64,000 nucleotides of DNA from Acidobacteriota bacterium (GTDB taxonomy: Bacteria; Acidobacteriota; Thermoanaerobaculia; Multivoradales; Multivoraceae), in NCBI GenBank assembly GCA_029263415.1, contig JAJCXN010000046.1, forward strand, positions 248,001 to 312,000, read 5' to 3'. The translations under genes and the position numbers were made by a program. A model generated the notes under the pieces. That model was not told where the DNA came from and made no database searches. It worked only from the letters and a program-made list of their open reading frames with translations. Each line of letters starts with the position of its first letter. Within the stretch, counting starts at the first letter, position 1. Below, one piece after another: positions 1-64,000 of the stretch.

Positions 1-1115
1 CAGCCCGCACGCCTCATCTCGATCAGCTATGTGAGAGCTCCTGCTTGGGTCGGCTGATTCCCGCGACCACCGGCATCACGCCCGGCAGCGGTCCCGGCCA
101 CTTGGCACTCTTCGGCTACGACCCCACGATCGGCAAACACGACATCGGCCGTGGGGTTCTCGAAGCGCTCGGGTTAGGCCTTGATCTCGCACCCTCCACC
201 CTTGCCGCTCGCTGCAACTTCGCCACCGTTGACGATCAAGGCAACATCACCGATCGGCGAGCTGGTCGTATCTCGAGCGAAGAAGGACACTGCATCTGCG
301 ACCGACTCGCTCACGCACTCGAGACCATCGACACTGGCAGTATCTCGGTACGAGTAGCTCCTGGTGAGGGCTATCGCTTCGTCCTGCTATTCGACAGCTT
401 GACCAGCACGCCTCTCAACACCAACCTCGCTGACACCGATCCGCAGCGCATCGGAGTGCCGTTGCTCCCACTCGCAGGCGAAACTGAAGCGGCGAGCGCA
501 ACTGTACAACGGATCACCCCCGTGCTCGATCAGCTCCGCGCCACGCTCAAGAACGAGCCCAAAGCCAACGCCTTCTCCATGCGCGGTTTTTCCTCGTTGC
601 CTGACCTACCGAGCTTCCAAGACCTCTACCAGCTTAGAGCTGGGGCGTTTGCTGGCTACCCGCTCTACCGCGGCGTCGCAAAAGCGTGCGGCATGGAGGT
701 GGTTGAGTGCGGCAAGCGCATCGCAGACTTGACCGACACCATGACCGAACGGTGGGATGACTTCGACTTCTTCTTCGCCCACGTCAAACACACCGACCAA
801 GCGGGAGAAGACGGGGACATTGTGACTAAGACCGCAGTGATCGAAGAAGTCGATCAAGAACTCCCTCGCCTTCTAGCACTCGGCCCAGATGTCTTAGCGA
901 TCACCGGCGACCACTCCACTCCCGCTCCCATGAAGGCCCACTCCTGGCACCCCGTCCCGTTGTTCCTTCACGCCCAGTTCTGCGGCATCGACGACACCGT
1001 CCGCTTCACCGAACTTGAAGCAGCCGCTAAGGCAGGCATCGGCCGCCTGCCGGCTTCGGACCTGATGGGCTTGCTGCTCGCCAACGCTGGCAAATTGGCC
1101 AAGTTCGGAGCGTAG
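1..1115 (+). CDS. apgM: 2,3-bisphosphoglycerate-independent phosphoglycerate mutase, archaeal type (5' truncated)
   Basis: Cytosolic metal-dependent enzyme of the alkaline-phosphatase superfamily that interconverts 3- and 2-phosphoglycerate. The frame is open to the left edge: codons from base 3 read ARTPHLDQL, matching the family segment before the active site, so the true N-terminus with the first metal-binding Asp is outside the window and the TTG at 45 is not the start. Visible motifs are ITPGSGPGHLALFGYDP (most relatives have PGSD), AGYPLYRGVAKACGM, FFAHVKHTDQAGEDG and GDHSTPAPMKAHSWHPVP, which carry the Asp/His metal ligands. It converges on ygfZ with about 60 bp between the stops and no clear terminator. 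Confidence 0.93.
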   Translation, partial: ARTPHLDQLCESSCLGRLIPATTGITPGSGPGHLALFGYDPTIGKHDIGRGVLEALGLGLDLAPSTLAARCNFATVDDQGNITDRRAGRISSEEGHCICDRLAHALETIDTGSISVRVAPGEGYRFVLLFDSLTSTPLNTNLADTDPQRIGVPLLPLAGETEAASATVQRITPVLDQLRATLKNEPKANAFSMRGFSSLPDLPSFQDLYQLRAGAFAGYPLYRGVAKACGMEVVECGKRIADLTDTMTERWDDFDFFFAHVKHTDQAGEDGDIVTKTAVIEEVDQELPRLLALGPDVLAITGDHSTPAPMKAHSWHPVPLFLHAQFCGIDDTVRFTELEAAAKAGIGRLPASDLMGLLLANAGKLAKFGA

Positions 1116-1174
1116 ACGGCCGGAGCGCGCGGTTGTGCGCTGGCTCGATTCGAAACAGGAGTTGCGAGCAGGTC

Positions 1175-2242
1175 CTAACCCAAAGCCTCGACCATCGCTT
1201 CAACCTCGTCGCCATCAACTTGGACAACCGTTCCCACCTCCGCCGCTCGCCGCTGAATCATCGCCAGCCCGACACCTGCTCCATCGGCCTCGCTGCACGC
1301 GGTGGTTACGGTTCCAGCCGCTCGCCCCTCAAACAACACCTCTGCGCCGGTCTGGACGCGGCTACCGGCATTCCAACGTATTCGCCTTACCACCTTGGGC
1401 GCTTGCCCTCGATAGTGCAGTCGAGCGATCACTTCCTGCCCCAAGTAGCAGCCCTTGGTGAAGTCGATCGCCTCGATCCCTGACTCTTGAGCCAAGTTGG
1501 CTTCGCCGTAGTCGATATCAAAGGCGGGTAATCCATGCTCCACCCGCAGCGGCTCTAGCGCCCCGGCGCCCACCAGCTCAAGGTCAAGCCGCTTCACCCA
1601 CTCTTCGACCACAGGTTCAACGATCGAGCTCGACACCCAAGCGATCAATGCGGGCGCGCCTAACCGTTCGTGGCGCGACACGGGAAGTTGAGTCCCAAAG
1701 AGCTCCACCACACCACCACCCCACGGGGTTTCAGGCCAAACACCCGCAGGCAGGCGATCCGCGATCGCTTCTCCTAACAACGCCAGAGGCACGAGGTCTT
1801 GCAGCGGCAGGACCTCCACTCGATCGGCGACGATGTACTTGGTCAGGTGCTCTCGCACTACTCGCGAACGACCCGGCGGCAGCAACAAGAAGAGGCGGTC
1901 TTCGAAGGCACTGACGACGGCGTCCGCCAGCACCTTGCCCTTGATCGTGGTGACAAAGCCATACACCCCTTGCTCCGGTTCGAGGTCCGCGACCGCCGAG
2001 GTCACCAAACCGCCCAAGAACCGATGCCGGTCGGCGCCAACCAGCTCCAGACGACCGTGGTTGCTTAGATCGAGCAGCCCAGCCGGGGGCAGGCTGCGCG
2101 CAGCGTCGGGCGCGCCATACGACCACGGCACTAACACCCCGCGGTCAGCCCGAAAGGTTGCGCCGTGCGCTTCATGCCACCCATGCAACCGCAATTTTCG
2201 CGGCGCCGGGCTCTCGCGTTGGTCGCCGCCAACGGTAGGCAC
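1175..2242 (-). CDS. ygfZ: YgfZ/GcvT-family folate-binding protein
   Basis: YgfZ proteins bind tetrahydrofolate and help repair or mature Fe-S enzymes; they are paralogues of the glycine-cleavage T protein. The family signature KGCYLGQEVIARLHYRG lies in the C-terminal third, and the N-terminus LHGWHEAHGATF resembles GcvT. The frame stays open to 2368, but I choose the GTG at 2242 because it overlaps the upstream HAD stop as TAGTG, giving 355 residues, close to the family size. It is third in a leftward operon behind acyl-CoA carboxylase beta and a HAD hydrolase. The family call is firm; the start is likely but not certain. Confidence 0.88.
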   Translation of the reverse strand: MPTVGGDQRESPAPRKLRLHGWHEAHGATFRADRGVLVPWSYGAPDAARSLPPAGLLDLSNHGRLELVGADRHRFLGGLVTSAVADLEPEQGVYGFVTTIKGKVLADAVVSAFEDRLFLLLPPGRSRVVREHLTKYIVADRVEVLPLQDLVPLALLGEAIADRLPAGVWPETPWGGGVVELFGTQLPVSRHERLGAPALIAWVSSSIVEPVVEEWVKRLDLELVGAGALEPLRVEHGLPAFDIDYGEANLAQESGIEAIDFTKGCYLGQEVIARLHYRGQAPKVVRRIRWNAGSRVQTGAEVLFEGRAAGTVTTACSEADGAGVGLAMIQRRAAEVGTVVQVDGDEVEAMVEALG

Positions 2243-2997
2243 TAAGCGTCCATCCCAAGATGGTCTAGGGATGAAACGATCCAGTCCGCGCCGGCTGCTC
2301 GTAGCACCTCCGCTTTGACGAACCCGGTGGTCACGGCTAAGCATTGGATGCCGTGCGCGTGCGCGCAACCAACGTCATTCGCGGTATCGCCAACGACCAA
2401 CACTTCCTCGGCAGCGAACGACCTGCCCGCTTTCGCTACCGCACGCTCGATCGCTGCCGGCGGCAGGTCGGCGCGGGCCGGGCCATCTTCACCGAAGCCG
2501 CCGAAGTCAAAGAATCGGTTGAGGCCGAAGGCCGCAAGTTTGGCGCGACCGCCTCGTTCCCAGTTGCCGGTCACCAACCCCAGGTGTGTGTCGGGTTGTT
2601 GTTGGAGTTCTTCGAGTAAGGGCATCACACCCGGCAGCAGCTCCATTTGGTCCGGATCCAACTCCCGTTCGATCCTTGGCAGATAGAGCTCGCGAATCTC
2701 ATCAAGCCGCCCAAGCACTTGATCGCGATCGTGGCCCGCTCGTTCCAGCAGCTCCACCACGATCTGCGGATCGGTCTTGCCCGAGAAGCTGTAGCCGCGC
2801 CAGTCGCCACGCGAACCAAAGACCGTTTGCATCGACTCGAGAAACATGGGGCCGACTTGGCGGCCGCAGCGAATCAGCGTACCGTCGATATCAAAGAGCA
2901 CCAGCCGCTTCTTGGGGCAGGGTAGCCACGCATCAAAAGTCTCCAGCGGCGCTACGACTTCAGGCACAACGCTCCCCTGTCCATTCTCCTGGCTCAC
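2242..2997 (-). CDS. HAD-superfamily hydrolase, phosphoglycolate-phosphatase-like
   Basis: Predicted cytosolic phosphatase. Motif I is LVLFDIDGTL (nucleophile Asp plus second Asp), motif II is LVTGNW, and motif IV is VLVVGDTANDVGCAHAHG, with a helical cap between motifs I and II. The substrate cannot be read from sequence; phosphoglycolate or another small phosphate ester is a family-level guess. The frame is open to 3111, but GTG at 2997 forms a GTGA overlap with the stop of the upstream carboxylase gene and gives 251 residues, so translational coupling is likely. Its own stop overlaps the ygfZ start. Confidence 0.88.
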   Translation of the reverse strand: MSQENGQGSVVPEVVAPLETFDAWLPCPKKRLVLFDIDGTLIRCGRQVGPMFLESMQTVFGSRGDWRGYSFSGKTDPQIVVELLERAGHDRDQVLGRLDEIRELYLPRIERELDPDQMELLPGVMPLLEELQQQPDTHLGLVTGNWERGGRAKLAAFGLNRFFDFGGFGEDGPARADLPPAAIERAVAKAGRSFAAEEVLVVGDTANDVGCAHAHGIQCLAVTTGFVKAEVLRAAGADWIVSSLDHLGMDA

Positions 2998-4655
2998 GTT
3001 TGCAGCACTCCGGTTCTGAATGGTCCTGGCTCGCCACCCAGGCTGGTCACTGCCAAACAGTGTGAGATCACCTGCCTGGTCTGCGATGGATGGATGATCC
3101 CGTCGGTCCATAGGCGACTCGCTCCGTAGCGTGGATCGAGCGCCTCTTCGTACTTGGCTCGCACACTGTTCAAGAGTTCGGCCTTTTCCTCTTCAGACGG
3201 ACTACGATTGCGCAGTTGGATCGAGAGCAAGGTCTGGCTCGCCTGTTGTGCGCCCATCACCGCGATCGCTGAGGAGGGCCAAGCGAACACAAACCGCGGC
3301 CCATACGCTTTGCCGCACATGGCGTAGTTACCGGCACCATACGAGTTGCCGACCACAATGGTTATCTTCGGCACCACCGAGTTAGCAACCGCGTTCACCA
3401 TCTTGGCGCCGTCCTTGATGATGCCACCGCGCTCTGCGCGCGATCCGACCATGAAGCCGGTCACATCCTGCAGGAAGATCAACGGGATCTTCTTCTGGTT
3501 GCACAGCTGCACGAACCGGGCGCCTTTGTCGGCCGAATCCGAGTAGATCACTCCGCCGACTTGAACTTCTTTGTCGCGCTCGCCGGTGCCAGTCCGCTTG
3601 TGTACCACTTGGCGTTGGTTAGCCACAATACCGACCGCCCAACCATCGATGAAGCCTGTGCCGCAGAGCAGTGTCTGTCCGTAGTTCTCTTTGAACTCAT
3701 CGAACTCGCCTCCATCGAGGATGCGTATCAGGATCTCACGCATCTCATAGGGTTTGGTGCGATCCAGCGGGAAAACACCGGTGAGCTCGCCGGTGGGCCT
3801 GCTCGGAGCCTTCGGCTCGCGCCGGTGGTAGGGGCCTGGCCCTGCCGTTCCGAGTTGGGCAAACTGAGAACGGATCTTCGCGAGACAATCAGCATCGGTT
3901 TCGTGTCGATGGTCGACCACGCCTGAGACATCCGCTTGAACCAAGGCGCCGCCGAGTTCTTCGTTCTCGATCTGCTCGCCAATCGCGGCCTTGACCAAGA
4001 ACGAACCCGCTAGGAAGATCGAACCCGTTCCTTCGACAATGTGTGACTCGTCGCTCATGATCGGCAGGTACGCACCGCCCGCAACACAAGGCCCCATGAC
4101 CGCGGCGATCTGCAAGATACCTTCGGCCGAAAGCCGTGCATTGTTGAAGAAAGCGCGGCCGAACTGCTCTTTGTCCGGGAAGATCTCGTCTTGCATGGGC
4201 AAGAACGCGCCCGCGGAATCGACCAGGTAGACGATCGGCACGCGATTTTCGAGGGCGATCTCCTGCGCTCTTAGGACCTTCTTGCAAGTCGCGGGGAACC
4301 ACGCCCCGGCTTTGACGGTCGCGTCGTTGGCAACAATGACGGCATCTCGACCGGAGATAATCCCGAGCCCCACCACCACTCCCGCCGCGGGACAGCCACC
4401 CCACTCCTCGTACTGGCCCCAGGCGCTCCACAAGCCCAGTTCAAGGAAGTCCGAGCCCGAGTCGATCAAGGCCGCCACCCGCTCGCGAGCGCTCATCTTG
4501 CCCCGCGCTCGCTGCTTTTCGAGTCGCGCCTCTCCTCCACCCATCCGGATCTCAGACGCTTCGCGCTCGAGCGCCGTCCACTTCTTCTCCCAGAAGTCAT
4601 GGCGTCGCTCGAATAGGTCGTCGCGCTCGATCTTGGTTGTCAGCTTGGAGGTCAT
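2994..4655 (-). CDS. acyl-CoA carboxylase beta subunit (carboxyltransferase, methylcrotonyl-CoA type)
   Basis: Carboxyltransferase subunit of a biotin-dependent acyl-CoA carboxylase; it moves CO2 from carboxybiotin to an acyl-CoA. The 553-residue length and motifs fit the methylcrotonyl-CoA carboxylase beta branch: YLVDSAGAFLPMQDEIFPD and GPCVAGGAYLPIMSDE in the N-terminal half, and FLQDVTGFMVGSRAE, GNSYGAGNYAMCGKAYGPRF and the acidic GERDKEVQVGG segment in the C-terminal half. Propionyl- or geranyl-CoA as substrate is possible. The biotin carboxylase/BCCP alpha subunit is not in the window. It leads the operon with the HAD hydrolase and ygfZ. ATG at 4655; no strong Shine-Dalgarno is seen. 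Confidence 0.93.
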   Translation of the reverse strand: MTSKLTTKIERDDLFERRHDFWEKKWTALEREASEIRMGGGEARLEKQRARGKMSARERVAALIDSGSDFLELGLWSAWGQYEEWGGCPAAGVVVGLGIISGRDAVIVANDATVKAGAWFPATCKKVLRAQEIALENRVPIVYLVDSAGAFLPMQDEIFPDKEQFGRAFFNNARLSAEGILQIAAVMGPCVAGGAYLPIMSDESHIVEGTGSIFLAGSFLVKAAIGEQIENEELGGALVQADVSGVVDHRHETDADCLAKIRSQFAQLGTAGPGPYHRREPKAPSRPTGELTGVFPLDRTKPYEMREILIRILDGGEFDEFKENYGQTLLCGTGFIDGWAVGIVANQRQVVHKRTGTGERDKEVQVGGVIYSDSADKGARFVQLCNQKKIPLIFLQDVTGFMVGSRAERGGIIKDGAKMVNAVANSVVPKITIVVGNSYGAGNYAMCGKAYGPRFVFAWPSSAIAVMGAQQASQTLLSIQLRNRSPSEEEKAELLNSVRAKYEEALDPRYGASRLWTDGIIHPSQTRQVISHCLAVTSLGGEPGPFRTGVLQT

Positions 4656-4666
4656 AGGTTCACATC

Positions 4667-4727
4667 AGATCACGAACAAAACAGGGGGCTACGCAGTGTC
4701 GGATCATAGCCGCGAACGTCGTGATCT
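4667..4727. repeat. 9-bp inverted repeat between mccB-like gene and moaD
   Basis: AGATCACGA at 4667-4675 is exactly repeated in inverse as TCGTGATCT at 4719-4727, 43 bp apart, in the divergent gap. It could be an operator pair or the foot of a long hairpin; no family is recognised. Confidence 0.4.
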
Positions 4728-4763
4728 AGGCGGCGCGTGACGCAGACACCGGACGATGCCGCG

Positions 4764-4778
4764 TACAATGGTGCGATG
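4764..4778 (+). promoter_or_regulatory. -10 element directly before moaD start (possible leaderless transcript)
   Basis: TACAAT at 4764-4769 matches the sigma-70 -10 consensus in 5 of 6 positions and is followed by only 6 nt before the ATG at 4776, which would place transcription initiation on or next to the start codon. No convincing -35 is visible. Confidence 0.4.
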
Positions 4779-5030
4779 AGAATTCACCTGCTGGCCTTCG
4801 CCAGCGCATCTGAAGCCATCGGGGCACCCGAACGTGACTACCGACTGCCCACAGAGGAAGGCCCACCCACCGTGTCCGATCTCAAAGCAGCACTGAGTGA
4901 GGACTTCCCGCAAGTCAAGGAACTGTGGCAACGACTCGCGGTGTCGATCGACGGCGAGATCGTTTCAGACGCAGAGGCCCTGCACGAAGGCGCCGAGGTC
5001 GCCCTGCTGCCGCCCGTCTCCGGCGGTTAG
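4776..5030 (+). CDS. moaD: molybdopterin synthase small subunit MoaD
   Basis: Ubiquitin-fold sulfur carrier of molybdopterin synthase; its C-terminal glycine is thiocarboxylated and donates sulfur to precursor Z. The 84-residue product has the beta-grasp pattern (MRIHLLAFASASEAIG at the start, DGEIVSD in the middle) and ends in LLPPVSGG, the diagnostic Gly-Gly tail. The frame extends upstream to 4737, but the ATG at 4776 gives the usual N-terminus. It is followed 2 bp later by moaE, its partner. No other molybdenum-cofactor gene is nearby, although a molybdopterin-type oxidoreductase lies 3 kb downstream. Confidence 0.92.
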   Translation: MRIHLLAFASASEAIGAPERDYRLPTEEGPPTVSDLKAALSEDFPQVKELWQRLAVSIDGEIVSDAEALHEGAEVALLPPVSGG

Positions 5031-5032
5031 AG

Positions 5033-5485
5033 ATGCCTGCCCTTTGCAGCGAGGCCTCAGCGCGCGCGGCCATCACCACCTCGCCGCTCGACCACGCGGC
5101 CTGCGACCGCATCCTGAATTCGGTCGAAGATGACGCCTCAGGCGCAGTGGTGCTGTTCAGCGGCAACGTGCGCAACCACCACCAAGGACGAACGGTGGAA
5201 GCGATCACGTACACCGCTTATGAGGCCATGGCTCAGCAACGTCTTGAACGGATCGTTGAAGAACTCAGCACCGACACCGTCACCGTGGCGATCCACCATC
5301 GCATCGGTCGATTAGAGGTCGGCGAATCGAGCGTCGTTATCGCCACCGCTTCACCACACCGCGAGGAAGCGTACGCCGCCAGCAGACAAGCTCTCGAACG
5401 CTTGAAGGCCGAGGTGCCGATCTGGAAACGCGAGCACTACCATGGCGGCGAGTCGCGCTGGCGCGAAGAAGAAGCGCTCGGCTAG
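5033..5485 (+). CDS. moaE: molybdopterin synthase catalytic subunit MoaE
   Basis: Large subunit of molybdopterin synthase, which inserts two sulfurs from MoaD thiocarboxylate into cyclic pyranopterin phosphate. The 150-residue length is normal. Visible family features are GAVVLFSGNVRNHHQGR, ITYTAYEAMA, AIHHRIGRLEVGESSVVIA and the active-site PIWKREHY near the C-terminus with its conserved lysine. I start it at ATG 5033, 2 bp after the moaD stop; the frame is open further upstream but that part only overlaps moaD. Cotranscription with moaD is near certain. Confidence 0.94.
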   Translation: MPALCSEASARAAITTSPLDHAACDRILNSVEDDASGAVVLFSGNVRNHHQGRTVEAITYTAYEAMAQQRLERIVEELSTDTVTVAIHHRIGRLEVGESSVVIATASPHREEAYAASRQALERLKAEVPIWKREHYHGGESRWREEEALG

Positions 5486-5494
5486 CTCCGAGAG

Positions 5495-6844
5495 CTACCA
5501 GCCAGCAGCAATCGTTTGGTCTCGCCGGTCGACCAGCCAAGTGCGAAAGCGTGCATCGAGTTCGTCCCAAGTCCCGCCTAGGTGCTCGCGCAGAGCGTGC
5601 CCCGTCGCTTGCTCACCGCGGGCAACTCCAGAAAGAAACGCGTGGAACTTGACCCGAGTCGACGGGTCTTGAAGTAGATGATCGATCCACAAGGCTGACT
5701 GCGCATAGAGCAGCGGCGCCCGGTTGGCGTTGAGAAAGAGTTCCTGCTCGAGCACGGTCAGCTGCTGCAGGCCGAGCAGTTCTCCGCTCTCTGCGAGCTC
5801 TGCTAGCAGGCGCAACGAGGCCAGCGGTCCGGTGTAGCGAATCTGCTCTAACTCCACTACTCGAAAGCGATCATCACGTTCGGGATAGGGCCTACCCCGA
5901 AGAAGGGCCAGGTGGTCAGCCAGGCCCTCGGTCAACCAAGGCTGTAGACCCGGGCCAATCGCACGACGACTCAAGAGGTGGCCGATCTCATGTACCAACG
6001 TCGCCTCCACCTCCCACGGCGGGCGACCGGCTGCGGCCAAGGCGGCCATGCCGCCGCTGGTATGGCCAGCGCTTGCAGTCCCCGCAATGCCATCCGTCTG
6101 CGACTGCAAGGCACGGTAAGAAGCGTAGGTCGCATACAAAATCACCGTCTCGCGCGGAACACCGACCGGGACCACGCCATACAGATCCGTGTAGGTTCTC
6201 TCGATGGACGAGAGCGAGGTGCGCGCAGCATCCAGAAGATCGCGCGTCTTCTGAGATTGCGGCAGGTCAGTCCAGATCGAATAGCCTGCAAGATCCACTC
6301 GGCGTGCCGAGCCTCGAAGATGCGCACGTGCAATCTCGAACTGGGCGGGATCGATCGGTCGCGAATGCAACGGGCCGGGTGGCAACGCCGCCTCTCCCAG
6401 CGGTGGCGTCAGATCTCGAGGCTCGGCATCATTCAGCCAAGCGCTTGTTCCGTCCGGTAACACCAGCTGAAGCCAGCTGCCACGGCGTTCTAAGACGTCG
6501 TAGCTAGCAAGGGTGGTGGTGGTCATCAGTAGCTCGCCGCGTCCCGGAGTGGCGTACAGGTGAGCGCCTGTTCCGATCCACTCGCGATCAGATCCGTCGG
6601 GCTCCTCGGGAACGCCCGCAAGATCTTTGCTCTGTGATTTAGAAGCGGTGTTGAGCGCTGGTCTTCCGAGGAAGGGTCGGCGAACCTCGTCGAACACGCC
6701 ACCAACGATCGGCACCGACGCTACCCGCTCGAACACCGGGTGGTCCGGTTGCCTGGTCATCCAAGCGAACAGACCGACCGCACTGACCGCCGCGAGCACC
6801 ACCGCAGTCGGCATCAGTTCTCGAATGCGAGTGCTCCAGGGCAT
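5495..6844 (-). CDS. membrane-anchored zinc metalloprotease-like protein (HExxH) with SH3-like region
   Basis: Not assigned to a named gene. Residues about 11-28 form a single N-terminal membrane segment, so most of the 449 residues should face the periplasm. Residues about 100-150 (GAHLYATPGRGELL through DGTSAWL) resemble a bacterial SH3/GW-type fold. The catalytic motif is HEIGH at about 285-289 with a third ligand candidate Glu about 16 residues on, in LTEGLADH; this spacing is that of gluzincins. Substrate unknown; cell-wall or protein processing is only a guess. Its ATG lies 1 nt after the stop of the RsbU-type phosphatase gene, so the two are probably coupled. Confidence 0.8.
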   Translation of the reverse strand: MPWSTRIRELMPTAVVLAAVSAVGLFAWMTRQPDHPVFERVASVPIVGGVFDEVRRPFLGRPALNTASKSQSKDLAGVPEEPDGSDREWIGTGAHLYATPGRGELLMTTTTLASYDVLERRGSWLQLVLPDGTSAWLNDAEPRDLTPPLGEAALPPGPLHSRPIDPAQFEIARAHLRGSARRVDLAGYSIWTDLPQSQKTRDLLDAARTSLSSIERTYTDLYGVVPVGVPRETVILYATYASYRALQSQTDGIAGTASAGHTSGGMAALAAAGRPPWEVEATLVHEIGHLLSRRAIGPGLQPWLTEGLADHLALLRGRPYPERDDRFRVVELEQIRYTGPLASLRLLAELAESGELLGLQQLTVLEQELFLNANRAPLLYAQSALWIDHLLQDPSTRVKFHAFLSGVARGEQATGHALREHLGGTWDELDARFRTWLVDRRDQTIAAGW

Positions 6845-6845
6845 G

Positions 6846-8195
6846 TCAGCGAGCTATCTGAGACGGAATACTCAAGATCGACTCACGCGCTACCGGTGCG
6901 AGCCGCATCCGCTCAGCTGGCGGCTCACAACGAATCGCCATGGTGGTGCAATCGTCGTCCTCCGGCGCATCGCCGCTTGCGCGATCCAGTTGCTCTTGAA
7001 GTTGCCCGAGCCAAGCTTCAATATCTGAGGCAGTCTCCATCTTCGCTAGAAGCTCCTCGAAGCGCTGATACCCCAGCGGACCATCGTCGACGCTTCTCTC
7101 CACCAGCCCGTCGGTCAGCAGCAGCATGGTGCCCGGCTCATTGGCGTTGACCCGCTGGCTCTGATATCGAATGCCACGACGAATACCTAGCGGCAGCCGC
7201 TCGCCCTCAACCGACAGCGCAACCACCCTCTCGCCGCAGTCCCGCCCATCGGGGATCCAATACGGGTCGGGCAATCCCGCGTTGGCGAACTCCATGGTGC
7301 CAGCAACAACGTCGTAGCGGCCATACGAGAGCGCCACGAACTCCCGCGGCCCAAGCTCGCCGCAGAGTCGTTCGTTGAGGTCATCGAGAGTTCCCGCGAC
7401 GGGGTTATCCGACGCCGCGCGAGCTGCCGCTACCAACGGAAGCATCGCTTTGACCGTCGCCATCTGCAGGCTGGCACCAATGCCCTTGCCCGCCACGTCG
7501 GCGATGGCGAAGCCCATGCTGCCGTCGGGCAAATGAAAGTAGTCATAGAAGTCACCGGCAACTACGCTGGCAGCGCGATTCTTGGCAGCTAACCTAAACC
7601 CCACGCCCTCGGCGTTCTCAGGAGGCATCAACCGTTTTTGTATTAGGCGGGCCGTAGCCAACTCGCGTTCAGCAATCTCCTTGTCGCGGAGCTCAATATC
7701 CTTCTCTGCAACGCTTGTTTGGAGGGTCTCGACAGTGTGAAACACCAAACCCACCGCGACCGCCACGCCGCCATAGAGACCCATGCTGGCTAAGAGCTGC
7801 CGGGATTGACTCATCGCATCCAGGGCAACGGTGCCGTACCGGAAGAACAAGCCAACCAAGACGCCAGCCGCACCGCCTAGAAAGTAGCTAGCGCAGCGAG
7901 CCAGTAAGATCGGCCTGAGCCCGAGCCGAAGCAACGGCCGTAAGAGGCAGAGCTCCATCAGTATCGACCCCATACCGATGGCCAACCCCATGATGATGCC
8001 GTCTTGGATCAGAACCAAACTCAACGGTACATCCGCGTTCACGGACAGAAGAGTCACCACTCCAACGCCGATCAGCGCCGAGACCACGCCGTATCGAAGG
8101 AAGCGTTGGAATGGCCGCTTCGCACTAGCGAGCATCGGACTCGCGACGTGGGACCGGGTTGGTTCTATTGACCGCTGGGAGATCGATGAGATCAT
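6846..8195 (-). CDS. membrane SpoIIE/RsbU-type PP2C serine phosphatase
   Basis: Predicted integral membrane phosphatase that would dephosphorylate a partner such as an anti-sigma-factor antagonist. The N-terminal 160 residues hold about four hydrophobic segments; a short helical linker (EKDIELRDKEIAERELATARLIQ) leads to a SpoIIE domain with the family motifs LIQKRLMPP, VVAGDFYDYF, GFAIADVAGKGIGASLQMA and LLLTDGLVERS, whose aspartates bind Mn/Mg. No anti-sigma or antagonist gene is nearby, so the target is unknown. It is the first gene of a two-gene unit with the metalloprotease. ATG at 8195 follows a -10-like hexamer by 6 nt. Confidence 0.9.
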   Translation of the reverse strand: MISSISQRSIEPTRSHVASPMLASAKRPFQRFLRYGVVSALIGVGVVTLLSVNADVPLSLVLIQDGIIMGLAIGMGSILMELCLLRPLLRLGLRPILLARCASYFLGGAAGVLVGLFFRYGTVALDAMSQSRQLLASMGLYGGVAVAVGLVFHTVETLQTSVAEKDIELRDKEIAERELATARLIQKRLMPPENAEGVGFRLAAKNRAASVVAGDFYDYFHLPDGSMGFAIADVAGKGIGASLQMATVKAMLPLVAAARAASDNPVAGTLDDLNERLCGELGPREFVALSYGRYDVVAGTMEFANAGLPDPYWIPDGRDCGERVVALSVEGERLPLGIRRGIRYQSQRVNANEPGTMLLLTDGLVERSVDDGPLGYQRFEELLAKMETASDIEAWLGQLQEQLDRASGDAPEDDDCTTMAIRCEPPAERMRLAPVARESILSIPSQIAR

Positions 8196-8207
8196 CGAAC
8201 TATCCTA
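8193..8207 (-). promoter_or_regulatory. -10 element abutting the RsbU-type phosphatase start
   Basis: On the minus strand TAGGAT (8207-8202) is followed by 6 nt and then ATG at 8195. A TTGAAC-like -35 lies 19 bp upstream (8232-8227), or TGAACA with an 18-bp spacer. The geometry puts the transcript start at or within a base or two of the ATG. Confidence 0.4.
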
Positions 8208-8270
8208 CGCTTCAAACCCCACGATTGTTCAACGAGGCGCACGTCAGATCCCAAAGCGCCCCGGGCCTCG

Positions 8271-8276
8271 TACAAT
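8271..8276 (+). promoter_or_regulatory. candidate -10 hexamer for the oxidoreductase operon
   Basis: TACAAT, 58 bp before the oxidoreductase ATG, is the best -10 match in the divergent gap. No good -35 is seen, so this is a weak call. Confidence 0.25.
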
Positions 8277-8333
8277 CCAAGGGCCGGCCGCCTCCCGCGG
8301 CACCTCCACCGAACCCTCACCGGCGAACACTCT

Positions 8334-9047
8334 ATGAACGATCGACCTCGACGCGGCACCGACCGCATTCCTCCCGGCCAGTACACCACCGACAAGTGGC
8401 CGGTGCTGACCTACGGGCCAACCCCGCCTGTTGATCTGACCACCTGGAGTCTCGAAATCAGCGGCTTGGTCGAAGCGCCAGTTTCGCTGTCCTTCAGCGA
8501 CTTCGGCGCACTGCCTCGAACCGAAGTTGAAGCCGACTTTCATTGCGTCACTCGTTTTTCAACCACCGACAACCGCTGGTCGGGTGTTGCCACCCGCACC
8601 ATTCTCGACACCGTGGCCGTTCATCCCAGTGCTAGCCACGTGTTCATCCACTGCGTTGGCGGCTACACCACGAATATGCCGCTCGAGGACTTTCTCTCAG
8701 AGTTCTCACTGTTCGCCGATCGCCACAACGACCAAGCACTCGACGCGGACCACGGCGGTCCCCTACGCTTGGTCGTCCCGCACCTCTATGCATGGAAGAG
8801 TGCCAAGTGGGTCAGCGGCATCGAACTACTCGATGCCGACAAGCGGGGGTTCTGGGAGCAGAGTGGGTACCACACCTACGGCGACCCTTGGACCGAGGAG
8901 CGCTTCAGCTCACAGGAAACCAAGGAGGCATACCAGGTCAGGCGACGAGCGAAGGAGCTCGGCCTGACTCTCGGCACCGACACCCCATCCGGGCCGCAAC
9001 CGAAGGAAGAAGCCACAGTTGAGAACGACCCCGGTACGGAAGAATGA
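8334..9047 (+). CDS. sulfite oxidase-like molybdopterin-dependent oxidoreductase
   Basis: Member of the SUOX/YuiH-type family with a bare molybdopterin domain. The key cysteine that ligates Mo sits in EADFHCVTRFSTTDNRWSG, and the downstream GPLRLVVPHLYAWKSAKWVSG is typical. There is no Tat signal, so the 237-residue protein is probably cytoplasmic. The last 35 residues are a low-complexity polar tail not usual in the family. The natural substrate is unknown. The stop overlaps the next gene as ATGA. A molybdenum cofactor is implied, consistent with moaDE 3 kb away. Confidence 0.9.
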   Translation: MNDRPRRGTDRIPPGQYTTDKWPVLTYGPTPPVDLTTWSLEISGLVEAPVSLSFSDFGALPRTEVEADFHCVTRFSTTDNRWSGVATRTILDTVAVHPSASHVFIHCVGGYTTNMPLEDFLSEFSLFADRHNDQALDADHGGPLRLVVPHLYAWKSAKWVSGIELLDADKRGFWEQSGYHTYGDPWTEERFSSQETKEAYQVRRRAKELGLTLGTDTPSGPQPKEEATVENDPGTEE

Positions 9048-9514
9048 GAGCCTTCGGCTTGTCTGCAGTCGCCTGGATCGCGTTGCTGCTCGGCTGCTCA
9101 ACCACTGAGCAACCGGAGGCGGACTTAAGACCCGCAAAGCAGACCACAGCAGACCCCAACCGTAGCTTCGTCGATCGCTACCTTGAGGCATTCAACGCAC
9201 ATTCGGTGGACCAAATGACAGCCCTCATGCACGAGGAACTTGAGGTCTACTACGTCGACCAGAACGGTGTGAGTGCCCTGGGAACTGAAGGGCGCACGTC
9301 GATGGGAACTGAACTGGCGAGCTACTTCGAGCAGCTACCCGACGTGGCCTCGCGCATCGAAGGCGAAGTTGCCTCGTCTGAGCGCTTCGTGTCGTACACC
9401 GAGCGCGTGATCTGGACGCAGCAAGGGCAGACTCGCACCCAGGCGGCGCTCGCAGTACTCGAACGCGAAGGCGATCTCTTGCGGCGCGTCTGGTACTACC
9501 CAGCTACGCCCTAG
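9044..9514 (+). CDS. small lipoprotein with SnoaL/NTF2-like fold
   Basis: The first 18 residues form a lipoprotein signal ending in LLLGCS, with Cys about 18 as the lipidation site. After a short linker, FVDRYLEAFNAHSVDQMTALMHEELEVYY is the classic N-terminal helix-strand pattern of the SnoaL/NTF2 fold, and the rest is beta-rich, ending soon after LLRRVWYYPA. The 156-residue length fits. Such domains may be enzymes or binding modules; no catalytic set is obvious. Its ATG overlaps the oxidoreductase stop by 4 nt, so the two are cotranscribed and possibly act together, though one is predicted cytoplasmic and the other anchored outside. Confidence 0.78.
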   Translation: MRAFGLSAVAWIALLLGCSTTEQPEADLRPAKQTTADPNRSFVDRYLEAFNAHSVDQMTALMHEELEVYYVDQNGVSALGTEGRTSMGTELASYFEQLPDVASRIEGEVASSERFVSYTERVIWTQQGQTRTQAALAVLEREGDLLRRVWYYPATP

Positions 9515-9537
9515 CAAGCTGCCGATCCGTACGCCCT

Positions 9538-9996
9538 TCACTGCATCAAGTGCCGGAAGGTCTCGACCATGCGCGCTCGATCGGAGCGCTTGCGCAACAG
9601 GATCAAGATGGTGTCATCACCCGCAATTGTGCCCGCAACTTCTGGCAATCGCGCCTTGTCGATGGTCAGTGCGACTGCATTGGCAAAACCAATCGGCGTC
9701 CTGATCACCAACAGCGATTCGGCGATTTGGACTTCGGTCACCGACTGCTGAAACATCGATCGCAACGATTCGCTCGGCACCAGTTCACCCGCTGCTTCAT
9801 CCGACGGCAAGTACTGGGAGCCACCATCGGCAGTTGCCACCTTCACCAGCGCAAGCGCCCTCATATCGCGAGACACGGTCGCTTGAGTTGCAACAATGCC
9901 GCGTTGCGCGAGGGCGACGACAAGCTCTGCCTGATTGTTCACTACCTGCTGGTGAACAATCTGTAGAATTGCCTCTAGTCGCGCGGTTCGACTCAC
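9538..9996 (-). CDS. argR: arginine repressor ArgR
   Basis: Hexameric transcription factor that senses L-arginine. The N-terminal winged helix is RLEAILQIVHQQVVNNQAELVVALAQRGIVATQATVSRDMRAL (read as two parts: the helix up to NNQAEL and the recognition part ATQATVSRDMRAL), and the C-terminal half has TPIGFANAVALTID and GTIAGDDTILILLR, the arginine-binding/oligomerisation part with the GD-D motif. I start it at GTG 9996, 8 nt past the argH stop, giving 152 residues, the family norm; the frame is open to 10110 but overlaps argH. It closes the argCJBDHR operon, so it probably represses its own synthesis via the boxes near 16175-16207. Confidence 0.93.
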   Translation of the reverse strand: MSRTARLEAILQIVHQQVVNNQAELVVALAQRGIVATQATVSRDMRALALVKVATADGGSQYLPSDEAAGELVPSESLRSMFQQSVTEVQIAESLLVIRTPIGFANAVALTIDKARLPEVAGTIAGDDTILILLRKRSDRARMVETFRHLMQ

Positions 9997-10003
9997 ATCG
10001 CCC

Positions 10004-11461
10004 TCAGCGGTTCGCCAATCGTTCCAGAACCGGCATCGGCTGACGTCGCTGCAACCACAATCGATGGACTTCCAAAGCTGCTCGGGCCTGAGCGATCTGT
10101 TGGTCGACACGCGCGGGCGCAGGACCCCCCGGAGAGTTGTGAGCGGCGAGCGACTGCTGCGGATCGAGGGCAGCGAAGATCTCTTGATCTGCTAGCGGGC
10201 ACACCGAGGCCAAGTCGGCAAGCGAGAGCTCCCAAAGCTCGCACTTTTGACTCTCAGCCAAGCGCACGGCGGCTCCGGTTTGCTCATGAGCGTCTCTGAA
10301 GCTGAGCCCTCTGCGCACCAGCCCGTCGGCGAGGTCGGTCGCAGTTACAAACCCACCGTACAGAGCGGCCGCCATTCGCTCGCGCGAGAAGCGCAGTCCG
10401 CGCTGCAGCGCGGTGGCAACACAAAGGCTGCCTCGAGCAGTGGCCACCGCGTCGAACAATGCCTCTTTGTCTTCTTGCAGATCGCTGTTGTAGGTCAAAG
10501 GCAAGCCCTTGAGCTGCACCAAGTGGGCCACTAGGTCACCGATGACCCTGCCCGCCTTGCCTCGCAAAACTTCAGCGGGTTCCGGGTTCTTCTTCTGCGG
10601 CATGATGCTCGATCCCTTAGCGACCGAGTCATCAAGCTGAGCAAACCCAACCTCAGTACTGCTCCACAAGACCACTTCTTCTGCCCAGCGCGACAGATGC
10701 ACCTGCAGCAGTGAGCACGCAAACGAAGCCTCCACCACGTAGTCTCGATCGGCGACCGCAAACATGCTGTTGTTGAATACCCGTTCGAATCCCAGCAACT
10801 CAGCGCTGCGGGCAGGGTCGATGTCGAACGTGGTGCCGGCCAAAGCGCCCGCACCCAAGGGACAGGTTCCCGCCGCTGAATGCGCACGGCGCAGGCGACT
10901 CGCATCTTGATCCAGCATCCACACATAAGCCAGAAGATGGTGGGCCAGAGACACCGGCTGACCACGTTGCAGGTGGGTGTATCCCGGCAAAGCGGTTTCG
11001 CGTTCAGAGGTTGCTACCTCGACCAGCAGGTCTGCAAACGTCAGCAGCTCGCGCACCGATCCTTCGAGCTGGTCGCGCAGCCACAACCGTTGAGCGACCG
11101 CAACTTGGTCGTTGCGCGACCGAGCGGTGTGCAGTTTCTTGCCAGCATCACCGATACGTTCACTCAAGGTCGACTCGATCCAGGCGTGCACATCCTCGAA
11201 GTCGCCCGACACCATTAGCGCACCACTCTCAAGGTCATCGAGCATCGAGGCAAGCCCCTCAACGATCTCATCGCCGGTAGCCCGGTCGAGCACACCCTGC
11301 TCCGTCAGCATCACAGCGTGGCCGATCGACGCCACCAAATCGTAAGGTGCGAGCACGTGATCGAAACTGAAGGATCGAGTAAAGCGATCGACCTCGGCAT
11401 CGACTGAGCCTGAGAAGCGACCACCCCAGAGTTTCGGAGCGCTTCCTTCTGCCTCACTCAT
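10004..11461 (-). CDS. argH: argininosuccinate lyase
   Basis: Last step of arginine synthesis: argininosuccinate to arginine and fumarate, a cytosolic homotetramer of the fumarase/aspartase superfamily. The 485 residues include KLWGGRFSG at the start, HTARSRNDQVA, GYTHLQRGQPVSLAHHLLAY and the signature GSSIMPQKKNPEPAEVLRGK with the catalytic serine loop. The ATG overlaps the argD stop by 8 nt, and the stop is 8 nt before argR, so it is embedded in the arginine operon. argF and argG are not in the window, which is notable since argH usually neighbours argG. Confidence 0.97.
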   Translation of the reverse strand: MSEAEGSAPKLWGGRFSGSVDAEVDRFTRSFSFDHVLAPYDLVASIGHAVMLTEQGVLDRATGDEIVEGLASMLDDLESGALMVSGDFEDVHAWIESTLSERIGDAGKKLHTARSRNDQVAVAQRLWLRDQLEGSVRELLTFADLLVEVATSERETALPGYTHLQRGQPVSLAHHLLAYVWMLDQDASRLRRAHSAAGTCPLGAGALAGTTFDIDPARSAELLGFERVFNNSMFAVADRDYVVEASFACSLLQVHLSRWAEEVVLWSSTEVGFAQLDDSVAKGSSIMPQKKNPEPAEVLRGKAGRVIGDLVAHLVQLKGLPLTYNSDLQEDKEALFDAVATARGSLCVATALQRGLRFSRERMAAALYGGFVTATDLADGLVRRGLSFRDAHEQTGAAVRLAESQKCELWELSLADLASVCPLADQEIFAALDPQQSLAAHNSPGGPAPARVDQQIAQARAALEVHRLWLQRRQPMPVLERLANR

Positions 11462-12719
11462 CGCTTACTCCGCACGCTGGCTGGGCCGTTGCCGAGGCGA
11501 GCGCCTCGCGCAAGAGGCTGAGGCCTTCGTCAACGTCAGCGTCGGTCAAGATCAGTGGCGGCAACAAACGAATGGCGTGCGGCCTGACTGCATTGACCAA
11601 CAACCCACAGGCAAAACACGCTTGGGCGAGATCTGCGGCCTTGAGCGAGTCCTCCAAGAGCAGCGCGAGCATCAAGCCCTCGCCACGCACCCCTCGAACG
11701 CCGTCGGTCTCAGCCGCGATCTGCTCCAGCCCAGCGCGCAGGCGAGCGCTACGAACAGGCACGTTCGCTAAGACGCCGTCTTCAACGAGTGTCTGTTGCA
11801 CCGCGATCACGGCGCTCATCGCCAGCGGGTTACCGCCGAAGGTGGTGCCGTGTTTGCCTGGCACCAGCTTGGCCGCCAGCTCATCCTTTGCGAGCACCGC
11901 ACCAACCGGCACGCCTCCACCCAGACCCTTCGCCAAGGCAATCGCATCGGGTTGGATCCCGTAGTGCTGAAAACCGTACATCTCGCCAAGTCGGCCGATA
12001 CCGGTCTGGATCTCGTCCAGAATGAACAGGACACCGCGCTCCTTGCACAGAACTTGAACAGCCGCCAGGTATTCAGGGTCTGCAGGTAGGACGCCGCCTT
12101 CGCCTTGTACTGCTTCGAGCAGCACCGCGCAGGTCTCGCCGTCGACCACCGAAGCCAGCGCGGCGAGGTCTCCAAACGGTACGTGTTCGAAACCTCCCGG
12201 CAATGGTTCAAAGCCGATCTTGTAGGCGGGTGTCCCGGTGGCAGCCAAGGCGCCGAACGTGCGTCCGTGAAACGCGTGTTCAGCAGACACGATCTTGGTC
12301 CGGCCGCTGTCGTGACCCCATAGCCGCGCCAGCTTAAGCGTGGCCTCGATCGCTTCGGCCCCACTGTTGCAGAAGAAAGCGCGCTGGAACTGCCCCTTGG
12401 TTGCTGCGCACAAGCGGCGAGCTGCCTCGCTTTGTTCTGGGATCTGGAAGAGGTTTGAGACGTGGAGCACGCGCGCGGCCTGATCTTGGATAGCCCGAAC
12501 CAAACGAGGGTGTGCGTGCCCTAGGCTCGAGGTAGCGATACCAGCGAGAAAGTCGAGATAGACCTTGCCGCCCACAGCGAACAACCTCGCCCCTTCACCG
12601 CGCTCAAACGCGATCGGCGAGCGGCCGTAGTTTGCAAAGAGCGGGCGCTCAAGCGTCGCGACGTCAAGGCTTGCCTCAGCGGGGGAAGCGGGGGAAGCGG
12701 TTTCGTGTTCTGGTGTCAA
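11454..12719 (-). CDS. argD: acetylornithine aminotransferase
   Basis: PLP-dependent class III aminotransferase converting N-acetylglutamate semialdehyde to N-acetylornithine. Motifs: NYGRSPIAFERGEG at the start, FFCNSGAEAIEATLKLAR for phosphate binding, LFILDEIQTGIGRLG with the PLP-nitrogen Asp, and the Schiff-base lysine in IALAKGLGGGVPVG. The start is TTG 12719, the only start codon between the in-frame upstream stop and the conserved region. The 421-residue product is about 20 residues longer at the N-terminus than many relatives. It lies between argB and argH. Confidence 0.95.
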   Translation of the reverse strand: MTPEHETASPASPAEASLDVATLERPLFANYGRSPIAFERGEGARLFAVGGKVYLDFLAGIATSSLGHAHPRLVRAIQDQAARVLHVSNLFQIPEQSEAARRLCAATKGQFQRAFFCNSGAEAIEATLKLARLWGHDSGRTKIVSAEHAFHGRTFGALAATGTPAYKIGFEPLPGGFEHVPFGDLAALASVVDGETCAVLLEAVQGEGGVLPADPEYLAAVQVLCKERGVLFILDEIQTGIGRLGEMYGFQHYGIQPDAIALAKGLGGGVPVGAVLAKDELAAKLVPGKHGTTFGGNPLAMSAVIAVQQTLVEDGVLANVPVRSARLRAGLEQIAAETDGVRGVRGEGLMLALLLEDSLKAADLAQACFACGLLVNAVRPHAIRLLPPLILTDADVDEGLSLLREALASATAQPACGVSDE

Positions 12720-12761
12720 AGCAACTCAGACCTTTCGTTGGATCAATCCGACTCAGAGGAT

Positions 12762-13634
12762 TTAGCCGCTGAACGGCTGTGCGCCCCAGCTGCCAGCCGA
12801 GATCATGGTGCCAATGCCGGTCTCGGTGAAAAGCTCTAACAGCAGAGCGCGATCGCGCCCGGCGCTGATGATGTGTGCACTCGGAGTTCCGGTTTCTACA
12901 GCAGACAGACACGCCTCGACTTTGGGGATCATGCCTTTCGACACCACCCCGCTTTGCAGCAGCGCGAGCGCGCTCTTGGGATCGAGCTGTGAGACCAACT
13001 CGTCATCCTTCAAGACACCCTCCACATCTGTCAGCAGTATGAACTTCTCGGCTCTTAGCGCCACCGCGATCGCAGAGGCTGCAGTGTCTGCATTGACGTT
13101 GAAGGTCCTGCCTTCAGGGCCCGCACCTAGCGAGGCTACAACCGGCACAAAGCCGCCGTCGAGCAGGGTTTCGAGGAGCTTAGTGTTGACCTTCTGCACT
13201 CGACCCACGAAGCCAAGTTCCGCGCGCGGGTGCTGCACTACTTCGAGAATGTTGCCGTCCTTGCCAGATAGCCCCACAGCCTGCGCGCCTTGAGCGTGAA
13301 GCTGACCAACCAGGCGCTTGTTGACGTGGCCACCCAGCACCATCTCGACCGCTTTCATGGTCTGTTGATCGGTCACACGTAGACCATCGACGAACTTCGC
13401 TGGCACATCGAGTTTTTCGAGCAGATCAGTGATCTCAGGCCCACCGCCGTGAACCAAGACAGGCCTAACCCCTGAACGATGCAGGAGGGCTACGTCTTCG
13501 ATCAGGGTGCCGACGGATCCTTCCGCCATGGCGCGCCCGCCGAACTTGATTACCACGCACTTGCCGCGCCACGCGGCCACGTAGCCGAGCGCCTCGGCCA
13601 GGGCGTCGCCGGTTGCTGGGGTTCTAGCAGGCAT
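12762..13634 (-). CDS. argB: acetylglutamate kinase
   Basis: Phosphorylates N-acetylglutamate, the second committed step. The 290-residue amino-acid-kinase fold shows VVIKFGGRAM (ATP-binding lysine), PVLVHGGGPEITDLLEKL, VDGLRVTDQQTMKAVEMVLGG-type substrate loop and FILLTDVEGVL with the nucleotide-binding Asp. The C-terminus has GMIPKVEACLSAV. It lacks the long N-terminal helix typical of hexameric, arginine-inhibited kinases in some phyla, although about 20 extra residues precede the first strand, so feedback control is unresolved. Its ATG overlaps a 15-codon open frame as TAATG. Confidence 0.97.
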   Translation of the reverse strand: MPARTPATGDALAEALGYVAAWRGKCVVIKFGGRAMAEGSVGTLIEDVALLHRSGVRPVLVHGGGPEITDLLEKLDVPAKFVDGLRVTDQQTMKAVEMVLGGHVNKRLVGQLHAQGAQAVGLSGKDGNILEVVQHPRAELGFVGRVQKVNTKLLETLLDGGFVPVVASLGAGPEGRTFNVNADTAASAIAVALRAEKFILLTDVEGVLKDDELVSQLDPKSALALLQSGVVSKGMIPKVEACLSAVETGTPSAHIISAGRDRALLLELFTETGIGTMISAGSWGAQPFSG

Positions 13635-13771
13635 TAGGAGGTTCGTTTTTTCATAGTCATGTCAGTTCTGCAAGCACTCATGGTGAAACCACGAGACCTC
13701 GCAGGTTAGATGTTCGCTCCAAGCGCCTGACGCCCGTCGCGAGGTGAACGTTGAGAAGAGACCCAAAGGGT

Positions 13772-15028
13772 TCATGTCAGATAGGACCCATTGATCCGAA
13801 CGTACTCTTCAGACAAGTCGCAGGTCCAGACGGTGGAGGTGGCGTATTGAGGTTCACCGAGGTCGATTGAGAGGAGAACTTCATCGCGGATCATTTCTTT
13901 GCGCAGGTGATCGGGGCAATGGTCGGCCGCCATGCCCGCTCTCACAACCTCAAGGTCGTTCACGCTGACGGTCAGGTGCTCCTCGACCAATGCGACGCCC
14001 GAACGGCCGACAGCCATTAAGAAGCGGCCCCAGTTCGGCTCGCCGGCACAGAAAGCGGTCTTGACCAGCGGCGACTCGGCCACCGTGCGCGCGACCGCTC
14101 GGGCATCGGCTTCAGACCGTGCGCCACTCACCCTCACTTCGATCAACCGCTGCGCGCCCTCTCCGTCTTTGACCACCTTGAGCGCCAAATCAAGGGATCC
14201 ACGGCGCAGAGCTTCGGCGAATAGCGCGACATCATCAGCATCGTTGAGATTCACTCCCGAAGCGCCACTGGCGAGCAGCAACACGGTGTCGTTGGTGCTG
14301 GTATCGCTATCGACGGTGATGCAGTTGAACGATTGATTCATCGCGGAATGAAGCAGTCCTTGCAGTTCGGGGTTTCCGATCACAGCGTCGGTCAGAAGAT
14401 AGGCAAGAGTGGTCGCATGCGGCAGAGGTGGCGTGCCGGCTGGGCCGACTAGATCGGGGGCGATCATGCCCGAGCCTTTGGCCATGCCACCGATATGGAC
14501 CGTGCCATTGGAGAGTTCGACCTGGTACGCACACGTCTTCATGCAAGTGTCCGTGGTGAGGATCGCGTGCGCTGCTGAATCGCTGGCACTCGCGCCGCTA
14601 GCTAGCTCCGAGATCCCAAGCGGGATACCGCTGCGCAGGGCGGCCATCGGCAAGCGAGGTCCGATCACGCCAGTTGACGAGACGAACACCTCCTCGGGCT
14701 CGCATCCCACTCCCTCGGCTACCAAACGCGCCATCTCGACAGCGTCGTTCATGCCCTCGACACCCGTACACGCGTTTGCGTTGCCGCTGTTGATCACCAC
14801 CGCTCGCGCTGAGTGACCCTCGGCAACCAACCGCTGGCAGTAGCGTACCGGCGGTGCTTTGACCTGGTTGCTGGTGAACATTCCGGCCACGGTCGCCGAT
14901 TCATCCGCAACGATTAGCGCCAGATCGTCGCGACGCTTCTTGATTCCGCAATGGATGCCGGAGAACTGGAATCCGGCCGCGACTGAGCAGCCACCCTCGA
15001 GGGGCTTGATCGAGTTGGAATTCATCAT
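13772..15028 (-). CDS. argJ: glutamate N-acetyltransferase / ornithine acetyltransferase ArgJ
   Basis: Self-cleaving N-terminal-nucleophile enzyme that recycles the acetyl group from acetylornithine to glutamate. Visible features are FSGIHCGIKKRRDDLALI, FTSNQVKAPPVRYCQ, SGNANACTG, VFVSSTGVIG, GGMAKGSGMIAPD and, before the cleavage threonine, HATTLAYLLTDA. Between GMIAP and ATTL there are about 10 residues rich in Gly/Pro that most relatives lack, where GMIHPNMATML is usual. I use ATG 15028, 8 nt after the argC stop; ATG 15025 is equally possible, and the frame extends to 15088 only by overlapping argC. Product about 418 residues. Confidence 0.95.
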   Translation of the reverse strand: MMNSNSIKPLEGGCSVAAGFQFSGIHCGIKKRRDDLALIVADESATVAGMFTSNQVKAPPVRYCQRLVAEGHSARAVVINSGNANACTGVEGMNDAVEMARLVAEGVGCEPEEVFVSSTGVIGPRLPMAALRSGIPLGISELASGASASDSAAHAILTTDTCMKTCAYQVELSNGTVHIGGMAKGSGMIAPDLVGPAGTPPLPHATTLAYLLTDAVIGNPELQGLLHSAMNQSFNCITVDSDTSTNDTVLLLASGASGVNLNDADDVALFAEALRRGSLDLALKVVKDGEGAQRLIEVRVSGARSEADARAVARTVAESPLVKTAFCAGEPNWGRFLMAVGRSGVALVEEHLTVSVNDLEVVRAGMAADHCPDHLRKEMIRDEVLLSIDLGEPQYATSTVWTCDLSEEYVRINGSYLT

Positions 15029-15036
15029 CAGTGCTT

Positions 15037-16179
15037 TTAGGGAAAGAGCGACACCGCGCTGAGACCGGTGGTCTCGGCGAAGCCCCACTGCAAGTTGAAA
15101 TTGGCCACCGCAGCACTCGCGGCTCCTTTGCCCAGATTGTCGATCGCGGCGATTGCCACCACCAGGCCGGTCTCAGAATCCGCATTCACGGCGACTTCGG
15201 CGAAGTTCGAACCAGCGACATTCTTGGTTGCGGGCATCGCCCCATTCTCGAGAAATCGAACAAACGGCTCTTTCGCATAGCGATCGCGATAGAGCTGCTG
15301 GATCGCCTGGCACTGGTGCGCTGAAACCGTCGCATAGCAGGTCGCAAGAATCCCGCGGGTCATTGGAACCAACTGCGGTACGAACCGAACCACGGTGCTA
15401 GCGTCGTTGCCGCTCTGCCGGGCAGCGGCTCTCAGGTTCTGTTCCATCTCGGGCTGATGTCGGTGCGCGAAGGGCTTGTAGGCGGTCGCGCTCTCGTTGA
15501 TCTCCGCATAGGAGAAAGCCACATCGGACTTGCGGCCCGCACCCGACGGTCCGGACTTCGCATCGACGATCACCAGCGTACCCGACAGAAGACCGGCTTC
15601 AGCCAACGGCAGCAGCGCTAGGGTTGCAACCGTTGGGTAGCAACCAGGATTTGCTACCAGCTGCGCAGTGGCGATTTGTTCTCGGAACAGCTCAGGCATC
15701 CCGTAGACGGCGCCGGCAAGCAACTCGGGCGCAGTGTGTTCGAGTTGGTACCACTGCTGGAATGCGTCAACGTCTTTGAGTCTGAAGTCGCCGCCGAGGT
15801 CGACGACCCTGACACCGCCTTCGAGCAGCTGCGGCACTGCTGGCAGTGACAGACCGTGCGGTAACGACACAAATACAGCGTCCGACTCAGCTGCAAGACG
15901 CTCGAAGTCCGACTCAACAAGGGTGCGGTCCGCCAACCGAGCGGCTGCCACTCCAGCGAGGTTGCCGAGACTTGGAAACACTGCATCCAGGCGCTTGCCC
16001 GCCTGCTTGCCGGCGGCCAGATGCACGATCTCAACCGACGGATGGTTCGCGAGAATGCGCACCAGTTCACCGCCCGCGTAGCCCGAAGCACCAGCGACGG
16101 AGACCCGGACACGCGGCGAGGCTGCTACCTCACAGGCAGAAACGCGGGTTGGAGGTGAAGTTGGTTCGGGCATCTGCAT
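15037..16179 (-). CDS. argC: N-acetyl-gamma-glutamyl-phosphate reductase
   Basis: NADPH-dependent reductase giving N-acetylglutamate semialdehyde. The Rossmann motif is VSVAGASGYAGGELVRIL, and the catalytic cysteine is in LVANPGCYPTVATLALLPL; GPSGAGRKSDVAFSY and HRHQPEMEQ are also typical. It is first in the arginine operon. Start choice: ATG 16179 or ATG 16173; both sit in the promoter/operator itself, and the -10 hexamer ends at 16180, so a leaderless message from 16173 (MPEPTSPP) is the most consistent reading. About 22-24 residues precede the first beta strand, longer than usual. Confidence 0.95.
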   Translation of the reverse strand: MQMPEPTSPPTRVSACEVAASPRVRVSVAGASGYAGGELVRILANHPSVEIVHLAAGKQAGKRLDAVFPSLGNLAGVAAARLADRTLVESDFERLAAESDAVFVSLPHGLSLPAVPQLLEGGVRVVDLGGDFRLKDVDAFQQWYQLEHTAPELLAGAVYGMPELFREQIATAQLVANPGCYPTVATLALLPLAEAGLLSGTLVIVDAKSGPSGAGRKSDVAFSYAEINESATAYKPFAHRHQPEMEQNLRAAARQSGNDASTVVRFVPQLVPMTRGILATCYATVSAHQCQAIQQLYRDRYAKEPFVRFLENGAMPATKNVAGSNFAEVAVNADSETGLVVAIAAIDNLGKGAASAAVANFNLQWGFAETTGLSAVSLFP

Positions 16180-16187
16180 AATATACA
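16175..16187 (-). promoter_or_regulatory. ArgR-like box 2 over the argC -10
   Basis: Minus-strand TGTATATTATGCA is a near-palindrome of the form TGYAT-N3-ATGCA, similar to ARG boxes (TGNAT-4 nt-ATNCA). It covers the -10 and the ATG 16179, so bound ArgR would block RNA polymerase. Confidence 0.55.
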
Positions 16188-16193
16188 GTCGGA

Positions 16194-16207
16194 CGCATAT
16201 TTATGCA
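16194..16207 (-). promoter_or_regulatory. ArgR-like box 1 over the argC -35
   Basis: Minus-strand TGCATAAATATGCG is TGCAT-AAAT-ATGCG, one mismatch from a perfect palindrome and with the standard 4-nt centre. Its centre is about 19-20 bp from box 2, two helical turns, the arrangement used by ArgR hexamers. Confidence 0.6.
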
Positions 16208-16225
16208 AGGCTCGAATGCACAAAC

Positions 16226-17095
16226 TCACTGCTGCAGGATGGCCCGGACCAGCGGCCAGGCGTTGTACACCGACAGCGCCACTGCAACCCCACTCAGCAG
16301 AACGCCAACCAGCGCATAGAAGAGATGCTCAATCCGTTCGGGCTTGAGCGGATCAAACCAGCGGGACAGCGCGTAACCGCCGAGGAAGCCGCCAGCGTGA
16401 GCCCAGTTGTCGACGCCGGGCATGACCAAACCGAAGACAAACAGAGGCAGGGCAAAGCTGATGATCTGTTTGGAGAACTGAGTACTGCCCGAGCGCCGAC
16501 CGTAGTAAACCAAGGCGCCGAGCCAACCAAATACGGCCGCGGAGGCGCCCAGAGTGTCGTGCGCGCCACCCAGCGGGCCGGGAAGAAACGGCGCGAACTG
16601 GCGGATGGCGCTGGTCATGGCGAAACCCGAAACCGAAGCGCCGAGGTAGATAAGCGCCGCTCGCCCAGGCCCGTACATGCTCGACACCGGCGTCGACAAC
16701 TGGTTCACCCAGTACATGTTGAAGCCGATGTGGATCAGGCTGCCGTGTAGCCACCCGGCCGAAAGCACCGTCCACCACCATCCGAGTTCGAAGATCGGAT
16801 AGGCGCCGCTGGCCCCTAGGACCCGAGCCGCAGCGCCGGTTGGCGCTAGAAAGCCGAGCCCACTAAAGCCGACCTGCCCGCGCGAAAGCAGCAGGCTCGC
16901 AAGGAACAAAATTACGCAGCCGGTGATGATGATGGCGCGAAAGCCAAGATCCTCGCCAAGGCCTCGAATCGCCGGCGCAAAGCCCCACAAGCTTGGGTTC
17001 CTGCGACCGCAGCTCCAGCAACGCTCCTCTTGCACTCCGACCAACTTCCCACACGAACTGCAGACCACCGAACCCGTTGTTTGCCTCTTAATCAT
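16226..17095 (-). CDS. rhomboid-family intramembrane serine protease with N-terminal zinc ribbon
   Basis: Polytopic membrane protease of the GlpG/rhomboid family, cutting substrates inside the membrane. The 289 residues start with a four-cysteine ribbon (CSSCG ... CWSCG, residues about 11-30), then 6-7 hydrophobic segments. The HGSLIHIGFNMYWV segment, the nucleophile Ser in GASAAVFGWLG (about residue 183) and His in NWAHAGGFLGGYALS (about 232) form the catalytic set. I choose ATG 17095 because the frame upstream to 17503 runs through the divergent regulatory region and tetR. It stops 18 bp before the argC promoter; no functional link to arginine is evident. Confidence 0.9.
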   Translation of the reverse strand: MIKRQTTGSVVCSSCGKLVGVQEERCWSCGRRNPSLWGFAPAIRGLGEDLGFRAIIITGCVILFLASLLLSRGQVGFSGLGFLAPTGAAARVLGASGAYPIFELGWWWTVLSAGWLHGSLIHIGFNMYWVNQLSTPVSSMYGPGRAALIYLGASVSGFAMTSAIRQFAPFLPGPLGGAHDTLGASAAVFGWLGALVYYGRRSGSTQFSKQIISFALPLFVFGLVMPGVDNWAHAGGFLGGYALSRWFDPLKPERIEHLFYALVGVLLSGVAVALSVYNAWPLVRAILQQ

Positions 17096-17201
17096 TGCCC
17101 GCCACTCTACACGGCTCGAAGCCCAAACGTGAGCTGGTCGGGCAACCCTTGGCACCCCAGAATTCGGATAGCCAGCTCTTCCCAAAGCCGCGGACCTGTG
17201 C

Positions 17202-17217
17202 TTGAATACACATTCAA
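17202..17217. promoter_or_regulatory. palindrome TTGAAT-ACAC-ATTCAA upstream of tetR
   Basis: Perfect 6-bp arms around a 4-bp centre. It overlaps the next palindrome, and both lie between the divergent rhomboid and tetR genes, as expected for a TetR operator. Confidence 0.5.
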
Positions 17218-17230
17218 TCGTTTGATTGAA
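17213..17230. promoter_or_regulatory. palindrome TTCAATC-GTTT-GATTGAA, predicted TetR operator
   Basis: Perfect 7-bp arms, 4-bp centre. A further half site GATTGAA stands at 17237-17243. The size and symmetry fit a TetR dimer; the nearest regulator is the tetR-family gene 107 bp downstream, so autoregulation of the efflux operon is the likely role. Confidence 0.6.
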
Positions 17231-17336
17231 ACTTCCGATTGAAGCGAGCGTATGTATTCCCCAAGATCGCTGCGACACCAGCAGCGACCGTCCGGGCTGA
17301 CGTTCGAATCTCATCCCTCCTAAGAGCACGCAGACC

Positions 17337-18086
17337 ATGAGCCGCAAACCAACCGCAGCAGACGCCGAACCGAACGTCGATGCCACCTCAACCAAGACCC
17401 AACTGTTGGACGCCGCCGAAGGCCTGTTCGAAGAGCGAGGCATCCGCGGCACTTCGTTGCGAGCCATCACCGAACGCGCCAACGCCAACATCGCCTCGGT
17501 CAACTACCACTTCGGCTCCAAGCGCGACCTGATTAGCGCTGTGCTTGCCCGGCGCGTTGATCCGCTCAACGCCGAGCGCCTTCGCCTGCTCGATGAACTC
17601 GAGGCAAGCAGTCACTTCGACCTAGAACAAGTCTTCGATGCGTTGATCGCGCCAGCGCTCAGACAGCCCGAACGGTACCCAGGACTGCGCCTCCTGGCAC
17701 GCATGCACTTTGAACCCGACCCGGCCATCTACGAACTCGTCCAGCAACCTTTCGTTGAGGTCCAACACCGCTTCTTGGCCGCACTACGAGCGGCCGCGCC
17801 AGACCTCAGCGAAGCGTCACTCAAATGGCGTTTGAGCTTCGCAATCGGCGCGATGGCGGCCACCATCGTCAATCTTGAGAAGCTGCGAGCCGGCTCCATT
17901 CCGCTTGAGAGCACAGGACAAACGAAGAGCGACCTGGAGATCTCGATCGAACCCGGCGCCGTGACCCAGCAACTTACCCGCTTCGTTACCGGAGGCATGG
18001 TTGCTGACGAAGTGGGCATGCTCGACCCCAAGCGCAAGACGTCCCACTCCCAAAAGGGCACTAGTCCCTCAGGAGCGAAGCGATGA
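17337..18086 (+). CDS. TetR/AcrR-family transcriptional regulator of the efflux operon
   Basis: DNA-binding repressor. Residues about 18-65 form the TetR helix-turn-helix: TKTQLLDAAEGLFEERG, then GTSLRAITERANANIASVNYHFGSKRDLI. The C-terminal ligand domain resembles the CerR-type group (LRLLARMHFEPDPAI). A basic, polar tail of about 25 residues follows. ATG 17337; the stop overlaps the outer-membrane efflux gene as ATGA, so the regulator heads the operon it presumably controls through the palindromes at 17202-17243. The inducer is unknown. Confidence 0.92.
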   Translation: MSRKPTAADAEPNVDATSTKTQLLDAAEGLFEERGIRGTSLRAITERANANIASVNYHFGSKRDLISAVLARRVDPLNAERLRLLDELEASSHFDLEQVFDALIAPALRQPERYPGLRLLARMHFEPDPAIYELVQQPFVEVQHRFLAALRAAAPDLSEASLKWRLSFAIGAMAATIVNLEKLRAGSIPLESTGQTKSDLEISIEPGAVTQQLTRFVTGGMVADEVGMLDPKRKTSHSQKGTSPSGAKR

Positions 18087-19603
18087 TTCCTCTCTCATCC
18101 TCACACCGGAAAACGCCGGCACGGGTCCAACCCGTTGTGACTGCCGGCCTGGCCCTACTGCTCGCAACCGGCTGCGCCACGGTTCCCACAACTCCGCGCC
18201 CGACCGAGACCATCGCAGTTCCCGAACGATTTGGCTCTCAAGACCAGAACCACCAGCCTGCGAGTGCAGCGATTCCTCATGACAGCTGGTGGCAAGACTT
18301 CAACGATCCCACACTCACAAGTTTGATCGAGCGTGGTCTCGAGAACAATCTCGACCTCCGTATTGCAGCTTCGCGAGTGGCCTCAGCTGAAGCTCAAGCC
18401 CGCATCGCTGGCGCCGGCCTCAAGCCGCAGGTCACCGCCTCGCTGCCGTCGCGTCGCAGCAAACAGAACTTCATTGGCTTCCCGATCCCAGGATCAGCGG
18501 GACAAGTTCTGTCCAGCACCTCCACCACCCACAGCTTGTCCTTAAGCGCGAGCTGGGAACCTGACCTGTGGGGGCGACTCCGGGCTGGAAGGAACGCAGC
18601 TGCACTCGATCTAACTGCCACTGCCTACGATCTTGCAGGAGCACACACTTCTCTCTCAGCTCAGCTCGCCAAGCTCTATTTCAACCATCGCGAGGCAGCT
18701 CACCAAGTCGCGCTCGACAGCCAAACATTGTCGAGCCGGAAAGAGACCGTTGAACGCATCGACCTTCGCTACGAACGTGGCCTCGCTTCTCCACTCGAGG
18801 TGCGCCTAGCACTCGCGCAAGTCGCCGCCATCGAAGCATCCTTAGCTGCCAACCAACAGCGCGCGGAATCCCTGGTGCGCCAACTCGAAGTCCTGCTCGG
18901 CGAGTACCCGAGCGGCGCACTGTTCGAAGCGACCGCGCATGCGCCGAATCAAGCCGATCAAGCTGCGCTGAGCCGCAAGATTCCTGCGGGCTTGCCTTCT
19001 GAACTGTTGCAACGCCGCCCTGACCTGCGCGCAGCCGAGCAACGAGCCTTGGCCGCAGCCCAACGGGTTGGCCAGGCGAGAGCAGCCCTGTATCCGTCGT
19101 TCTCGATCACCGGCTCCGCGGGCAGCTCGAGCAACGATCTGCAGGATCTCCTCGATAGCAACTTCTCGGTTTGGAGTCTCGCCAGCAACCTGCTGCAACC
19201 CCTGTTTCAAGGTGGACGGTTGCGGGCAGCCGTGGACGCCAACACCGCCGCACACGAGCAGGCTCTGTTGCAGTGGATCCAACTCTCGCTGCGAGCTTTC
19301 TCCGAGGTGGAGACTCAGCTGATTGCGGAACAACGCACCCAAGAACGCCTCGACGCACTAGCGCGCAATCTCCTGGAGACTAAGGAGGCAGAACGACTAG
19401 CGACCGATCGCTACCTCGCCGGACTCTCCACCTATCTCGACCTACTCGAGAGCCAGCGCCAAGCCTTCAGTGCCGAAGCCCAGTGGCTCTCGGCAAGGCG
19501 TCTACGACTTGAAGCTCGTATCGACCTGATCCTCGCGCTCGGCGGTGGCTTTTCCGACCTCGAGTCGCAAACCGCGGGCTCGGCCTCGACGGACACCGAC
19601 TAA
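18083..19603 (+). CDS. outer-membrane efflux lipoprotein, NodT/OprM type (TolC-like)
   Basis: Outer-membrane channel of a tripartite pump. The N-terminus is a lipoprotein signal with LLLATGCATVP (Cys about residue 31). SWWQDFNDPTLTSLIERGL opens the first OEP repeat. Long alternating helices follow in two repeats, with YLAGLSTYLDLLESQRQAF near the end, the usual NodT signature. The 506-residue length is normal. It sits between tetR (ATGA overlap) and the adaptor gene 45 bp downstream. Works with the two following gene products as an RND exporter. Confidence 0.94.
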   Translation: MIPLSSSHRKTPARVQPVVTAGLALLLATGCATVPTTPRPTETIAVPERFGSQDQNHQPASAAIPHDSWWQDFNDPTLTSLIERGLENNLDLRIAASRVASAEAQARIAGAGLKPQVTASLPSRRSKQNFIGFPIPGSAGQVLSSTSTTHSLSLSASWEPDLWGRLRAGRNAAALDLTATAYDLAGAHTSLSAQLAKLYFNHREAAHQVALDSQTLSSRKETVERIDLRYERGLASPLEVRLALAQVAAIEASLAANQQRAESLVRQLEVLLGEYPSGALFEATAHAPNQADQAALSRKIPAGLPSELLQRRPDLRAAEQRALAAAQRVGQARAALYPSFSITGSAGSSSNDLQDLLDSNFSVWSLASNLLQPLFQGGRLRAAVDANTAAHEQALLQWIQLSLRAFSEVETQLIAEQRTQERLDALARNLLETKEAERLATDRYLAGLSTYLDLLESQRQAFSAEAQWLSARRLRLEARIDLILALGGGFSDLESQTAGSASTDTD

Positions 19604-19648
19604 CTCCCCTCGCATTCAACGCACTCATCCCGATTAGAGAGCACCTTC

Positions 19649-20947
19649 ATGGCAGATCGCAAGAAAATTCTCGTTCCCCTCGTGGTGCTGACACTCGGCA
19701 TCCTGGGCGCATTTGGCCTAGTCGCCAGCCGTCCCGAAGTGCAGAAGGCAGCCAAGGAGATCCTCCCGCCCAACGTACGGGTGCTTGAGGTTCAGCCCCA
19801 AGACATCCCGGTCACCGTGCGTTCTCAGGGCACGGTTGTTCCTCGCACTCAAGTGAGCCTGGTGTCCGAAGTCTCCGGACGGATCGAACGCGTGGCGCCG
19901 GTGTTCGAGGCCGGCGGTTTCGTTCGCCACGGCCAACACTTGGTCTGGCTCGATCAACGCGACTACCAGGTCAACCTAGCCACCCAACAAGCGTCACTCG
20001 CGCAAGCTCAAGTTCTGCTGGAGCGAGAGCGTGCCGAAGCTGACCTGGCCCGGCGCGAGTGGGATTCGCTCGGACGCGGCGGGACCCCTAGCCCCCTAGT
20101 CTTGCGCACGCCTCAAATGCAAGAGGCGCAAGCGCGCGTCGATGCAGCCGAGGCCGCGGTGCAACGCGCCGAACTCGACTTGGAGCGCACCATCATCCGC
20201 GCACCGTTCACTGGTCGCATTCGCTCCAAGGAGGTCGACCGCGGCGGTTTCGTCAATCGAGGAACGCCGATCGCCACCATCTACTCGGTAGACCTAGCCG
20301 AGATTCGGCTGCCCATCGCAGACTCAGAACTCGCTTTCCTCGACGGGATTGAGGGCCGCCCAAGAAGCCAAGGCCCGACGGTCGAGCTGCGGGCCGAGTA
20401 CGCCGGCGAACACCGCATGTGGCAAGGCACGATCGTCCGTTCCGAAGGAGAGATCGATCAGGAAACCCGCATGGTCACCCTGATCGCAGCGGTCAACGAT
20501 CCATATGGGTTGAATCAGCCTGTGGCAGCACCGCTCGGCGTCGGTCTCTTTGTCAACGCCGAGATCGAAGGCAAGCCGATCACCAACGCCTATCGCTTAC
20601 CCCGACGAGCACTTCGCCGAGACGGCCAACTGCTAGTGACCGAAGATGGCCGACTGCACATGCGAGAGGTACGAGTGGTGCGTTCCGGCGAAGACTGGGT
20701 GATCGTCGATCGCGGCCTTGAACCCGGCGACCAAGTCGTTGTCTCCAAACTCGACGTCGCGACTGAAGGCATGCTGGTCAATCCGCTGCCGGCCGACGAA
20801 GAGAGTCTGCGTTTCAAGAGTGATGAACGCTTTGGGGCCGATGCGCTCGCTCTCGAAACCGGCCAGGCCATCGGCGAGACCGACGGAATCGCACCAGCGA
20901 CAGAAGACGAGCTTCCGCTCGCAAGCGCCACGGATGTGGACCAATGA
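19649..20947 (+). CDS. RND efflux periplasmic adaptor (membrane fusion protein)
   Basis: Bridges the inner-membrane RND pump and the outer-membrane channel. Residues 7-27 are a membrane anchor or uncleaved signal. The lipoyl half-motifs are RSQGTVVPRTQVSLVSEVSG and APFTGRIRSKEVDRGGFVNR, separated by a predicted coiled-coil hairpin (about 95-185), then a beta-barrel and membrane-proximal domain (RLPRRALRRDGQLLVT). The C-terminus has about 50 acidic, polar residues beyond the usual end. Its stop overlaps the permease start as ATGA, implying fixed stoichiometry. Confidence 0.95.
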   Translation: MADRKKILVPLVVLTLGILGAFGLVASRPEVQKAAKEILPPNVRVLEVQPQDIPVTVRSQGTVVPRTQVSLVSEVSGRIERVAPVFEAGGFVRHGQHLVWLDQRDYQVNLATQQASLAQAQVLLERERAEADLARREWDSLGRGGTPSPLVLRTPQMQEAQARVDAAEAAVQRAELDLERTIIRAPFTGRIRSKEVDRGGFVNRGTPIATIYSVDLAEIRLPIADSELAFLDGIEGRPRSQGPTVELRAEYAGEHRMWQGTIVRSEGEIDQETRMVTLIAAVNDPYGLNQPVAAPLGVGLFVNAEIEGKPITNAYRLPRRALRRDGQLLVTEDGRLHMREVRVVRSGEDWVIVDRGLEPGDQVVVSKLDVATEGMLVNPLPADEESLRFKSDERFGADALALETGQAIGETDGIAPATEDELPLASATDVDQ

Positions 20948-23900
20948 AGACCTTGATCAACTGGTTTGCCCGCAACACCGTCGCGGCCAACCTGCTGATG
21001 GTGTTCATCCTGGTCGCCGGATACACCAGCATCGACCGACTAGTCCTAGAGTTCTTCCCGGACATCCGGCCTAACGCCGTGACCGTTGGTGTGCCCTATC
21101 TGGGAGCTGCACCTGAAGAGGTGGAAGAAGCCGTCTGTAGGCGCATCGAAGAGGCGTTGCAAGACCTCGAAGGTGTCAAGAAACTGACCTCCATCGCTGC
21201 TGAGGGTTTCGGCACCGTGGTGGTCGAACTCGACAACGATACCGACGCACGCGTGGCACTCGATCAGGTCAAAGCACGCGTCGACGCGATCGCCACCTTC
21301 CCGGCGGAAACCGAGAAACCATTGGTCCAAGAGATCACGGTGAGCTGGCAGGTACTCACGGTCGCGGTCTATGGCGATGTTGATGAGCACACCCTGCGAC
21401 GCGTCTCCGAAGAGGTCCGGGACGATCTCACCGAGTTGCCAGACGTTACTCAGGTGAAGCTAGGTGCCATTCGTCCCTACGAGATCTCGATCGAAGTCTC
21501 CGAGAACGATTTACGCCGCTTTGGCCTGACGTTTGATGAAGTGGTGCAGGCCGTACGAGCGGGCTCGCTTGACCTCCCGGGTGGCTCGGTGCGCACGGTC
21601 GACGGCGAGGTACTCTTGCGTACCACGGGCCAGGCTTACCTCGACCGCGACTTCGAGCGGCTGCCGGTGCGCACTCGGCCGGACGGTACCCGATTGCTGG
21701 TGGGCGACGTCGCTACGGTCAAAGACGGTTTCGCGGATAGCGACCTCTTTTCCCGATTCAACGGCAAACCGACAACCCTGATCACCGTGCAACGGGTTGG
21801 CAAGCAGAACGCGCTTGAGATCGCCGACCAGGTCAAGGCCTACATCAATGAGCGTGCACCTAGCTTGCCTGAGGGAATCACGGTCACCACTTGGCAAGAC
21901 GAGACCCTCCTGCTGCGGGATCGACTGCGGCTCCTGATCGACAACGGCTGGCTTGGTCTGGTCCTGGTGTTCGTGGTGCTCGCGACTTTCGTTCGACTGC
22001 GCCTGGCGTGCTGGGTCAGCGTCGGCATCGCGGTCTCCTTTATGGGTGCCTTGGCGTTGCTGCCCGCGTTCGATGTCTCGATCAACATGATTTCGCTGTT
22101 TGCGTTCGTCATGGTGCTGGGCATCGTGGTGGATGACGCGATCGTGGTCGGCGAGAACATCTATCGTCACCACGAAATGGGCAAAGAGGGCCTGGACGCA
22201 GCCATCGGCGGCGCACAAGAGGTCGCGATCCCGGTCACCTTCTCGATTCTCACCACCATTGCAGCGTTCTTGCCACTGCTGATGGTCGACGCTTCAATCG
22301 GCCAGGTCATGCGGGTAGTCCCGCTGGTCGCGATCTCCTGCCTGCTGTTCTCACTGGTGGAGTCGATGTTCATTCTGCCCAGCCACCTGTCACACCTCAA
22401 GCACCGCACATCGGAGGCGTCCAGCAACCGCTTGATTGGCGGCTGGAGACGCTTCCAAGATGGAGTCTCCGCGCGTTTGCGGCGCTTTGTTGAGCGCGTG
22501 TATCAACCGGTCTTGGTGCGCTGCTTGGAGTGGCGCTACTTGACGCTCGCAGCGGCATTCAGCTTGCTGATCATGACCTTCGCAGCGGTCGGCAGCGGTT
22601 GGGTCAGCTTCACCTTCTTCCCGCCGCTCGAAGCAGACAACGCGGTGGTGCAACTTGCAATGCCCCAAGGTACGCCTGCGAGCCAGACCAGCGTAGTGAT
22701 CGAGCGGCTTGAACGGGCGGCGCGCCAGCTTGAGCTAGAACTCGAAGACGAAGGCCATGAGGGGGTCTTCCAACACCTGCTCGCAACCGTTGGTGAGCAG
22801 CCGTTCTCCGAACGCCAGTCTCGGTCCGCTGGCGGTGACGCTAACCTTTCTGGTGCCACGCGCGCTCATGTTGGTGAGATCAACATCGAACTGATGCCGT
22901 CTGAGAATCGAACGATCCGAGCGGGAGAGATCGTCAATCGCTGGCGCCAGATAGTGGGCCCCATCCCTGACGCTTCAGAACTCGTCTTCCAATCTGAGTT
23001 GATCAGTTTCGGCGACCCGATCAATGTGCAATTGCAATCGAGAGACCTCGACCAACTTGAGGCCGCATCGAGCAGGGTTCGTGAGTTGCTTGAGGACTAC
23101 CCCGGTGTCTTCGACATCCGCGACAGCCTGCAGTCCGGCAAGCAGGAGATCAAGTTGCAAATGGACGAGCGCGGTGAAGCGCTTGGTCTTGATCTCGCGA
23201 CCCTAGGTCGCCAAGTGCGCAACGCTTTTTATGGCGCCGAAGCCCAACGCATCCAGCGTGGTCGCGACGAGGTGCGAGTGATGGTGCGTTATCCCGAAGC
23301 CGAACGTCGTTCGCTCGAGTCGTTGGAGCAGATGCGCATTCGCACACCACGGGGCGCCGAGGTGCCGTTCGCTACCGCAGCCAAAGCTGAGATGGGCCAG
23401 GGCTACGACACCATCGAGCGTGTCGATCGCCAACGCACAGCCACGGTCACCGCGGACTTAGACAGCACCGCCGCCGGCGCAACCGCTACCCAGATCGCCG
23501 CCGACCTAAACAATGTGTTGCCCGAAGTTCTTGCCGCATATCCCCGCGTCTCCTTCTCCTTAGAAGGGGAACAGAACGAGCAACGCGAGGCACTGGGAGG
23601 CCTCGCTCAAGGCTTCTTGCTCTCGGTGATTCTGATCTACGCGCTGCTCGCGATTCCCTTCCGCTCTTACCTGCAGCCGGCAATCGTCATGAGCGCGATC
23701 CCATTCGGCATGATCGGCGCGATCTGGGGCCACGCTGCTCTTGGCATGGATCTCACGGTGATGTCGGGCTTCGGCGTGGTTGCCCTGACCGGTGTGGTGG
23801 TCAACGACAGTTTGGTCATGGTCGATTTCATCAACCGCAGAGTGCGATCTGGACTGCCGGTCGAACAGGCCTTGGCCGATGCGGGCGCGGCCCGATTCAG

Positions 23901-24162
23901 GCCGATCTTGATGACCTCGCTCACCACCTTTGCCGGGCTGACACCGCTGCTCTTAGAGAAGAGCATTCAAGCGCAGTTCCTGGTGCCGATGGCGGTCTCG
24001 CTTGCTTTCGGCGTGCTGTTTGCCACCGCTATCACCTTGATCCTGGTGCCGGTTCTCTTCCGCTCATTGGAAGATCTCCGCAGCGCGGCCAAGAACTGGT
24101 CCAACCCCCAAGAGGGGTCGGACGAGGAGTCAGTCAACATCCCCGCGTGGGATGTGAGCTAA
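20944..24162 (+). CDS. RND-family efflux permease (AcrB/MMPL-like, HAE type)
   Basis: Inner-membrane proton-driven exporter of 1072 residues with the standard duplicated layout: TM1 (NTVAANLLMVFILVAGY), a large periplasmic loop, TM2-6, TM7, a second loop, TM8-12. The TM4 proton-relay motif is MVLGIVVDDAIVVGENIYRH, and TM10 has GVVVNDSLVMVDFINRR. The closest types are the export families with an N-terminus such as WFARNTVAANLLM, often of uncertain substrate. It ends the tetR operon. Substrate class (drug, solvent, lipid) cannot be read from the sequence. Confidence 0.95.
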   Translation: MKTLINWFARNTVAANLLMVFILVAGYTSIDRLVLEFFPDIRPNAVTVGVPYLGAAPEEVEEAVCRRIEEALQDLEGVKKLTSIAAEGFGTVVVELDNDTDARVALDQVKARVDAIATFPAETEKPLVQEITVSWQVLTVAVYGDVDEHTLRRVSEEVRDDLTELPDVTQVKLGAIRPYEISIEVSENDLRRFGLTFDEVVQAVRAGSLDLPGGSVRTVDGEVLLRTTGQAYLDRDFERLPVRTRPDGTRLLVGDVATVKDGFADSDLFSRFNGKPTTLITVQRVGKQNALEIADQVKAYINERAPSLPEGITVTTWQDETLLLRDRLRLLIDNGWLGLVLVFVVLATFVRLRLACWVSVGIAVSFMGALALLPAFDVSINMISLFAFVMVLGIVVDDAIVVGENIYRHHEMGKEGLDAAIGGAQEVAIPVTFSILTTIAAFLPLLMVDASIGQVMRVVPLVAISCLLFSLVESMFILPSHLSHLKHRTSEASSNRLIGGWRRFQDGVSARLRRFVERVYQPVLVRCLEWRYLTLAAAFSLLIMTFAAVGSGWVSFTFFPPLEADNAVVQLAMPQGTPASQTSVVIERLERAARQLELELEDEGHEGVFQHLLATVGEQPFSERQSRSAGGDANLSGATRAHVGEINIELMPSENRTIRAGEIVNRWRQIVGPIPDASELVFQSELISFGDPINVQLQSRDLDQLEAASSRVRELLEDYPGVFDIRDSLQSGKQEIKLQMDERGEALGLDLATLGRQVRNAFYGAEAQRIQRGRDEVRVMVRYPEAERRSLESLEQMRIRTPRGAEVPFATAAKAEMGQGYDTIERVDRQRTATVTADLDSTAAGATATQIAADLNNVLPEVLAAYPRVSFSLEGEQNEQREALGGLAQGFLLSVILIYALLAIPFRSYLQPAIVMSAIPFGMIGAIWGHAALGMDLTVMSGFGVVALTGVVVNDSLVMVDFINRRVRSGLPVEQALADAGAARFRPILMTSLTTFAGLTPLLLEKSIQAQFLVPMAVSLAFGVLFATAITLILVPVLFRSLEDLRSAAKNWSNPQEGSDEESVNIPAWDVS

Positions 24163-24192
24163 GCAACAGTCCGAAGCAGGCCGCTCAGCGGC

Positions 24193-24465
24193 TCACTCGG
24201 CGGCGGGTACCAACCGCTGCGAGACCTGCTCCACTTCGTGCTCGGCACGACGGATCTTGCCTCGGCACACCTCAAGCAGGGTGGCCGCACGACTGAGCGA
24301 CAAGGCCAAGGTGTCGATGTCGACTTCGTCGCCTTCGATCTTGGCGAGAATCTCCTCGATCTCTCCGAGCGCGCCGCTGAACGAAAGACCGTCTTTCTCG
24401 ACAAGGGCGGCATCGTCGACACCATCGGTTTCTGAGCTGATTAAGGGGTCTTGCGTGGCGGACAT
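24193..24465 (-). CDS. xseB: exodeoxyribonuclease VII small subunit
   Basis: Small helical subunit of exonuclease VII, which degrades single-stranded DNA in repair. The core LSFSGALGEIEEILAKIEG and the following helix with LALSLSRAATLLEVCRGKI are typical; 90 residues is normal. It is the last gene behind xseA in the same direction, with a 104-bp gap that contains no gene I can support and no terminator. No clear Shine-Dalgarno precedes the ATG 24465. Confidence 0.92.
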   Translation of the reverse strand: MSATQDPLISSETDGVDDAALVEKDGLSFSGALGEIEEILAKIEGDEVDIDTLALSLSRAATLLEVCRGKIRRAEHEVEQVSQRLVPAAE

Positions 24466-24569
24466 CTAGGAGGGTCCTCGAGGGGATGAAGGTACGAGCG
24501 TGAGTGGAGGTTTGTCGAGTGAGCGCGCACAGCGAATGCTAGCGCAAGGCAAGAGAGGTCATTGGGGCG

Positions 24570-25967
24570 TCAAGCGTCGGGGGCGTCGCTGGGTGAGACT
24601 GCGCTGGTGATGGTACCGGTGCCAAGCTGCGTCTCCAGCATGTCGCCCAAGCCGACCTCCGCACTGCTACGGACCACTTCACCATTCTGCCTACGGGTGA
24701 TGCTAAATCCTCGCTTGAGCGTGCGCTCCAACGACAACTGATCAACCAATCGCTGCTGTTCTTGCAACGAATGCTGGGCTTCTTTGAGTACGCGGCGTGA
24801 TCGCCGCAACAGGCTACGACCTGCGGCCTCGGTCGACACTCGAGCACGTGCAAGCGAGGGGGCTGCGGAACGCGCCAAGCGCTGTTCAAGAACGCGAAGG
24901 CCGCGCGCTCCATCTCGGGTCATCGAGCGCGACAGTAGCCGCAGTCGTTCGGCGAGACCTTCGAGTTCCGCTCGCTGTCGAGCCAACAGTGCACCTGCTG
25001 AACGCAGACGCAGTTCTGCAGAGCCAAACGACCGGACCGCTCGATTGAGCGTCCGTTCAGACGCTGCTAGCAACCCACTCGTCAGGGAATCCAACTTCCT
25101 CTCGGCCTCCGTGACCGTCTGGACCAAGAACTCCGCCACCGCGGTCGGCGTCTTGAAGGCTTGGTGAGCCACCAGATCAGCCAACGACTCGTCGATCTCG
25201 TGCCCCAACCCCGTCAGCACCGGCAATGGGCTCGCCGCCACGGCCTCGGCCACCGCCAGGCTGTCGAACACCGCAAGGTCGGTCTTCGAACCGCCCCCTC
25301 GGATCAACACGATCAGACTGCTGGCCAGATCGACTTGGTCTGTTGCCAACAGCCGCGCCGCTTGCTCGAGTCCATTCACGATGTCCCGTTCCGCCTGCGG
25401 CCCCTGAACGGTGACGTCGATGGCGTGCACCTCGAACGAATAGCGGCTCGCATCGATGGTCGCCAGGAAGTCGTGTGCCGCAGCACTTGCTGCCGAAGTC
25501 AAGAGTACGATGCGCAGCGGCAAGTCGGGCAAGGCTAAGGAGGCATTGAGATCCAACAGGCCCTTGTCTGCGAGCGAGCGCAAGGTCTCCTGACGGCGTT
25601 GAGCGAGATCGCCGAGACTGAACAGCGGGTCAACATCCCTCGCAATCAGTTGTAGCCGGCCGCCCGCGGGATAGAAATCGACCGCTCCAAAACAGCGGAT
25701 GGTCTGGCCCTCGGCGAGCTCGATACCTGAGCGCTTGAGGTTGCGCTGCACGCGTTGGTGATCCATGCGAAACAGAACCGCCTGCATGGCGCCCTTGACG
25801 CTGTCGCCGCGACCCTTCTCGACCAACTCAAAGTACAGATGTCCGGCGCGCGAAGTCGTCGGTCGACGCACCTCGCCGGCAACCCAAACCCCGGACAAGG
25901 TCTCGGAGAGAATCAGCTGAAGTTCTTCTCCGAGCTGCGAGACCGTGTAGGTATCTGGTGGAAGCAA
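24570..25967 (-). CDS. xseA: exodeoxyribonuclease VII large subunit
   Basis: Catalytic subunit of exonuclease VII. The N-terminal OB-fold shows TYTVSQLGEELQLIL and VWVAGEV; the nuclease core has RIVLLTSAASAAAHDFL (most members have GVITS..GAA..D), LIVLIRGGGSKTDLAVFDS, PVLTGLGHEIDESLADLVA and FKTPTAVAEFLV. A long coiled-coil C-terminal part follows, ending in the typical RGFSITR. Start is TTG 25967, 10 bp after the upstream stop, with a weak GAGAG. 465 residues, normal. Confidence 0.95.
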   Translation of the reverse strand: MLPPDTYTVSQLGEELQLILSETLSGVWVAGEVRRPTTSRAGHLYFELVEKGRGDSVKGAMQAVLFRMDHQRVQRNLKRSGIELAEGQTIRCFGAVDFYPAGGRLQLIARDVDPLFSLGDLAQRRQETLRSLADKGLLDLNASLALPDLPLRIVLLTSAASAAAHDFLATIDASRYSFEVHAIDVTVQGPQAERDIVNGLEQAARLLATDQVDLASSLIVLIRGGGSKTDLAVFDSLAVAEAVAASPLPVLTGLGHEIDESLADLVAHQAFKTPTAVAEFLVQTVTEAERKLDSLTSGLLAASERTLNRAVRSFGSAELRLRSAGALLARQRAELEGLAERLRLLSRSMTRDGARGLRVLEQRLARSAAPSLARARVSTEAAGRSLLRRSRRVLKEAQHSLQEQQRLVDQLSLERTLKRGFSITRRQNGEVVRSSAEVGLGDMLETQLGTGTITSAVSPSDAPDA

Positions 25968-25977
25968 CTCTCAGCTA

Positions 25978-26526
25978 TCAGTGATAGGTCGCCAATTCGT
26001 CGTGCGACTGCAGCGGGATCGACTCCACCCATTCCATTGCAGCTGGATCGCTGATGGTCAACTTATCCAGGAAGGATCGTGCTTCAGACCGCTCGGTGAA
26101 AAGACGGAAGATGAACGTGTGGCCGGCAGGCGCGGTGAAGTACGTGTACTTGCTGGTGCCATCGGACAGGTCAAAGCCAAGATCGGACTCACCGTTAGTG
26201 CCCACGCAAGCCATGGCGATCGCGCGATAGGCCAGAGCCAACGCCCGAATGGGACTATCAAAGTCTGCCAGCTCTTCTTTGGATAGCGGCGAGTGGAACA
26301 CCGACACGCGCGACGCATCTTCTTGCGCTAAGAGGTTGTACGGCACATCGAGGCGATCGAGCGCCTCCTTGGTCTCCGAAGTACAAACGAAGACATCCTC
26401 TGTCTCGACCACCTTGTAGGCGATCGCATATGTCGACGAGTCGAGATTGGAGAACGCTTCGGCAAGCATCCCTTCATCTTCGATCGTAAAATAGAAAAGC
26501 CGCGAAATCGTTCGTCGTGCAGCCAT
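25978..26526 (-). CDS. conserved-looking hypothetical protein upstream of xseA
   Basis: I do not recognise this 182-residue protein. It has no signal peptide or membrane segment, is mildly acidic, and alternates strands and helices (RRTISRLFYFTIEDEGMLAEAF, then SSTYAIAYKVVETEDVFVCTS). No catalytic motif stands out. ATG 26526 is preferred over an upstream in-frame start because GGGAG lies 11 nt ahead. It is 10 bp upstream of xseA in the same direction and divergent from the large ATPase/TPR gene. Codon use looks like its neighbours. Confidence 0.6.
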   Translation of the reverse strand: MAARRTISRLFYFTIEDEGMLAEAFSNLDSSTYAIAYKVVETEDVFVCTSETKEALDRLDVPYNLLAQEDASRVSVFHSPLSKEELADFDSPIRALALAYRAIAMACVGTNGESDLGFDLSDGTSKYTYFTAPAGHTFIFRLFTERSEARSFLDKLTISDPAAMEWVESIPLQSHDELATYH

Positions 26527-26678
26527 CTGTAGGTTTCTCCCTTGCCAAAGAATTACGAGCAATATCGCCGTTTTTCCGCACTAGAAACTCGGTGCGGCGC
26601 CCTGGGAACGGCCGAAGCAAAGCTGAACCCTCTATTCTACTCCCCAAAGATCAAAGCGCCTCCCTGTTAGGCGATCAA

Positions 26679-29600
26679 ATGCTGTATAAAGCCAAGTCTA
26701 TGGACATTGCCGACACTCCCTTCCGGATCCCGGCGGCAATCGCTTACGTTTGGTCACCCAAGGGCGAGGTCCCGGAACATCAACTGAGCGCTGCCGGAAC
26801 CGCCGCAAGCGTCACCGTCCTCGGCCCTGGGCAACTCGCTATTGCACCCACGGCCGCTAACTCAGATGTAGTCGAGGCCGCCATCCTTGCAGTGCGAACA
26901 CTGATCGAGTCGGCAAGCGCGAGCAACGGTCTGGAACCGAATCCGGTGTCGGCGCTGATCTTCCCGGGGCTCCTCGAGCAGCGCGGTGACCAGGCCAAGC
27001 TGGTCTCCGACGGCCTGCTGGATGACCTGCGTAAGGCTCCCCCTCAACTTGCTGGCGGCCAGATCCACCTCACCGGTCACGCCACGCGCGAACTCGAAAC
27101 TCCGTGGCTGCTCGAGGAAGCACCCACCTACACAGGCGCTTCGGGACGCTCGCGAACATTGTGGTCCGTCAAGGGCGTCGATAACCACGGCCCCCACTAT
27201 CGCAATCCCACTGTCTTGCGACGACCCTCGGCCCTGGTTACAACCCCAGCTCTTAGCGAGCTAAGCATGGCAATCGAGAATCGGCCCCTCAACTGTGTCT
27301 TGGGCGACTTGGGAGTGGGCAAATCGAGATTGACAAGCGAGGCGTTGAACGGAGCCCATCAACTTTGGAGCCGCTGTTGGACGGAAGGGTCATCTGGCCC
27401 GAGCCTGGCGGCCCAACTCGTACGCCAACTGACCCGAGCAGACGGATGGCCAACGCCAGCTGTTCCCTCTGAGCTGCAACAGATCATTGTCAACCCTTGG
27501 CTCTTGGGGGGCAGCGAAGCCGAGGCGCGCGCCATGCTCGAACTCGCCATCAGCGCCCTCGCCGATTCGGCTAGCAATGGCACATCTGTTCTCGTGATCG
27601 ACGACGTTCACCAAGCCGACAGTCTCGATCAGGACACCATCGAACAACTGCTGCCGCTGGCCGCGGCTAAGAAGTTCAAGATCACTCTCCTAGGACGCCA
27701 CGCCTCATGGTTGGATTGGCTCGAAGCGCCCAAGGTCGAGATCAAGCCCCTCGGCGAGACCGCCATCCAACAACTCACCGACGGTGTCGCCGATGGTCTC
27801 CAGCTCCCGGAAGAGCTCAAAGATCGCTTCATTGACGCGTGCCGAGGCAACCCTTTTGCTATCGAGGAGGGGTTGCACAACCTGGTGCGACGACGCTTGC
27901 TCCGGGTCAACTACGGCAACTTCTTCTTTAGTGGCCCCAAGGACGCTAAGTACCTGCCAACCGCTCGCCTAGCCCGGCACCTGCTCGCTGAGGCGATGCG
28001 GGTCGACGGGATCGAAGCCTGCTTCAGGCTGGCCTCGGCACAGAACGGAACTCCCAAGGAGCTGCTCGCCCTCTCAAGCGACACCGACGACGGGCGCCTC
28101 CAACTCCTGTGCGACATCGGCCTCTTCGAAGAAACCGAAGCCGAGCAGCATCTGTCGATCGACTTCGTCTCCCCTGCGTTTCGTACCGGCTTCAGGCAGT
28201 GCATGGAGCATCACGTGGTTCAACGCCTGCGAGGCGAACTCTTAGAGCCAATCATCGGCGGCGGCTCAGCTGAGCAAGCATGGTCGACGTACCAAGAGCT
28301 GGTTGGCACACCAAGGGCGGTCGACGCCCTGCTCGAAGTCCTTGCTCTACCTCGTGATGAGCGGCCCACGGAGGGCCTGTTCGAGGCACTCAGGCATGAG
28401 CTCGGTGCTCACACCGCCCGTCAAGGAGACGCCGCAGTGGAGTTCGAATTGCTTTGGGCCTACCTGCCGCTCGCGCGGAAGTTCGGAGAAACCTCGGCCC
28501 TGATCCCTCAGATCGAGCGAGCGCTTAGTCTGTGCCCACCGGGTGAACGGCGACGCATGGCGCTCCTCGCGCTTCACTCCGAAGAGGCGCTAGTTCAAGG
28601 CGAACTCGACGCCGCGGAACGGCGCGCCATGGAGGGCATCGATCTAGCCCGTAAACAAGATCCACGACGCCAATCGATCCTGCTGCTACAACTGGGCAAG
28701 GTCTTGCAGCGGCAAGACCGGCACCCTGAAGCGAAGAAGTTGCTGCTCGACCTTTTGCAAACGGTCGACGCCAAAAGTAGCCCGTCCCAGCGCGCAGCAT
28801 GTTGCTATCACCTGGGCAACGTCTACTTGCACGAGCAGAACTTCGAAGCGGCTCTAGAGCACCATAAGTCAGCTCTTCAGTTCCGCCGAACGAAGGGCTC
28901 ACCGACCACGCTGGGCCACTCGTTGAGCGCCCTCGCCACGCTCAACCTTGCGGTTGGCAACTACTCGCAGGCCCTTGCTCTTTACCATGAGGCGCTCGAG
29001 ACGCTCGAAGACGCACCCGACCCGGCCGAACGCGCCTTCCCGCTGGTCGGCATCGGCAAGACCCGCTCGCGATTGGGCGACTTCGCTGGGGCCACAGCTC
29101 CGTTGAAAATGGCACTGGAACTACGCAAGCGACGCTCCGACAAACTCGGCGTTGAGATCTCAAAATTGACACTCGCTCAGAACGACTTCGACCTAGGCCA
29201 CACCGAACGCTCTTTGCAGGAGGTCCGACTCGCGCTCTTCCGACTGGTGATGATCGGCTCGAGGCGCTACCACGCTGATGCCGAGTCCTTAATCGGGCAG
29301 TTGCTCCTTCACCAACACAAACCGAAAGAAGCACTCGAGCGGCTCAAAGACGCGACCACCCTTCACCAGCAAACGCGGGCGACCAACCCGGCACTGTTCG
29401 ACGAGGTGCACTCGCTCGCTGCAAACATTGCTCTTGGCCAGGTGGAAGAGATCGCGGTGCGCTCTCAGGTCCTCGCCGAGCGGCTGGCTATTGCTCCTTA
29501 TCCGGAGCTCGGCGAGCGGCTTGATCTGGGTCTTTATGACGCCTGGAAGGCTCTCTCGGTATTGGACAGGCGGCGTGGCGGCGACGTCTCGGTCCCAATC

Positions 29601-29780
29601 CGGCGCGCCTTCTTGGAGTTGTGCCGCAAGACCGCGATGCTGGAGCCCGAGCGCCGTAATCGCTTCTTGCAACAAGTCCCGAGCAACCGCCGCATCCTAC
29701 GGCTCGCCCAGGAAGAGGGCCTCGCTGATCCGTCAAAACTGGAAGCGCTGATGCAACAAAAGCAAGCGGGGCTGATCTAG
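26679..29780 (+). CDS. large STAND-like P-loop ATPase with C-terminal TPR repeats
   Basis: Cytosolic signalling-type ATPase of about 1033 residues. N-terminal 170 residues (from FRIPAAIAYVWSP) resemble the shape of a degenerate class III nucleotide-cyclase domain, ending in a strand like SRTLWSVKGV; catalytic aspartates are not evident. Walker A is VLGDLGVGKSRL (about 209-218), Walker B is VLVIDDVHQAD (about 306-316). A winged-helix-like middle is followed by at least five TPRs (for example AACCYHLGNVYLHEQNFEAA, LATLNLAVGNYSQALALYHE). Similar to MalT/AfsR-type and cyclase-linked ATPases, but no DNA-binding domain is seen. ATG 26679 has AGG 7 nt upstream; ATG 26700 is an alternative. Confidence 0.75.
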   Translation: MLYKAKSMDIADTPFRIPAAIAYVWSPKGEVPEHQLSAAGTAASVTVLGPGQLAIAPTAANSDVVEAAILAVRTLIESASASNGLEPNPVSALIFPGLLEQRGDQAKLVSDGLLDDLRKAPPQLAGGQIHLTGHATRELETPWLLEEAPTYTGASGRSRTLWSVKGVDNHGPHYRNPTVLRRPSALVTTPALSELSMAIENRPLNCVLGDLGVGKSRLTSEALNGAHQLWSRCWTEGSSGPSLAAQLVRQLTRADGWPTPAVPSELQQIIVNPWLLGGSEAEARAMLELAISALADSASNGTSVLVIDDVHQADSLDQDTIEQLLPLAAAKKFKITLLGRHASWLDWLEAPKVEIKPLGETAIQQLTDGVADGLQLPEELKDRFIDACRGNPFAIEEGLHNLVRRRLLRVNYGNFFFSGPKDAKYLPTARLARHLLAEAMRVDGIEACFRLASAQNGTPKELLALSSDTDDGRLQLLCDIGLFEETEAEQHLSIDFVSPAFRTGFRQCMEHHVVQRLRGELLEPIIGGGSAEQAWSTYQELVGTPRAVDALLEVLALPRDERPTEGLFEALRHELGAHTARQGDAAVEFELLWAYLPLARKFGETSALIPQIERALSLCPPGERRRMALLALHSEEALVQGELDAAERRAMEGIDLARKQDPRRQSILLLQLGKVLQRQDRHPEAKKLLLDLLQTVDAKSSPSQRAACCYHLGNVYLHEQNFEAALEHHKSALQFRRTKGSPTTLGHSLSALATLNLAVGNYSQALALYHEALETLEDAPDPAERAFPLVGIGKTRSRLGDFAGATAPLKMALELRKRRSDKLGVEISKLTLAQNDFDLGHTERSLQEVRLALFRLVMIGSRRYHADAESLIGQLLLHQHKPKEALERLKDATTLHQQTRATNPALFDEVHSLAANIALGQVEEIAVRSQVLAERLAIAPYPELGERLDLGLYDAWKALSVLDRRRGGDVSVPIRRAFLELCRKTAMLEPERRNRFLQQVPSNRRILRLAQEEGLADPSKLEALMQQKQAGLI

Positions 29781-29840
29781 GAGTTCGCTGAAGGTCCCCA
29801 GGGCTCGGACAGGCATCTGCAGCCCCAGGCAATGCTCCCC

Positions 29841-29894
29841 AGCAGACTCGAGCACAAGCACCCGAGCAGACTCGAGCACAAGCACCCGAGCAGA
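29841..29894. repeat. 24-bp tandem repeat, 2.25 copies
   Basis: Unit starts AGCAGACTCGAGCACA and ends AGCACCCG; copies at 29841-29864 and 29865-29888 are identical, and a third begins (29889-29894). It lies between the convergent ATPase/TPR gene and the exported unknown. No T-tract terminator is seen here. Confidence 0.85.
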
Positions 29895-29936
29895 CGGGAA
29901 CCCTAGCCCGGCAGGCAAGCTGCTCTTACCGCTCGG

Positions 29937-30623
29937 TCACTCCGCTGTGTCCAAGAATCGCTCGAAGCGGGCACGCTCGGCGGCACTGAGTTCAGCATAT
30001 TCGAAATAGAACGCGCGATCGCTCGGCAACGGCACCTCGAGTTGGGTTAGTGATCGCTCAAGTTCGCGGCAGTCCAACGCTACTAGGACCAGGCCCATTG
30101 GTCGGCAGATTTTGAATAGGCGCGTGGCGAGTTCGCTTTGGATGCGCACGCTGATCGTCGGCTGAAGTTCAAGCGCTCGGATGACATAGGACTGCTCACC
30201 GTTCGCGACTGAAAGTCGGCCACGCACCTCGATCGTTTGGCGCGGCACCACCAAGGCGTCGTGAACGGTGGTGTTGAGCCCGGTCATGCTGATGTCGGCC
30301 TCGATTTGACCCGAACCCTGGATCTCAACTGTCAGCACCGCATCCAGCCCACCATCGGAAGCCGCTTCAAGCTGGGCGCTGTGGCTAACCAGTCGCAGGA
30401 CATGCTCTGGCGAGCGCACTACCACCATCGCCGGTCCCACCTCGATCGGATCGAGTTCCGACACCAGATTGGTGTAGTTGCGATTCAACGCGGGGAACAC
30501 GAACTCTTCGGCAACCAGCGGAGCGCTCGCCAACAAGGCGAGAGCAACAACGGGACCAAGCAGGAGCCCCACTCGAACGCGGCTGGGCGCACTGGCGCTT
30601 GGTCGATCACAGGCGTTCTTCAT
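29937..30623 (-). CDS. exported protein of unknown function
   Basis: About 228 residues from ATG 30623. The N-terminus is basic (MKNACDRPSASAPSRVRVG) followed by a hydrophobic segment LLLGPVVALALLASAPLVA with a likely signal-peptidase site before EEFVFPAL, so the product should be periplasmic. The remainder is beta-rich (LTVEIQGSGQIEADISMTG; TIEVRGRLSVANGEQSYVI) with a helical end. I recognise no family. It lies 80 bp downstream of the VWA/GWxTD gene in the same direction and may be its partner. The frame upstream to 30683 is probably not translated. Confidence 0.6.
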   Translation of the reverse strand: MKNACDRPSASAPSRVRVGLLLGPVVALALLASAPLVAEEFVFPALNRNYTNLVSELDPIEVGPAMVVVRSPEHVLRLVSHSAQLEAASDGGLDAVLTVEIQGSGQIEADISMTGLNTTVHDALVVPRQTIEVRGRLSVANGEQSYVIRALELQPTISVRIQSELATRLFKICRPMGLVLVALDCRELERSLTQLEVPLPSDRAFYFEYAELSAAERARFERFLDTAE

Positions 30624-30703
30624 CCTGAACACTCTATCGATCGCTCGGGTTTGGGTCGGCGAGGACGGCCCTGTCCACAGCACGCCCTCAAGCCGCCAAT
30701 TCC

Positions 30704-33256
30704 TCAGGGATAGTAGCCACTGATGGTGCGTGCCTTCCGCTTGCCGGTGACCTTGACCTCAATCTCTCGGAAGGTCTCATCCGTCGCCGGCCGATCCGAC
30801 TGATAGGCCAACAAATACTGACTGCGCAGTTCTTTCTCAATCTGCGCATAGGCGGTTCGCAACTCTGCAGCTTGGTTGATGTAGAAGGCGCGACCACCGG
30901 TTTCTTGAGTCAGGTTGTTGAGCGAATGACGCACCGACACCATGGTCCGGCCGATGCCCAGGCCGATTGCGTAGACCACCACACCAGACCGGCGCGCATA
31001 CTCGAGAGTTGACTTAAAATCGATCGAGCTCGCGGTGTCCTCACCATCGGACAGCAGCACCAAGACCTTGCGACCGCGCACCCCACGAAAGTAGTAGAGA
31101 CTGGTGACAACGGCGTCGTACAGTGCGGTGTTGCCGGCAGCCCCGATTTGCTCCAGCGTCTCCGCCACCGCCCCCACGTCAGACGTGCGCGGCATCAGTA
31201 GCTGAGGCTTGTCCGAGAACGCCACCGCAAAAGTTTGATCGCTCGGAGAGACGACGTTCTCCAAGAAGTCGACCGCGGCTTGTCGCGCCTCGCCCAACGA
31301 CTCGATCATTGAGCCCGAAGTATCGATGGTAATGCCCACGGTCAGCGGCCGATCTTGGACCAGCTCGAACTTGGCGATCTCTTGCCGCCGCCCATCCTCA
31401 AGCACGGTGAAGTCCGTCTGTTGCGCGTCGAGCACCAATCGCGGGCCATCGCTGACGGTGGTATATAGCTCAACCAAATCGATGTCGACCACATCCAGAT
31501 ACGCTGGCACGTTGAGGAAGCGCACCTCCTCAGCCACGGTTCCATCATCGAGAGTCGCAACCACTGTGAGGTAGGAGATGTCTTGGCTCGATAGAGTTTC
31601 AGGAACCTCAATCTGCGTCCGCCACGGCGGCTTTTCTAGCAAGGCTTGTTCTTGATTGTTGACCGAAAATGCCACTGAAACCAATCGCCGTTCCTCGGGC
31701 ACCGTCACCTGAGCGGCCGCCGTAGCCTTGCCTGGCGGTGTGGTGCCGCGTGGTGGTTCTGAAACCCGCACCCTCAGCGCTCCGCGCTGCTGGTTGAGCA
31801 CGATCTCGTCGCTAGCAACCACTGTCCCTTGAGCATCAATGCCTTCCACCCTGACGATCTGCTCTTCAGGATACTTGGCCAACCTTAGTTCAGCCGTATA
31901 CGGAGGGCGGGTACGGCGGAACTGACGGGTCCCATCGACCGAGAAGGCAACCCGTTCGATGTTGGCACCCGTGACGATCGCTTCTGCGCGCCAAAGCCCC
32001 AAGACCAGATCGGTCTCCGGTGGAATTAGAAGAATGCTGTCCTTGCCCTGCACCTTCTCGGTAGCGGTACGATCGTCAATCGCGACCAGCGCCTCCTCGC
32101 TTACCGGCAATTCGAACGCACTCGTGTCATACGGCACATCGAAGCCACGTACGATGACCGTCTCGCGCAGACTCACTTCGTCACGCACGAGCAATCGCAT
32201 CAGCAGGCGCTGACCCGGTCGGTAGCGGCGGTTGACGATCAACGACAGGTCAGCCTCTGAAACTCCGGCAGCAGACCGAAACCGCAACCTGAAGTCCTCA
32301 AAGAACGAACCATAGGCCTGATTGCCATCGAAGCGCTCGACCTCCCCGGCTATGGATACTCGGTACTCCTTGGTCTCCGTGTCGGGCACAGCGAAGGCCT
32401 CGACCGACGACTCTGGAATCTTGATCAATAGGCTCGCCACGATCAGCTGATCTTGCTCTTCGGGAAACGCGAGCAGCACATCGCCTACTTGCAGCCCTAA
32501 CTCAACGTCCTGGGGCGACCCCTTCACCGACCGCGTCCACGCTCCAATCTCCTGAGGTGGGGCAAGCCAATCGGCCAGCTCTTTGATGCTCGGACGCTTC
32601 TTTCGATACTCGACCAGTCCACCGATACCGGTCGCCTTCTCCACTAAGCGCGTTTCTTTGCACAAGTCGAGATCGAATCGACGCCCAACGATGAACTCCT
32701 TCAACTCGTGGTACTGCTGCAGCCAGTAGCCCATCTCGCGGGTGTAGAGCGGGCCTTTACCCATGGTCGGCAACCACAGTTTGTAGGCGGGATCGAGCTC
32801 CGGCTGAAACAGGAGCAAGGCGAACTCGTCCTTCTCGGACTCTTCAGGGCCGTAGTGCCACAGCTCGATCGGTCGGAACGTTCGACCACAATCCACAATC
32901 TCCCGGCTGCGTGGTGGACCGTGAAGAAACAGCAACTTGAACCGATCATCCGAGGGTGACGGGTAAAGCGATCTCGCCAGTTCGGTGCGCGCTGCGATCG
33001 CATTCATCGCTTCATTGGCAGGGGTGCTGGGATCCGGATCTGCGAGCCACTCATCGAGTAGCGCTTGCCGTTCCGCTTCGGCCGCCTGCACCAATTGTTC
33101 GCGGCGAGCTTCATCCAATAGCAAGGCGCCGCCGTCGGTCCAGAAGGCCCGTTGTTCTGCTGGCCAGAGAACTGGGTGTTCGCCATTGGCAGACGCTCGG
33201 GAACCAACACCCAACAGAGCGACACCGATCAAGAGAGTTGTGTGCAGGATTTTCAT
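30704..33256 (-). CDS. secreted GWxTD-like / von Willebrand factor A domain protein
   Basis: 850 residues starting at ATG 33256 with a signal peptide (MKILHTTLLIGVALLGVGSRASA). Residues about 35-175 resemble a GWxTD domain (EWLADPDPSTPANEAMN; RFKLLFLHGPPRSREIVDCG). The middle is a series of beta-sandwich-like segments. Residues from about 640 are a VWA domain with an intact MIDAS: GITIDTSGSMIES, GNTALYDAV, VLLSDGEDTAS. This pattern is seen in a VWA family common in Acidobacteriota. Likely periplasmic or surface exposed, binding Mg/Mn and a protein ligand. It follows the cox block with one small gap. Confidence 0.82.
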   Translation of the reverse strand: MKILHTTLLIGVALLGVGSRASANGEHPVLWPAEQRAFWTDGGALLLDEARREQLVQAAEAERQALLDEWLADPDPSTPANEAMNAIAARTELARSLYPSPSDDRFKLLFLHGPPRSREIVDCGRTFRPIELWHYGPEESEKDEFALLLFQPELDPAYKLWLPTMGKGPLYTREMGYWLQQYHELKEFIVGRRFDLDLCKETRLVEKATGIGGLVEYRKKRPSIKELADWLAPPQEIGAWTRSVKGSPQDVELGLQVGDVLLAFPEEQDQLIVASLLIKIPESSVEAFAVPDTETKEYRVSIAGEVERFDGNQAYGSFFEDFRLRFRSAAGVSEADLSLIVNRRYRPGQRLLMRLLVRDEVSLRETVIVRGFDVPYDTSAFELPVSEEALVAIDDRTATEKVQGKDSILLIPPETDLVLGLWRAEAIVTGANIERVAFSVDGTRQFRRTRPPYTAELRLAKYPEEQIVRVEGIDAQGTVVASDEIVLNQQRGALRVRVSEPPRGTTPPGKATAAAQVTVPEERRLVSVAFSVNNQEQALLEKPPWRTQIEVPETLSSQDISYLTVVATLDDGTVAEEVRFLNVPAYLDVVDIDLVELYTTVSDGPRLVLDAQQTDFTVLEDGRRQEIAKFELVQDRPLTVGITIDTSGSMIESLGEARQAAVDFLENVVSPSDQTFAVAFSDKPQLLMPRTSDVGAVAETLEQIGAAGNTALYDAVVTSLYYFRGVRGRKVLVLLSDGEDTASSIDFKSTLEYARRSGVVVYAIGLGIGRTMVSVRHSLNNLTQETGGRAFYINQAAELRTAYAQIEKELRSQYLLAYQSDRPATDETFREIEVKVTGKRKARTISGYYP

Positions 33257-33387
33257 GTCAGGCCCGAATCGTTGGTGGGAGTTTGCAAGCAATGGCACCA
33301 CAGGACGAGGGTGTGCGCGATATCGAAGGCAACCCGCTCAACCATCACCTTCATTCCAAAGGAGACGATGCTCAATGCAGTGTTCAT
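33253..33387 (-). CDS. possible 44-residue open frame before the VWA gene
   Basis: ATG 33387 opens a frame (MNTALSIVSFGMKVMVERVA...) whose TGA overlaps the VWA start as ATGA, the same geometry as real gene pairs here. But no Shine-Dalgarno is near (AGGAGG is more than 20 nt off), and no family is recognised. Could be chance. Confidence 0.22.
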   Translation of the reverse strand: MNTALSIVSFGMKVMVERVAFDIAHTLVLWCHCLQTPTNDSGLT

Positions 33388-33411
33388 GGTTCGGACGCCG
33401 ACACCACCTCC

Positions 33412-33825
33412 TCACAGGTGGTAGAGCATCGCGTAGACGATCACACCGGTCACCGACACATACAACCAGATCGGCAACGTCCATCGAGCGATGCGTCGAT
33501 GAGCGTCGAAGCGTTCGCGGAGCGCGCGCCACAGTGTGATCAGGGCAAGGAACGGCACCAACGCAGCGAGCGGGATATGCGTTATCAGTACGAAGAAGTA
33601 GACCTTACGGATCGCCCCTTGCCCTTCAAAGGGGACCGAGCCGACGTTTGCGTGGTAGAGCAGATAGGAGCACAAGAACAGCACCGAGCACGAGAATGCA
33701 GCAACCATGCAGTTGCGATGCTGAGTCTTCTTCCCTTGCCGAATGGAGATGTAGCCGGCCACCAGCAACACGAAGGAGATCGCGTTGAGGGTGGCGTTGA
33801 CGGTGGGGAGTTGGGTGTAATCCAT
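33412..33825 (-). CDS. DUF420 membrane protein of the cytochrome oxidase operon
   Basis: 137 residues with about four hydrophobic helices. The start MDYTQLPTVNATLNAISFVLL and the central HRNCMVAAFSCSVLFLCSYLLYH, with the conserved His, match the DUF420 family, which is commonly found with heme-copper oxidase genes and in some species is needed for oxidase assembly. It lies downstream of coxB in the same direction, 59 bp away. Confidence 0.88.
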   Translation of the reverse strand: MDYTQLPTVNATLNAISFVLLVAGYISIRQGKKTQHRNCMVAAFSCSVLFLCSYLLYHANVGSVPFEGQGAIRKVYFFVLITHIPLAALVPFLALITLWRALRERFDAHRRIARWTLPIWLYVSVTGVIVYAMLYHL

Positions 33826-33884
33826 AAAGAGTTCCTGCGGCCCGAGGAAGAGCGAGACCGGTGCTTGGGAGGGAGGCTGGGTCG

Positions 33885-34613
33885 TTACATGTAGGCGCGT
33901 TCGTCCTCGTACCAGACGGTGAATGCACCGAGCGGTTCAACGGTGAGCTGGCCACGCATGCGGTAGTGACCTAGCCCGCAGAGCTGAGCACAGCCTATCT
34001 CCGAGACCCCCTCGCGCGCCGGGGTGAACCAGACCGGAGTGAAGCGACCGGGCACCACATCTTGTTTGACTCTCATGTAGGGCAGATAGAAGTTGTGGAT
34101 CACGTCCTTGGATCCCAGCCATAGCAACACTCGTTGGCCTGCTGGTACGTGCAACTGGTTGATGGTCACCAGGTCATCCGCTGCCGCTTCGTCGTCGAGG
34201 TCCAGCCCCACCGGGTTGAACGCGTCGATGAGCATCGGGTCGGTAAGACCAAATCGGCCGTCCGCACCCGGATAGTGGAAGTTCCAGGCGAACTGCTCAC
34301 CGACCACTCGCACCACGAACGATCCGTCCTCAGGCGGTAGCTCACGGCGTTCTGCCCACAGCGGCATCTCTATGAAGAGCAGCAATCCGGCCTCGGCCAC
34401 GAATAGCGCCAGGGCCACCCACAGCGGCCACCGAGCCTGCGACGGCCGACGTCCTACCGCGCTCGCGCGACCGGCACGAAAGCGCCAAAGCGCCACCAGG
34501 AAGAAGCCAAGCCAAAAGAGCGCCAAAGCGAGAACCAGCCAGTGCACGATGCCAACCAATCGGTCGATCTCGTGACCCTTGGTCGACCAATCCGGAGGCA
34601 ATCCCCAGTTCAT
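33885..34613 (-). CDS. coxB: cytochrome c oxidase subunit II
   Basis: CuA-bearing subunit that takes electrons from cytochrome c. Two N-terminal transmembrane helices (IVHWLVLALALFWLGFFLVA and WPLWVALALFVAEAGLLLFI) lead to a periplasmic cupredoxin domain. The CuA ligands are in IGCAQLCGLGHYRMRG (two Cys, His, Met) with the upstream His in KDVIHNFYLPYMRVKQDVVPG. No fused cytochrome c (CxxCH) domain. 242 residues from ATG 34613, which overlaps the stop of the small CxxC gene as ATGA; the frame upstream to 34817 is only a shadow. No cleavable signal peptide is obvious. Confidence 0.94.
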   Translation of the reverse strand: MNWGLPPDWSTKGHEIDRLVGIVHWLVLALALFWLGFFLVALWRFRAGRASAVGRRPSQARWPLWVALALFVAEAGLLLFIEMPLWAERRELPPEDGSFVVRVVGEQFAWNFHYPGADGRFGLTDPMLIDAFNPVGLDLDDEAAADDLVTINQLHVPAGQRVLLWLGSKDVIHNFYLPYMRVKQDVVPGRFTPVWFTPAREGVSEIGCAQLCGLGHYRMRGQLTVEPLGAFTVWYEDERAYM

Positions 34614-34849
34614 CGCGCGTCGTCCTGTGCCAACCCGGAGCGCCGGGCCACACGCGCAAAAAACAGTGCAACCACCACCTGGATCGGCACCAGCACAGCG
34701 AACAAGACGCCCACTCCCGCATTGAGGCCAGCAGCATCGGGATTGTCTCCGGTGCCGGCGCCAAAGCAGACAGCACAAGCGGCGGCAACCTTTGGCAACA
34801 GCGCGATTGCCAACCACAGCAACACGCCACTTTGCAGGCGCCGAGTCAT
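34610..34849 (-). CDS. small membrane protein with CAVC motif in the cox operon
   Basis: 79 residues: a signal-like N-terminus (SGVLLWLAIALLPKVAAACAVCFG) with a CxxC pair just after it, an Asn/Asp/Gly loop, one transmembrane helix (VGVLFAVLVPIQVVVALFF) and a basic tail. It overlaps coxC and coxB by 4 nt each (ATGA at both ends), so it is truly translated. Small proteins with a C-x2-C-F/Y-G motif occur at this place in cox operons of several phyla. Function unknown; copper handling for CuA is a reasonable but untested guess. Confidence 0.8.
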   Translation of the reverse strand: MTRRLQSGVLLWLAIALLPKVAAACAVCFGAGTGDNPDAAGLNAGVGVLFAVLVPIQVVVALFFARVARRSGLAQDDAR

Positions 34850-35436
34850 GTCAGGTAGAGCAACACAAAGAGAACTAGCCAGACCGCGTCAACAAAGTGC
34901 CAGTAGATGCTGGTGAGCTGAACGCGTTGAGCGAACAGGGATGGGCGGGCGTGATGGTCTTTGAACCCCGGTCCCGCGAGATAGAGCAGAACGCCCACTC
35001 CAGCCACAAGATGCAAGACGTGAACGCCGGTGAGGGTGAAGTAGAGAGCGCTAAAGATGTCGGTGCGAGGAAGGAAGCCCGACGTCACAACGCTGCGGTA
35101 CTCGCCGAACTTGATCGCAAGAAAGACCATCGCTAAGACTGCGGCCGAGACCATCAGCAAGCGGGATCGCAATTGCCGTTTGCGCGCTGCCCTCAAAGCC
35201 TTCATGAGGATACCGCTCGAGGCCAGAAGAACGACGGTGTTGACTGCACCCCACTCTGGGTGTAGTCGCTCGCTGCCGCTCGGCCAGGTCGCAGAACCCA
35301 GGCGAAGTAAGGCGTAGGCGGAGAAGAGCGAGCCGAACAGCATCACCTCAGACGCCAGGAACAACCAAAGCCCGAGCATCGGATTGGTGAGCCCCGAATC
35401 CGGCCGCTTCTCGGTGGTGTAGGGGATCTCGCTCAC
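34846..35436 (-). CDS. coxC: cytochrome c oxidase subunit III
   Basis: Membrane subunit III of the heme-copper oxidase. About five transmembrane helices in 196 residues, the short form without the first two helices; NPMLGLWLFLASEVMLFGSLFSAY holds the conserved Glu, and GVHVLHLVAGVG and YWHFVDAVWLVLFVLLYL are typical. I start it at GTG 35436, which overlaps the coxA stop as GTGA; the frame extends to 35463 only inside coxA. Confidence 0.93.
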   Translation of the reverse strand: MSEIPYTTEKRPDSGLTNPMLGLWLFLASEVMLFGSLFSAYALLRLGSATWPSGSERLHPEWGAVNTVVLLASSGILMKALRAARKRQLRSRLLMVSAAVLAMVFLAIKFGEYRSVVTSGFLPRTDIFSALYFTLTGVHVLHLVAGVGVLLYLAGPGFKDHHARPSLFAQRVQLTSIYWHFVDAVWLVLFVLLYLT

Positions 35437-37211
35437 GGCTCGCTCACCGGAACGTGGCTCCACTGCGGCGTAAAGTCAGCCGCCTCCGTTGGGTCCTCGC
35501 CAGCTGAAAGCTCCGTCTCAGCCTTAACGGCGTCAGCTCGGTAGGTGTAGGGACCGGCAACCACCACCGGTGCCGATGGGAAGTTGGTCTCCTGCGGCGG
35601 CGATTCAGCCAACCATTCGAGCGATGTCGCTCGCCAAGGATTGGCTGGAGCGGCCTCCGGTTTCTTTCTCCGCAGGGTCAACACCAGGTTGAAGATGAAC
35701 GGTACCTGAGCAATCCCCAAGCCCCAAGCACACAACGACATCAACTCGTTGAGGGGCGCCACTTCGCGCGCAAAGGCGAACCCTGCGCCGCCGTCATATA
35801 GCCGACGCGAGACGCCGGCCAGGCCAACGATAAACATCGGAAAGAACACGCCGTTCATCAAGAGCAAGGTGGGCCAAAAGTGCATCTTGCCCAGCCGTTC
35901 GTCAAGTTTTCGCCCAGTCACTTTGGGGAACCAGTGGTAGATGCCGGCGAAGACCGCGAATAGCGTGCCCGGAGCCACGATGTAGTGAAAGTGCCCAATG
36001 ACGTAGTAGGTGTCGTGCAACTGTAGGTCGGCCGCGGCGAGGCCCAGCGGCAGCCCGGTGAGTCCGCCAATCCCGAACATGGGCAGGAAGGCCAACGCGA
36101 ACAGCATTGAGGAGGGAAACCGGATGCGCCCGCCCCACAGCGTCATAAACAAGCAACTGAGAATGATCACCGAGGGAATCGAGATGATCATGGTGGTGGC
36201 CTGAAAGAACGTCGAGATCACCGTACCCATGCCGGTCAGGAACATGTGGTGCGCCCACACCAAGAAGGCAAAAAAGCCGATGCCGATGGTCGAACCTACT
36301 GCCCAACGGAGTCTCCAGAACGGCGCACGCGCGTGAGTGGTAATCACCTCGGCGACGATGCCCAGAGCAGGCAAGATTAGGACATATACCTCGGGGTGAG
36401 CCAGGAACCAGAACAGGTGCTGCCACAAGAGTGGACTTCCCCCCCCGGTCTGCGGCAACACCTCGCCGCCCACCACCAGGCCGCTGGGCAAAAAGAAGCT
36501 CGATCCGGCCAAGCGGTCCATGAGTTGCAGGAAACTCGCAGCCTGCAGGGCTGGGAACGCAAGCAGCAGGAGAAAGGCACTCACCAACTGCGCCCAAAGA
36601 AAGAAGGGCATGCGCTGAAACGATAGCCCTTCGGTGCGCAGTTGAACGATGGTAACGATGATGTTGAGCGAGCCCAGCAACGAGGAGATGATGATCAACA
36701 ACATGCCGAAGAGCCAGAGCGTCTGCCCCATGGTCGCGATACTGGCCAGTGGCGGATACGAGGTCCACCCTGCGGCCGCCGCCCCGCCGGGGGCTAAGAA
36801 CCCGCTCAACATCACCAGTCCGCCGGCTAGATAGGTCCAATAGGAGGCCATATTGAGACGGGGGAACGCCATGTCAGGAGCACCGACCATCAACGGCACT
36901 AGGTAGTTGCCAAAGGCTCCCACCAGGAGAGGAACTACCGCAAGAAAGACCATGATGGTGCCGTGCATCGCGGCAAGCTGGTTGTAGAACTCAGGCGCTA
37001 TCACCCCAGCGGGTGCCCGGTCCTCGCCCAGCAGCGAGCCAAGCGGTAGGGCCTCCCCGGGATAGGCGAGCTGCCAGCGCATCACCACCATCAACGAGAA
37101 CCCGACGAACAAAAAGCACAGCGATGTCAACGCGTACTGAATGCCGATGACCTTGTGGTCAACCGAGAAGATTCGGCTCGCCAGCCCGCGGCTCGGTCGT
37201 GCGGCGCTCAT
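35433..37211 (-). CDS. coxA: cytochrome c oxidase subunit I (aa3 type)
   Basis: Catalytic subunit with the heme a and heme a3/CuB centres, 592 residues, 12 or more helices. Ligand motifs: AAMHGTIMVF (heme a His), WFLAHPEVYVLILPALG (CuB His with cross-linked Tyr and the D-channel Glu), VWAHHMFLTGM (CuB His pair), HDTYYVIGHFHYIV (heme a3 and heme a His). These place it in the A1-type oxidases. The C-terminal 60 residues are polar and acidic. An 8-bp G run lies in the coding strand near 36437. Stop overlaps coxC. Confidence 0.97.
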   Translation of the reverse strand: MSAARPSRGLASRIFSVDHKVIGIQYALTSLCFLFVGFSLMVVMRWQLAYPGEALPLGSLLGEDRAPAGVIAPEFYNQLAAMHGTIMVFLAVVPLLVGAFGNYLVPLMVGAPDMAFPRLNMASYWTYLAGGLVMLSGFLAPGGAAAAGWTSYPPLASIATMGQTLWLFGMLLIIISSLLGSLNIIVTIVQLRTEGLSFQRMPFFLWAQLVSAFLLLLAFPALQAASFLQLMDRLAGSSFFLPSGLVVGGEVLPQTGGGSPLLWQHLFWFLAHPEVYVLILPALGIVAEVITTHARAPFWRLRWAVGSTIGIGFFAFLVWAHHMFLTGMGTVISTFFQATTMIISIPSVIILSCLFMTLWGGRIRFPSSMLFALAFLPMFGIGGLTGLPLGLAAADLQLHDTYYVIGHFHYIVAPGTLFAVFAGIYHWFPKVTGRKLDERLGKMHFWPTLLLMNGVFFPMFIVGLAGVSRRLYDGGAGFAFAREVAPLNELMSLCAWGLGIAQVPFIFNLVLTLRRKKPEAAPANPWRATSLEWLAESPPQETNFPSAPVVVAGPYTYRADAVKAETELSAGEDPTEAADFTPQWSHVPVSEP

Positions 37212-37236
37212 CCTGCTCCAGGAGCCTGCTGAAGAA

Positions 37237-38205
37237 TCAGAAGAGCCATCCGCTACCGAGAAACACCGCGTCGATGACGAGAGCTCCTAGGACTAGCGGG
37301 AGATACAACACCGATGCCATCATCGTTGCCCTGGCGGAAGCCTGAGTCTTACTGCGAGCGAACTGCAACCCTTTGAACAAGAACCAAAGACCCAGTAACG
37401 CGGCCACGATCGGATATCCAAGGGTTGTCAACTCAAGCAGAGGCGGACTTAGACTGATCGCGATCAGCACCACGGTGAACAGGATCGTCTCGATCGCTGT
37501 TCGCCGGCCGCTTGGATCGGCTGAGGACAACATTTTGTATCCGCCGTCCTCGTAGTCCTTGCGGTAGAGCCAGTCGATCGCGAAGAAATGCGGCAATTGC
37601 CAGACCAGCAAGAAGCCGAACATGGCCCAAGCCACAGGTCCGACCTCGCCATTCCAGGCGGTATAGCCCATCAGGATGGGCAAAGCACCAGGGATGGTCC
37701 CGATATGGGTGTTCCAGGGGGTGCGTCGTTTCAGCGGGGTGTACACCCAAACGTAGGTGAACAGCGTCAGCGCTCCTAGAAAGGCGGTGATCGCGTTCAC
37801 CCCAACGAACAGTGACACAAAGCCCGCGGCGGCCAACGAAAGGCCCGTCTCAAGCGCCCTGTCGGGGAGCAATCGACCGGTCGGTAGCGGTCGCTGAGCG
37901 GTGCGGCGCATCAGGCCGTCGGTGCTGCGCTCGCTCCACATATTGAGTGCCGAGGCACCTGCGGCCAGCATGCTCGTGCCAAGCAATGCGGCAACCACAT
38001 GCAGGCCAAGCAGGAAATTCGAGCCTGCAAGGCGACGCTCCAGGTCCGGGTCAACCCGCGCTGCCATCAGTAGACCAGCCGCTGTCGTAATCACCACCAT
38101 CAAGGTGATGCGCGGTTTGGTCAGTTGTACATGATCGAAAAAGGCACTAGGTCCCTTAGCAGGCATGGGGATATCGGGGGCGGCTTCGGTCACTGAACCG
38201 GGCAT
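37237..38205 (-). CDS. ctaB: protoheme IX farnesyltransferase (heme O synthase)
   Basis: Integral membrane prenyltransferase attaching a farnesyl group to heme B, needed for heme O/A in the oxidase encoded downstream. The first motif is VQLTKPRITLMVVITTAAG; the conserved aspartate-rich segment NMWSERSTDGLMRRTAQRPLP (read in two halves) is a variant of the usual NxxxDxxxDxxMxRT; the second is FFAIDWLYRKDYEDGGYKML. About nine helices in 322 residues. It is first in the cox block, 25 bp before coxA. ATG 38205 has GGAG 9 nt upstream. ctaA is not in the window. Confidence 0.94.
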   Translation of the reverse strand: MPGSVTEAAPDIPMPAKGPSAFFDHVQLTKPRITLMVVITTAAGLLMAARVDPDLERRLAGSNFLLGLHVVAALLGTSMLAAGASALNMWSERSTDGLMRRTAQRPLPTGRLLPDRALETGLSLAAAGFVSLFVGVNAITAFLGALTLFTYVWVYTPLKRRTPWNTHIGTIPGALPILMGYTAWNGEVGPVAWAMFGFLLVWQLPHFFAIDWLYRKDYEDGGYKMLSSADPSGRRTAIETILFTVVLIAISLSPPLLELTTLGYPIVAALLGLWFLFKGLQFARSKTQASARATMMASVLYLPLVLGALVIDAVFLGSGWLF

Positions 38206-38364
38206 CTGTTTGGCTCCAAAAACATGGGGGAAGGCTAACAGGCTGGTGTGCTGTTCGCTCGTACCAAAGACGCGACCCGTCGGCTATCGTTTCCTAGCCG
38301 GATCACGAACCGAGTGGGCGCGCAGCCGCTACCATGCTGTGCATGACAAGTCCTGCCGCCGCCA

Positions 38365-38952
38365 ATGTCTGAAGCTCCCTACAGTAGCGAGGCTCTACTC
38401 AACCAACTCCAACTGTTGGAAGGACTGGACCTCATTCCCAGAACTGGATATCTGCAGCACGGCGTCAACGATCCAGAGAGCGTGGCGGAACACTCGTGGC
38501 ATGTCGCTACCGTCGCGTGGACTCTGCTTCCTTATGCGCAGCCTCTGAACGACATGCGTGCGCTCGAGCTCGCGCTCTTCCATGATGTTGGTGAACGTCT
38601 CATCGGCGACCTCCCGCGGCCGGTGCGGCGCTTGTTCCCCGAAGGGGCGAAGGAAAACGCTGAGGAGATCGCGATCAGCGAAGTGCTCGCAGCGTCTGGC
38701 GATCGCGCCACTGAACTCGCAGCGGAACTTCGCGCTGCGACCAGCGGTGAATCTCGCTTCGTTCATCATTGCGATCGCTTGCAGTTGCTGCTCAAGACCG
38801 CGACCTACGCAGAGTGGCGACGTGGCGCGTGCGATCGATTCTTCGACGAACTTGTGCACAACAGTGACGGACAACGGCGCACAAACAGCGACGCGCAGTT
38901 CGTCATCTTTGACGAACTGCGCGAAGTGTTGATCAGACGTCAAGCCCGATAG
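38365..38952 (+). CDS. HD-domain hydrolase, YfbR-like
   Basis: Predicted metal-dependent phosphohydrolase related to 5'-deoxynucleotidases. Residues about 25-45 read GYLQHGVNDPESVAEHSWHVA (first His pair split over GYLQHG and AEHSWH), then the HD motif in LALFHDVGERLIGDLPRPV and Asp further along in HHCDRLQLLLKTATYAEW. 195 residues, normal. A 9-codon frame from ATG 38343 overlaps its start. The nearest upstream gene is the divergent ctaB. Substrate is inferred only from family. Confidence 0.85.
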   Translation: MSEAPYSSEALLNQLQLLEGLDLIPRTGYLQHGVNDPESVAEHSWHVATVAWTLLPYAQPLNDMRALELALFHDVGERLIGDLPRPVRRLFPEGAKENAEEIAISEVLAASGDRATELAAELRAATSGESRFVHHCDRLQLLLKTATYAEWRRGACDRFFDELVHNSDGQRRTNSDAQFVIFDELREVLIRRQAR

Positions 38953-38955
38953 CGA

Positions 38956-40230
38956 TCAGACTGCGACGTCGAACTGCTCCTCTTCGGTGGAACCAGCGAG
39001 CGCCCCAGTCGAGGCAAGGCCGCCGGAAACGACCTGTGACACCTGATCGAAGTAGCCAGTACCGACGAACCTCTGGTGCTTGACCGCGCCGTAGCCTGCT
39101 TCTGACTCGAGATTGAACTCGCGGGCCTGCAGCTCTGCATACGCGGTCATCATGTCGGTGCGGTAGCTACGCGCCAGCTCGAACATGCTGAGGTTGAGCG
39201 CGTGGAATCCTGCCAAGGTAACGAACTGAAACTTGTAGCCCATGGCACCCAGCTCGCGCTGGAACTTGGCGATGGTGGCGTCGTCGAGTTTGCTCTTCCA
39301 GTTGAATGACGGCGAACAGTTGTAGGCCAGTTTCTTCCCGGGGAACTGCTCGTGAATCGCCTCAGCGAAGCGCCGTGCCTCTTCGATGTTGGGCTCCGAA
39401 GTCTCACACCACAGCAGATCAGCATAGGGCGCGTAGGACAGACCGCGAGCAATCGCGATGTCGAGCCCACCTTCAATCCGGAAGAAGCCCTCATCCGTCC
39501 GATCGCCTGTCATGAATCGGTGATCTCGCTGGTCGATATCACTAGTGAGCAGTTTGGCACTGTTGGCGTCCGTGCGGGCAATCAACACGCTCGGCACATT
39601 CAGGACGTCGGCAGCGAGGCGCGCCGAGATGAGCTTCTGTTCAAACTCCTTGGTCGGGACCAGGACTTTGCCACCCATGTGACCGCACTTCTTAGCGCTC
39701 GACAGCTGATCCTCGAAGTGAACGCCGGCTGCGCCCGCGTCGATCATGCCTTTCATCAGTTCGAAGGCATTGAGATTGCCTCCAAACCCTGCTTCAGCGT
39801 CGGCCACGATTGGTGCGAACCAATCGATATCCGTATCCTTGTCCAGGTGCTGGATCTGGTCTGCTCGAGCCAACGCCTTGTTGATGCTGCGGACCACTGT
39901 CGGCACACTGTCAGCTGGGTAGAGACTTTGGTCGGGGTACATCTCGCCCGCGTTGTTGGCGTCGCCCGCGACCTGCCAACCACTCAGATAGATCGCGTTG
40001 AGCCCGGCTCGAACCTGTTGGACCGCCTGATTGCCGGTCAAAGCGCCAAGAGCGCGCACCGGCTCTTCATCATGAAGGCTCTTCCAAAGACGCTCCGCGC
40101 CGCGCCGCGCCAGCGTGTGCTCAACAACTACTGAACCCTGTAGCCGTGCGACATCCTCGGCGGTGTATGACCGCTCGATCCCGTTAAACCTCTCACTCTC
40201 AAAACGCTGCTGGATATCTCTAGGGTCCAC
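38956..40230 (-). CDS. aceA: isocitrate lyase
   Basis: Glyoxylate-shunt enzyme splitting isocitrate to succinate and glyoxylate, allowing growth on C2 units and fatty acids. The active-site motif [17 protein letters not shown] is at about residue 178; [13 protein letters not shown] and [12 protein letters not shown] are also typical. 424 residues, as in most bacteria. Start is GTG 40230 with AGGAGG at 40238-40243 spaced by 7 nt. Malate synthase is not in the window. Divergent from an IclR-family gene with operator-like repeats between, suggesting repression by it. Confidence 0.97.
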
Positions 40231-40326
40231 GACACTTCCTCCTACGGTGTACTGACGCCACGCCGTCGCTCTCCTTTAAGGGAACGCAGTCCGTGCGGCT
40301 GTTTGGGGTTCAATCGAAGAACATCT

Positions 40327-40344
40327 TGTTCGTGATACTGAACA
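40327..40344. promoter_or_regulatory. operator-like site A, TGTTC-N8-GAACA
   Basis: Inverted 5-bp arms with an 8-bp spacer. Starts exactly 20 bp before an identical arrangement at 40347, two helical turns, in the aceA/IclR divergent gap. Confidence 0.6.
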
Positions 40345-40346
40345 GC

Positions 40347-40364
40347 TGTTCAACACAACGAACA
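40347..40364. promoter_or_regulatory. operator-like site B, TGTTC-N8-GAACA
   Basis: Same arms and spacing as site A. The right arm of A and left arm of B together make the perfect palindrome GAACAGCTGTTC at 40340-40351. Confidence 0.6.
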
Positions 40365-40417
40365 GTACGGCCAGTATGATGAACCGTCAAGTGTTATGAG
40401 GTCGTGTTTCACATTCC

Positions 40418-40435
40418 CGTTCGGTATGATGAACA
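40418..40435. promoter_or_regulatory. operator-like site C over the IclR-gene start
   Basis: CGTTC-N8-GAACA, one mismatch from sites A and B, covering a TATGAT -10 candidate (40425-40430) and ATGs at 40426 and 40429. Suggests autorepression. Confidence 0.5.
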
Positions 40436-40437
40436 CC

Positions 40438-41226
40438 ATGCCAACCAAGGACGCCAACCCCTCCACAACGACATCCGTTGAACGCGCACTCAGCATCCTC
40501 GAACTGGCGGCTCTTGACGAGCGTGGCCTGGCCCATTCGGAGATCAGCCGACGACTCAAGATCCCAAAAAGCACCACGACCTATCTTCTGCGCACGCTCG
40601 AACACCGCGGATACCTGCGCAAGAACGAAGACACTGGTCGGTACCAAATCGGGATCAAAGTGCTGGGTCTAGGCCAGCACGTCATGGCCGGTGTCAACCT
40701 CACGCGGATCTCGCATCGTCACCTCACAACGCTGGTGGAGAAAACGCGCCTCACCGCCCACCTCGCAATCCTTGACCACGGTCGTGCGGTCTACATCGAT
40801 CGGGCCGAAAGCCCAGGGTTCGTCAAGATCAATACCTGGATCGGCCGCGATCTCCCCATCCACTCCACCGGCGTCGGCAAGATTCTGACTTGCGAACTCA
40901 ATCCAGCGGACCTCGACGCCATCCTCGAGCGCGACGGACTCCCCAAGAAAACGCCAAAGACCATCACCACCCGCAACGGCTACCTCGCGGAACTCAACCA
41001 AGTGCGCCGACTTGGCTACGCGCTCGACGACGAAGAGAACAACCTCGGCGTCCGCTGCGTCGCAGTTCCGGTCCGAGACTCCACCGGCCGGATCCGGGCC
41101 GCTCTCGGCGCGTCCGGCACTACCTCGCTCTTCACCCAGGAGGCGATACCGCAGATGGCCGCACAAGCACTCGCTGCAGCGCAAGCGGTCTCAGAAGAAC
41201 TCGGTTACGGCACCTTAGACATGTAG
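40438..41226 (+). CDS. IclR-family transcriptional regulator
   Basis: Winged-helix regulator with a C-terminal effector (GAF-like) domain. Residues about 10-60: SVERALSILELAALDERGLA and HSEISRRLKIPKSTTTYLLRTL. The effector part has INTWIGRDLPIHSTGVGKIL and CVAVPVRDSTGRIRAALG. About 262 residues from ATG 40438, chosen because it is 7 nt after TATGAT and outside site C; ATGs at 40426 and 40429 are in the same frame. Divergent from aceA, so control of the glyoxylate shunt is likely, as IclR does in enterics, but the effector may differ. Confidence 0.92.
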   Translation: MPTKDANPSTTTSVERALSILELAALDERGLAHSEISRRLKIPKSTTTYLLRTLEHRGYLRKNEDTGRYQIGIKVLGLGQHVMAGVNLTRISHRHLTTLVEKTRLTAHLAILDHGRAVYIDRAESPGFVKINTWIGRDLPIHSTGVGKILTCELNPADLDAILERDGLPKKTPKTITTRNGYLAELNQVRRLGYALDDEENNLGVRCVAVPVRDSTGRIRAALGASGTTSLFTQEAIPQMAAQALAAAQAVSEELGYGTLDM

Positions 41227-41409
41227 TACCGCGTCCAGCCCCAAAACACGGAGGGCGGCAGAGCTGCCGAAGTGGGAGCTAAGAACGTCTCTTCGTGCCT
41301 CGTTTGGTCAAGGCCCCTTAGATGCCGTTTGCCACCGAGCGGCACTAGCACGGTAGGTGCCATCGCGACGGGAGCGAAGCACCGCGCCGAACCCCTAGAG
41401 CGCAGCGGC

Positions 41410-42327
41410 CTAGCCCGCGGCGGTGGCTCCGGCTAGGCCTTCCCAGAGACCCTTCACCGCTTCCTCGACGCCCCGGCGACACTGCCACCCCAAGCTCTGC
41501 AGCCGGCTAGGATCCCCACACATCACTGGCACGTCCGAGGGTCGCATCCGTTCCGGATCCTGCTCCAAGCGCACCTGAAGCCCGCTCGCATCCAGCAACA
41601 TGTCGAGTGCGGACTGAATCTGCGTAGCTCTACCGCTGGCGATGTTGTAAACCTCGCCGCGCACACCGTTGCGCACCAGAGTTTGGTAGCCCTCAACACC
41701 ATCTTGAACATGCACCAGGTCGCGCCGTGCGGTGAGGTTACCGACCCGCAGAACTGCCTGTGTACCCTCGCGTTGAATGGTCGCGAGTTGCTGCGCAAAT
41801 GACGGCAGGGCAAAGCGCGGAGACTGTCCCGCGCCGATCAAGTTGAACGATCGCGCCACAATTGCTCCCGCCTCGAGCGCGATCCGTTCAGCCGCTGCCT
41901 TCGACATCGCATAAGGCGTGGTGGGCATCATCGGCGCATCTTCAGTGAGCGGCAACTGGTCGGTCTTGACGCGACCATAGACCTCGGCGCTTGAGGCAAA
42001 CACCACGCGGCACGACTCTGCCGCACAGCGCACGACGTTTTCGGTGCCCAGGACGTTGACCTGGAAGTATCGGTCCATCGCGGTCCAGGAGGCAGCCACG
42101 TCGGACAGCCCAGCGAGGTGCACAATCGCATCGGGCGCCACTTGCTCAAGGACCCGGTTGACGTCGTCTCGATCTTCGACGTTCAACGCAACGCTCTTTG
42201 CCCCGCGAGGCAAATCCTGCTCTGCTGAATCAAAGACGGTGCCGGTGACCTCATCGCCTGATGCGAGCAGCTGGCGGGCCAGGTGCTGCCCCACGAATCC
42301 CTGGGCGCCTGTCACTAGGACGTGCAT
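41410..42327 (-). CDS. rmd: GDP-6-deoxy-D-mannose reductase-like SDR sugar reductase
   Basis: Extended short-chain dehydrogenase acting on a nucleotide sugar. The NAD(P) motif is VTGAQGFVGQHLARQLL; the catalytic triad is S/T in FASSAEVYG, Y and K in TPYAMSKAAAE. The C-terminal segment DPERMRPSDVPVMCGDPSRL and LGW is characteristic of GDP-4-keto-6-deoxy-D-mannose reductases that make GDP-D-rhamnose. The partner GDP-mannose 4,6-dehydratase is not in the window. 305 residues; overlaps the rfbD-like gene by 13 nt. Confidence 0.85.
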   Translation of the reverse strand: MHVLVTGAQGFVGQHLARQLLASGDEVTGTVFDSAEQDLPRGAKSVALNVEDRDDVNRVLEQVAPDAIVHLAGLSDVAASWTAMDRYFQVNVLGTENVVRCAAESCRVVFASSAEVYGRVKTDQLPLTEDAPMMPTTPYAMSKAAAERIALEAGAIVARSFNLIGAGQSPRFALPSFAQQLATIQREGTQAVLRVGNLTARRDLVHVQDGVEGYQTLVRNGVRGEVYNIASGRATQIQSALDMLLDASGLQVRLEQDPERMRPSDVPVMCGDPSRLQSLGWQCRRGVEEAVKGLWEGLAGATAAG

Positions 42328-43283
42328 GATGATTCTCCGCCTTCCGAGTCAATCTGGTCGATGCCGCTCGCTAACGCGTCGCTGGACAAGGAAGGCTCCT
42401 CCATGGCAGCTCGATAGTCCTCAAGACCGTGCCGCCACGATCGCGGGCGACGGTCGAACTCGCGTTGGTAGCGATCGGTGGCAAGCACGGAGTATGCGGG
42501 GCGCGGCGCTGGACGCAAGAACTCTTCGGTGGTGCACGCTGACAGATCCACCCGCTGTCCGAACAACTCAAAAATCTCCGAAGCGAACCCGAACCAGGAC
42601 ACCGCAGGGGGATTGGCAAAGTGAAACAAACGTTGATCAAGTGGCAGATCTTGGGCTCGCGCCACCCGCGCCTCGACCATGTCCAACAGAACCTCGGCCA
42701 GATCCGGGGTGTAGGTGGGACATCCAACCTGGTCATCGACCACGCGCAGTGGTTTGCCGCTTGAGGCCAGGCGCAACATGGTGGCAACGAAGTTTGGTCC
42801 ACCAGGACCGAACAGCCAACTCGCCCGAACTACCGAGGCATCTTCGGCCAAGGCCAGTCGCTCGCCCAGTTCCTTGCTCTGCCCGTAGACGGATTGAGGG
42901 TCCACCGCATCGTCTTCGACATAGGGGCGTCGCGAACCGTCGCTACTGACACCATCACCTTTGAACACATAGTCGCTCGAGACGTGAACTAGAGGCAGCC
43001 CGAGATGACGGCACAAACGCGCCAGTCGACCAACGGCATGGCCGTTGACCTCCATCGCGTGCTCCACCTTGCTCTCGCAGTCGTCGACCGCAGTGAAGGC
43101 CGCGCAGTTGATCACTGCTTGAAACAGTGGCTGAGCAGAATCTAGTGCGCGCTGAATCGATTCGGTATCCACCAGATCAAGCTGCGCGCGACCGCGCGAC
43201 CCTGCCTTGAACCCACGCGCACGCGCAACGGCCGCAGTGGCCGCGCCCAACATCCCGTGGCCACCAAGGATCAGAACCCTCAC
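42315..43283 (-). CDS. rfbD: dTDP-4-dehydrorhamnose reductase
   Basis: Last enzyme of dTDP-L-rhamnose synthesis. The motif LILGGHGMLGAATAAVA binds NADPH; HVSSDYVFKGDG and VYGQSKELGERLAL carry the catalytic Thr/Ser-Tyr-Lys set; VRASWLFGPGGPNFVATML and VVDDQVGCPTYTPDLA are typical of RfbD. 322 residues, slightly long with a polar C-terminal tail that overlaps the rmd start. rfbA, rfbB and rfbC are not here. Lies 8 bp downstream of lptD, in the same direction. Confidence 0.9.
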   Translation of the reverse strand: MRVLILGGHGMLGAATAAVARARGFKAGSRGRAQLDLVDTESIQRALDSAQPLFQAVINCAAFTAVDDCESKVEHAMEVNGHAVGRLARLCRHLGLPLVHVSSDYVFKGDGVSSDGSRRPYVEDDAVDPQSVYGQSKELGERLALAEDASVVRASWLFGPGGPNFVATMLRLASSGKPLRVVDDQVGCPTYTPDLAEVLLDMVEARVARAQDLPLDQRLFHFANPPAVSWFGFASEIFELFGQRVDLSACTTEEFLRPAPRPAYSVLATDRYQREFDRRPRSWRHGLEDYRAAMEEPSLSSDALASGIDQIDSEGGESSCTS

Positions 43284-43291
43284 GTTCCCTC

Positions 43292-45637
43292 TTACAGGTT
43301 CCCGGAGGAGCCGCCGTTGATATCGAGGAAGGAGCCAACGTTGCGCAGATTCACCAGCAATCGATACTGGACGTCCCGGCGCTGCCCGAGTCGGTAGTCG
43401 CCGCCTTCGAGCGTTAGTCCAAAGCAGCAGCCCTTGAAGTCGATGAAGTACCGCTGCAGCTGCTTTAGGTCTCGCTCGACGTCATAGTTGACCTCGGCTG
43501 AAACCGTCCAGCGACTACCGATGCCAATGCCGGTCGAGGCTCTCACTTGGTGCGACATTGTTTCATCGATTTCGACGTTCCGCCGAGTGGTCCAGCGCAC
43601 GCCGACGTGATCGCGCTTGCGAAATGTCACGCGGCCGGAAAGCGCTGCAGATTGCAGACCGCCAAACAACGTGTTGTAGGCCATATCAACGCGCAGATTG
43701 GTCTGCAACGAAGGGTTGTAGCGAAACAATGCGCTGAGCGGACCTTGCGACTTCGTCATCACTCGGTCGCGCGACGATTGCAGAGGGTTGAGCGCGTCGA
43801 ACGAGTGATCCTGAAAGACGGTCAACGACAGGAGTTCGCGGGCGCCGCCGCGCGACTCGTCCCTGGGTTTGGCCAAGACCCGATTGATGATCGAATAGCG
43901 CGCGGTGTTGCGGCCCTTGATGCGATCGATCTCGTCAAACCGAGGGACCCGCCCGAAATCGTCGTAGTCATCGGTGAACTGATAAGTGATCCGAGGCTCA
44001 ACCAAATGCTTGTACTTTGAGTACTTCTCACCCTCGGTCTCAAAGATCTTAGAGAAGCTTGGCCCGATGATCTCGGCGCTGCCCACCGGCACAAAACGAC
44101 TGATGCTCTCACCGCGAAAATCATTGGTGGTGCCTTCTTTCTCATCGCTGAGCAACAGGCTGTCTGAGTACCAGGTATAGCGACCACCTGCGTTGAGCGA
44201 CAACGAGAACCACGGCGCAACAGGGATCGGCAAGGTGATCGACGGGAAAATGTCCGCGCGTCCGTAGCTTTCGTCTTGGCGTTCGTTGCGCTCGACATCG
44301 AGCATGTGGGCCGAACTCTCGAATTCCAGGTAGAACGGTGTTTTGCCAATGCGGGTCTTGCGTAGCTTGTATTCGAGTTCGGGCAGTTGGCGCAGGTTCA
44401 AGGTCCGTTCGCTACCGTCGGCATTGTTCCCGAGAAAGGTCTCGCGCGTGTCGAACTTGAGGTTAATTGAGTTGGCACCCCAGTTCTTAGTCAAGAAGCC
44501 GTACGAATACAGCTGACGCTGGCTGTTGCCGTCACCTCGTCGGTCGTAGTCTTGAAAGTAGTCGAAGTCCGACGCGTCCTCGAACTTGACCACCGCGCGA
44601 AATCCGCCGGGAAGGCTGGTCGACTTATGCGAGTAGTTCACTAACCAACGCGTGTCGTCGACCTCCGGATCTTGGACCGCGTACCCCTCGAACAAGCCTT
44701 CGGTGTTCTCGCTCGGCCGGTAACGGAACTCGTTGCCGATCCCGAGAAACTCGCCTGTGCCGGTGGCACTCGCGTCGAGCGAACCGCCGGTGTAGAGATC
44801 GGCGGTAAAGGTTGTGTCGTACGAACGGCCGAGCGCTTGGAAGTAGGCCAGTGACAACGACGCACCGCGGCGGCTTGAGTAGCCTGGTTTGGGCATCAAG
44901 AATCCTGAGGTGCGTGCCTCTTTCACCGGCCACAGCATGTACGGCATGTAGAGCACCGGCACCTTGCCCGCCTTGAAGCGTGCATTCTTGACCTTGGCGT
45001 ACTTGTCTTGAGTGACCTGAATGCGATCGGCTCTAAAGCTCCAGGAAGGATTCTCGCCTTCACACGAGGTGAACTCTCCGTCCTCGATCATGAACCGAAC
45101 ATCCGACACCTTCTCCACTAGCGCTCCGGAGAAGTAGTAGTCGTCGCCAAACGATCCAACCGAGTTGGTGAACCGACCCAGCTTGGTATCGAGGTTGTAC
45201 TCAACCGAATCGCCCGTGAGGCTGCGGGGCCCTTGGACGAAGGTCACTCCGTCTTCAGCAAAGACTCGGCCGGTCTCGGGGTCATACTCGATGCGCTTGG
45301 CGTTGATCTTGATGTCTTGATAAACGATCTCGACGTCGCCAGAGAGTACTGCGGTGCCGTCGGCGGCTGACTCGAGATTGTCGAACTCAGCGAGCAAGAC
45401 GCCGCCGCCATCCTCGGCTGGCACCGGCAGCTCGAGCCGCGGACGCGGGTCGCTCTCTTGCGCTGCGTCCGCCTCTGAAGGGGGCGTCTCATTAGCGTCC
45501 TCAGATTGACCGAGAACCGGCGCTCCGAGAAAAGGCGTGAGGAAGAGCGTGAAGAAAAAGCAGACCAGCAGGGAGGGCGCGCGTTGCATGAGTGGACTGT
45601 AGCAACCGCAGGCCGAAAGGGGCTCGGTGTTCGACAC
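43292..45637 (-). CDS. lptD: LPS-assembly outer-membrane protein LptD
   Basis: Outer-membrane barrel that inserts lipopolysaccharide in the outer leaflet. A signal peptide (LLVCFFFTLFLTPFLGAPVLG) is followed by an acidic linker and an OstA/LptA-like beta-jellyroll (about 75-160: GTAVLSGDVEIVYQDIKINA, RVFAEDGVTFVQG). The LptD core has KVPVLYMPYMLWPVKEARTSG, the family signature, and then a large 26-strand-type barrel to the C-terminus. GTG 45637 overlaps the thiolase stop as TAGTG and has GGAG 8 nt ahead; ATG 45589 would give a more standard signal peptide (MQRAPSLLV). Gram-negative LPS transport is implied. Confidence 0.92.
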   Translation of the reverse strand: MSNTEPLSACGCYSPLMQRAPSLLVCFFFTLFLTPFLGAPVLGQSEDANETPPSEADAAQESDPRPRLELPVPAEDGGGVLLAEFDNLESAADGTAVLSGDVEIVYQDIKINAKRIEYDPETGRVFAEDGVTFVQGPRSLTGDSVEYNLDTKLGRFTNSVGSFGDDYYFSGALVEKVSDVRFMIEDGEFTSCEGENPSWSFRADRIQVTQDKYAKVKNARFKAGKVPVLYMPYMLWPVKEARTSGFLMPKPGYSSRRGASLSLAYFQALGRSYDTTFTADLYTGGSLDASATGTGEFLGIGNEFRYRPSENTEGLFEGYAVQDPEVDDTRWLVNYSHKSTSLPGGFRAVVKFEDASDFDYFQDYDRRGDGNSQRQLYSYGFLTKNWGANSINLKFDTRETFLGNNADGSERTLNLRQLPELEYKLRKTRIGKTPFYLEFESSAHMLDVERNERQDESYGRADIFPSITLPIPVAPWFSLSLNAGGRYTWYSDSLLLSDEKEGTTNDFRGESISRFVPVGSAEIIGPSFSKIFETEGEKYSKYKHLVEPRITYQFTDDYDDFGRVPRFDEIDRIKGRNTARYSIINRVLAKPRDESRGGARELLSLTVFQDHSFDALNPLQSSRDRVMTKSQGPLSALFRYNPSLQTNLRVDMAYNTLFGGLQSAALSGRVTFRKRDHVGVRWTTRRNVEIDETMSHQVRASTGIGIGSRWTVSAEVNYDVERDLKQLQRYFIDFKGCCFGLTLEGGDYRLGQRRDVQYRLLVNLRNVGSFLDINGGSSGNL

Positions 45638-46824
45638 TAAACCAGCTCCACCAAGATGGCGGTCGCCTCACCGCCGCCAATGCAGATCGCCGCACACCCA
45701 CGCTTCTTTCCTCGCGCGCGCAAGGCGTGGAGCAGGGTGACCAAGATCCGTGCACCCGATGCCCCGATGGGGTGACCCAGGGCCACCGCACCGCCGTTGA
45801 CATTGACCCGATCTGCTTCGAGTCCGAGATCCTGACTGCATGCGAGCGCAACCACGGCAAAGGCCTCGTTGATCTCAAACAGATCAACATCATCGATGCT
45901 CCAGGAGGCTCGGTCGAGCACGGTGCGCACCGCTTTGATCGGCGCAGTGGTGAACCACCTTGGTTCTTGGGCTACCGACGCATGCGCCACAATGCGGGCC
46001 ATCGGTTCGAGCCCGCGCTGATCAACCGCCGACCCGGATGCGAGCACCAAAGCAGCTGCGCCATCGTTAAGGTTGCTGGCATTCGCAGCGGTGACGCTAC
46101 CCTCTTTGTCGAACACCGGCCGCAAGGCTCGTGCCTTGTCGAGATCGACCCGGAAGGGATCCTCGTCGCTGGCAACAATCGCGGTGCTCTTGCGCGAACT
46201 AACTTCGACCGGGGCGATCTCGGCCGCGAAGGCTCCCCTCTCGGTGGCCTCGCGAGCCCGTCGATAGCTCTCGATCGCAAAGTCGTCTTGTTGCTCGCGC
46301 GAGAACTTGTATTCGCGAGCACACAGTTCAGCGCAGTTGCCCATGTGCACGTCATTGTAGGGATCCCACAAACCATCGTGAACCAGCCCATCGATCAGCT
46401 CGCTGTTGCCAAGTCGCAGCCCCGTACGCGCACCTGGCAACAGAAACGGCACGTTGCTCATGCTTTCCATACCGCCCGCAACCATCAGCTCGGCATCGCC
46501 ACATCGCAGGTCATTTGCAGCGAACATCACCGCGCGCATGCCAGAGCCGCACACCTTGTTGACCGTCACCGCGCCGGTAGCCGGTCCACAGCCAGCAGCG
46601 ATCGCCGCCTGGCGCGCTGGCGCCTGCCCGACACCGGCACTCAACACGCAACCCATGATGGCCTGCTCCAAATCCGAGGGTTCCAGTCCTGCATCAGCAC
46701 AAGCTGCTCGCATCGCTTGCGCTCCCAACTGGGGTGCCGTGAGTGGCGCGAGACCACCCTGGAAGGCACCAATCGCGGTGCGTCGGGCGCTAACAATGAA
46801 GGGCGATGACTTGAGTTGATTCAA
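45637..46824 (-). CDS. acetyl-CoA acetyltransferase (thiolase)
   Basis: Thiolase of 395 residues, degrading or making acetoacetyl-CoA (and perhaps longer 3-ketoacyl-CoA). The nucleophilic Cys is in VNKVCGSGMRAVMFAA, the second active-site His in LGHPIGASGARILVTLL, and the C-terminal Cys in GCAAICIGGGEATAILVEL. Start TTG 46824 is the only start in range. Genes next door are lptD (coupled by TAGTG) and, divergent, ruvX, so the operon partner is probably incidental. Confidence 0.95.
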   Translation of the reverse strand: MNQLKSSPFIVSARRTAIGAFQGGLAPLTAPQLGAQAMRAACADAGLEPSDLEQAIMGCVLSAGVGQAPARQAAIAAGCGPATGAVTVNKVCGSGMRAVMFAANDLRCGDAELMVAGGMESMSNVPFLLPGARTGLRLGNSELIDGLVHDGLWDPYNDVHMGNCAELCAREYKFSREQQDDFAIESYRRAREATERGAFAAEIAPVEVSSRKSTAIVASDEDPFRVDLDKARALRPVFDKEGSVTAANASNLNDGAAALVLASGSAVDQRGLEPMARIVAHASVAQEPRWFTTAPIKAVRTVLDRASWSIDDVDLFEINEAFAVVALACSQDLGLEADRVNVNGGAVALGHPIGASGARILVTLLHALRARGKKRGCAAICIGGGEATAILVELV

Positions 46825-46971
46825 GGGAGTCTCTCGAAAGTTCAGGCTGTGGCACGGAAGCGTTGTCGTCGCGCTCGCCGTATAGTGAAAGGAGGCCGCA
46901 TCAGGCGCTCGACTTTAGCAACCCTCGCCACCAAGACTGAACCAGCTGTCCGACGATAGAGTCATCAAGTT

Positions 46972-47424
46972 ATGGCCACTTTTCTCGCCCTCGACTTCGG
47001 CGAAGCCCGGACCGGAGTAGCGCTTGGCGAGAGCGAAACCCAGATCGTGTCTCCCATCTCTACCCTGGTCCGACGATCAGACGAACAACTGATTGAGGAA
47101 ATTCTGGTGCTAGTCCAGAAACACCAAGCAGAGCAGCTGATCCTCGGCCTCCCGAGCCGCCTCGACGGCAGCGAAGGTGATGCTGCGCTCAGGGTGCGGT
47201 CCTTTCACAAGAAACTAGAGACCCGCACTCGACTTCCGGCAACACTGGTCACGGAGACGCTGACCTCGCGCGCGGCCCGTGAGCGTATCGCGACCAACTT
47301 TCCGGGCCAGCGCAGCAAGAAGAGAGCCTCGCGGAGGGTACCGGCAAACCGGCAGGTCGACGCTGTCGCGGCTCAGCTCATCGGAGAGCAATACCTTGAG
47401 CAGTCCCGAGAGGGTGTCTCATGA
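46972..47424 (+). CDS. ruvX: RuvX/YqgF-family putative Holliday junction resolvase
   Basis: RNase-H-fold nuclease implicated in 16S rRNA 5'-end processing and in junction resolution. The first metal Asp is in FLALDFGEARTGVALG; LILGLPSRLDGSEGDAA and VDAVAAQLIGEQYL match the family. The usual DERLTT motif reads TETLTS here (Asp and Arg lost, Glu kept), and a basic insert QRSKKRASRRVPANRQ follows. 150 residues. Overlaps mltG by ATGA, a frequent neighbour pairing. TATAGT at 46881 and TAGAGT at 46957 are possible -10s. Confidence 0.85.
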   Translation: MATFLALDFGEARTGVALGESETQIVSPISTLVRRSDEQLIEEILVLVQKHQAEQLILGLPSRLDGSEGDAALRVRSFHKKLETRTRLPATLVTETLTSRAARERIATNFPGQRSKKRASRRVPANRQVDAVAAQLIGEQYLEQSREGVS

Positions 47425-48467
47425 TCAAGAAACTCTTCTTGCTCGCGTTGATCGGCTCGATCCTCGTGGCGACGGCTGCCGCTCTAAGTTACCGGCACTA
47501 CAAACAGTTCCTAGAGCCATTCCCAGAAGCAGTCGGCCTTGGCGCGGCGGGTGGACGCACCGTTGAGATGACGATCGAAACTGGCACTCCGGCACGCTTG
47601 ATTCTCGATCGTCTCGAAGCCAATGGAGTGCTCTCGAACTCGACGCTCGCCCGCCTCTACCTTGTGCACGTCTTGAAAGACCCACCGCTGCAAGCGGGCC
47701 ACTATGAATTCGAGCTGCCGGCCACTCCGCGGGCGGTCCTCGAGCGCATGATCGATGGCAAGGTCGTGCTCGAAACGGTGACAGTAATCGAAGGCTTGAC
47801 CCTGTTTGAGACCGCTCAACATCTGGCCAGCCAAGGATTCGGCGATCAGCAACGCCTGCTGGACCAAATGAACCGGACCGACCTCATCGCGGATCTCGAT
47901 CCAGCCGCCAGCAACCTCGAGGGGTACCTGTTTCCGGACACGTACTCCTTCGAGCATGGCGTCACCGAAGCAGAGGTGGTCGCGGCGATGGTGGACAACT
48001 TTCGGCGTCAAGCGGGACGGCTCGTGGCCGGCGCTGGCGCTCGCGAGCTGGTGATCCTGGCGAGCATCGTCGAGAAGGAGGCAACCTTGGATGCTGAGCG
48101 ACCTTTGATCGCCGGGGTCTACGCTCATCGGCTGCGGCGAGGCATCGGTTTGTACGCCGATCCAACCATCATCTACGGCAAGAAGCTGGCTGGGACTTGG
48201 AACGGCAACCTCACCCGCAAAGACCTTCGAACCGATTCGGCGTACAACACCTACATGAGACCGGGTTTACCGCCCGGACCGATCTGCTCTCCGGGCAAGG
48301 CCAGCCTCGCTGCCGCAGCACAGCCTTCCGACCTGCCTTACCTCTATTTCGTCAGTCGCAACGACGGCAGTCATGTGTTCTCGGCGACTATCAGCGAGCA
48401 CAATCGCAATGTCGAGAAGTGGCAACGCCAGTACTGGCGTGATCGACGAGCAGCAAACGGTAGGTAA
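47421..48467 (+). CDS. mltG: endolytic murein transglycosylase MltG
   Basis: Inner-membrane lytic transglycosylase thought to terminate glycan strand growth. Residues 4-22 form the membrane anchor. A LysM-like domain (about 50-110) precedes the YceG catalytic domain: EGYLFPDTYSFEHG, LASIVEKEATLDAERPLIAG with the catalytic Glu, LYADPTIIYG, YNTYMRPGLPPGPICSPG and LYFVSRNDGSHVFS. 348 residues, normal. Coupled to ruvX. Confidence 0.96.
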   Translation: MIKKLFLLALIGSILVATAAALSYRHYKQFLEPFPEAVGLGAAGGRTVEMTIETGTPARLILDRLEANGVLSNSTLARLYLVHVLKDPPLQAGHYEFELPATPRAVLERMIDGKVVLETVTVIEGLTLFETAQHLASQGFGDQQRLLDQMNRTDLIADLDPAASNLEGYLFPDTYSFEHGVTEAEVVAAMVDNFRRQAGRLVAGAGARELVILASIVEKEATLDAERPLIAGVYAHRLRRGIGLYADPTIIYGKKLAGTWNGNLTRKDLRTDSAYNTYMRPGLPPGPICSPGKASLAAAAQPSDLPYLYFVSRNDGSHVFSATISEHNRNVEKWQRQYWRDRRAANGR

Positions 48468-48637
48468 CCGGCACCGATCCTTGTGACCTGACGGGCATGT
48501 CGGACCAAAGAAATGCCGCACTGTCAAGCGTCCCGTTGTAGGATTAGTCGCTTCGCCGAACTTCGCCGTTGGACGTGGTCTATGCCACGACCAACCCACC
48601 TCCGCCCAACGCAGAACGCGACTGGAAGAATAGATCC

Positions 48638-50812
48638 ATGGCACACGAGACTTTTGGCCCCTACCTCTTGTTGAAGAAACTGTCCGAGGACATCCTTGGA
48701 GAAGTGTTCCGCGCCGGCCGCCTGCGCGACGGCAACCTCGAGCAAGTGGTGTTGTTGCGCACGTTCAACGGTCGTGCCCTCAACCCTGCGAGCATCTCGC
48801 AGGGCATTGCTCAACGCCAAGGCGTGCAGCAGCTACTCCGCAGCCCCAATCTGGGTCAAGGCATCGATGCCGGTGACTTTCAGGGCATCCCCTACGTAGT
48901 CTACGACTACATCTCGGGCCGGGATCTAGGCTCACTGATGCGCCAGGCTTCGCTGCGAAGCCACCCAGTCCCAACCGAGCACGCGTTGCTGATCGCAGAG
49001 CGGCTTGCCCTCGGCCTTTCGGTCGCCCACGCCACCAAAGTCAATGGCCAACCCGTGCTACACGGTTTCTTGATCCCCGAACTAGTCATGTTGTCGAACG
49101 AGGGCGAGAACCGACTACTAGGCTTCGAGACAGGCCCCGCACTCCGCGCCGCCGACGCCAGCACTCAGATCTGGCAAGACTTCGGTCGCTACTTGTCCCC
49201 CGAAGCCCACGCCGGCGAACCGCTGAGTGCAACCGACGACGTCTACTCGCTGGGCGTGGTACTGCTCGAACTGCTGGTGGGTCACACACTTGAAAGTCTT
49301 GGGCCAAGCTCTCTGCAAGGCGCGATCGCGCAGGTCGGCGGCCGGGGTTTACCCAACGTCGCTGAATTGATCGAGAGGAGTGTCGCACCGAAGGAACAGC
49401 GGATCGTAAATGCCGCAGCGTGGCATCAGGATCTAAGCCGACTAGCGCTGGACCGACAGTCGAGCTCGACGCCTTTTCATCTGGCGTTCTACATGCACAA
49501 TCTCTTCCGCGACGAGATCGAACGAGAGAGCGAAGAAATCGAGCACGAGCGGAGCATCGATTTCTCACAACAGCGGCTGACCGCAGCGCCTGCCCTGGGG
49601 AGTAGTGCCATCCTTCACAACGCGGATGCTGAGCGGCCACTCAGTGCTCCTTCGCTCACTGGTTCCACACCCGACTTGTCCGCGACGGCAGAGGGCGGCG
49701 CACCGGCAGTCGACAACAGCCAAGACGACGACTTCGCAGCGGCAATCGGAGCAGCGCCAAACGTCCCAACCCCGGCCGCAACGACTGCGGCCACCAGCAA
49801 CGCGACCAAACCAACTAAGGCGGAGCCCACAAAATCCAGTAGCAAGATGCCACTATTGATTGCCGCTCTGGTCCTGCTACTTGCCACCGGTGCCTACTTC
49901 GGTTGGAAGTGGTGGTCAGGCAAAGACAGCGCCCCCAACGGTACCCAGATCGCGAGCGCTACTGAGCCCACCGAAATCGCGGGCGGAGCGGCTTCAGATC
50001 CAGCTGATTTGGAGGCTGGTGGCCCTGGCGGCCCGAACGGTACCGAGATCGACGGAGCATCCGATCCTCTTAGCGGCTCAGACGGATCAGAGCCGGTCCC
50101 TGGAGGAGGTCCGGTCGAGGATGCACGAAAGCTCGCTGAGGGTGTCGAGTCGGACACGGTCGACCCAGACGCCGTCCAACGCGAGAACCTGATGGCCGAA
50201 CTGGATCGCCTCGTTGACGAACGCACTAAGAGCGCAGCCTTGGGCCTCAAGCAAGAGTACGACGACGAAGTTAAGCAACTTCGCGACCAACTCGCCGAGG
50301 TCGAGCGTCAGAAAGCAGAGGAGGAGCGCCTTGAGCAGGAAGCTGAGGAGGCCCGCAAGCAAGCTCTGATTGACGAGCAACGCAAGAAGCAAGAGGCCGC
50401 CACCAAGGCTGAAGCCGATCGCAAGGCGTTGGCTGCGGCACAAGCCGCCGAGGCGAAGAAAGCAGCCGACGCAGGTGCCAGTACAGAAGCACCCGCCCCC
50501 CGCAAGGTCCGAGTGGGAGAACTGGTCCAAGCAGGAGCAGGTGTCTCTCGACCGCGGCTCAGTAGCGACATCAAGCCGGTGTATCCTTTCGCGGCACAAC
50601 GGCTACGTAAAGAAGCTGACGTCAGCGTCGACGTGCTGGTCGACGAAAACGGCAAGGTCATCGACACACGGATGGGCGAGAAGGCTGGCTTTGGCTTCGA
50701 TGACGCAGCCCGCGCAGCCGCTAGTCGCGCCGAGTTCGTGCCTGCGAGCACTCAAGGCGTCAAAGTCAAGATGTGGACCACGATCAAGGTGCAGTTCCGA
50801 CTCGAAGGCTAA
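48638..50812 (+). CDS. pseudokinase - TM - coiled coil - TonB C-terminal domain fusion protein
   Basis: 724-residue protein. Residues 1-290 follow a Ser/Thr kinase outline (FGPYLLLKKLSEDILGEVFR, then YLSPEAHAGEPLSATDDVYS for the APE and D-x-W/Y-S region), but the catalytic elements are lost: the loop reads VLHGFLIPELVML where HRDLKPEN is expected, DFG is GFE, and the ATP lysine site reads VVLLRTF. A polar linker precedes one TM helix (MPLLIAALVLLLATGAYFGW, about 403-422), then an Ala/Glu/Lys coiled coil (about 520-615) and a TonB-type C-terminal domain (SDIKPVYPFAAQRLRKEADV ... FVPAST). Orientation: pseudokinase in the cytoplasm, TonB part in the periplasm. ATG 48638 chosen. Confidence 0.85.
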   Translation: MAHETFGPYLLLKKLSEDILGEVFRAGRLRDGNLEQVVLLRTFNGRALNPASISQGIAQRQGVQQLLRSPNLGQGIDAGDFQGIPYVVYDYISGRDLGSLMRQASLRSHPVPTEHALLIAERLALGLSVAHATKVNGQPVLHGFLIPELVMLSNEGENRLLGFETGPALRAADASTQIWQDFGRYLSPEAHAGEPLSATDDVYSLGVVLLELLVGHTLESLGPSSLQGAIAQVGGRGLPNVAELIERSVAPKEQRIVNAAAWHQDLSRLALDRQSSSTPFHLAFYMHNLFRDEIERESEEIEHERSIDFSQQRLTAAPALGSSAILHNADAERPLSAPSLTGSTPDLSATAEGGAPAVDNSQDDDFAAAIGAAPNVPTPAATTAATSNATKPTKAEPTKSSSKMPLLIAALVLLLATGAYFGWKWWSGKDSAPNGTQIASATEPTEIAGGAASDPADLEAGGPGGPNGTEIDGASDPLSGSDGSEPVPGGGPVEDARKLAEGVESDTVDPDAVQRENLMAELDRLVDERTKSAALGLKQEYDDEVKQLRDQLAEVERQKAEEERLEQEAEEARKQALIDEQRKKQEAATKAEADRKALAAAQAAEAKKAADAGASTEAPAPRKVRVGELVQAGAGVSRPRLSSDIKPVYPFAAQRLRKEADVSVDVLVDENGKVIDTRMGEKAGFGFDDAARAAASRAEFVPASTQGVKVKMWTTIKVQFRLEG

Positions 50813-50814
50813 GC

Positions 50815-50861
50815 CCTTCGACCTGACCTGACCTGACCTGACCCGACCTGCCTTCGACCTG
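50815..50861. repeat. (ACCTG)n pentanucleotide tract flanked by an 11-bp direct repeat
   Basis: Six tandem ACCTG-type units (one reads ACCCG) at 50821-50850, right after the fusion-gene stop. CCTTCGACCTG occurs at 50815-50825 and again at 50851-50861. Confidence 0.85.
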
Positions 50862-50881
50862 TGTTGAGACGCCAGGCCTTC

Positions 50882-50907
50882 AACCCGGCGCGGCCCGGGT
50901 TCTTCTT
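50882..50907 (+). terminator. intrinsic terminator of the pseudokinase/TonB gene
   Basis: AACCCGG (50882-50888) pairs with CCGGGTT (50895-50901) around a 6-nt loop, followed by a T-rich stretch TTCTTCTT. Confidence 0.6.
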
Positions 50908-50913
50908 GAAGCA

Positions 50914-50956
50914 AACAAAAAGGGCAGCTGGCCTCAAATTGGCCAAGCTGCCCTTT
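50914..50956 (-). terminator. strong intrinsic terminator of the CsgG-like gene
   Basis: AAAGGGCAGCTGGCC (50919-50933) pairs with 50941-50956 with one bulged base and a 7-nt loop. On the minus strand it is followed by TTTTTGTTT, so it ends the leftward CsgG-like transcript; it may also stop rightward reading. Confidence 0.75.
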
Positions 50957-50999
50957 GGGTTGCTTGTGCAGTAGGGGCTTAGATTGAGGCCTAGCGGGC

Positions 51000-51671
51000 C
51001 TAGAGCGTTGCCGCTGCCAAGCTCGCCACCAACTTCTGGCAGGCCGGCTTGACAACGCGATCGAACATGGCGTTGTCCTCAACACCGCCTCCGAAGCCTC
51101 CGACATGGACCTTGGCGCTCTTGGTCTCCTCACGGACATCGTCAGCCCAGACGATCTCGCCCGTTGTGGTGTTGACCAAGCGTGCATTGATCGCTGCGGC
51201 GAATTTGCGCCGCTTTACAGAGACCCGCGGCAAGCCGCGGATACCGGGCGTCCGAGCCGAGGCGTCGCTGTTGCCGTACTCGGTGATGGCTCCGGTGACC
51301 ATGTACTCAACGCCCAAAAGACGACCGGCCTCCACGGCAGTCGCCGCGCTCACGGAGCCCGAGAGCGAAAGATTCTTTTCTCTCAGCAGCGCGTCCAGTT
51401 TCTCGCGCTCGATGACCCGGAACTTGCCGCTCTTAACCAGCTCAGTGACCAGCACTTCTTGCACCGCCCCAGCGCCCTGATTGCGCCACCATGAGTGCCA
51501 GTTCGAGGCCGCGTCGGCGTCGAACTCAATCACAGCAATGCGAGGCTTCTGTGCAGACGCGAGGGTTGAGACGCTCAGCAACAAGCTGAAGGCAACAAGA
51601 ACTGCGATCAACATCGTCCGGGCGGCGATCCCGCGGTGGGAGCTGCCGCGAGTAGTGTTCGAAGAAATCAT
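51000..51671 (-). CDS. exported CsgG/HfaB-family protein
   Basis: 223 residues from ATG 51671, which has AGGAG 9 nt upstream. Signal peptide: MLIAVLVAFSLLLSVSTLASAQ, cleaved near AQ-KP; no lipobox, unlike CsgG itself. KPRIAVIEFDADAAS, FRVIEREKLDALLREKNLSL, AGRLLGVEYMVTGAITEYG and ARLVNTTTGEIVWADDV are the family's conserved strands. CsgG relatives form secretion pores or periplasmic assembly factors; with no curli genes here, the role is open. Convergent with the fusion gene, single gene unit. Confidence 0.88.
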   Translation of the reverse strand: MISSNTTRGSSHRGIAARTMLIAVLVAFSLLLSVSTLASAQKPRIAVIEFDADAASNWHSWWRNQGAGAVQEVLVTELVKSGKFRVIEREKLDALLREKNLSLSGSVSAATAVEAGRLLGVEYMVTGAITEYGNSDASARTPGIRGLPRVSVKRRKFAAAINARLVNTTTGEIVWADDVREETKSAKVHVGGFGGGVEDNAMFDRVVKPACQKLVASLAAATL

Positions 51672-51902
51672 CTGTTCGATCTCCTTGGTATGAGGGGGGA
51701 GGGGGGATGGGAACGTGAACGGCAACAACAAGTAGCCGTCTCGTTGACCCATGGTGAGGCTGGGACGCCTCGATGGGCTCAACGAGTCCAGACCATAGGG
51801 TACGGTTCTGAGTCGGTGTCTACAATAGCGCCACCTTCTCTAATACGAAAACGATAATCGAAACAGGTCACCCAGAACCCGTAGCTCGGGAAAGGCGTGT
51901 GT

Positions 51903-54191
51903 TCACGATTCCTGAGTGCTCTGAGATGAGAGCTCCGGGAGCTCCTGAGCGTCTACCACGCACAGACTCGCCATATTCACGATGTCGCTCACGTCTACGC
52001 CTCGCTGGAGAACGTGGATCGGTCGCGACATCCCCAACAGAACCGGACCGACCACCTCGGCCTCAGCCAGGCGCCAGATTAGCTTGTAGGCGATGTTGGC
52101 GCTCTGCAGTTCCGGGAACACCAAGACGTTGGCGGGCTCGGTGAGTTTGCTCCACGGGTACCGTTCTTGGAGTATCTTCTTGACCACAGCAGTGTCTGCC
52201 TGCATTTCTCCATCGACCTCGAGATCCGGAGACGTCTCGTGCAGGATGCGAGTCGCCTCGCGGACCTTCTTTGCGCCCGGGTCTTGGTTTGAGCCGAAGT
52301 TGCTGAACGACAACATCGCAACGCGCGGTGTCTCCACAAAGCGGCGTGCGAACTGCGCAGTCAACAGCGCGATATCGGCCAGCTCTGCTGCCGTCGGGTT
52401 GATGTTGACCGTGGTGTCAGCCAAAAAGAACAGGCGCTCTTTGAGCACGATGATGTAAGCACCTGCGACGCGCTTGACGCCCTCTCTTAGATCCAACGAT
52501 TGCAGTGCTGGACGGATGGTCTCCGGATACTCCTGAGTGAGCCCGGACAACAACCCATCAGCATCGCCGGCGGCCACCATCTGCGGCCCGAACATGGAAC
52601 ATGAACGCACTTGTTGTTGGGCATCCTCCAGCGTGACACCCTGCCGACGACGGCGGGTATGCAGCTGTTGGGCGTAGCCTTCGTGCCGCTCGTCGTCGAG
52701 CACGTTGATGATTTCAAGATCGCTCTCGCTGAGGTCGAGAAGCCTCAGCTGTTCGGCGATCCGTTCCCTGCGTGCCAGCAAGATCGGCTTAGCGATGCCC
52801 TCATCCACCAGCACTTTGGCCGCACGTAGGATCTTCGGGTGCTCCCCTTCGGGAAACACGATTCTTTTGGGGTCCCGCCGTGCGCGATCTCTGATGTCAT
52901 GCATAAGCTCAAGCCGTCGCGAAACGTGCTTCTCAAGCTTCTTGAGATACTCGGTCTCATCACCCAGCTCCTGCCGACTGACGCCCGACTCAATGGCAGC
53001 GCGCGCCACTGCAAGAGGCACTTGAAACAGCACTCGATGATCGAAGGGCTTGGGGATCAAGTACTCCGGCCCAAAGCGGAGCGCCTCCAGGCCATACGCA
53101 CGCAGCACCGTGTCAGGCACATCTTCGCGGGCCAGCGCCGCCAGACTCCGGGTCGCAGCCAGCACCATGGCGGTGTTGATGCAGGTCGCGCGCACATCCA
53201 AGGCGCCTCGAAAGATGAACGGAAAACCCAGGACGTTGTTTATCTGGTTGGGAAAGTCGCTGCGTCCCGTTCCCATGATGACGTCATCACGAGTTCGCAT
53301 TGCCAGGTCGTAGTCAATCTCTGGATCAGGGTTGGCAAGTGCGAAAACAATCGGCTTCGACGCCATGCTCTCGAGCATCTCGGGCTTCAGTAGTCCCGCA
53401 ACCGAGAGGCCAACAAATACATCGGCGCCCGCGATCGCGTCCTCGAGAGTGCGAGCATCAGTCACAACCGTGAACTCCTCTTTGTAGCGGTTCATGCGCT
53501 CAGTCCGGCCTTCATAGAGGACGCCAGTGCTGTCAACCAACATCAGGTGCTCGCGCTTGACCCCTAGCTCGAGCCACAAGCGAATGCACCCAAACGCCGC
53601 AGCGCCCGCGCCAGAGAAGACTACGCGGATCTCTTCGATCCGACGGCCAGTCAGTTCGAGAGCGTTGAGCAACGCGGCTCCAGCGATGATCGCTGTCCCG
53701 TGTTGATCATCGTGAAACACCGGTATGTCGAGATCTTCTTTGAGCCTGCGCTCGATCTCAAAGCACTCTGGCGCCTTGATGTCTTCCAAATTGATCGCCC
53801 CAAACGTCGGCTCGAGCAATCTCACAGTGCGCACGAACTCATCCACGTCCTCGGTGTCAACCTCAATGTCAAAGACGTCGATGCCTGCGAAACGCTTGAA
53901 TAGGACGCCCTTGCCCTCCATGACCGGCTTGCTAGCGAGCGCTCCGATGTTGCCCAGGCCCAAGACTGCGGTTCCGTTCGAGACTACACCCACCAGATTG
54001 CCACGCGCGGTGTATCGATAGGCCAACCCTGGGTCGTCTGCAATCTCAAGACACGGGGCAGCAACCCCTGGTGAGTACGCCAGCGAGAGGTCGAGTTGGG
54101 TTGCTGTCGGCTTGGTCGACTGAACGGAAATCTTGCCCGGCGGATCGCTCGCGTGGTACTCCAACGCGGCGGCATCTAGGTTCTTACTCAA
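51903..54191 (-). CDS. maeB: NADP-dependent malic enzyme, MaeB type with phosphotransacetylase-like domain
   Basis: Oxidative decarboxylation of malate to pyruvate with NADPH production. Residues 1-410: [73 protein letters not shown]. Residues 430-755 are the phosphate-acetyltransferase-like domain ([30 protein letters not shown]) that usually serves regulation by acetyl-CoA. 762 residues, the hybrid class. Start TTG 54191 with GGAAG 6 nt upstream. Divergent from the DUF3891 gene. Fits gluconeogenic/acetate growth with aceA. Confidence 0.96.
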
Positions 54192-54359
54192 CGGGTCTTC
54201 CTTGTGGTTGCGACGGAGTCGACGCGGGATAGCAACGAGTGCTCGTGATCGCTAAAGTCATTGGCTTGGAGGCCGGTTCGTGCGTCGCGCTTGGCGCGGC
54301 TCAAGAACCGGACTCGTTTCGAGTGTAGCTCGAAAGCTAACCACTACCCCAAGCACTCC

Positions 54360-55205
54360 ATGATCGTCCGGACTATCGAATCAAGCCTGAGGCTCATCAC
54401 CCAGAATGACCACGCTCATTGGGCCTACCAGTTGCTGTCGGTGTGGCCATCGCTCGCGTCTCACCCGAGGCGTCAACCCATCCTAGAGGCAACACGTCTT
54501 CACGACCGCGGTTGGCATGGGATTGATGCAACACCGCTGGTGACGGATGAGGGACGTCCGCACGACTTCAGGACCATGCCGCCTGCTGAACGCGAGCAGG
54601 TCTGGCGCCGCGGCGTCGAAGTCGGGACCCACGGAGCAACAAAGGACACAGCCCAGGCCCCCGCATCTCTGGACGCTGCGTGGCGCGAGCTGCTGATCTG
54701 TCACCACGCATGGAGTATCCACCGCCCCGGAGGTCGGCTCAAGGACTCTGAGCAGCGACCCAAGGTGCTTCTGCCGCTTGCCGCAGCGCTAGCTGCTGAA
54801 CGGCAGACTCGACTCGACGCCTATCCCGCGCTGCTGGCAGACTGCGAAGAACCAGGCAGCCACTGGCCAGAGGCCGGCCAAGTGGAAGCATCACTCGAAG
54901 CCGACTATCCCTGGCTCGGCACCTTGGACTTCCTGTCTCTCATCGCGTGTCACGGCTGGAGCGAGCCCTACCGTTTGACAGTTCCCCAAGCTGTGGACTC
55001 CTTAGCCGCCCCAGAGATGAACCATTTTGAAGCAAGATTCTCAGACAACCAGCTGTTTCTAAACCCGTTTCCACTAGTTGGAAGCTATTCGCTGCCGCTT
55101 CGCTACAGAGAGGTTCCGTTGCGCAGATACTCCTCCGATTCAGAGCTGTCTCTAGCTCTCGCTCGAGCACCCTGGCAGACCACAGGAATCCGGGTTGCGC
55201 GCTGA
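54360..55205 (+). CDS. DUF3891-family protein
   Basis: 281 residues from ATG 54360 (MIVRTIESSLRLITQNDHAHWAYQLL), which carries the DUF3891 start pattern 'LITQ.dHA'. RLHDRGWHGIDATP and LICHHAWSIH supply further conserved His/Asp residues, suggesting a metal site like that of HD or related hydrolases. No signal peptide. Function not known in the family. The frame upstream to 54261 is discarded as it lacks similarity. Stop is 17 bp before the GTG of ogt, so they may be cotranscribed. Confidence 0.8.
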   Translation: MIVRTIESSLRLITQNDHAHWAYQLLSVWPSLASHPRRQPILEATRLHDRGWHGIDATPLVTDEGRPHDFRTMPPAEREQVWRRGVEVGTHGATKDTAQAPASLDAAWRELLICHHAWSIHRPGGRLKDSEQRPKVLLPLAAALAAERQTRLDAYPALLADCEEPGSHWPEAGQVEASLEADYPWLGTLDFLSLIACHGWSEPYRLTVPQAVDSLAAPEMNHFEARFSDNQLFLNPFPLVGSYSLPLRYREVPLRRYSSDSELSLALARAPWQTTGIRVAR

Positions 55206-55222
55206 TCGGCACGCCGACCCAC

Positions 55223-55789
55223 GTGGTATCGTCTGCCAGCGTGAGCGTCCAATCGAAAGAGACTGAGGATCCCGCGGGCTCTCCCACCCGGGTTCTGGTG
55301 CCCTCAACCTTAGGCAATCTCGGCCTGTCGTACCGAAACCGGACGATTGTTGGCCTTGAGATTGTGCCCAAGGGGGCCCGCCGCCGCCTGTTTCAGCCGC
55401 TCAAGACCCACGGCAGGTCCGAGTTCCTCGACGAAGCACTTGGCTGTCTTTCGGAGTACTTCGCAGGCGCCCGCCGCACCTTCCGGTTCGAGTTGTCACT
55501 CAACGACTATGACCTCGACCCGCTCACCGTTCGCGTGTACGTGGAAGCGTTGCAGATCCCGTACGGCGAGACGCGCACTTACCAGAAGTTGGCGCTCGCC
55601 GTTGGCCAGAGCGGCTCTTATCGTCGTGTCCGTGCGATCCTGGTCGCCAATCCCATCCCAGTGCTGATCCCTTGCCACCGCGTCGTGCCGCGACGCGGGA
55701 GCGTCGGCAGCTACATCGGAGGGGAAAAGAAAAAGCAGTGGCTGATAAAGATGGAGAACCGCAACAAGGACGGGTTCGCGACCAACTAG
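55223..55789 (+). CDS. ogt: methylated-DNA-protein cysteine methyltransferase (Ogt/MGMT)
   Basis: Suicide DNA repair protein that takes methyl groups from O6-methylguanine on its active Cys. The motif PVLIPCHRVVPRRGSVGSY is diagnostic, with helix-turn-helix IPYGETRTYQKLALAVGQ before it and the N-terminal domain GLEIVPKGARRRL. 188 residues from GTG 55223; GTG 55241 is a good alternative. No Ada regulatory domain, so it is the constitutive type. Confidence 0.93.
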   Translation: MVSSASVSVQSKETEDPAGSPTRVLVPSTLGNLGLSYRNRTIVGLEIVPKGARRRLFQPLKTHGRSEFLDEALGCLSEYFAGARRTFRFELSLNDYDLDPLTVRVYVEALQIPYGETRTYQKLALAVGQSGSYRRVRAILVANPIPVLIPCHRVVPRRGSVGSYIGGEKKKQWLIKMENRNKDGFATN

Positions 55790-55820
55790 GAGCCAATAGA
55801 TCCTGTGCCCGGCTTCAGCG

Positions 55821-57137
55821 CTAAGGACTCTTGACTAGATCGATCTTGACCGTCTCGGTCTCCCCGCTCTTGATGGTGAACTCAACGCGATGACCCTGAT
55901 AGCCGGGACGGGAAATCTCGACCACGTGATCGCCTGCATCGAGCATCAGCGGCGCACCTAGGTCGGCTAGCTGAGCGGCGCCGCCCACCAACTGTCCGTC
56001 AACGTAAATGGCTGCATCCTCGGGTTGGATAGCGAACACCACCTTGGCTGGTTCGGACCGCAAGTCCACCTCGACGCTAGAGGCGGCACGCGAAGAACTA
56101 CCGCGTTGTCGCCATTGGTCACGACTGCGCGGGCTGGCTTGACCTTCAGGGGCTCTTGAGCGTCTCACCGCTTCGGATCCGCTTGCGCCCTGCTCACCGG
56201 CGTCGCGATCGTCATAGCGCCACGGCGCAAGCTGGGTTCGCTTCTCAGCCTTGGCTTGGCGCCCCGGCAGTGGATCCAGTTGCTCGTACATCTTCTCGGG
56301 GGATTTTGCTACGCCCTTGACCATCTTGTCTTTGAGACGGAGTGACCCGCCAGCCTCCAGCTTGATCTGCTTGCCCAGCGTCTCGTATCCCTCGTGGTAG
56401 ATCACCAGGTTGTGAACGCCGGCATCCAACCAGAGGTATCGCGGGAACCCATCGTAGTTGTCTGCGATACCAACCAGCTTCCCGTCCACATAGATCTGGG
56501 CCTCTTCAGGAGAGATATCCAGATCCAGTGCAGCCGCCGATGCGCGATAGTAGGAGCCTCCATAACCGCCACCGCCATAGGCCATGTGTCCGTACGGTGC
56601 GTAGCCATATGAAGCATATGAGCCGACGTACCAGGAGAACGGATAGCCCAGGCCGTAGTAGAAGAACGGGCTGCGGTAGTAGGAGCCATAGCCATAGGAG
56701 CCGCCGTATCGGTACCCGCCACGTCGATGTCGATTGTTGTAGCCACCGCGACCACGACGGTCACCTCGATCGTGTCCCATCGATCCGTTACGGCCACCAC
56801 CTCGGCCAACGTTAGATCCTCCCGAGCCGGATCCACGCGAGCCAGATCCGCCTGGACGGGTGGAGGCAGTAGCCACGCGACCGCTGGAGGCTGCCCTTGA
56901 GGCGGGGGTGGATCGAGTGACGCGACCGTCTCCAGCACTTTCTCCTTGTGCAGACGCAGGCCCAGCAAGGCCAACAAACAGCATGGAAAGCGCGCAAGCC
57001 GTGGTCAGAGCAACTCGGTTCACCTGTGCTAGCGGGCTGCGCACTGGGTTGAGTCCGACCGGCCTAAGTCTCACCAGTCTGAGCCCCACCAGACTTGTCT
57101 TCGCCGCTGGCATCGCCACTTGTTTGCTTGTGCTCAT
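55821..57137 (-). CDS. exported PEGA-domain protein with Gly/Tyr-rich middle
   Basis: 438 residues. A basic, repetitive region of about 43 residues precedes the signal-like segment TTACALSMLFVGLAGPASAQ. Residues about 75-200 are Gly/Ser then Gly/Tyr-rich (GGYRYGGSYGYGSYYRS). Two PEGA domains follow: LDLDISPEEAQIYVDGKLVG (about 205-270) and VVFAIQPEDAAIYVDGQLVG (about 365-435), separated by a charged linker. PEGA modules are extracytoplasmic and usually bind carbohydrate or protein. AAAGGAGAGG is a strong Shine-Dalgarno before ATG 57137; GTG 57023 would trim the extra N-terminus but lacks one. Confidence 0.85.
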   Translation of the reverse strand: MSTSKQVAMPAAKTSLVGLRLVRLRPVGLNPVRSPLAQVNRVALTTACALSMLFVGLAGPASAQGESAGDGRVTRSTPASRAASSGRVATASTRPGGSGSRGSGSGGSNVGRGGGRNGSMGHDRGDRRGRGGYNNRHRRGGYRYGGSYGYGSYYRSPFFYYGLGYPFSWYVGSYASYGYAPYGHMAYGGGGYGGSYYRASAAALDLDISPEEAQIYVDGKLVGIADNYDGFPRYLWLDAGVHNLVIYHEGYETLGKQIKLEAGGSLRLKDKMVKGVAKSPEKMYEQLDPLPGRQAKAEKRTQLAPWRYDDRDAGEQGASGSEAVRRSRAPEGQASPRSRDQWRQRGSSSRAASSVEVDLRSEPAKVVFAIQPEDAAIYVDGQLVGGAAQLADLGAPLMLDAGDHVVEISRPGYQGHRVEFTIKSGETETVKIDLVKSP

Positions 57138-57185
57138 CTCTGCCTCTCCTTTCTAAGGTCCGATAGCGCCGGTTCCGAACGGACA

Positions 57186-58238
57186 TCAGTTCGGACTACC
57201 GTTTCTCGACTCCTGCTCAGCCAACTCGTGCCAACCCCGCCTGAGGCCCACCGTGTAGTGATACCTCAAGGTGTCTTCCCAGAGCTTCGCAAGCCCGGCT
57301 GGAGCGGCCCAAGGCCACCCTGTAGTGCTAACTAGCCTTTGCAATGTCCGCACCAACCACCAATTTCGTCGAAAACGGCGGGCAGATGGCAATTCCGGTG
57401 GTCCCTCTCCGCTCACGCCTAAGAAGTCGGCGAGTTCTGGATGCTTGAGAAAGAACACGACAGCACAGAACCCTGCCTTCTCCTGCCGGTCGCCGAATCG
57501 CTCGAGATCTGTCGGATGGTCGTGCTCAACGCAAGCATCTGCGGCATAGAGAAGACGGAACCCTGTTTGATGCAGGCGGTAGCTCACCTCAATATCTTCC
57601 CAAGCAGCATAGGGAAAATCGACGTCGAACGGCTCTGCGAGTAACGCCGAACGCGGAACCGAGAGGTTCGAGGTGTAGAAGAAGTTGAACGGGACACAGC
57701 CCGGCTTGTCGATGAGGGCATAGCCGAACTGCAAGCCATAGTCATTGATGTATCGCAAGAACGGGTTCAATCGCATCCGGGAATGCCAGCCGGTGTAGCC
57801 GATAACTCCCAACCTCTCCGGATCGACGCCGGCGTGCTCACCGCGCTGATGGGCTGCCAAGTGGCCACTCAACCATCCTGGTTTTGGGACGGTATCGTCC
57901 CCAAGAAAGGCCACTAGCCTCCCGCTTGCCTCGTTGACTCCGCGGTTGCGAGCAGCGGCAGGCCCCTTGTTGTCTTGGTGAATGATCCGCCGTGGGAGAA
58001 GCGCGCCCCCCCCGTCGGGCTCAACCGCCGCCCACTCATCGAGAAATCTCCGGGTGTCGGGCTCCGAGCCGTCGTTGACCACGACCAGCTCAGCTTGAAC
58101 CTGATGCTCGCGAATCGCGCGCTGCTGGAGTACGCCTTCGAGCACCTCGGGCAGGATGTCCATGCGGTTGTAGGTCGGGATGACGATCGAGACATCGACC
58201 GCACGGTCGCCTCTCGCTGAACTAGTTGAATCTGTCAT
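57186..58238 (-). CDS. family 2 glycosyltransferase
   Basis: GT-A fold inverting transferase, cytoplasmic face of the membrane, probably surface-glycan synthesis. Residues 14-35: VDVSIVIPTYNRMDILPEVL; GPAAARNRGVNEASGRLVAFLGDDTV holds the DxD-equivalent (GDD here); YAAWEDIEVSYRLHQTGFRL is the catalytic ED region. About 350 residues. An 8-bp C run at 58006-58013 lies in the coding region. Overlaps the next upstream gene by ATGA. Confidence 0.9.
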   Translation of the reverse strand: MTDSTSSARGDRAVDVSIVIPTYNRMDILPEVLEGVLQQRAIREHQVQAELVVVNDGSEPDTRRFLDEWAAVEPDGGGALLPRRIIHQDNKGPAAARNRGVNEASGRLVAFLGDDTVPKPGWLSGHLAAHQRGEHAGVDPERLGVIGYTGWHSRMRLNPFLRYINDYGLQFGYALIDKPGCVPFNFFYTSNLSVPRSALLAEPFDVDFPYAAWEDIEVSYRLHQTGFRLLYAADACVEHDHPTDLERFGDRQEKAGFCAVVFFLKHPELADFLGVSGEGPPELPSARRFRRNWWLVRTLQRLVSTTGWPWAAPAGLAKLWEDTLRYHYTVGLRRGWHELAEQESRNGSPN

Positions 58239-59638
58239 CCGTCGTTCATCAAGTCGTCGAGAGTCAGCTCGACCAGCGGAAAGTCGTTCGGTAAGAGCGA
58301 CCGGAAACCGGCGCCGGAGAAGAGGTCCTCATCGCCGGGATAGGTCGGCACCAACGCGCAGGGAAACTTGGCAAAGATCTCTCGGTCGGAACGGCGTCGG
58401 CGCGCTTGAACTCGTCGCCTTTGCTCAGCCGAAGCGTCCAGCTGATCCAACAGAAAGCTCGCCGCTTGGAGCTGCGCGATCGATCGAGGATCCCCAAGCT
58501 GCACCCCCACGAGGTTGCTCGAATCGTCCCCATTCAGCGTCGGCTGCGAATCGTCACTCGGGGCGACCGCTCGAGCGACGCGCCTACGCATCCGGTTCAG
58601 CCCACGGCGCGCGAGCTCTCGCGTCCCCCAGCCGCGCCACTTCTGCCAGAGTGTTGGCTGCCGAGCCTGGGCGCTGGCAACGGTCGCTGGCGTCGGCTGT
58701 TGCTGAAAGGTGGCATAGGGATCCTGCCGGATCAACTCTCCGCCCAGGTTGTTGTCGGCCACCAAGGTTCTCGTGCGTGCCAAGAAGGTGGTCAGAATCG
58801 CTGGCATTAACTGAGGAAAGAGCTCTTCGTCGTAGTTCTTGAACGCGGTTAAGAACGCGTTGCGTTCAAACAAGAAGCCACGTCGATCCTGTCCGAGTTG
58901 ATCGCTGCTGGCCATCGATCGGTGACGCGCCACCGCCTCGTCGCAGAACAGAACGCGCTCGCCGCCGGACCACAGTCGCCAGCCCAGATCAACGTCCTCG
59001 AGGTACGCGAAGTACATCGGATCGAAGCCACCCGCATCCAAGAAACTCTGCCTGCGAATGATCATATTGCCGCCGCACGCAAACAACAGTTCGGCACCGC
59101 TTTCAGGGCCCTGCCAATCATCCAAAGGCTTGCCGAAGCCACGCTGAAATGCGTGTCCATCAAAGGTCATCAGACCCTCTACGAAGTCGACCTGGTTGCC
59201 CTCCCAGTTGACGAGCTTGCCGGACACCGCGGCGACATCCGCGGGCGCGTCTCGCAAGGACACGACAAGCTGCTGCAGCCAATCCCTCTTAGGCGCGGTG
59301 TCGTTGTTCAACAGAACGATTGCGTCGGCCGTGGAGACCTCGATCGCGAGGTTGTTGCCTCTACAGAAACCAAGGTTCTCTCCCGACTCGACCAACCGAA
59401 CCATGAGTTTCGAGCTGCCGATGTCGACCCAACTTTGCTTGAGCCACGGTACCGAGTCGTCGCTCGACCCGTTGTCGACCACCACCACCTGCCAGGCAAC
59501 ACCGGCAGCATCTTGAGCGGCGAGCGCCTCTAAGCAGGTCTCAAGGTGGGTTCTTCCGTTCCAGTTGAGAATGACGACGTCGACCGTCGCGATCGTTGCG
59601 TTCGAGCCAGGCAGCACCTCGTCCGGTTGATGACTCAT
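58235..59638 (-). CDS. family 2 glycosyltransferase (rhamnosyltransferase-like)
   Basis: 467 residues. VDVVILNWNGRTHLETCLEALAAQ is the GT2 start common in rhamnosyltransferase-like proteins; AIVLLNNDTAPKRDWLQQLV is the NDD metal motif; FAYLEDVDLGWRLWSGGERVL is the E-D-x-D-W-R acceptor region. The C-terminal 170 residues are a helical extension with no recognised domain. Coupled at both ends (ATGA) with the next two glycosyltransferases. Sugar and acceptor unknown; the dTDP-rhamnose gene 15 kb away makes rhamnose plausible. Confidence 0.9.
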   Translation of the reverse strand: MSHQPDEVLPGSNATIATVDVVILNWNGRTHLETCLEALAAQDAAGVAWQVVVVDNGSSDDSVPWLKQSWVDIGSSKLMVRLVESGENLGFCRGNNLAIEVSTADAIVLLNNDTAPKRDWLQQLVVSLRDAPADVAAVSGKLVNWEGNQVDFVEGLMTFDGHAFQRGFGKPLDDWQGPESGAELLFACGGNMIIRRQSFLDAGGFDPMYFAYLEDVDLGWRLWSGGERVLFCDEAVARHRSMASSDQLGQDRRGFLFERNAFLTAFKNYDEELFPQLMPAILTTFLARTRTLVADNNLGGELIRQDPYATFQQQPTPATVASAQARQPTLWQKWRGWGTRELARRGLNRMRRRVARAVAPSDDSQPTLNGDDSSNLVGVQLGDPRSIAQLQAASFLLDQLDASAEQRRRVQARRRRSDREIFAKFPCALVPTYPGDEDLFSGAGFRSLLPNDFPLVELTLDDLMNDG

Positions 59639-60912
59639 CGAAAGTTCTCCGCTAAGCGACGAAGCTTTCTGCGGATCCTGAACGAAACACCATCGCGAGG
59701 GCTATGTGTCTCAGGCCTACGAGCGAATTCCGTCTTGGTGAGGTCTCGCCAGGGGTCGAGCAAGTAGTCCACGAGCGGCGCCAGCACCGACTCCCAGGAG
59801 AACTCCCGCTTCAGTTCAAGAGCTGCCGAAGCCTTCCGTTGACACCTTTCTCCGTCGGAGAAGATCTCGTGCAAGGCGACCTCGATCGCGCCGGCGTCAC
59901 CCTCAGGGACAACCCAGCCCGCGTCGATCTCTGCTAGCTGACGGCTCATGGCCCCGCCTTCGGTGACCAGGATCGGGCACTCAGCCGCCAATGCATCTAG
60001 GAAACGGGTTCGTAACGACAATCGCGTCTCCAACGAATCCTTGTGCGTCGCCGCCAGCACATCCACGTCACGCAGTAGATCGTACCGACGATCAGAAGGA
60101 ATCCAATCGAGAAACTCAACGTTGTGCTCGAGGCCGGCATCCCTTATCCAACGACGCACCTGCTCGACCAGTACTTGTGGCGTCCCTGTGTTCGGATTGT
60201 GCACAATGAATAGCCGCCAACGTGGATTGCCCGAGGCAACTGCGCTGGCAAAGCCGTCCAGCAGTGGCCACGGGTCATACCAATCGTAAAGTCCCCCAAA
60301 CAGGATTCGCCTCTCATCTGCCTGACGTTCCGGCAAGATGGGCGTCGCCTCGGGTAGTTCCGCGGGTACTCCGAACGGCACCACTCGCAGCAGACGGTCG
60401 AGCCCGGGGTCCTGACCCACTAGTTTCGGATTGACCCGGCCGGCCGCCACCAGCAGGCCCGAGTAGAACAGTCGCTGCTCGTCCGATGAGCACAAGAACA
60501 AGTCCCCGGCCGACAACTGCAGCATCCAAGTCACGTGATCGTTGCGGTACGGATCAAGCCCTAGGGTCTCAAAGTAGTTGAGGTTCTCGACCAGCCACGG
60601 ATCATAGAGATCGACCACCAGCGGCATCTCGGGCGCCTGGTGAATGACCTCGTTAGCGAGTTGCCCCTGCGCAACTACCGCGCGGCATCCCTCGATTGCC
60701 TGGTTGATCGAGCCCGCTGCATAGGTCACAGCTGCCACATCGTTGAGCTCAGTTTCGATTGCCTGCCGCTCACCTTCGGTGCGAAAGGGAGACAGCAAGC
60801 GCACCGGTACCCCGAGCGCTGGAAGGCGCTTCGCCATTTCGAAGTAGCGAATACCGATTCCGGCCATTCGAGGCCTAAGCGGCTCGCTGCAAAGCAAAGC
60901 GACGGGTTGCAT
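59635..60912 (-). CDS. glycosyltransferase, GT-B (family 4-like)
   Basis: 425 residues. PVALLCSEPLRPRMAGIGIRYFEMAKRL and VVAQGQLANEVI form the N-terminal Rossmann half; ILFGGLYDWYDPWPLLDGF and VEFLDWIPSDRRYDLLRDVDVLAATHK form the nucleotide-sugar half; the conserved acidic end is replaced by ECPILVTEGGAMSRQLAEIDAGWVV. Cytoplasmic. Its ATG is 18 bp after the fusion gene stop. Confidence 0.88.
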   Translation of the reverse strand: MQPVALLCSEPLRPRMAGIGIRYFEMAKRLPALGVPVRLLSPFRTEGERQAIETELNDVAAVTYAAGSINQAIEGCRAVVAQGQLANEVIHQAPEMPLVVDLYDPWLVENLNYFETLGLDPYRNDHVTWMLQLSAGDLFLCSSDEQRLFYSGLLVAAGRVNPKLVGQDPGLDRLLRVVPFGVPAELPEATPILPERQADERRILFGGLYDWYDPWPLLDGFASAVASGNPRWRLFIVHNPNTGTPQVLVEQVRRWIRDAGLEHNVEFLDWIPSDRRYDLLRDVDVLAATHKDSLETRLSLRTRFLDALAAECPILVTEGGAMSRQLAEIDAGWVVPEGDAGAIEVALHEIFSDGERCQRKASAALELKREFSWESVLAPLVDYLLDPWRDLTKTEFARRPETHSPRDGVSFRIRRKLRRLAENFR

Positions 60913-60930
60913 TGGATCTCCGCCTTGGCC

Positions 60931-63072
60931 CTAGTTCTTGCTGCTGCGATGCAGAAGTTTGTGCAGCCACCAAGCGCGTGTCCCCTGCATCTGAGCAATC
61001 AGCGCCATCAGCCGCTCGATCTCACCGTAGGTGCGGCCGAGGTGCTCGCTGTTCTCCTCAAGTCCGGACCGCAGCTGGCGCTCTTGCTCTCCCATCACCT
61101 CGAGTTGCTGTGCCTGAGTCGCGAGTTGCTGTTCCCTGCTCTTAAGTTGCTGTTGCTTGGTCTCGAGTTGCTGTCGCTTGGTCGCGAGTTGCTGTTCTTT
61201 AGTCTCGAGTTGCTGTTGCCTGGTCTCGAGTTGCCGTTGCTTGATGTCGACGTCTTGCGACAGCACGTGAATGCGCTCGCGCAAGCGTTGGTCCTCTAGC
61301 CGGAGGCTCTCGACCTCACCGTGCTCCCAATGGTAGCGCTCTTCTGCCAGGCGCAGTTGCGATTCCAGCTCTGCGAGAGCCTGCCGCAACTCGGTTGCGG
61401 CATGTGTTGCTTCCGCTCGAGCCAGGCGGTCCGTTTCCCAGCGCGCCCGCAGCTCCGCTGCCTCCTGCTCGCGATCTACCGTCTCACGTCGCAGCTCCGT
61501 CACAGCTTGGGTCAAGCGCTCGGGCCCCAGTAGGCCCCTGTGTTTGGCGATCACTTTCGCCTTTGAACGCAGAAACTGTTGGGACGCGTCTGCTTGTGTA
61601 CTCATCGCATGATGAGCACTACCGACAAAGTGTCGATACTCACACGTGACCTGACGGACATGATGCAACGTCGATTGCTGGCAGAGCCGGATGATGAAAT
61701 CCCAGTCTTCGAACGCTTCCAGATCTTCGTCGAACCCAACCGACAACGCTAGGTCGCGCTCGACCAGCAACGTGTGAAAGGGAATGTAGTTATCGATCAG
61801 TATGCGAACCGGATCAAAGTCGCGCGAATATGGCAGCGACCGCTGAATGCAACTCCAGCCCCCACCGTCGCGCCCGTCGACTTCTAGCGATGCGCGCAGC
61901 TCGTAGCGAGCAACCGCTGCATCGGAGTAGATCGCTCGAACGCCGGGAGCGCTGACTGCCGAAGCCAGGACCTGAAGGTGCTCGGGAAACACCAGGTCAT
62001 CGTCGTCTAAGAAGCTCACAAACTCGCAAGTTGCCGCCGCAAGGCCAGCATTCGCCGCCGCCGCTCGACCGCTGTTGCGTTCGAGCTGCACAGGCTTCAA
62101 AGTGAACGGAAGGCCTTCCAATGCCGCCTTCACTCGAGCATGCTGCAACGGATCGACACCACCGTCGTTCACCAGCACCAGTTCAGCGGGCAACCAGTGG
62201 CTGCGTGCAACCGACTCGAGAGCTTCGGCTAACAACTCGGGGCGGTTGAAGGTCCTGACAATCAGACTCACCGCGGCCGTGGCTTGCTCAGCCCTCTGGG
62301 CGGGAGCGCCAAGCATTTCCACCAGGGTGGCCAGGGTATTGGTGGTGAAGTCGGTGAGCGCTAACCGCGCATAGCCTTCGGCACCTTCGACCTCGGGGCC
62401 CAAGGAATGAGTGCGAAAACGCCTTAGACCAACGCCCGCGTGCGTGTAGTTGTGCAGTGCTAGTTGGCTCTCATAGATTGCCATTGCATCGCGCAGCCAT
62501 TCCATGTGGGCGCTCACATCGACCAACACATTGGGGTAGCCGGGATGGTTCACCGAATAGGTGAGATAGCGACAACCAGCTGCACTCTCAAACAGGGCGT
62601 CTCCGGAACGGAGCCTGGTCAGCACAGCGAACAGCGACTCAAACGCTGCGACATGATCTGGGGTCAGCTCGAGAGGCGACGGCACCAACACCAAATCGGG
62701 TTGCACAGCCAGAAGGTGCTCCTCGATCCCTGCAGCAAGGGAAACGATGTTCGCAGCCAGGCTGCCGTCGCGAAAGCTGAGCTGTTGAACGCTCCAGCCC
62801 GCGAATTCCGCGACCGCCTCAGATTCCCTCCGACGTACTGCGGCGATACCTTCACCCACCCCATTCTCGCCACCTGGGCCGGCTGGAGTGCGCTCCACGC
62901 CACCGCCGCCATCGGTTAAGAAGAGCACGCTGACCGCAGAACCCCGTTCAACAAGCGACTTCAATAACCCGCCGCAACCAAGCAGCTCGTCGTCCTGGTG
63001 CGGTGCAAGGATCAATACCTTCTCGGCAGCGATCTGGACTGTGTTTCCGGGTGGCGTTAGGAGGTTGGGCAT
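60931..63072 (-). CDS. PIG-L deacetylase - GT2 glycosyltransferase - coiled-coil fusion
   Basis: 713 residues. Residues 18-230: PIG-L/LmbE domain with LILAPHQDDELLGCGGLL (the AHPDDE zinc motif read here as PHQDDE) and TPDHVAAF. Residues 265-500: GT2 domain (VSLIVRTFNRPELLAEALES; FVSFLDDDDLVFPEHL; FEDWDFIIRLCQQS). From about 500 to 690 it is a long coiled coil in which residues about 605-660 are seven heptads of Gln-Gln-Leu type. One polypeptide may both deacetylate and glycosylate a glycan; the coiled coil suggests oligomers or a scaffold. Neighbours are glycosyltransferases in the same direction. Confidence 0.88.
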   Translation of the reverse strand: MPNLLTPPGNTVQIAAEKVLILAPHQDDELLGCGGLLKSLVERGSAVSVLFLTDGGGGVERTPAGPGGENGVGEGIAAVRRRESEAVAEFAGWSVQQLSFRDGSLAANIVSLAAGIEEHLLAVQPDLVLVPSPLELTPDHVAAFESLFAVLTRLRSGDALFESAAGCRYLTYSVNHPGYPNVLVDVSAHMEWLRDAMAIYESQLALHNYTHAGVGLRRFRTHSLGPEVEGAEGYARLALTDFTTNTLATLVEMLGAPAQRAEQATAAVSLIVRTFNRPELLAEALESVARSHWLPAELVLVNDGGVDPLQHARVKAALEGLPFTLKPVQLERNSGRAAAANAGLAAATCEFVSFLDDDDLVFPEHLQVLASAVSAPGVRAIYSDAAVARYELRASLEVDGRDGGGWSCIQRSLPYSRDFDPVRILIDNYIPFHTLLVERDLALSVGFDEDLEAFEDWDFIIRLCQQSTLHHVRQVTCEYRHFVGSAHHAMSTQADASQQFLRSKAKVIAKHRGLLGPERLTQAVTELRRETVDREQEAAELRARWETDRLARAEATHAATELRQALAELESQLRLAEERYHWEHGEVESLRLEDQRLRERIHVLSQDVDIKQRQLETRQQQLETKEQQLATKRQQLETKQQQLKSREQQLATQAQQLEVMGEQERQLRSGLEENSEHLGRTYGEIERLMALIAQMQGTRAWWLHKLLHRSSKN
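61102..61248. repeat. 21-bp (heptad) tandem repeat, seven copies
   Basis: GAGTTGCTG-like starts recur at 61102, 61123, 61144, 61165, 61186, 61207 and 61228, exactly 21 bp apart, inside the coiled-coil part of the fusion gene; they encode QLETKQQ-type heptads on the minus strand. Confidence 0.85.
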
Positions 63073-63165
63073 TGTGCGGGGTTGGGGGGTACTTCGAAGT
63101 CGGCGGACGACGCGCTGGGGCGCGCAAAAGCGCGAATCGACATCGCTACTCTCAGTCGGTCCATC

Positions 63166-63276
63166 TTAGTTGCTCCCGCTGCGTAGCAACACCAGGAACG
63201 TTGCCGCGTTCACAGCGACCGTGACGGGGAACCGCGCCTCAAAGGTGTGCAGCGCCCAACTGGCGACCTCGATCAT
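63166..63276 (-). CDS. possible 36-residue open frame overlapping the 3' end of a glycosyltransferase
   Basis: ATG 63276 opens MIEVASWALHTFEARFPVTV..., ending at TAA 63166 in the gap before the fusion gene. It overlaps the end of the upstream glycosyltransferase by 38 nt in another frame. The hydrophobic end (NAATFLVLLRSGSN) looks protein-like, but there is no Shine-Dalgarno or family match. Confidence 0.18.
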   Translation of the reverse strand: MIEVASWALHTFEARFPVTVAVNAATFLVLLRSGSN

Positions 63277-64000
63277 CGATGACAGTCATCCTCCAACCTG
63301 TGACGCGCGCGCTCAAATCGTTCGGCACGCTCCAGTTCAATCGGCCACCGTTGCCGCAGCCCCGGTCGACAAGTGCTTCCCTACCTAAACGCTCAGCGGC
63401 CGCCGGGAAGCCGGTGGCCGAACCAGAGAGCTCGATCCACAGACCGCTGCATCCTTCTGGTACCAGGAGGCTTTCAAGCGTGACCGCTAGGTTTGACTCG
63501 GCGCTCTGCTCGGCACTCGAAGCCACTGGAGCGTGGGCTCTTAAGCCATGCAACCCATAGCGCTTACGATAAAGCGCCTCGGATTGCGCGAACCACTGCT
63601 GCGCCTTGGGTTCGGAGCCGGCCGACAGATCGAAGGTGTGCAACGCTTTCGCCTGGGGCACGTAGGCCGTTCTTATCCCGAGTTCAGCCGCTCGACGTAG
63701 CCAGTCGGTTTCTTCAAAGTAGAGCTGATAGCTCTCATCCAGCGGGCCTACCTGAGCGAGAGCGTCGCGAGCAAACAACAACAAGGCCCCGCTGAGGTGC
63801 CGACTTTCAATCGGCGCAGAAGCGGACCAGTGGCGACGTGCGTGAGCGCGCCACCTTCGACGCACCATCTCCTCGCTGGCCTTTGGTGACACACCAGCTG
63901 CCAACCGCTCCCACCAGCGTGCGCCAAGATCCTCTGTCGGCGGCAGTTGCAACCGGCGTTCGCGGTCCCAGTGGAAGGCGGGGCCAACGGCGCCGTGATC
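63239..64000 (-). CDS. family 2 glycosyltransferase (5' end outside window)
   Basis: The minus-strand frame is open to base 64000 (reading DHGAVGPAFHWDRERRL before the TTG at 63952), so the N-terminal GT-A half is cut off. HLSGALLLFARDALAQVGPLDE and YFEETDWLRRAAELGIRTAYV, with the E-E-x-D acceptor motif, identify a GT2 protein of the Wbb/rhamnosyltransferase sort. The C-terminal third has a beta-rich domain (SGLWIELSGSATGF). Same direction as the other glycan genes; 166 bp separate it from the fusion gene. Confidence 0.85.
   Translation of the reverse strand, partial: DHGAVGPAFHWDRERRLQLPPTEDLGARWWERLAAGVSPKASEEMVRRRWRAHARRHWSASAPIESRHLSGALLLFARDALAQVGPLDESYQLYFEETDWLRRAAELGIRTAYVPQAKALHTFDLSAGSEPKAQQWFAQSEALYRKRYGLHGLRAHAPVASSAEQSAESNLAVTLESLLVPEGCSGLWIELSGSATGFPAAAERLGREALVDRGCGNGGRLNWSVPNDLSARVTGWRMTVIDDRGRQLGAAHL

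Follow-up and report, generated by a model that had tools for sequence, protein, structure and literature searches.

What might a bacterial membrane protein do with a kinase fold stripped of its catalytic residues at one end and a TonB-type C-terminal domain at the other? The question is raised by an open reading frame in the window analysed here, a stretch of 64,000 nucleotides from an Acidobacteriota bacterium, in which positions 48638 (ATG) to 50812 (stop) of the plus strand encode a protein of 724 amino acids. The same frame is already open from a TTG at 48569, and the alignment with orthologues starts at about the ATG at 48638. Promoter-like and terminator-like sites near the gene (one against 0.3 expected and four against 2.9 expected, respectively) are not relied on, and there are no Rfam matches near it. 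Bacterial pseudokinases are little studied, and this family offers a defined membrane layout, a putative periplasmic docking domain, and a repeated link to the transglycosylase MltG in one class. The protein is probably a functional, non-enzymatic signalling or scaffold component of the cell envelope.

The full-length AlphaFold model (pLDDT 78.6) runs from a kinase fold and juxtamembrane helices, ending at residue 306, through disorder, a transmembrane helix at 405–427, further disorder, and a long helix to a TonB_C domain reaching residue 720. The pseudokinase domain (residues 1–273; 48638–49456, on the plus strand like all parts of the gene) is delimited by alignments, position counts, the predicted structure, and comparison with the PDB. 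It leads into the juxtamembrane segment (residues 274–306; 49457–49555), modelled as helices at 279–289 and 291–306 and bearing the family motif (P)TTFNLAFFMHNLFR, which is near-invariant in the family alignment A3. A cytoplasmic linker, mostly predicted to be disordered (residues 307–403; 49556–49846; pLDDT below 50 for 320–391 and 393–403), precedes a single transmembrane helix without histidine at about residues 404–427 (49847–49918), placed by the full-length model and the alignment rows. The charges flanking this helix suggest that the kinase domain lies inside and the TonB_C domain in the periplasm, so that the next segment, again predicted to be disordered (residues 428–509; 49919–50164), would be a periplasmic linker. 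It is followed by a single modelled helix of 94 residues (510–603; 50165–50446), presumably a coiled coil, and by the TonB_C domain (residues 626–724; 50513–50809), delimited by Pfam and the model and matched by Pfam at 646–722 (E 4.1e-13; 50 bits against a cut-off of 24.6). The Pfam Pkinase match at residues 65–218 (E 1.5e-7; 31.5 bits) falls slightly below its curated cut-off of 31.7. An earlier, sequence-only reading of the locus had proposed a membrane crossing, a coiled coil, and a TonB-type end. The first and last are borne out by the single modelled helix and the Pfam match; the long helix may pair as a coiled coil, and the protein may dimerise.

The N-terminal region is predicted with confidence to adopt a kinase fold (residues 1–313; pLDDT 94.6, pTM 0.92; AlphaFold with a 52-row alignment). 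The best 50 PDB matches listed are all kinases, with Z-scores of 23.9–26.3, and PknA, PknI, and PknB score 25.3, 25.0, and 24.3. The modelled bilobal fold places the domain in the protein-kinase-fold superfamily, but all four of its catalytic residues are replaced, and it is therefore not an active Hanks-type kinase. Arg41 takes the place of the β3 lysine, His-Gly-Phe (142–144) that of HRD, with Phe144 at the position of the aspartate, Leu149 that of the asparagine, and Gly-Phe-Glu (162–164) that of DFG, with Gly162 at the position of the aspartate. A predicted kinase fold, combined with loss of the catalytic motifs in homologues too, makes the protein a pseudokinase, presumably inactive.

These losses were followed across 67 aligned members, comprising 52 rows of A3, two of them the stand-alone pseudokinases L104 and L110 that have no TonB_C, and 15 loci from elsewhere in the phylum. 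Loss is complete for HRD, with neither its aspartate nor its arginine present in any of the 67, but only partial for the other motifs, the β3 lysine being kept in five, the asparagine in three, and the DFG aspartate in 11. Of the four catalytic residues, any one member retains at most two. The loci left out of A3 (L079, L086, L099, L115, L117, and L126) show no HRD aspartate either, L099 having no letters at HRD and L117 having an aspartate at the DFG position. Structural positions are kept: Pro147 and the F-helix Asp201 in all 67 members, the HRD histidine (His142) in 64, and the DFG phenylalanine in 47. Both the fold and the alignments thus uphold the earlier description of a kinase outline without the catalytic lysine, HRD aspartate, asparagine, and DFG aspartate. 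Homologues with intact HRD and DFG, which that reading named as a refutation, do not occur inside the family; a separate clade of active kinases does have these motifs intact. The divergent members L113 and L166 have both the β3 lysine and the DFG aspartate and no HRD motif. Judged by these residues, residual nucleotide binding is possible in the divergent members that keep the DFG aspartate, L113 and L166 included.

The pseudokinase–TonB_C protein is not a one-off: it belongs to a family that several groups of Acidobacteriota have conserved. It is present in 36 of 60 genomes searched, the source genome included (best piece at E ≤ 2.3e-54 in each), and absent from the other 24, namely all 21 genomes of a genus of the same taxonomic family, here termed g2, together with G054, G056, and G059. 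Scanned with patterns derived from Thermoanaerobaculia, which under-count distant members, 84,980 species genomes yielded at least 79 loci. Of these, 57 exceed 120 bits against the pseudokinase profile, on which no bona fide kinase scores above 81 bits. A TonB_C match lies in the same open reading frame in 52 of these 57; three run off the contig, and two, L104 and L110, are without one. All 57 are labelled Acidobacteria/Acidobacteriota, Thermoanaerobaculia, Vicinamibacteria, or Holophagales, except L064 (Deltaproteobacteria) and L084 ("uncultured bacterium"). The 159 of 396 genomes matched at 1e-25 mix dead and active members and are not a count of the family. Pfam at E 0.01 does not detect the TonB_C domain of L164, which a profile built from the family does. 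The stand-alone proteins of L104 (5875–7005) and L110 (5965–7074), 369–376 amino acids long, have the same HGF and a degraded DFG. L203, whose contig is as long as that of L088, carries two dead-kinase–TonB_C genes in tandem (1543–3642 and 3648–5603), the first of which is immediately preceded by MltG in L088. An apparent pseudokinase–TonB_C–CsgG fusion in L095 (5917–9000) is an assembly artefact: its frame crosses a stretch of N, after which another frame gives the usual TonB_C end and a stop.

In the window, the gene follows those for RuvX (46972–47424, plus strand; Pfam RuvX, E 4.9e-30) and the MltG/YceG endolytic transglycosylase (47421–48467, plus strand; Pfam YceG, E 2.3e-77), both conserved neighbours by synteny, and it converges with a gene for a CsgG/LpoB-like secreted protein (51000–51782, minus strand; Pfam CsgG, E 1.8e-32, and LpoB, E 1.8e-10). 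A PEGA-domain protein with an N-terminal part rich in glycine, tyrosine, and arginine is encoded further along (55821–57137, minus strand). Among 37 stretches fetched around orthologues, several of them cut by contig ends, MltG is found in 34, RuvX in 32, thiolase in 31, LptD in 27, and the CsgG/LpoB-like protein in 17. In the loci L063–L099, the gene is immediately preceded by a co-directional MltG in 34 of 37 cases, the exceptions being L069, near which MltG is absent, L076, where it is 3.3 kb away, and L081, where it is inverted. MltG is also found near L131 and near the divergent members L169, L170, and L175 of the same class. MltG is nearby in none of 20 loci (L100–L118 and L126) and in three of 15 (L161–L175), some of these stretches being short. 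The link is therefore strong in one class, that of the source genome, and is not universal. In L113, L118, and L166, the gene immediately precedes a series of genes resembling, by eye, an F-type ATP synthase operon.

The separate clade of active kinases has its valine-alanine-isoleucine-lysine (VAIK), HRD, DFG, and asparagine motifs intact in all 21 rows of alignment A5, and a TonB_C domain in 16 of the 21; two run off the contig and three are without it. Its members, such as L156, L159, and L200, combine a kinase, a similar juxtamembrane stretch, a transmembrane helix, and TonB_C. A receiver domain exceeds the Pfam cut-off in L159 and L200 and not in P0002, the three scanned, and appears below the cut-off in L196. 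This clade was not found in the source genome, and its members could serve as controls for work on their dead relatives. In a tree of 70 selected kinase domains, the dead, the active TonB_C-linked, and the other kinases each fall on one side of a branch (SH-aLRT 99); which two groups are sisters depends on the root of this unrooted tree. The TonB_C tree, which is weak and built on few columns, intermixes domains linked to dead and to active kinases. Together, the two trees suit, without proving, a kinase–TonB_C layout that arose once, either before catalysis was lost or at about that time. Obligate pairing between pseudokinase and active clade is ruled out by their distribution over the 60 genomes, of which 25 have both, 11 (the source genome included) only the pseudokinase, two only the active kinase, and 22 neither, active kinases being scored at E 1e-80 to the kinase domain and 27 genomes counted by that match alone. 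Outside g2, no association between the two is visible.

The 21 g2 genomes (G001 and G004–G023) display a collapse of the Ser/Thr kinome within one genus, with two to four Pkinase matches each and at least 15 in each of the other 39 genomes, where scoring stopped at about 35. MltG is retained in 20 of the 21 and the pseudokinase in none. HMM searches at seven MltG loci (five from g2, and those of G054 and G059) detected no pseudokinase and no TonB_C; at L185 of g2, one of four loci with tabulated neighbours, RuvX and MltG are followed by another gene. The pattern is in keeping with dependence of the protein on active kinases, as a single event in one genus, but the pseudokinase is also absent from G054, G056, and G059 despite their 16–31 kinase matches.

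We would give an even chance to the reading of the protein as a receptor-type pseudokinase, one that scaffolds or tunes signalling in the envelope and may do so together with MltG. The cytoplasmic kinase fold, having lost its catalytic and most of its nucleotide-binding residues, would serve as a platform for protein binding. The transmembrane helix, the flexible segment, and the 94-residue helix would hold TonB_C in the periplasm, where its docking site might be peptidoglycan or a protein of the periplasm or outer membrane. How this end is placed, or in what state it is, would be relayed to the cytoplasmic scaffold, which would in turn hold or tune a partner; the candidates are an active Hanks-type kinase and the machinery of envelope growth around MltG. 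There are two precedents: in Enterococcus, MltG is phosphorylated by the membrane Ser/Thr PASTA kinase IreK, with which it associates (PMC12369325), and the membrane pseudokinase YukC/EssB scaffolds an envelope machine (PMC12599244). The full kinase fold, the loss of motifs with structural residues kept, the spread of orthologues and their recurrent TonB_C end, the MltG synteny, and the loss in g2 speak for this receptor-type scaffold, as does purifying selection on the kinase part (dN/dS 0.012–0.217 for kinase plus juxtamembrane segment in eight pairs; Nei–Gojobori). Against it stand the restriction of the MltG link to one class, the dispensability of active-clade pairing, the three kinase-bearing genomes without the protein, the singularity of the g2 event, and the retention of the DFG aspartate in some members. 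The MltG of the window also begins MIKKLFLLALI and so has almost no cytoplasmic tail for phosphorylation or binding, unlike Enterococcus MltG. With the kinase dead and this tail minimal, any link to MltG would be by binding. In a bolder version, the protein would do with MltG the job of Gram-positive PASTA kinases and MltG without phosphorylation, its TonB_C tip on a helix of about 14 nm reading peptidoglycan or the periplasmic span and its dead kinase recruiting or restraining active kinases or wall-growth machinery; we regard this version as rather unlikely.

The protein might instead be a structural tether that passes no signal, the dead kinase acting as an anchor or dimeriser on the inner-membrane side and the long helix with TonB_C as a passive link to peptidoglycan or the outer membrane. 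Such a role would suit the conservation of the periplasmic helix and TonB_C, the envelope and housekeeping genes around the locus (LptD, MltG), and the suggestion, in a review of the Ton motor, of a possible part for the C-terminal dimer of TonB in binding peptidoglycan (PMC9022066). It has only a minor share of the probability, since the kinase domain is the slowest-evolving part, having the lowest dN of three regions in seven of eight pairs (it is the fastest in the exception, L113/L166, which also counts against the receptor-type scaffold), and since the juxtamembrane motif TTFNLAFFMH, near-invariant in A3, is among the most conserved stretches.

Improbable, too, is another catalytic activity of the pseudokinase fold, of the kind reported for SelO, which transfers AMP, or SidJ, which glutamylates. 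Repurposed pseudokinases do exist (PMC12599244), and two conserved acidic residues speak for this reading, Glu164 of the Gly-Phe-Glu that replaces DFG (kept in 34 of 52 A3 rows) and Asp18 of the glycine loop (36 of 52). Glu164, however, gives way to proline, glycine, or alanine in the 15 extra members, the β3 lysine position is arginine in most rows, and the HRD aspartate position is phenylalanine, leucine, cysteine, methionine, tyrosine, or valine in all 52 A3 rows, leaving no conserved acidic residue there.

The sequence-only reading had also envisaged a signal or transport coupler and had remarked that no ExbBD is nearby. The remark stands for ExbD, whose three matches in the genome are all on contigs C4 and C9 and none on C46, which holds the window. 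A TonB energy transducer with a cytoplasmic regulatory pseudokinase, driven by the genome's ExbB–ExbD, would make use of these and of the clear TonB_C domain, yet it is very improbable. The transmembrane helix lacks histidine in all 28 rows of alignment A1 and all 43 of A4, which share proteins. In E. coli TonB, the functional transmembrane histidine is that of Ser16/His20, and TonB(H20A) is inactive (PMC11658791). The source genome has canonical-looking TonBs elsewhere, two of them with histidine in the transmembrane helix by eye and one adjoining two ExbD genes, and seven of its other TonB_C domains group apart from the kinase-linked ones (SH-aLRT 100, on few columns). Energy coupling, and with it an ExbBD-driven transport coupler, is accordingly judged unlikely. 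What survives of the coupler is its cytoplasm-to-periplasm layout, with the usual phosphorylation chemistry lost, and the protein may act as a coupler of signals. A decaying kinase or pseudogene, for which the lost catalytic residues might be taken, is scarcely credible given the intact reading frame, the low dN/dS, and a single layout conserved across deep divergences, and because relatives in several Acidobacteriota groups share this layout, the gene probably encodes a working, non-enzymatic protein. Matches to 17 PADLOC families of anti-phage defence (among them PD-T4-6, MkoA, and mad6) fall for the most part within the kinase domain and are thus generic, and a defence role was set aside.

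Membrane pseudokinases and TonB_C domains are each already known; their fusion was not found described in the titles and abstract openings searched, a scope that excludes subscription papers, preprints, and supplements, and the words TonB and Acidobacteri are both absent from a review of bacterial pseudokinase families (PMC12599244). According to that review, the YukC/EssB and MviN (ActPs3) pseudokinases are scaffolds or peptidoglycan-linked; judged by this description, they share with the present protein a dead kinase fold in an envelope-tied membrane protein and differ in lacking its TonB_C end, in their motif residues, and in not being its Acidobacteriota lineage. The GLW pseudokinases, as described there, likewise have HRD replaced, the β3 lysine lost in a leucine-rich strand, and a transmembrane helix after the kinase, but they carry GLW at HRD and occur mainly in Proteobacteria, whereas the Acidobacteriota family has HG[FLCMVY], with HGF in the present protein and His-Gly-X in most rows. 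TonB energy transducers share the TonB_C domain; the present protein differs from them in a transmembrane helix without histidine, in having no ExbBD partner beside it, and in its cytoplasmic kinase fold. The active kinase–TonB_C proteins of Acidobacteriota have the same order of kinase, similar juxtamembrane motif, transmembrane helix, and TonB_C, with intact catalytic motifs and a longer N-terminus that includes a receiver domain in some. The PASTA-type kinases PknB, StkP, and IreK also combine an N-terminal kinase fold with a juxtamembrane linker, a single transmembrane helix, and an extracytoplasmic end, and the best NCBIfam score of the present protein is to the PknB/Stk1 model (75.9 bits against a cut-off of 450). 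Unlike them, it has no catalytic residues and no PASTA match in Pfam at E values up to 10, bears a long helix and TonB_C in the place of PASTA, and is encoded beside an MltG without a cytoplasmic tail.
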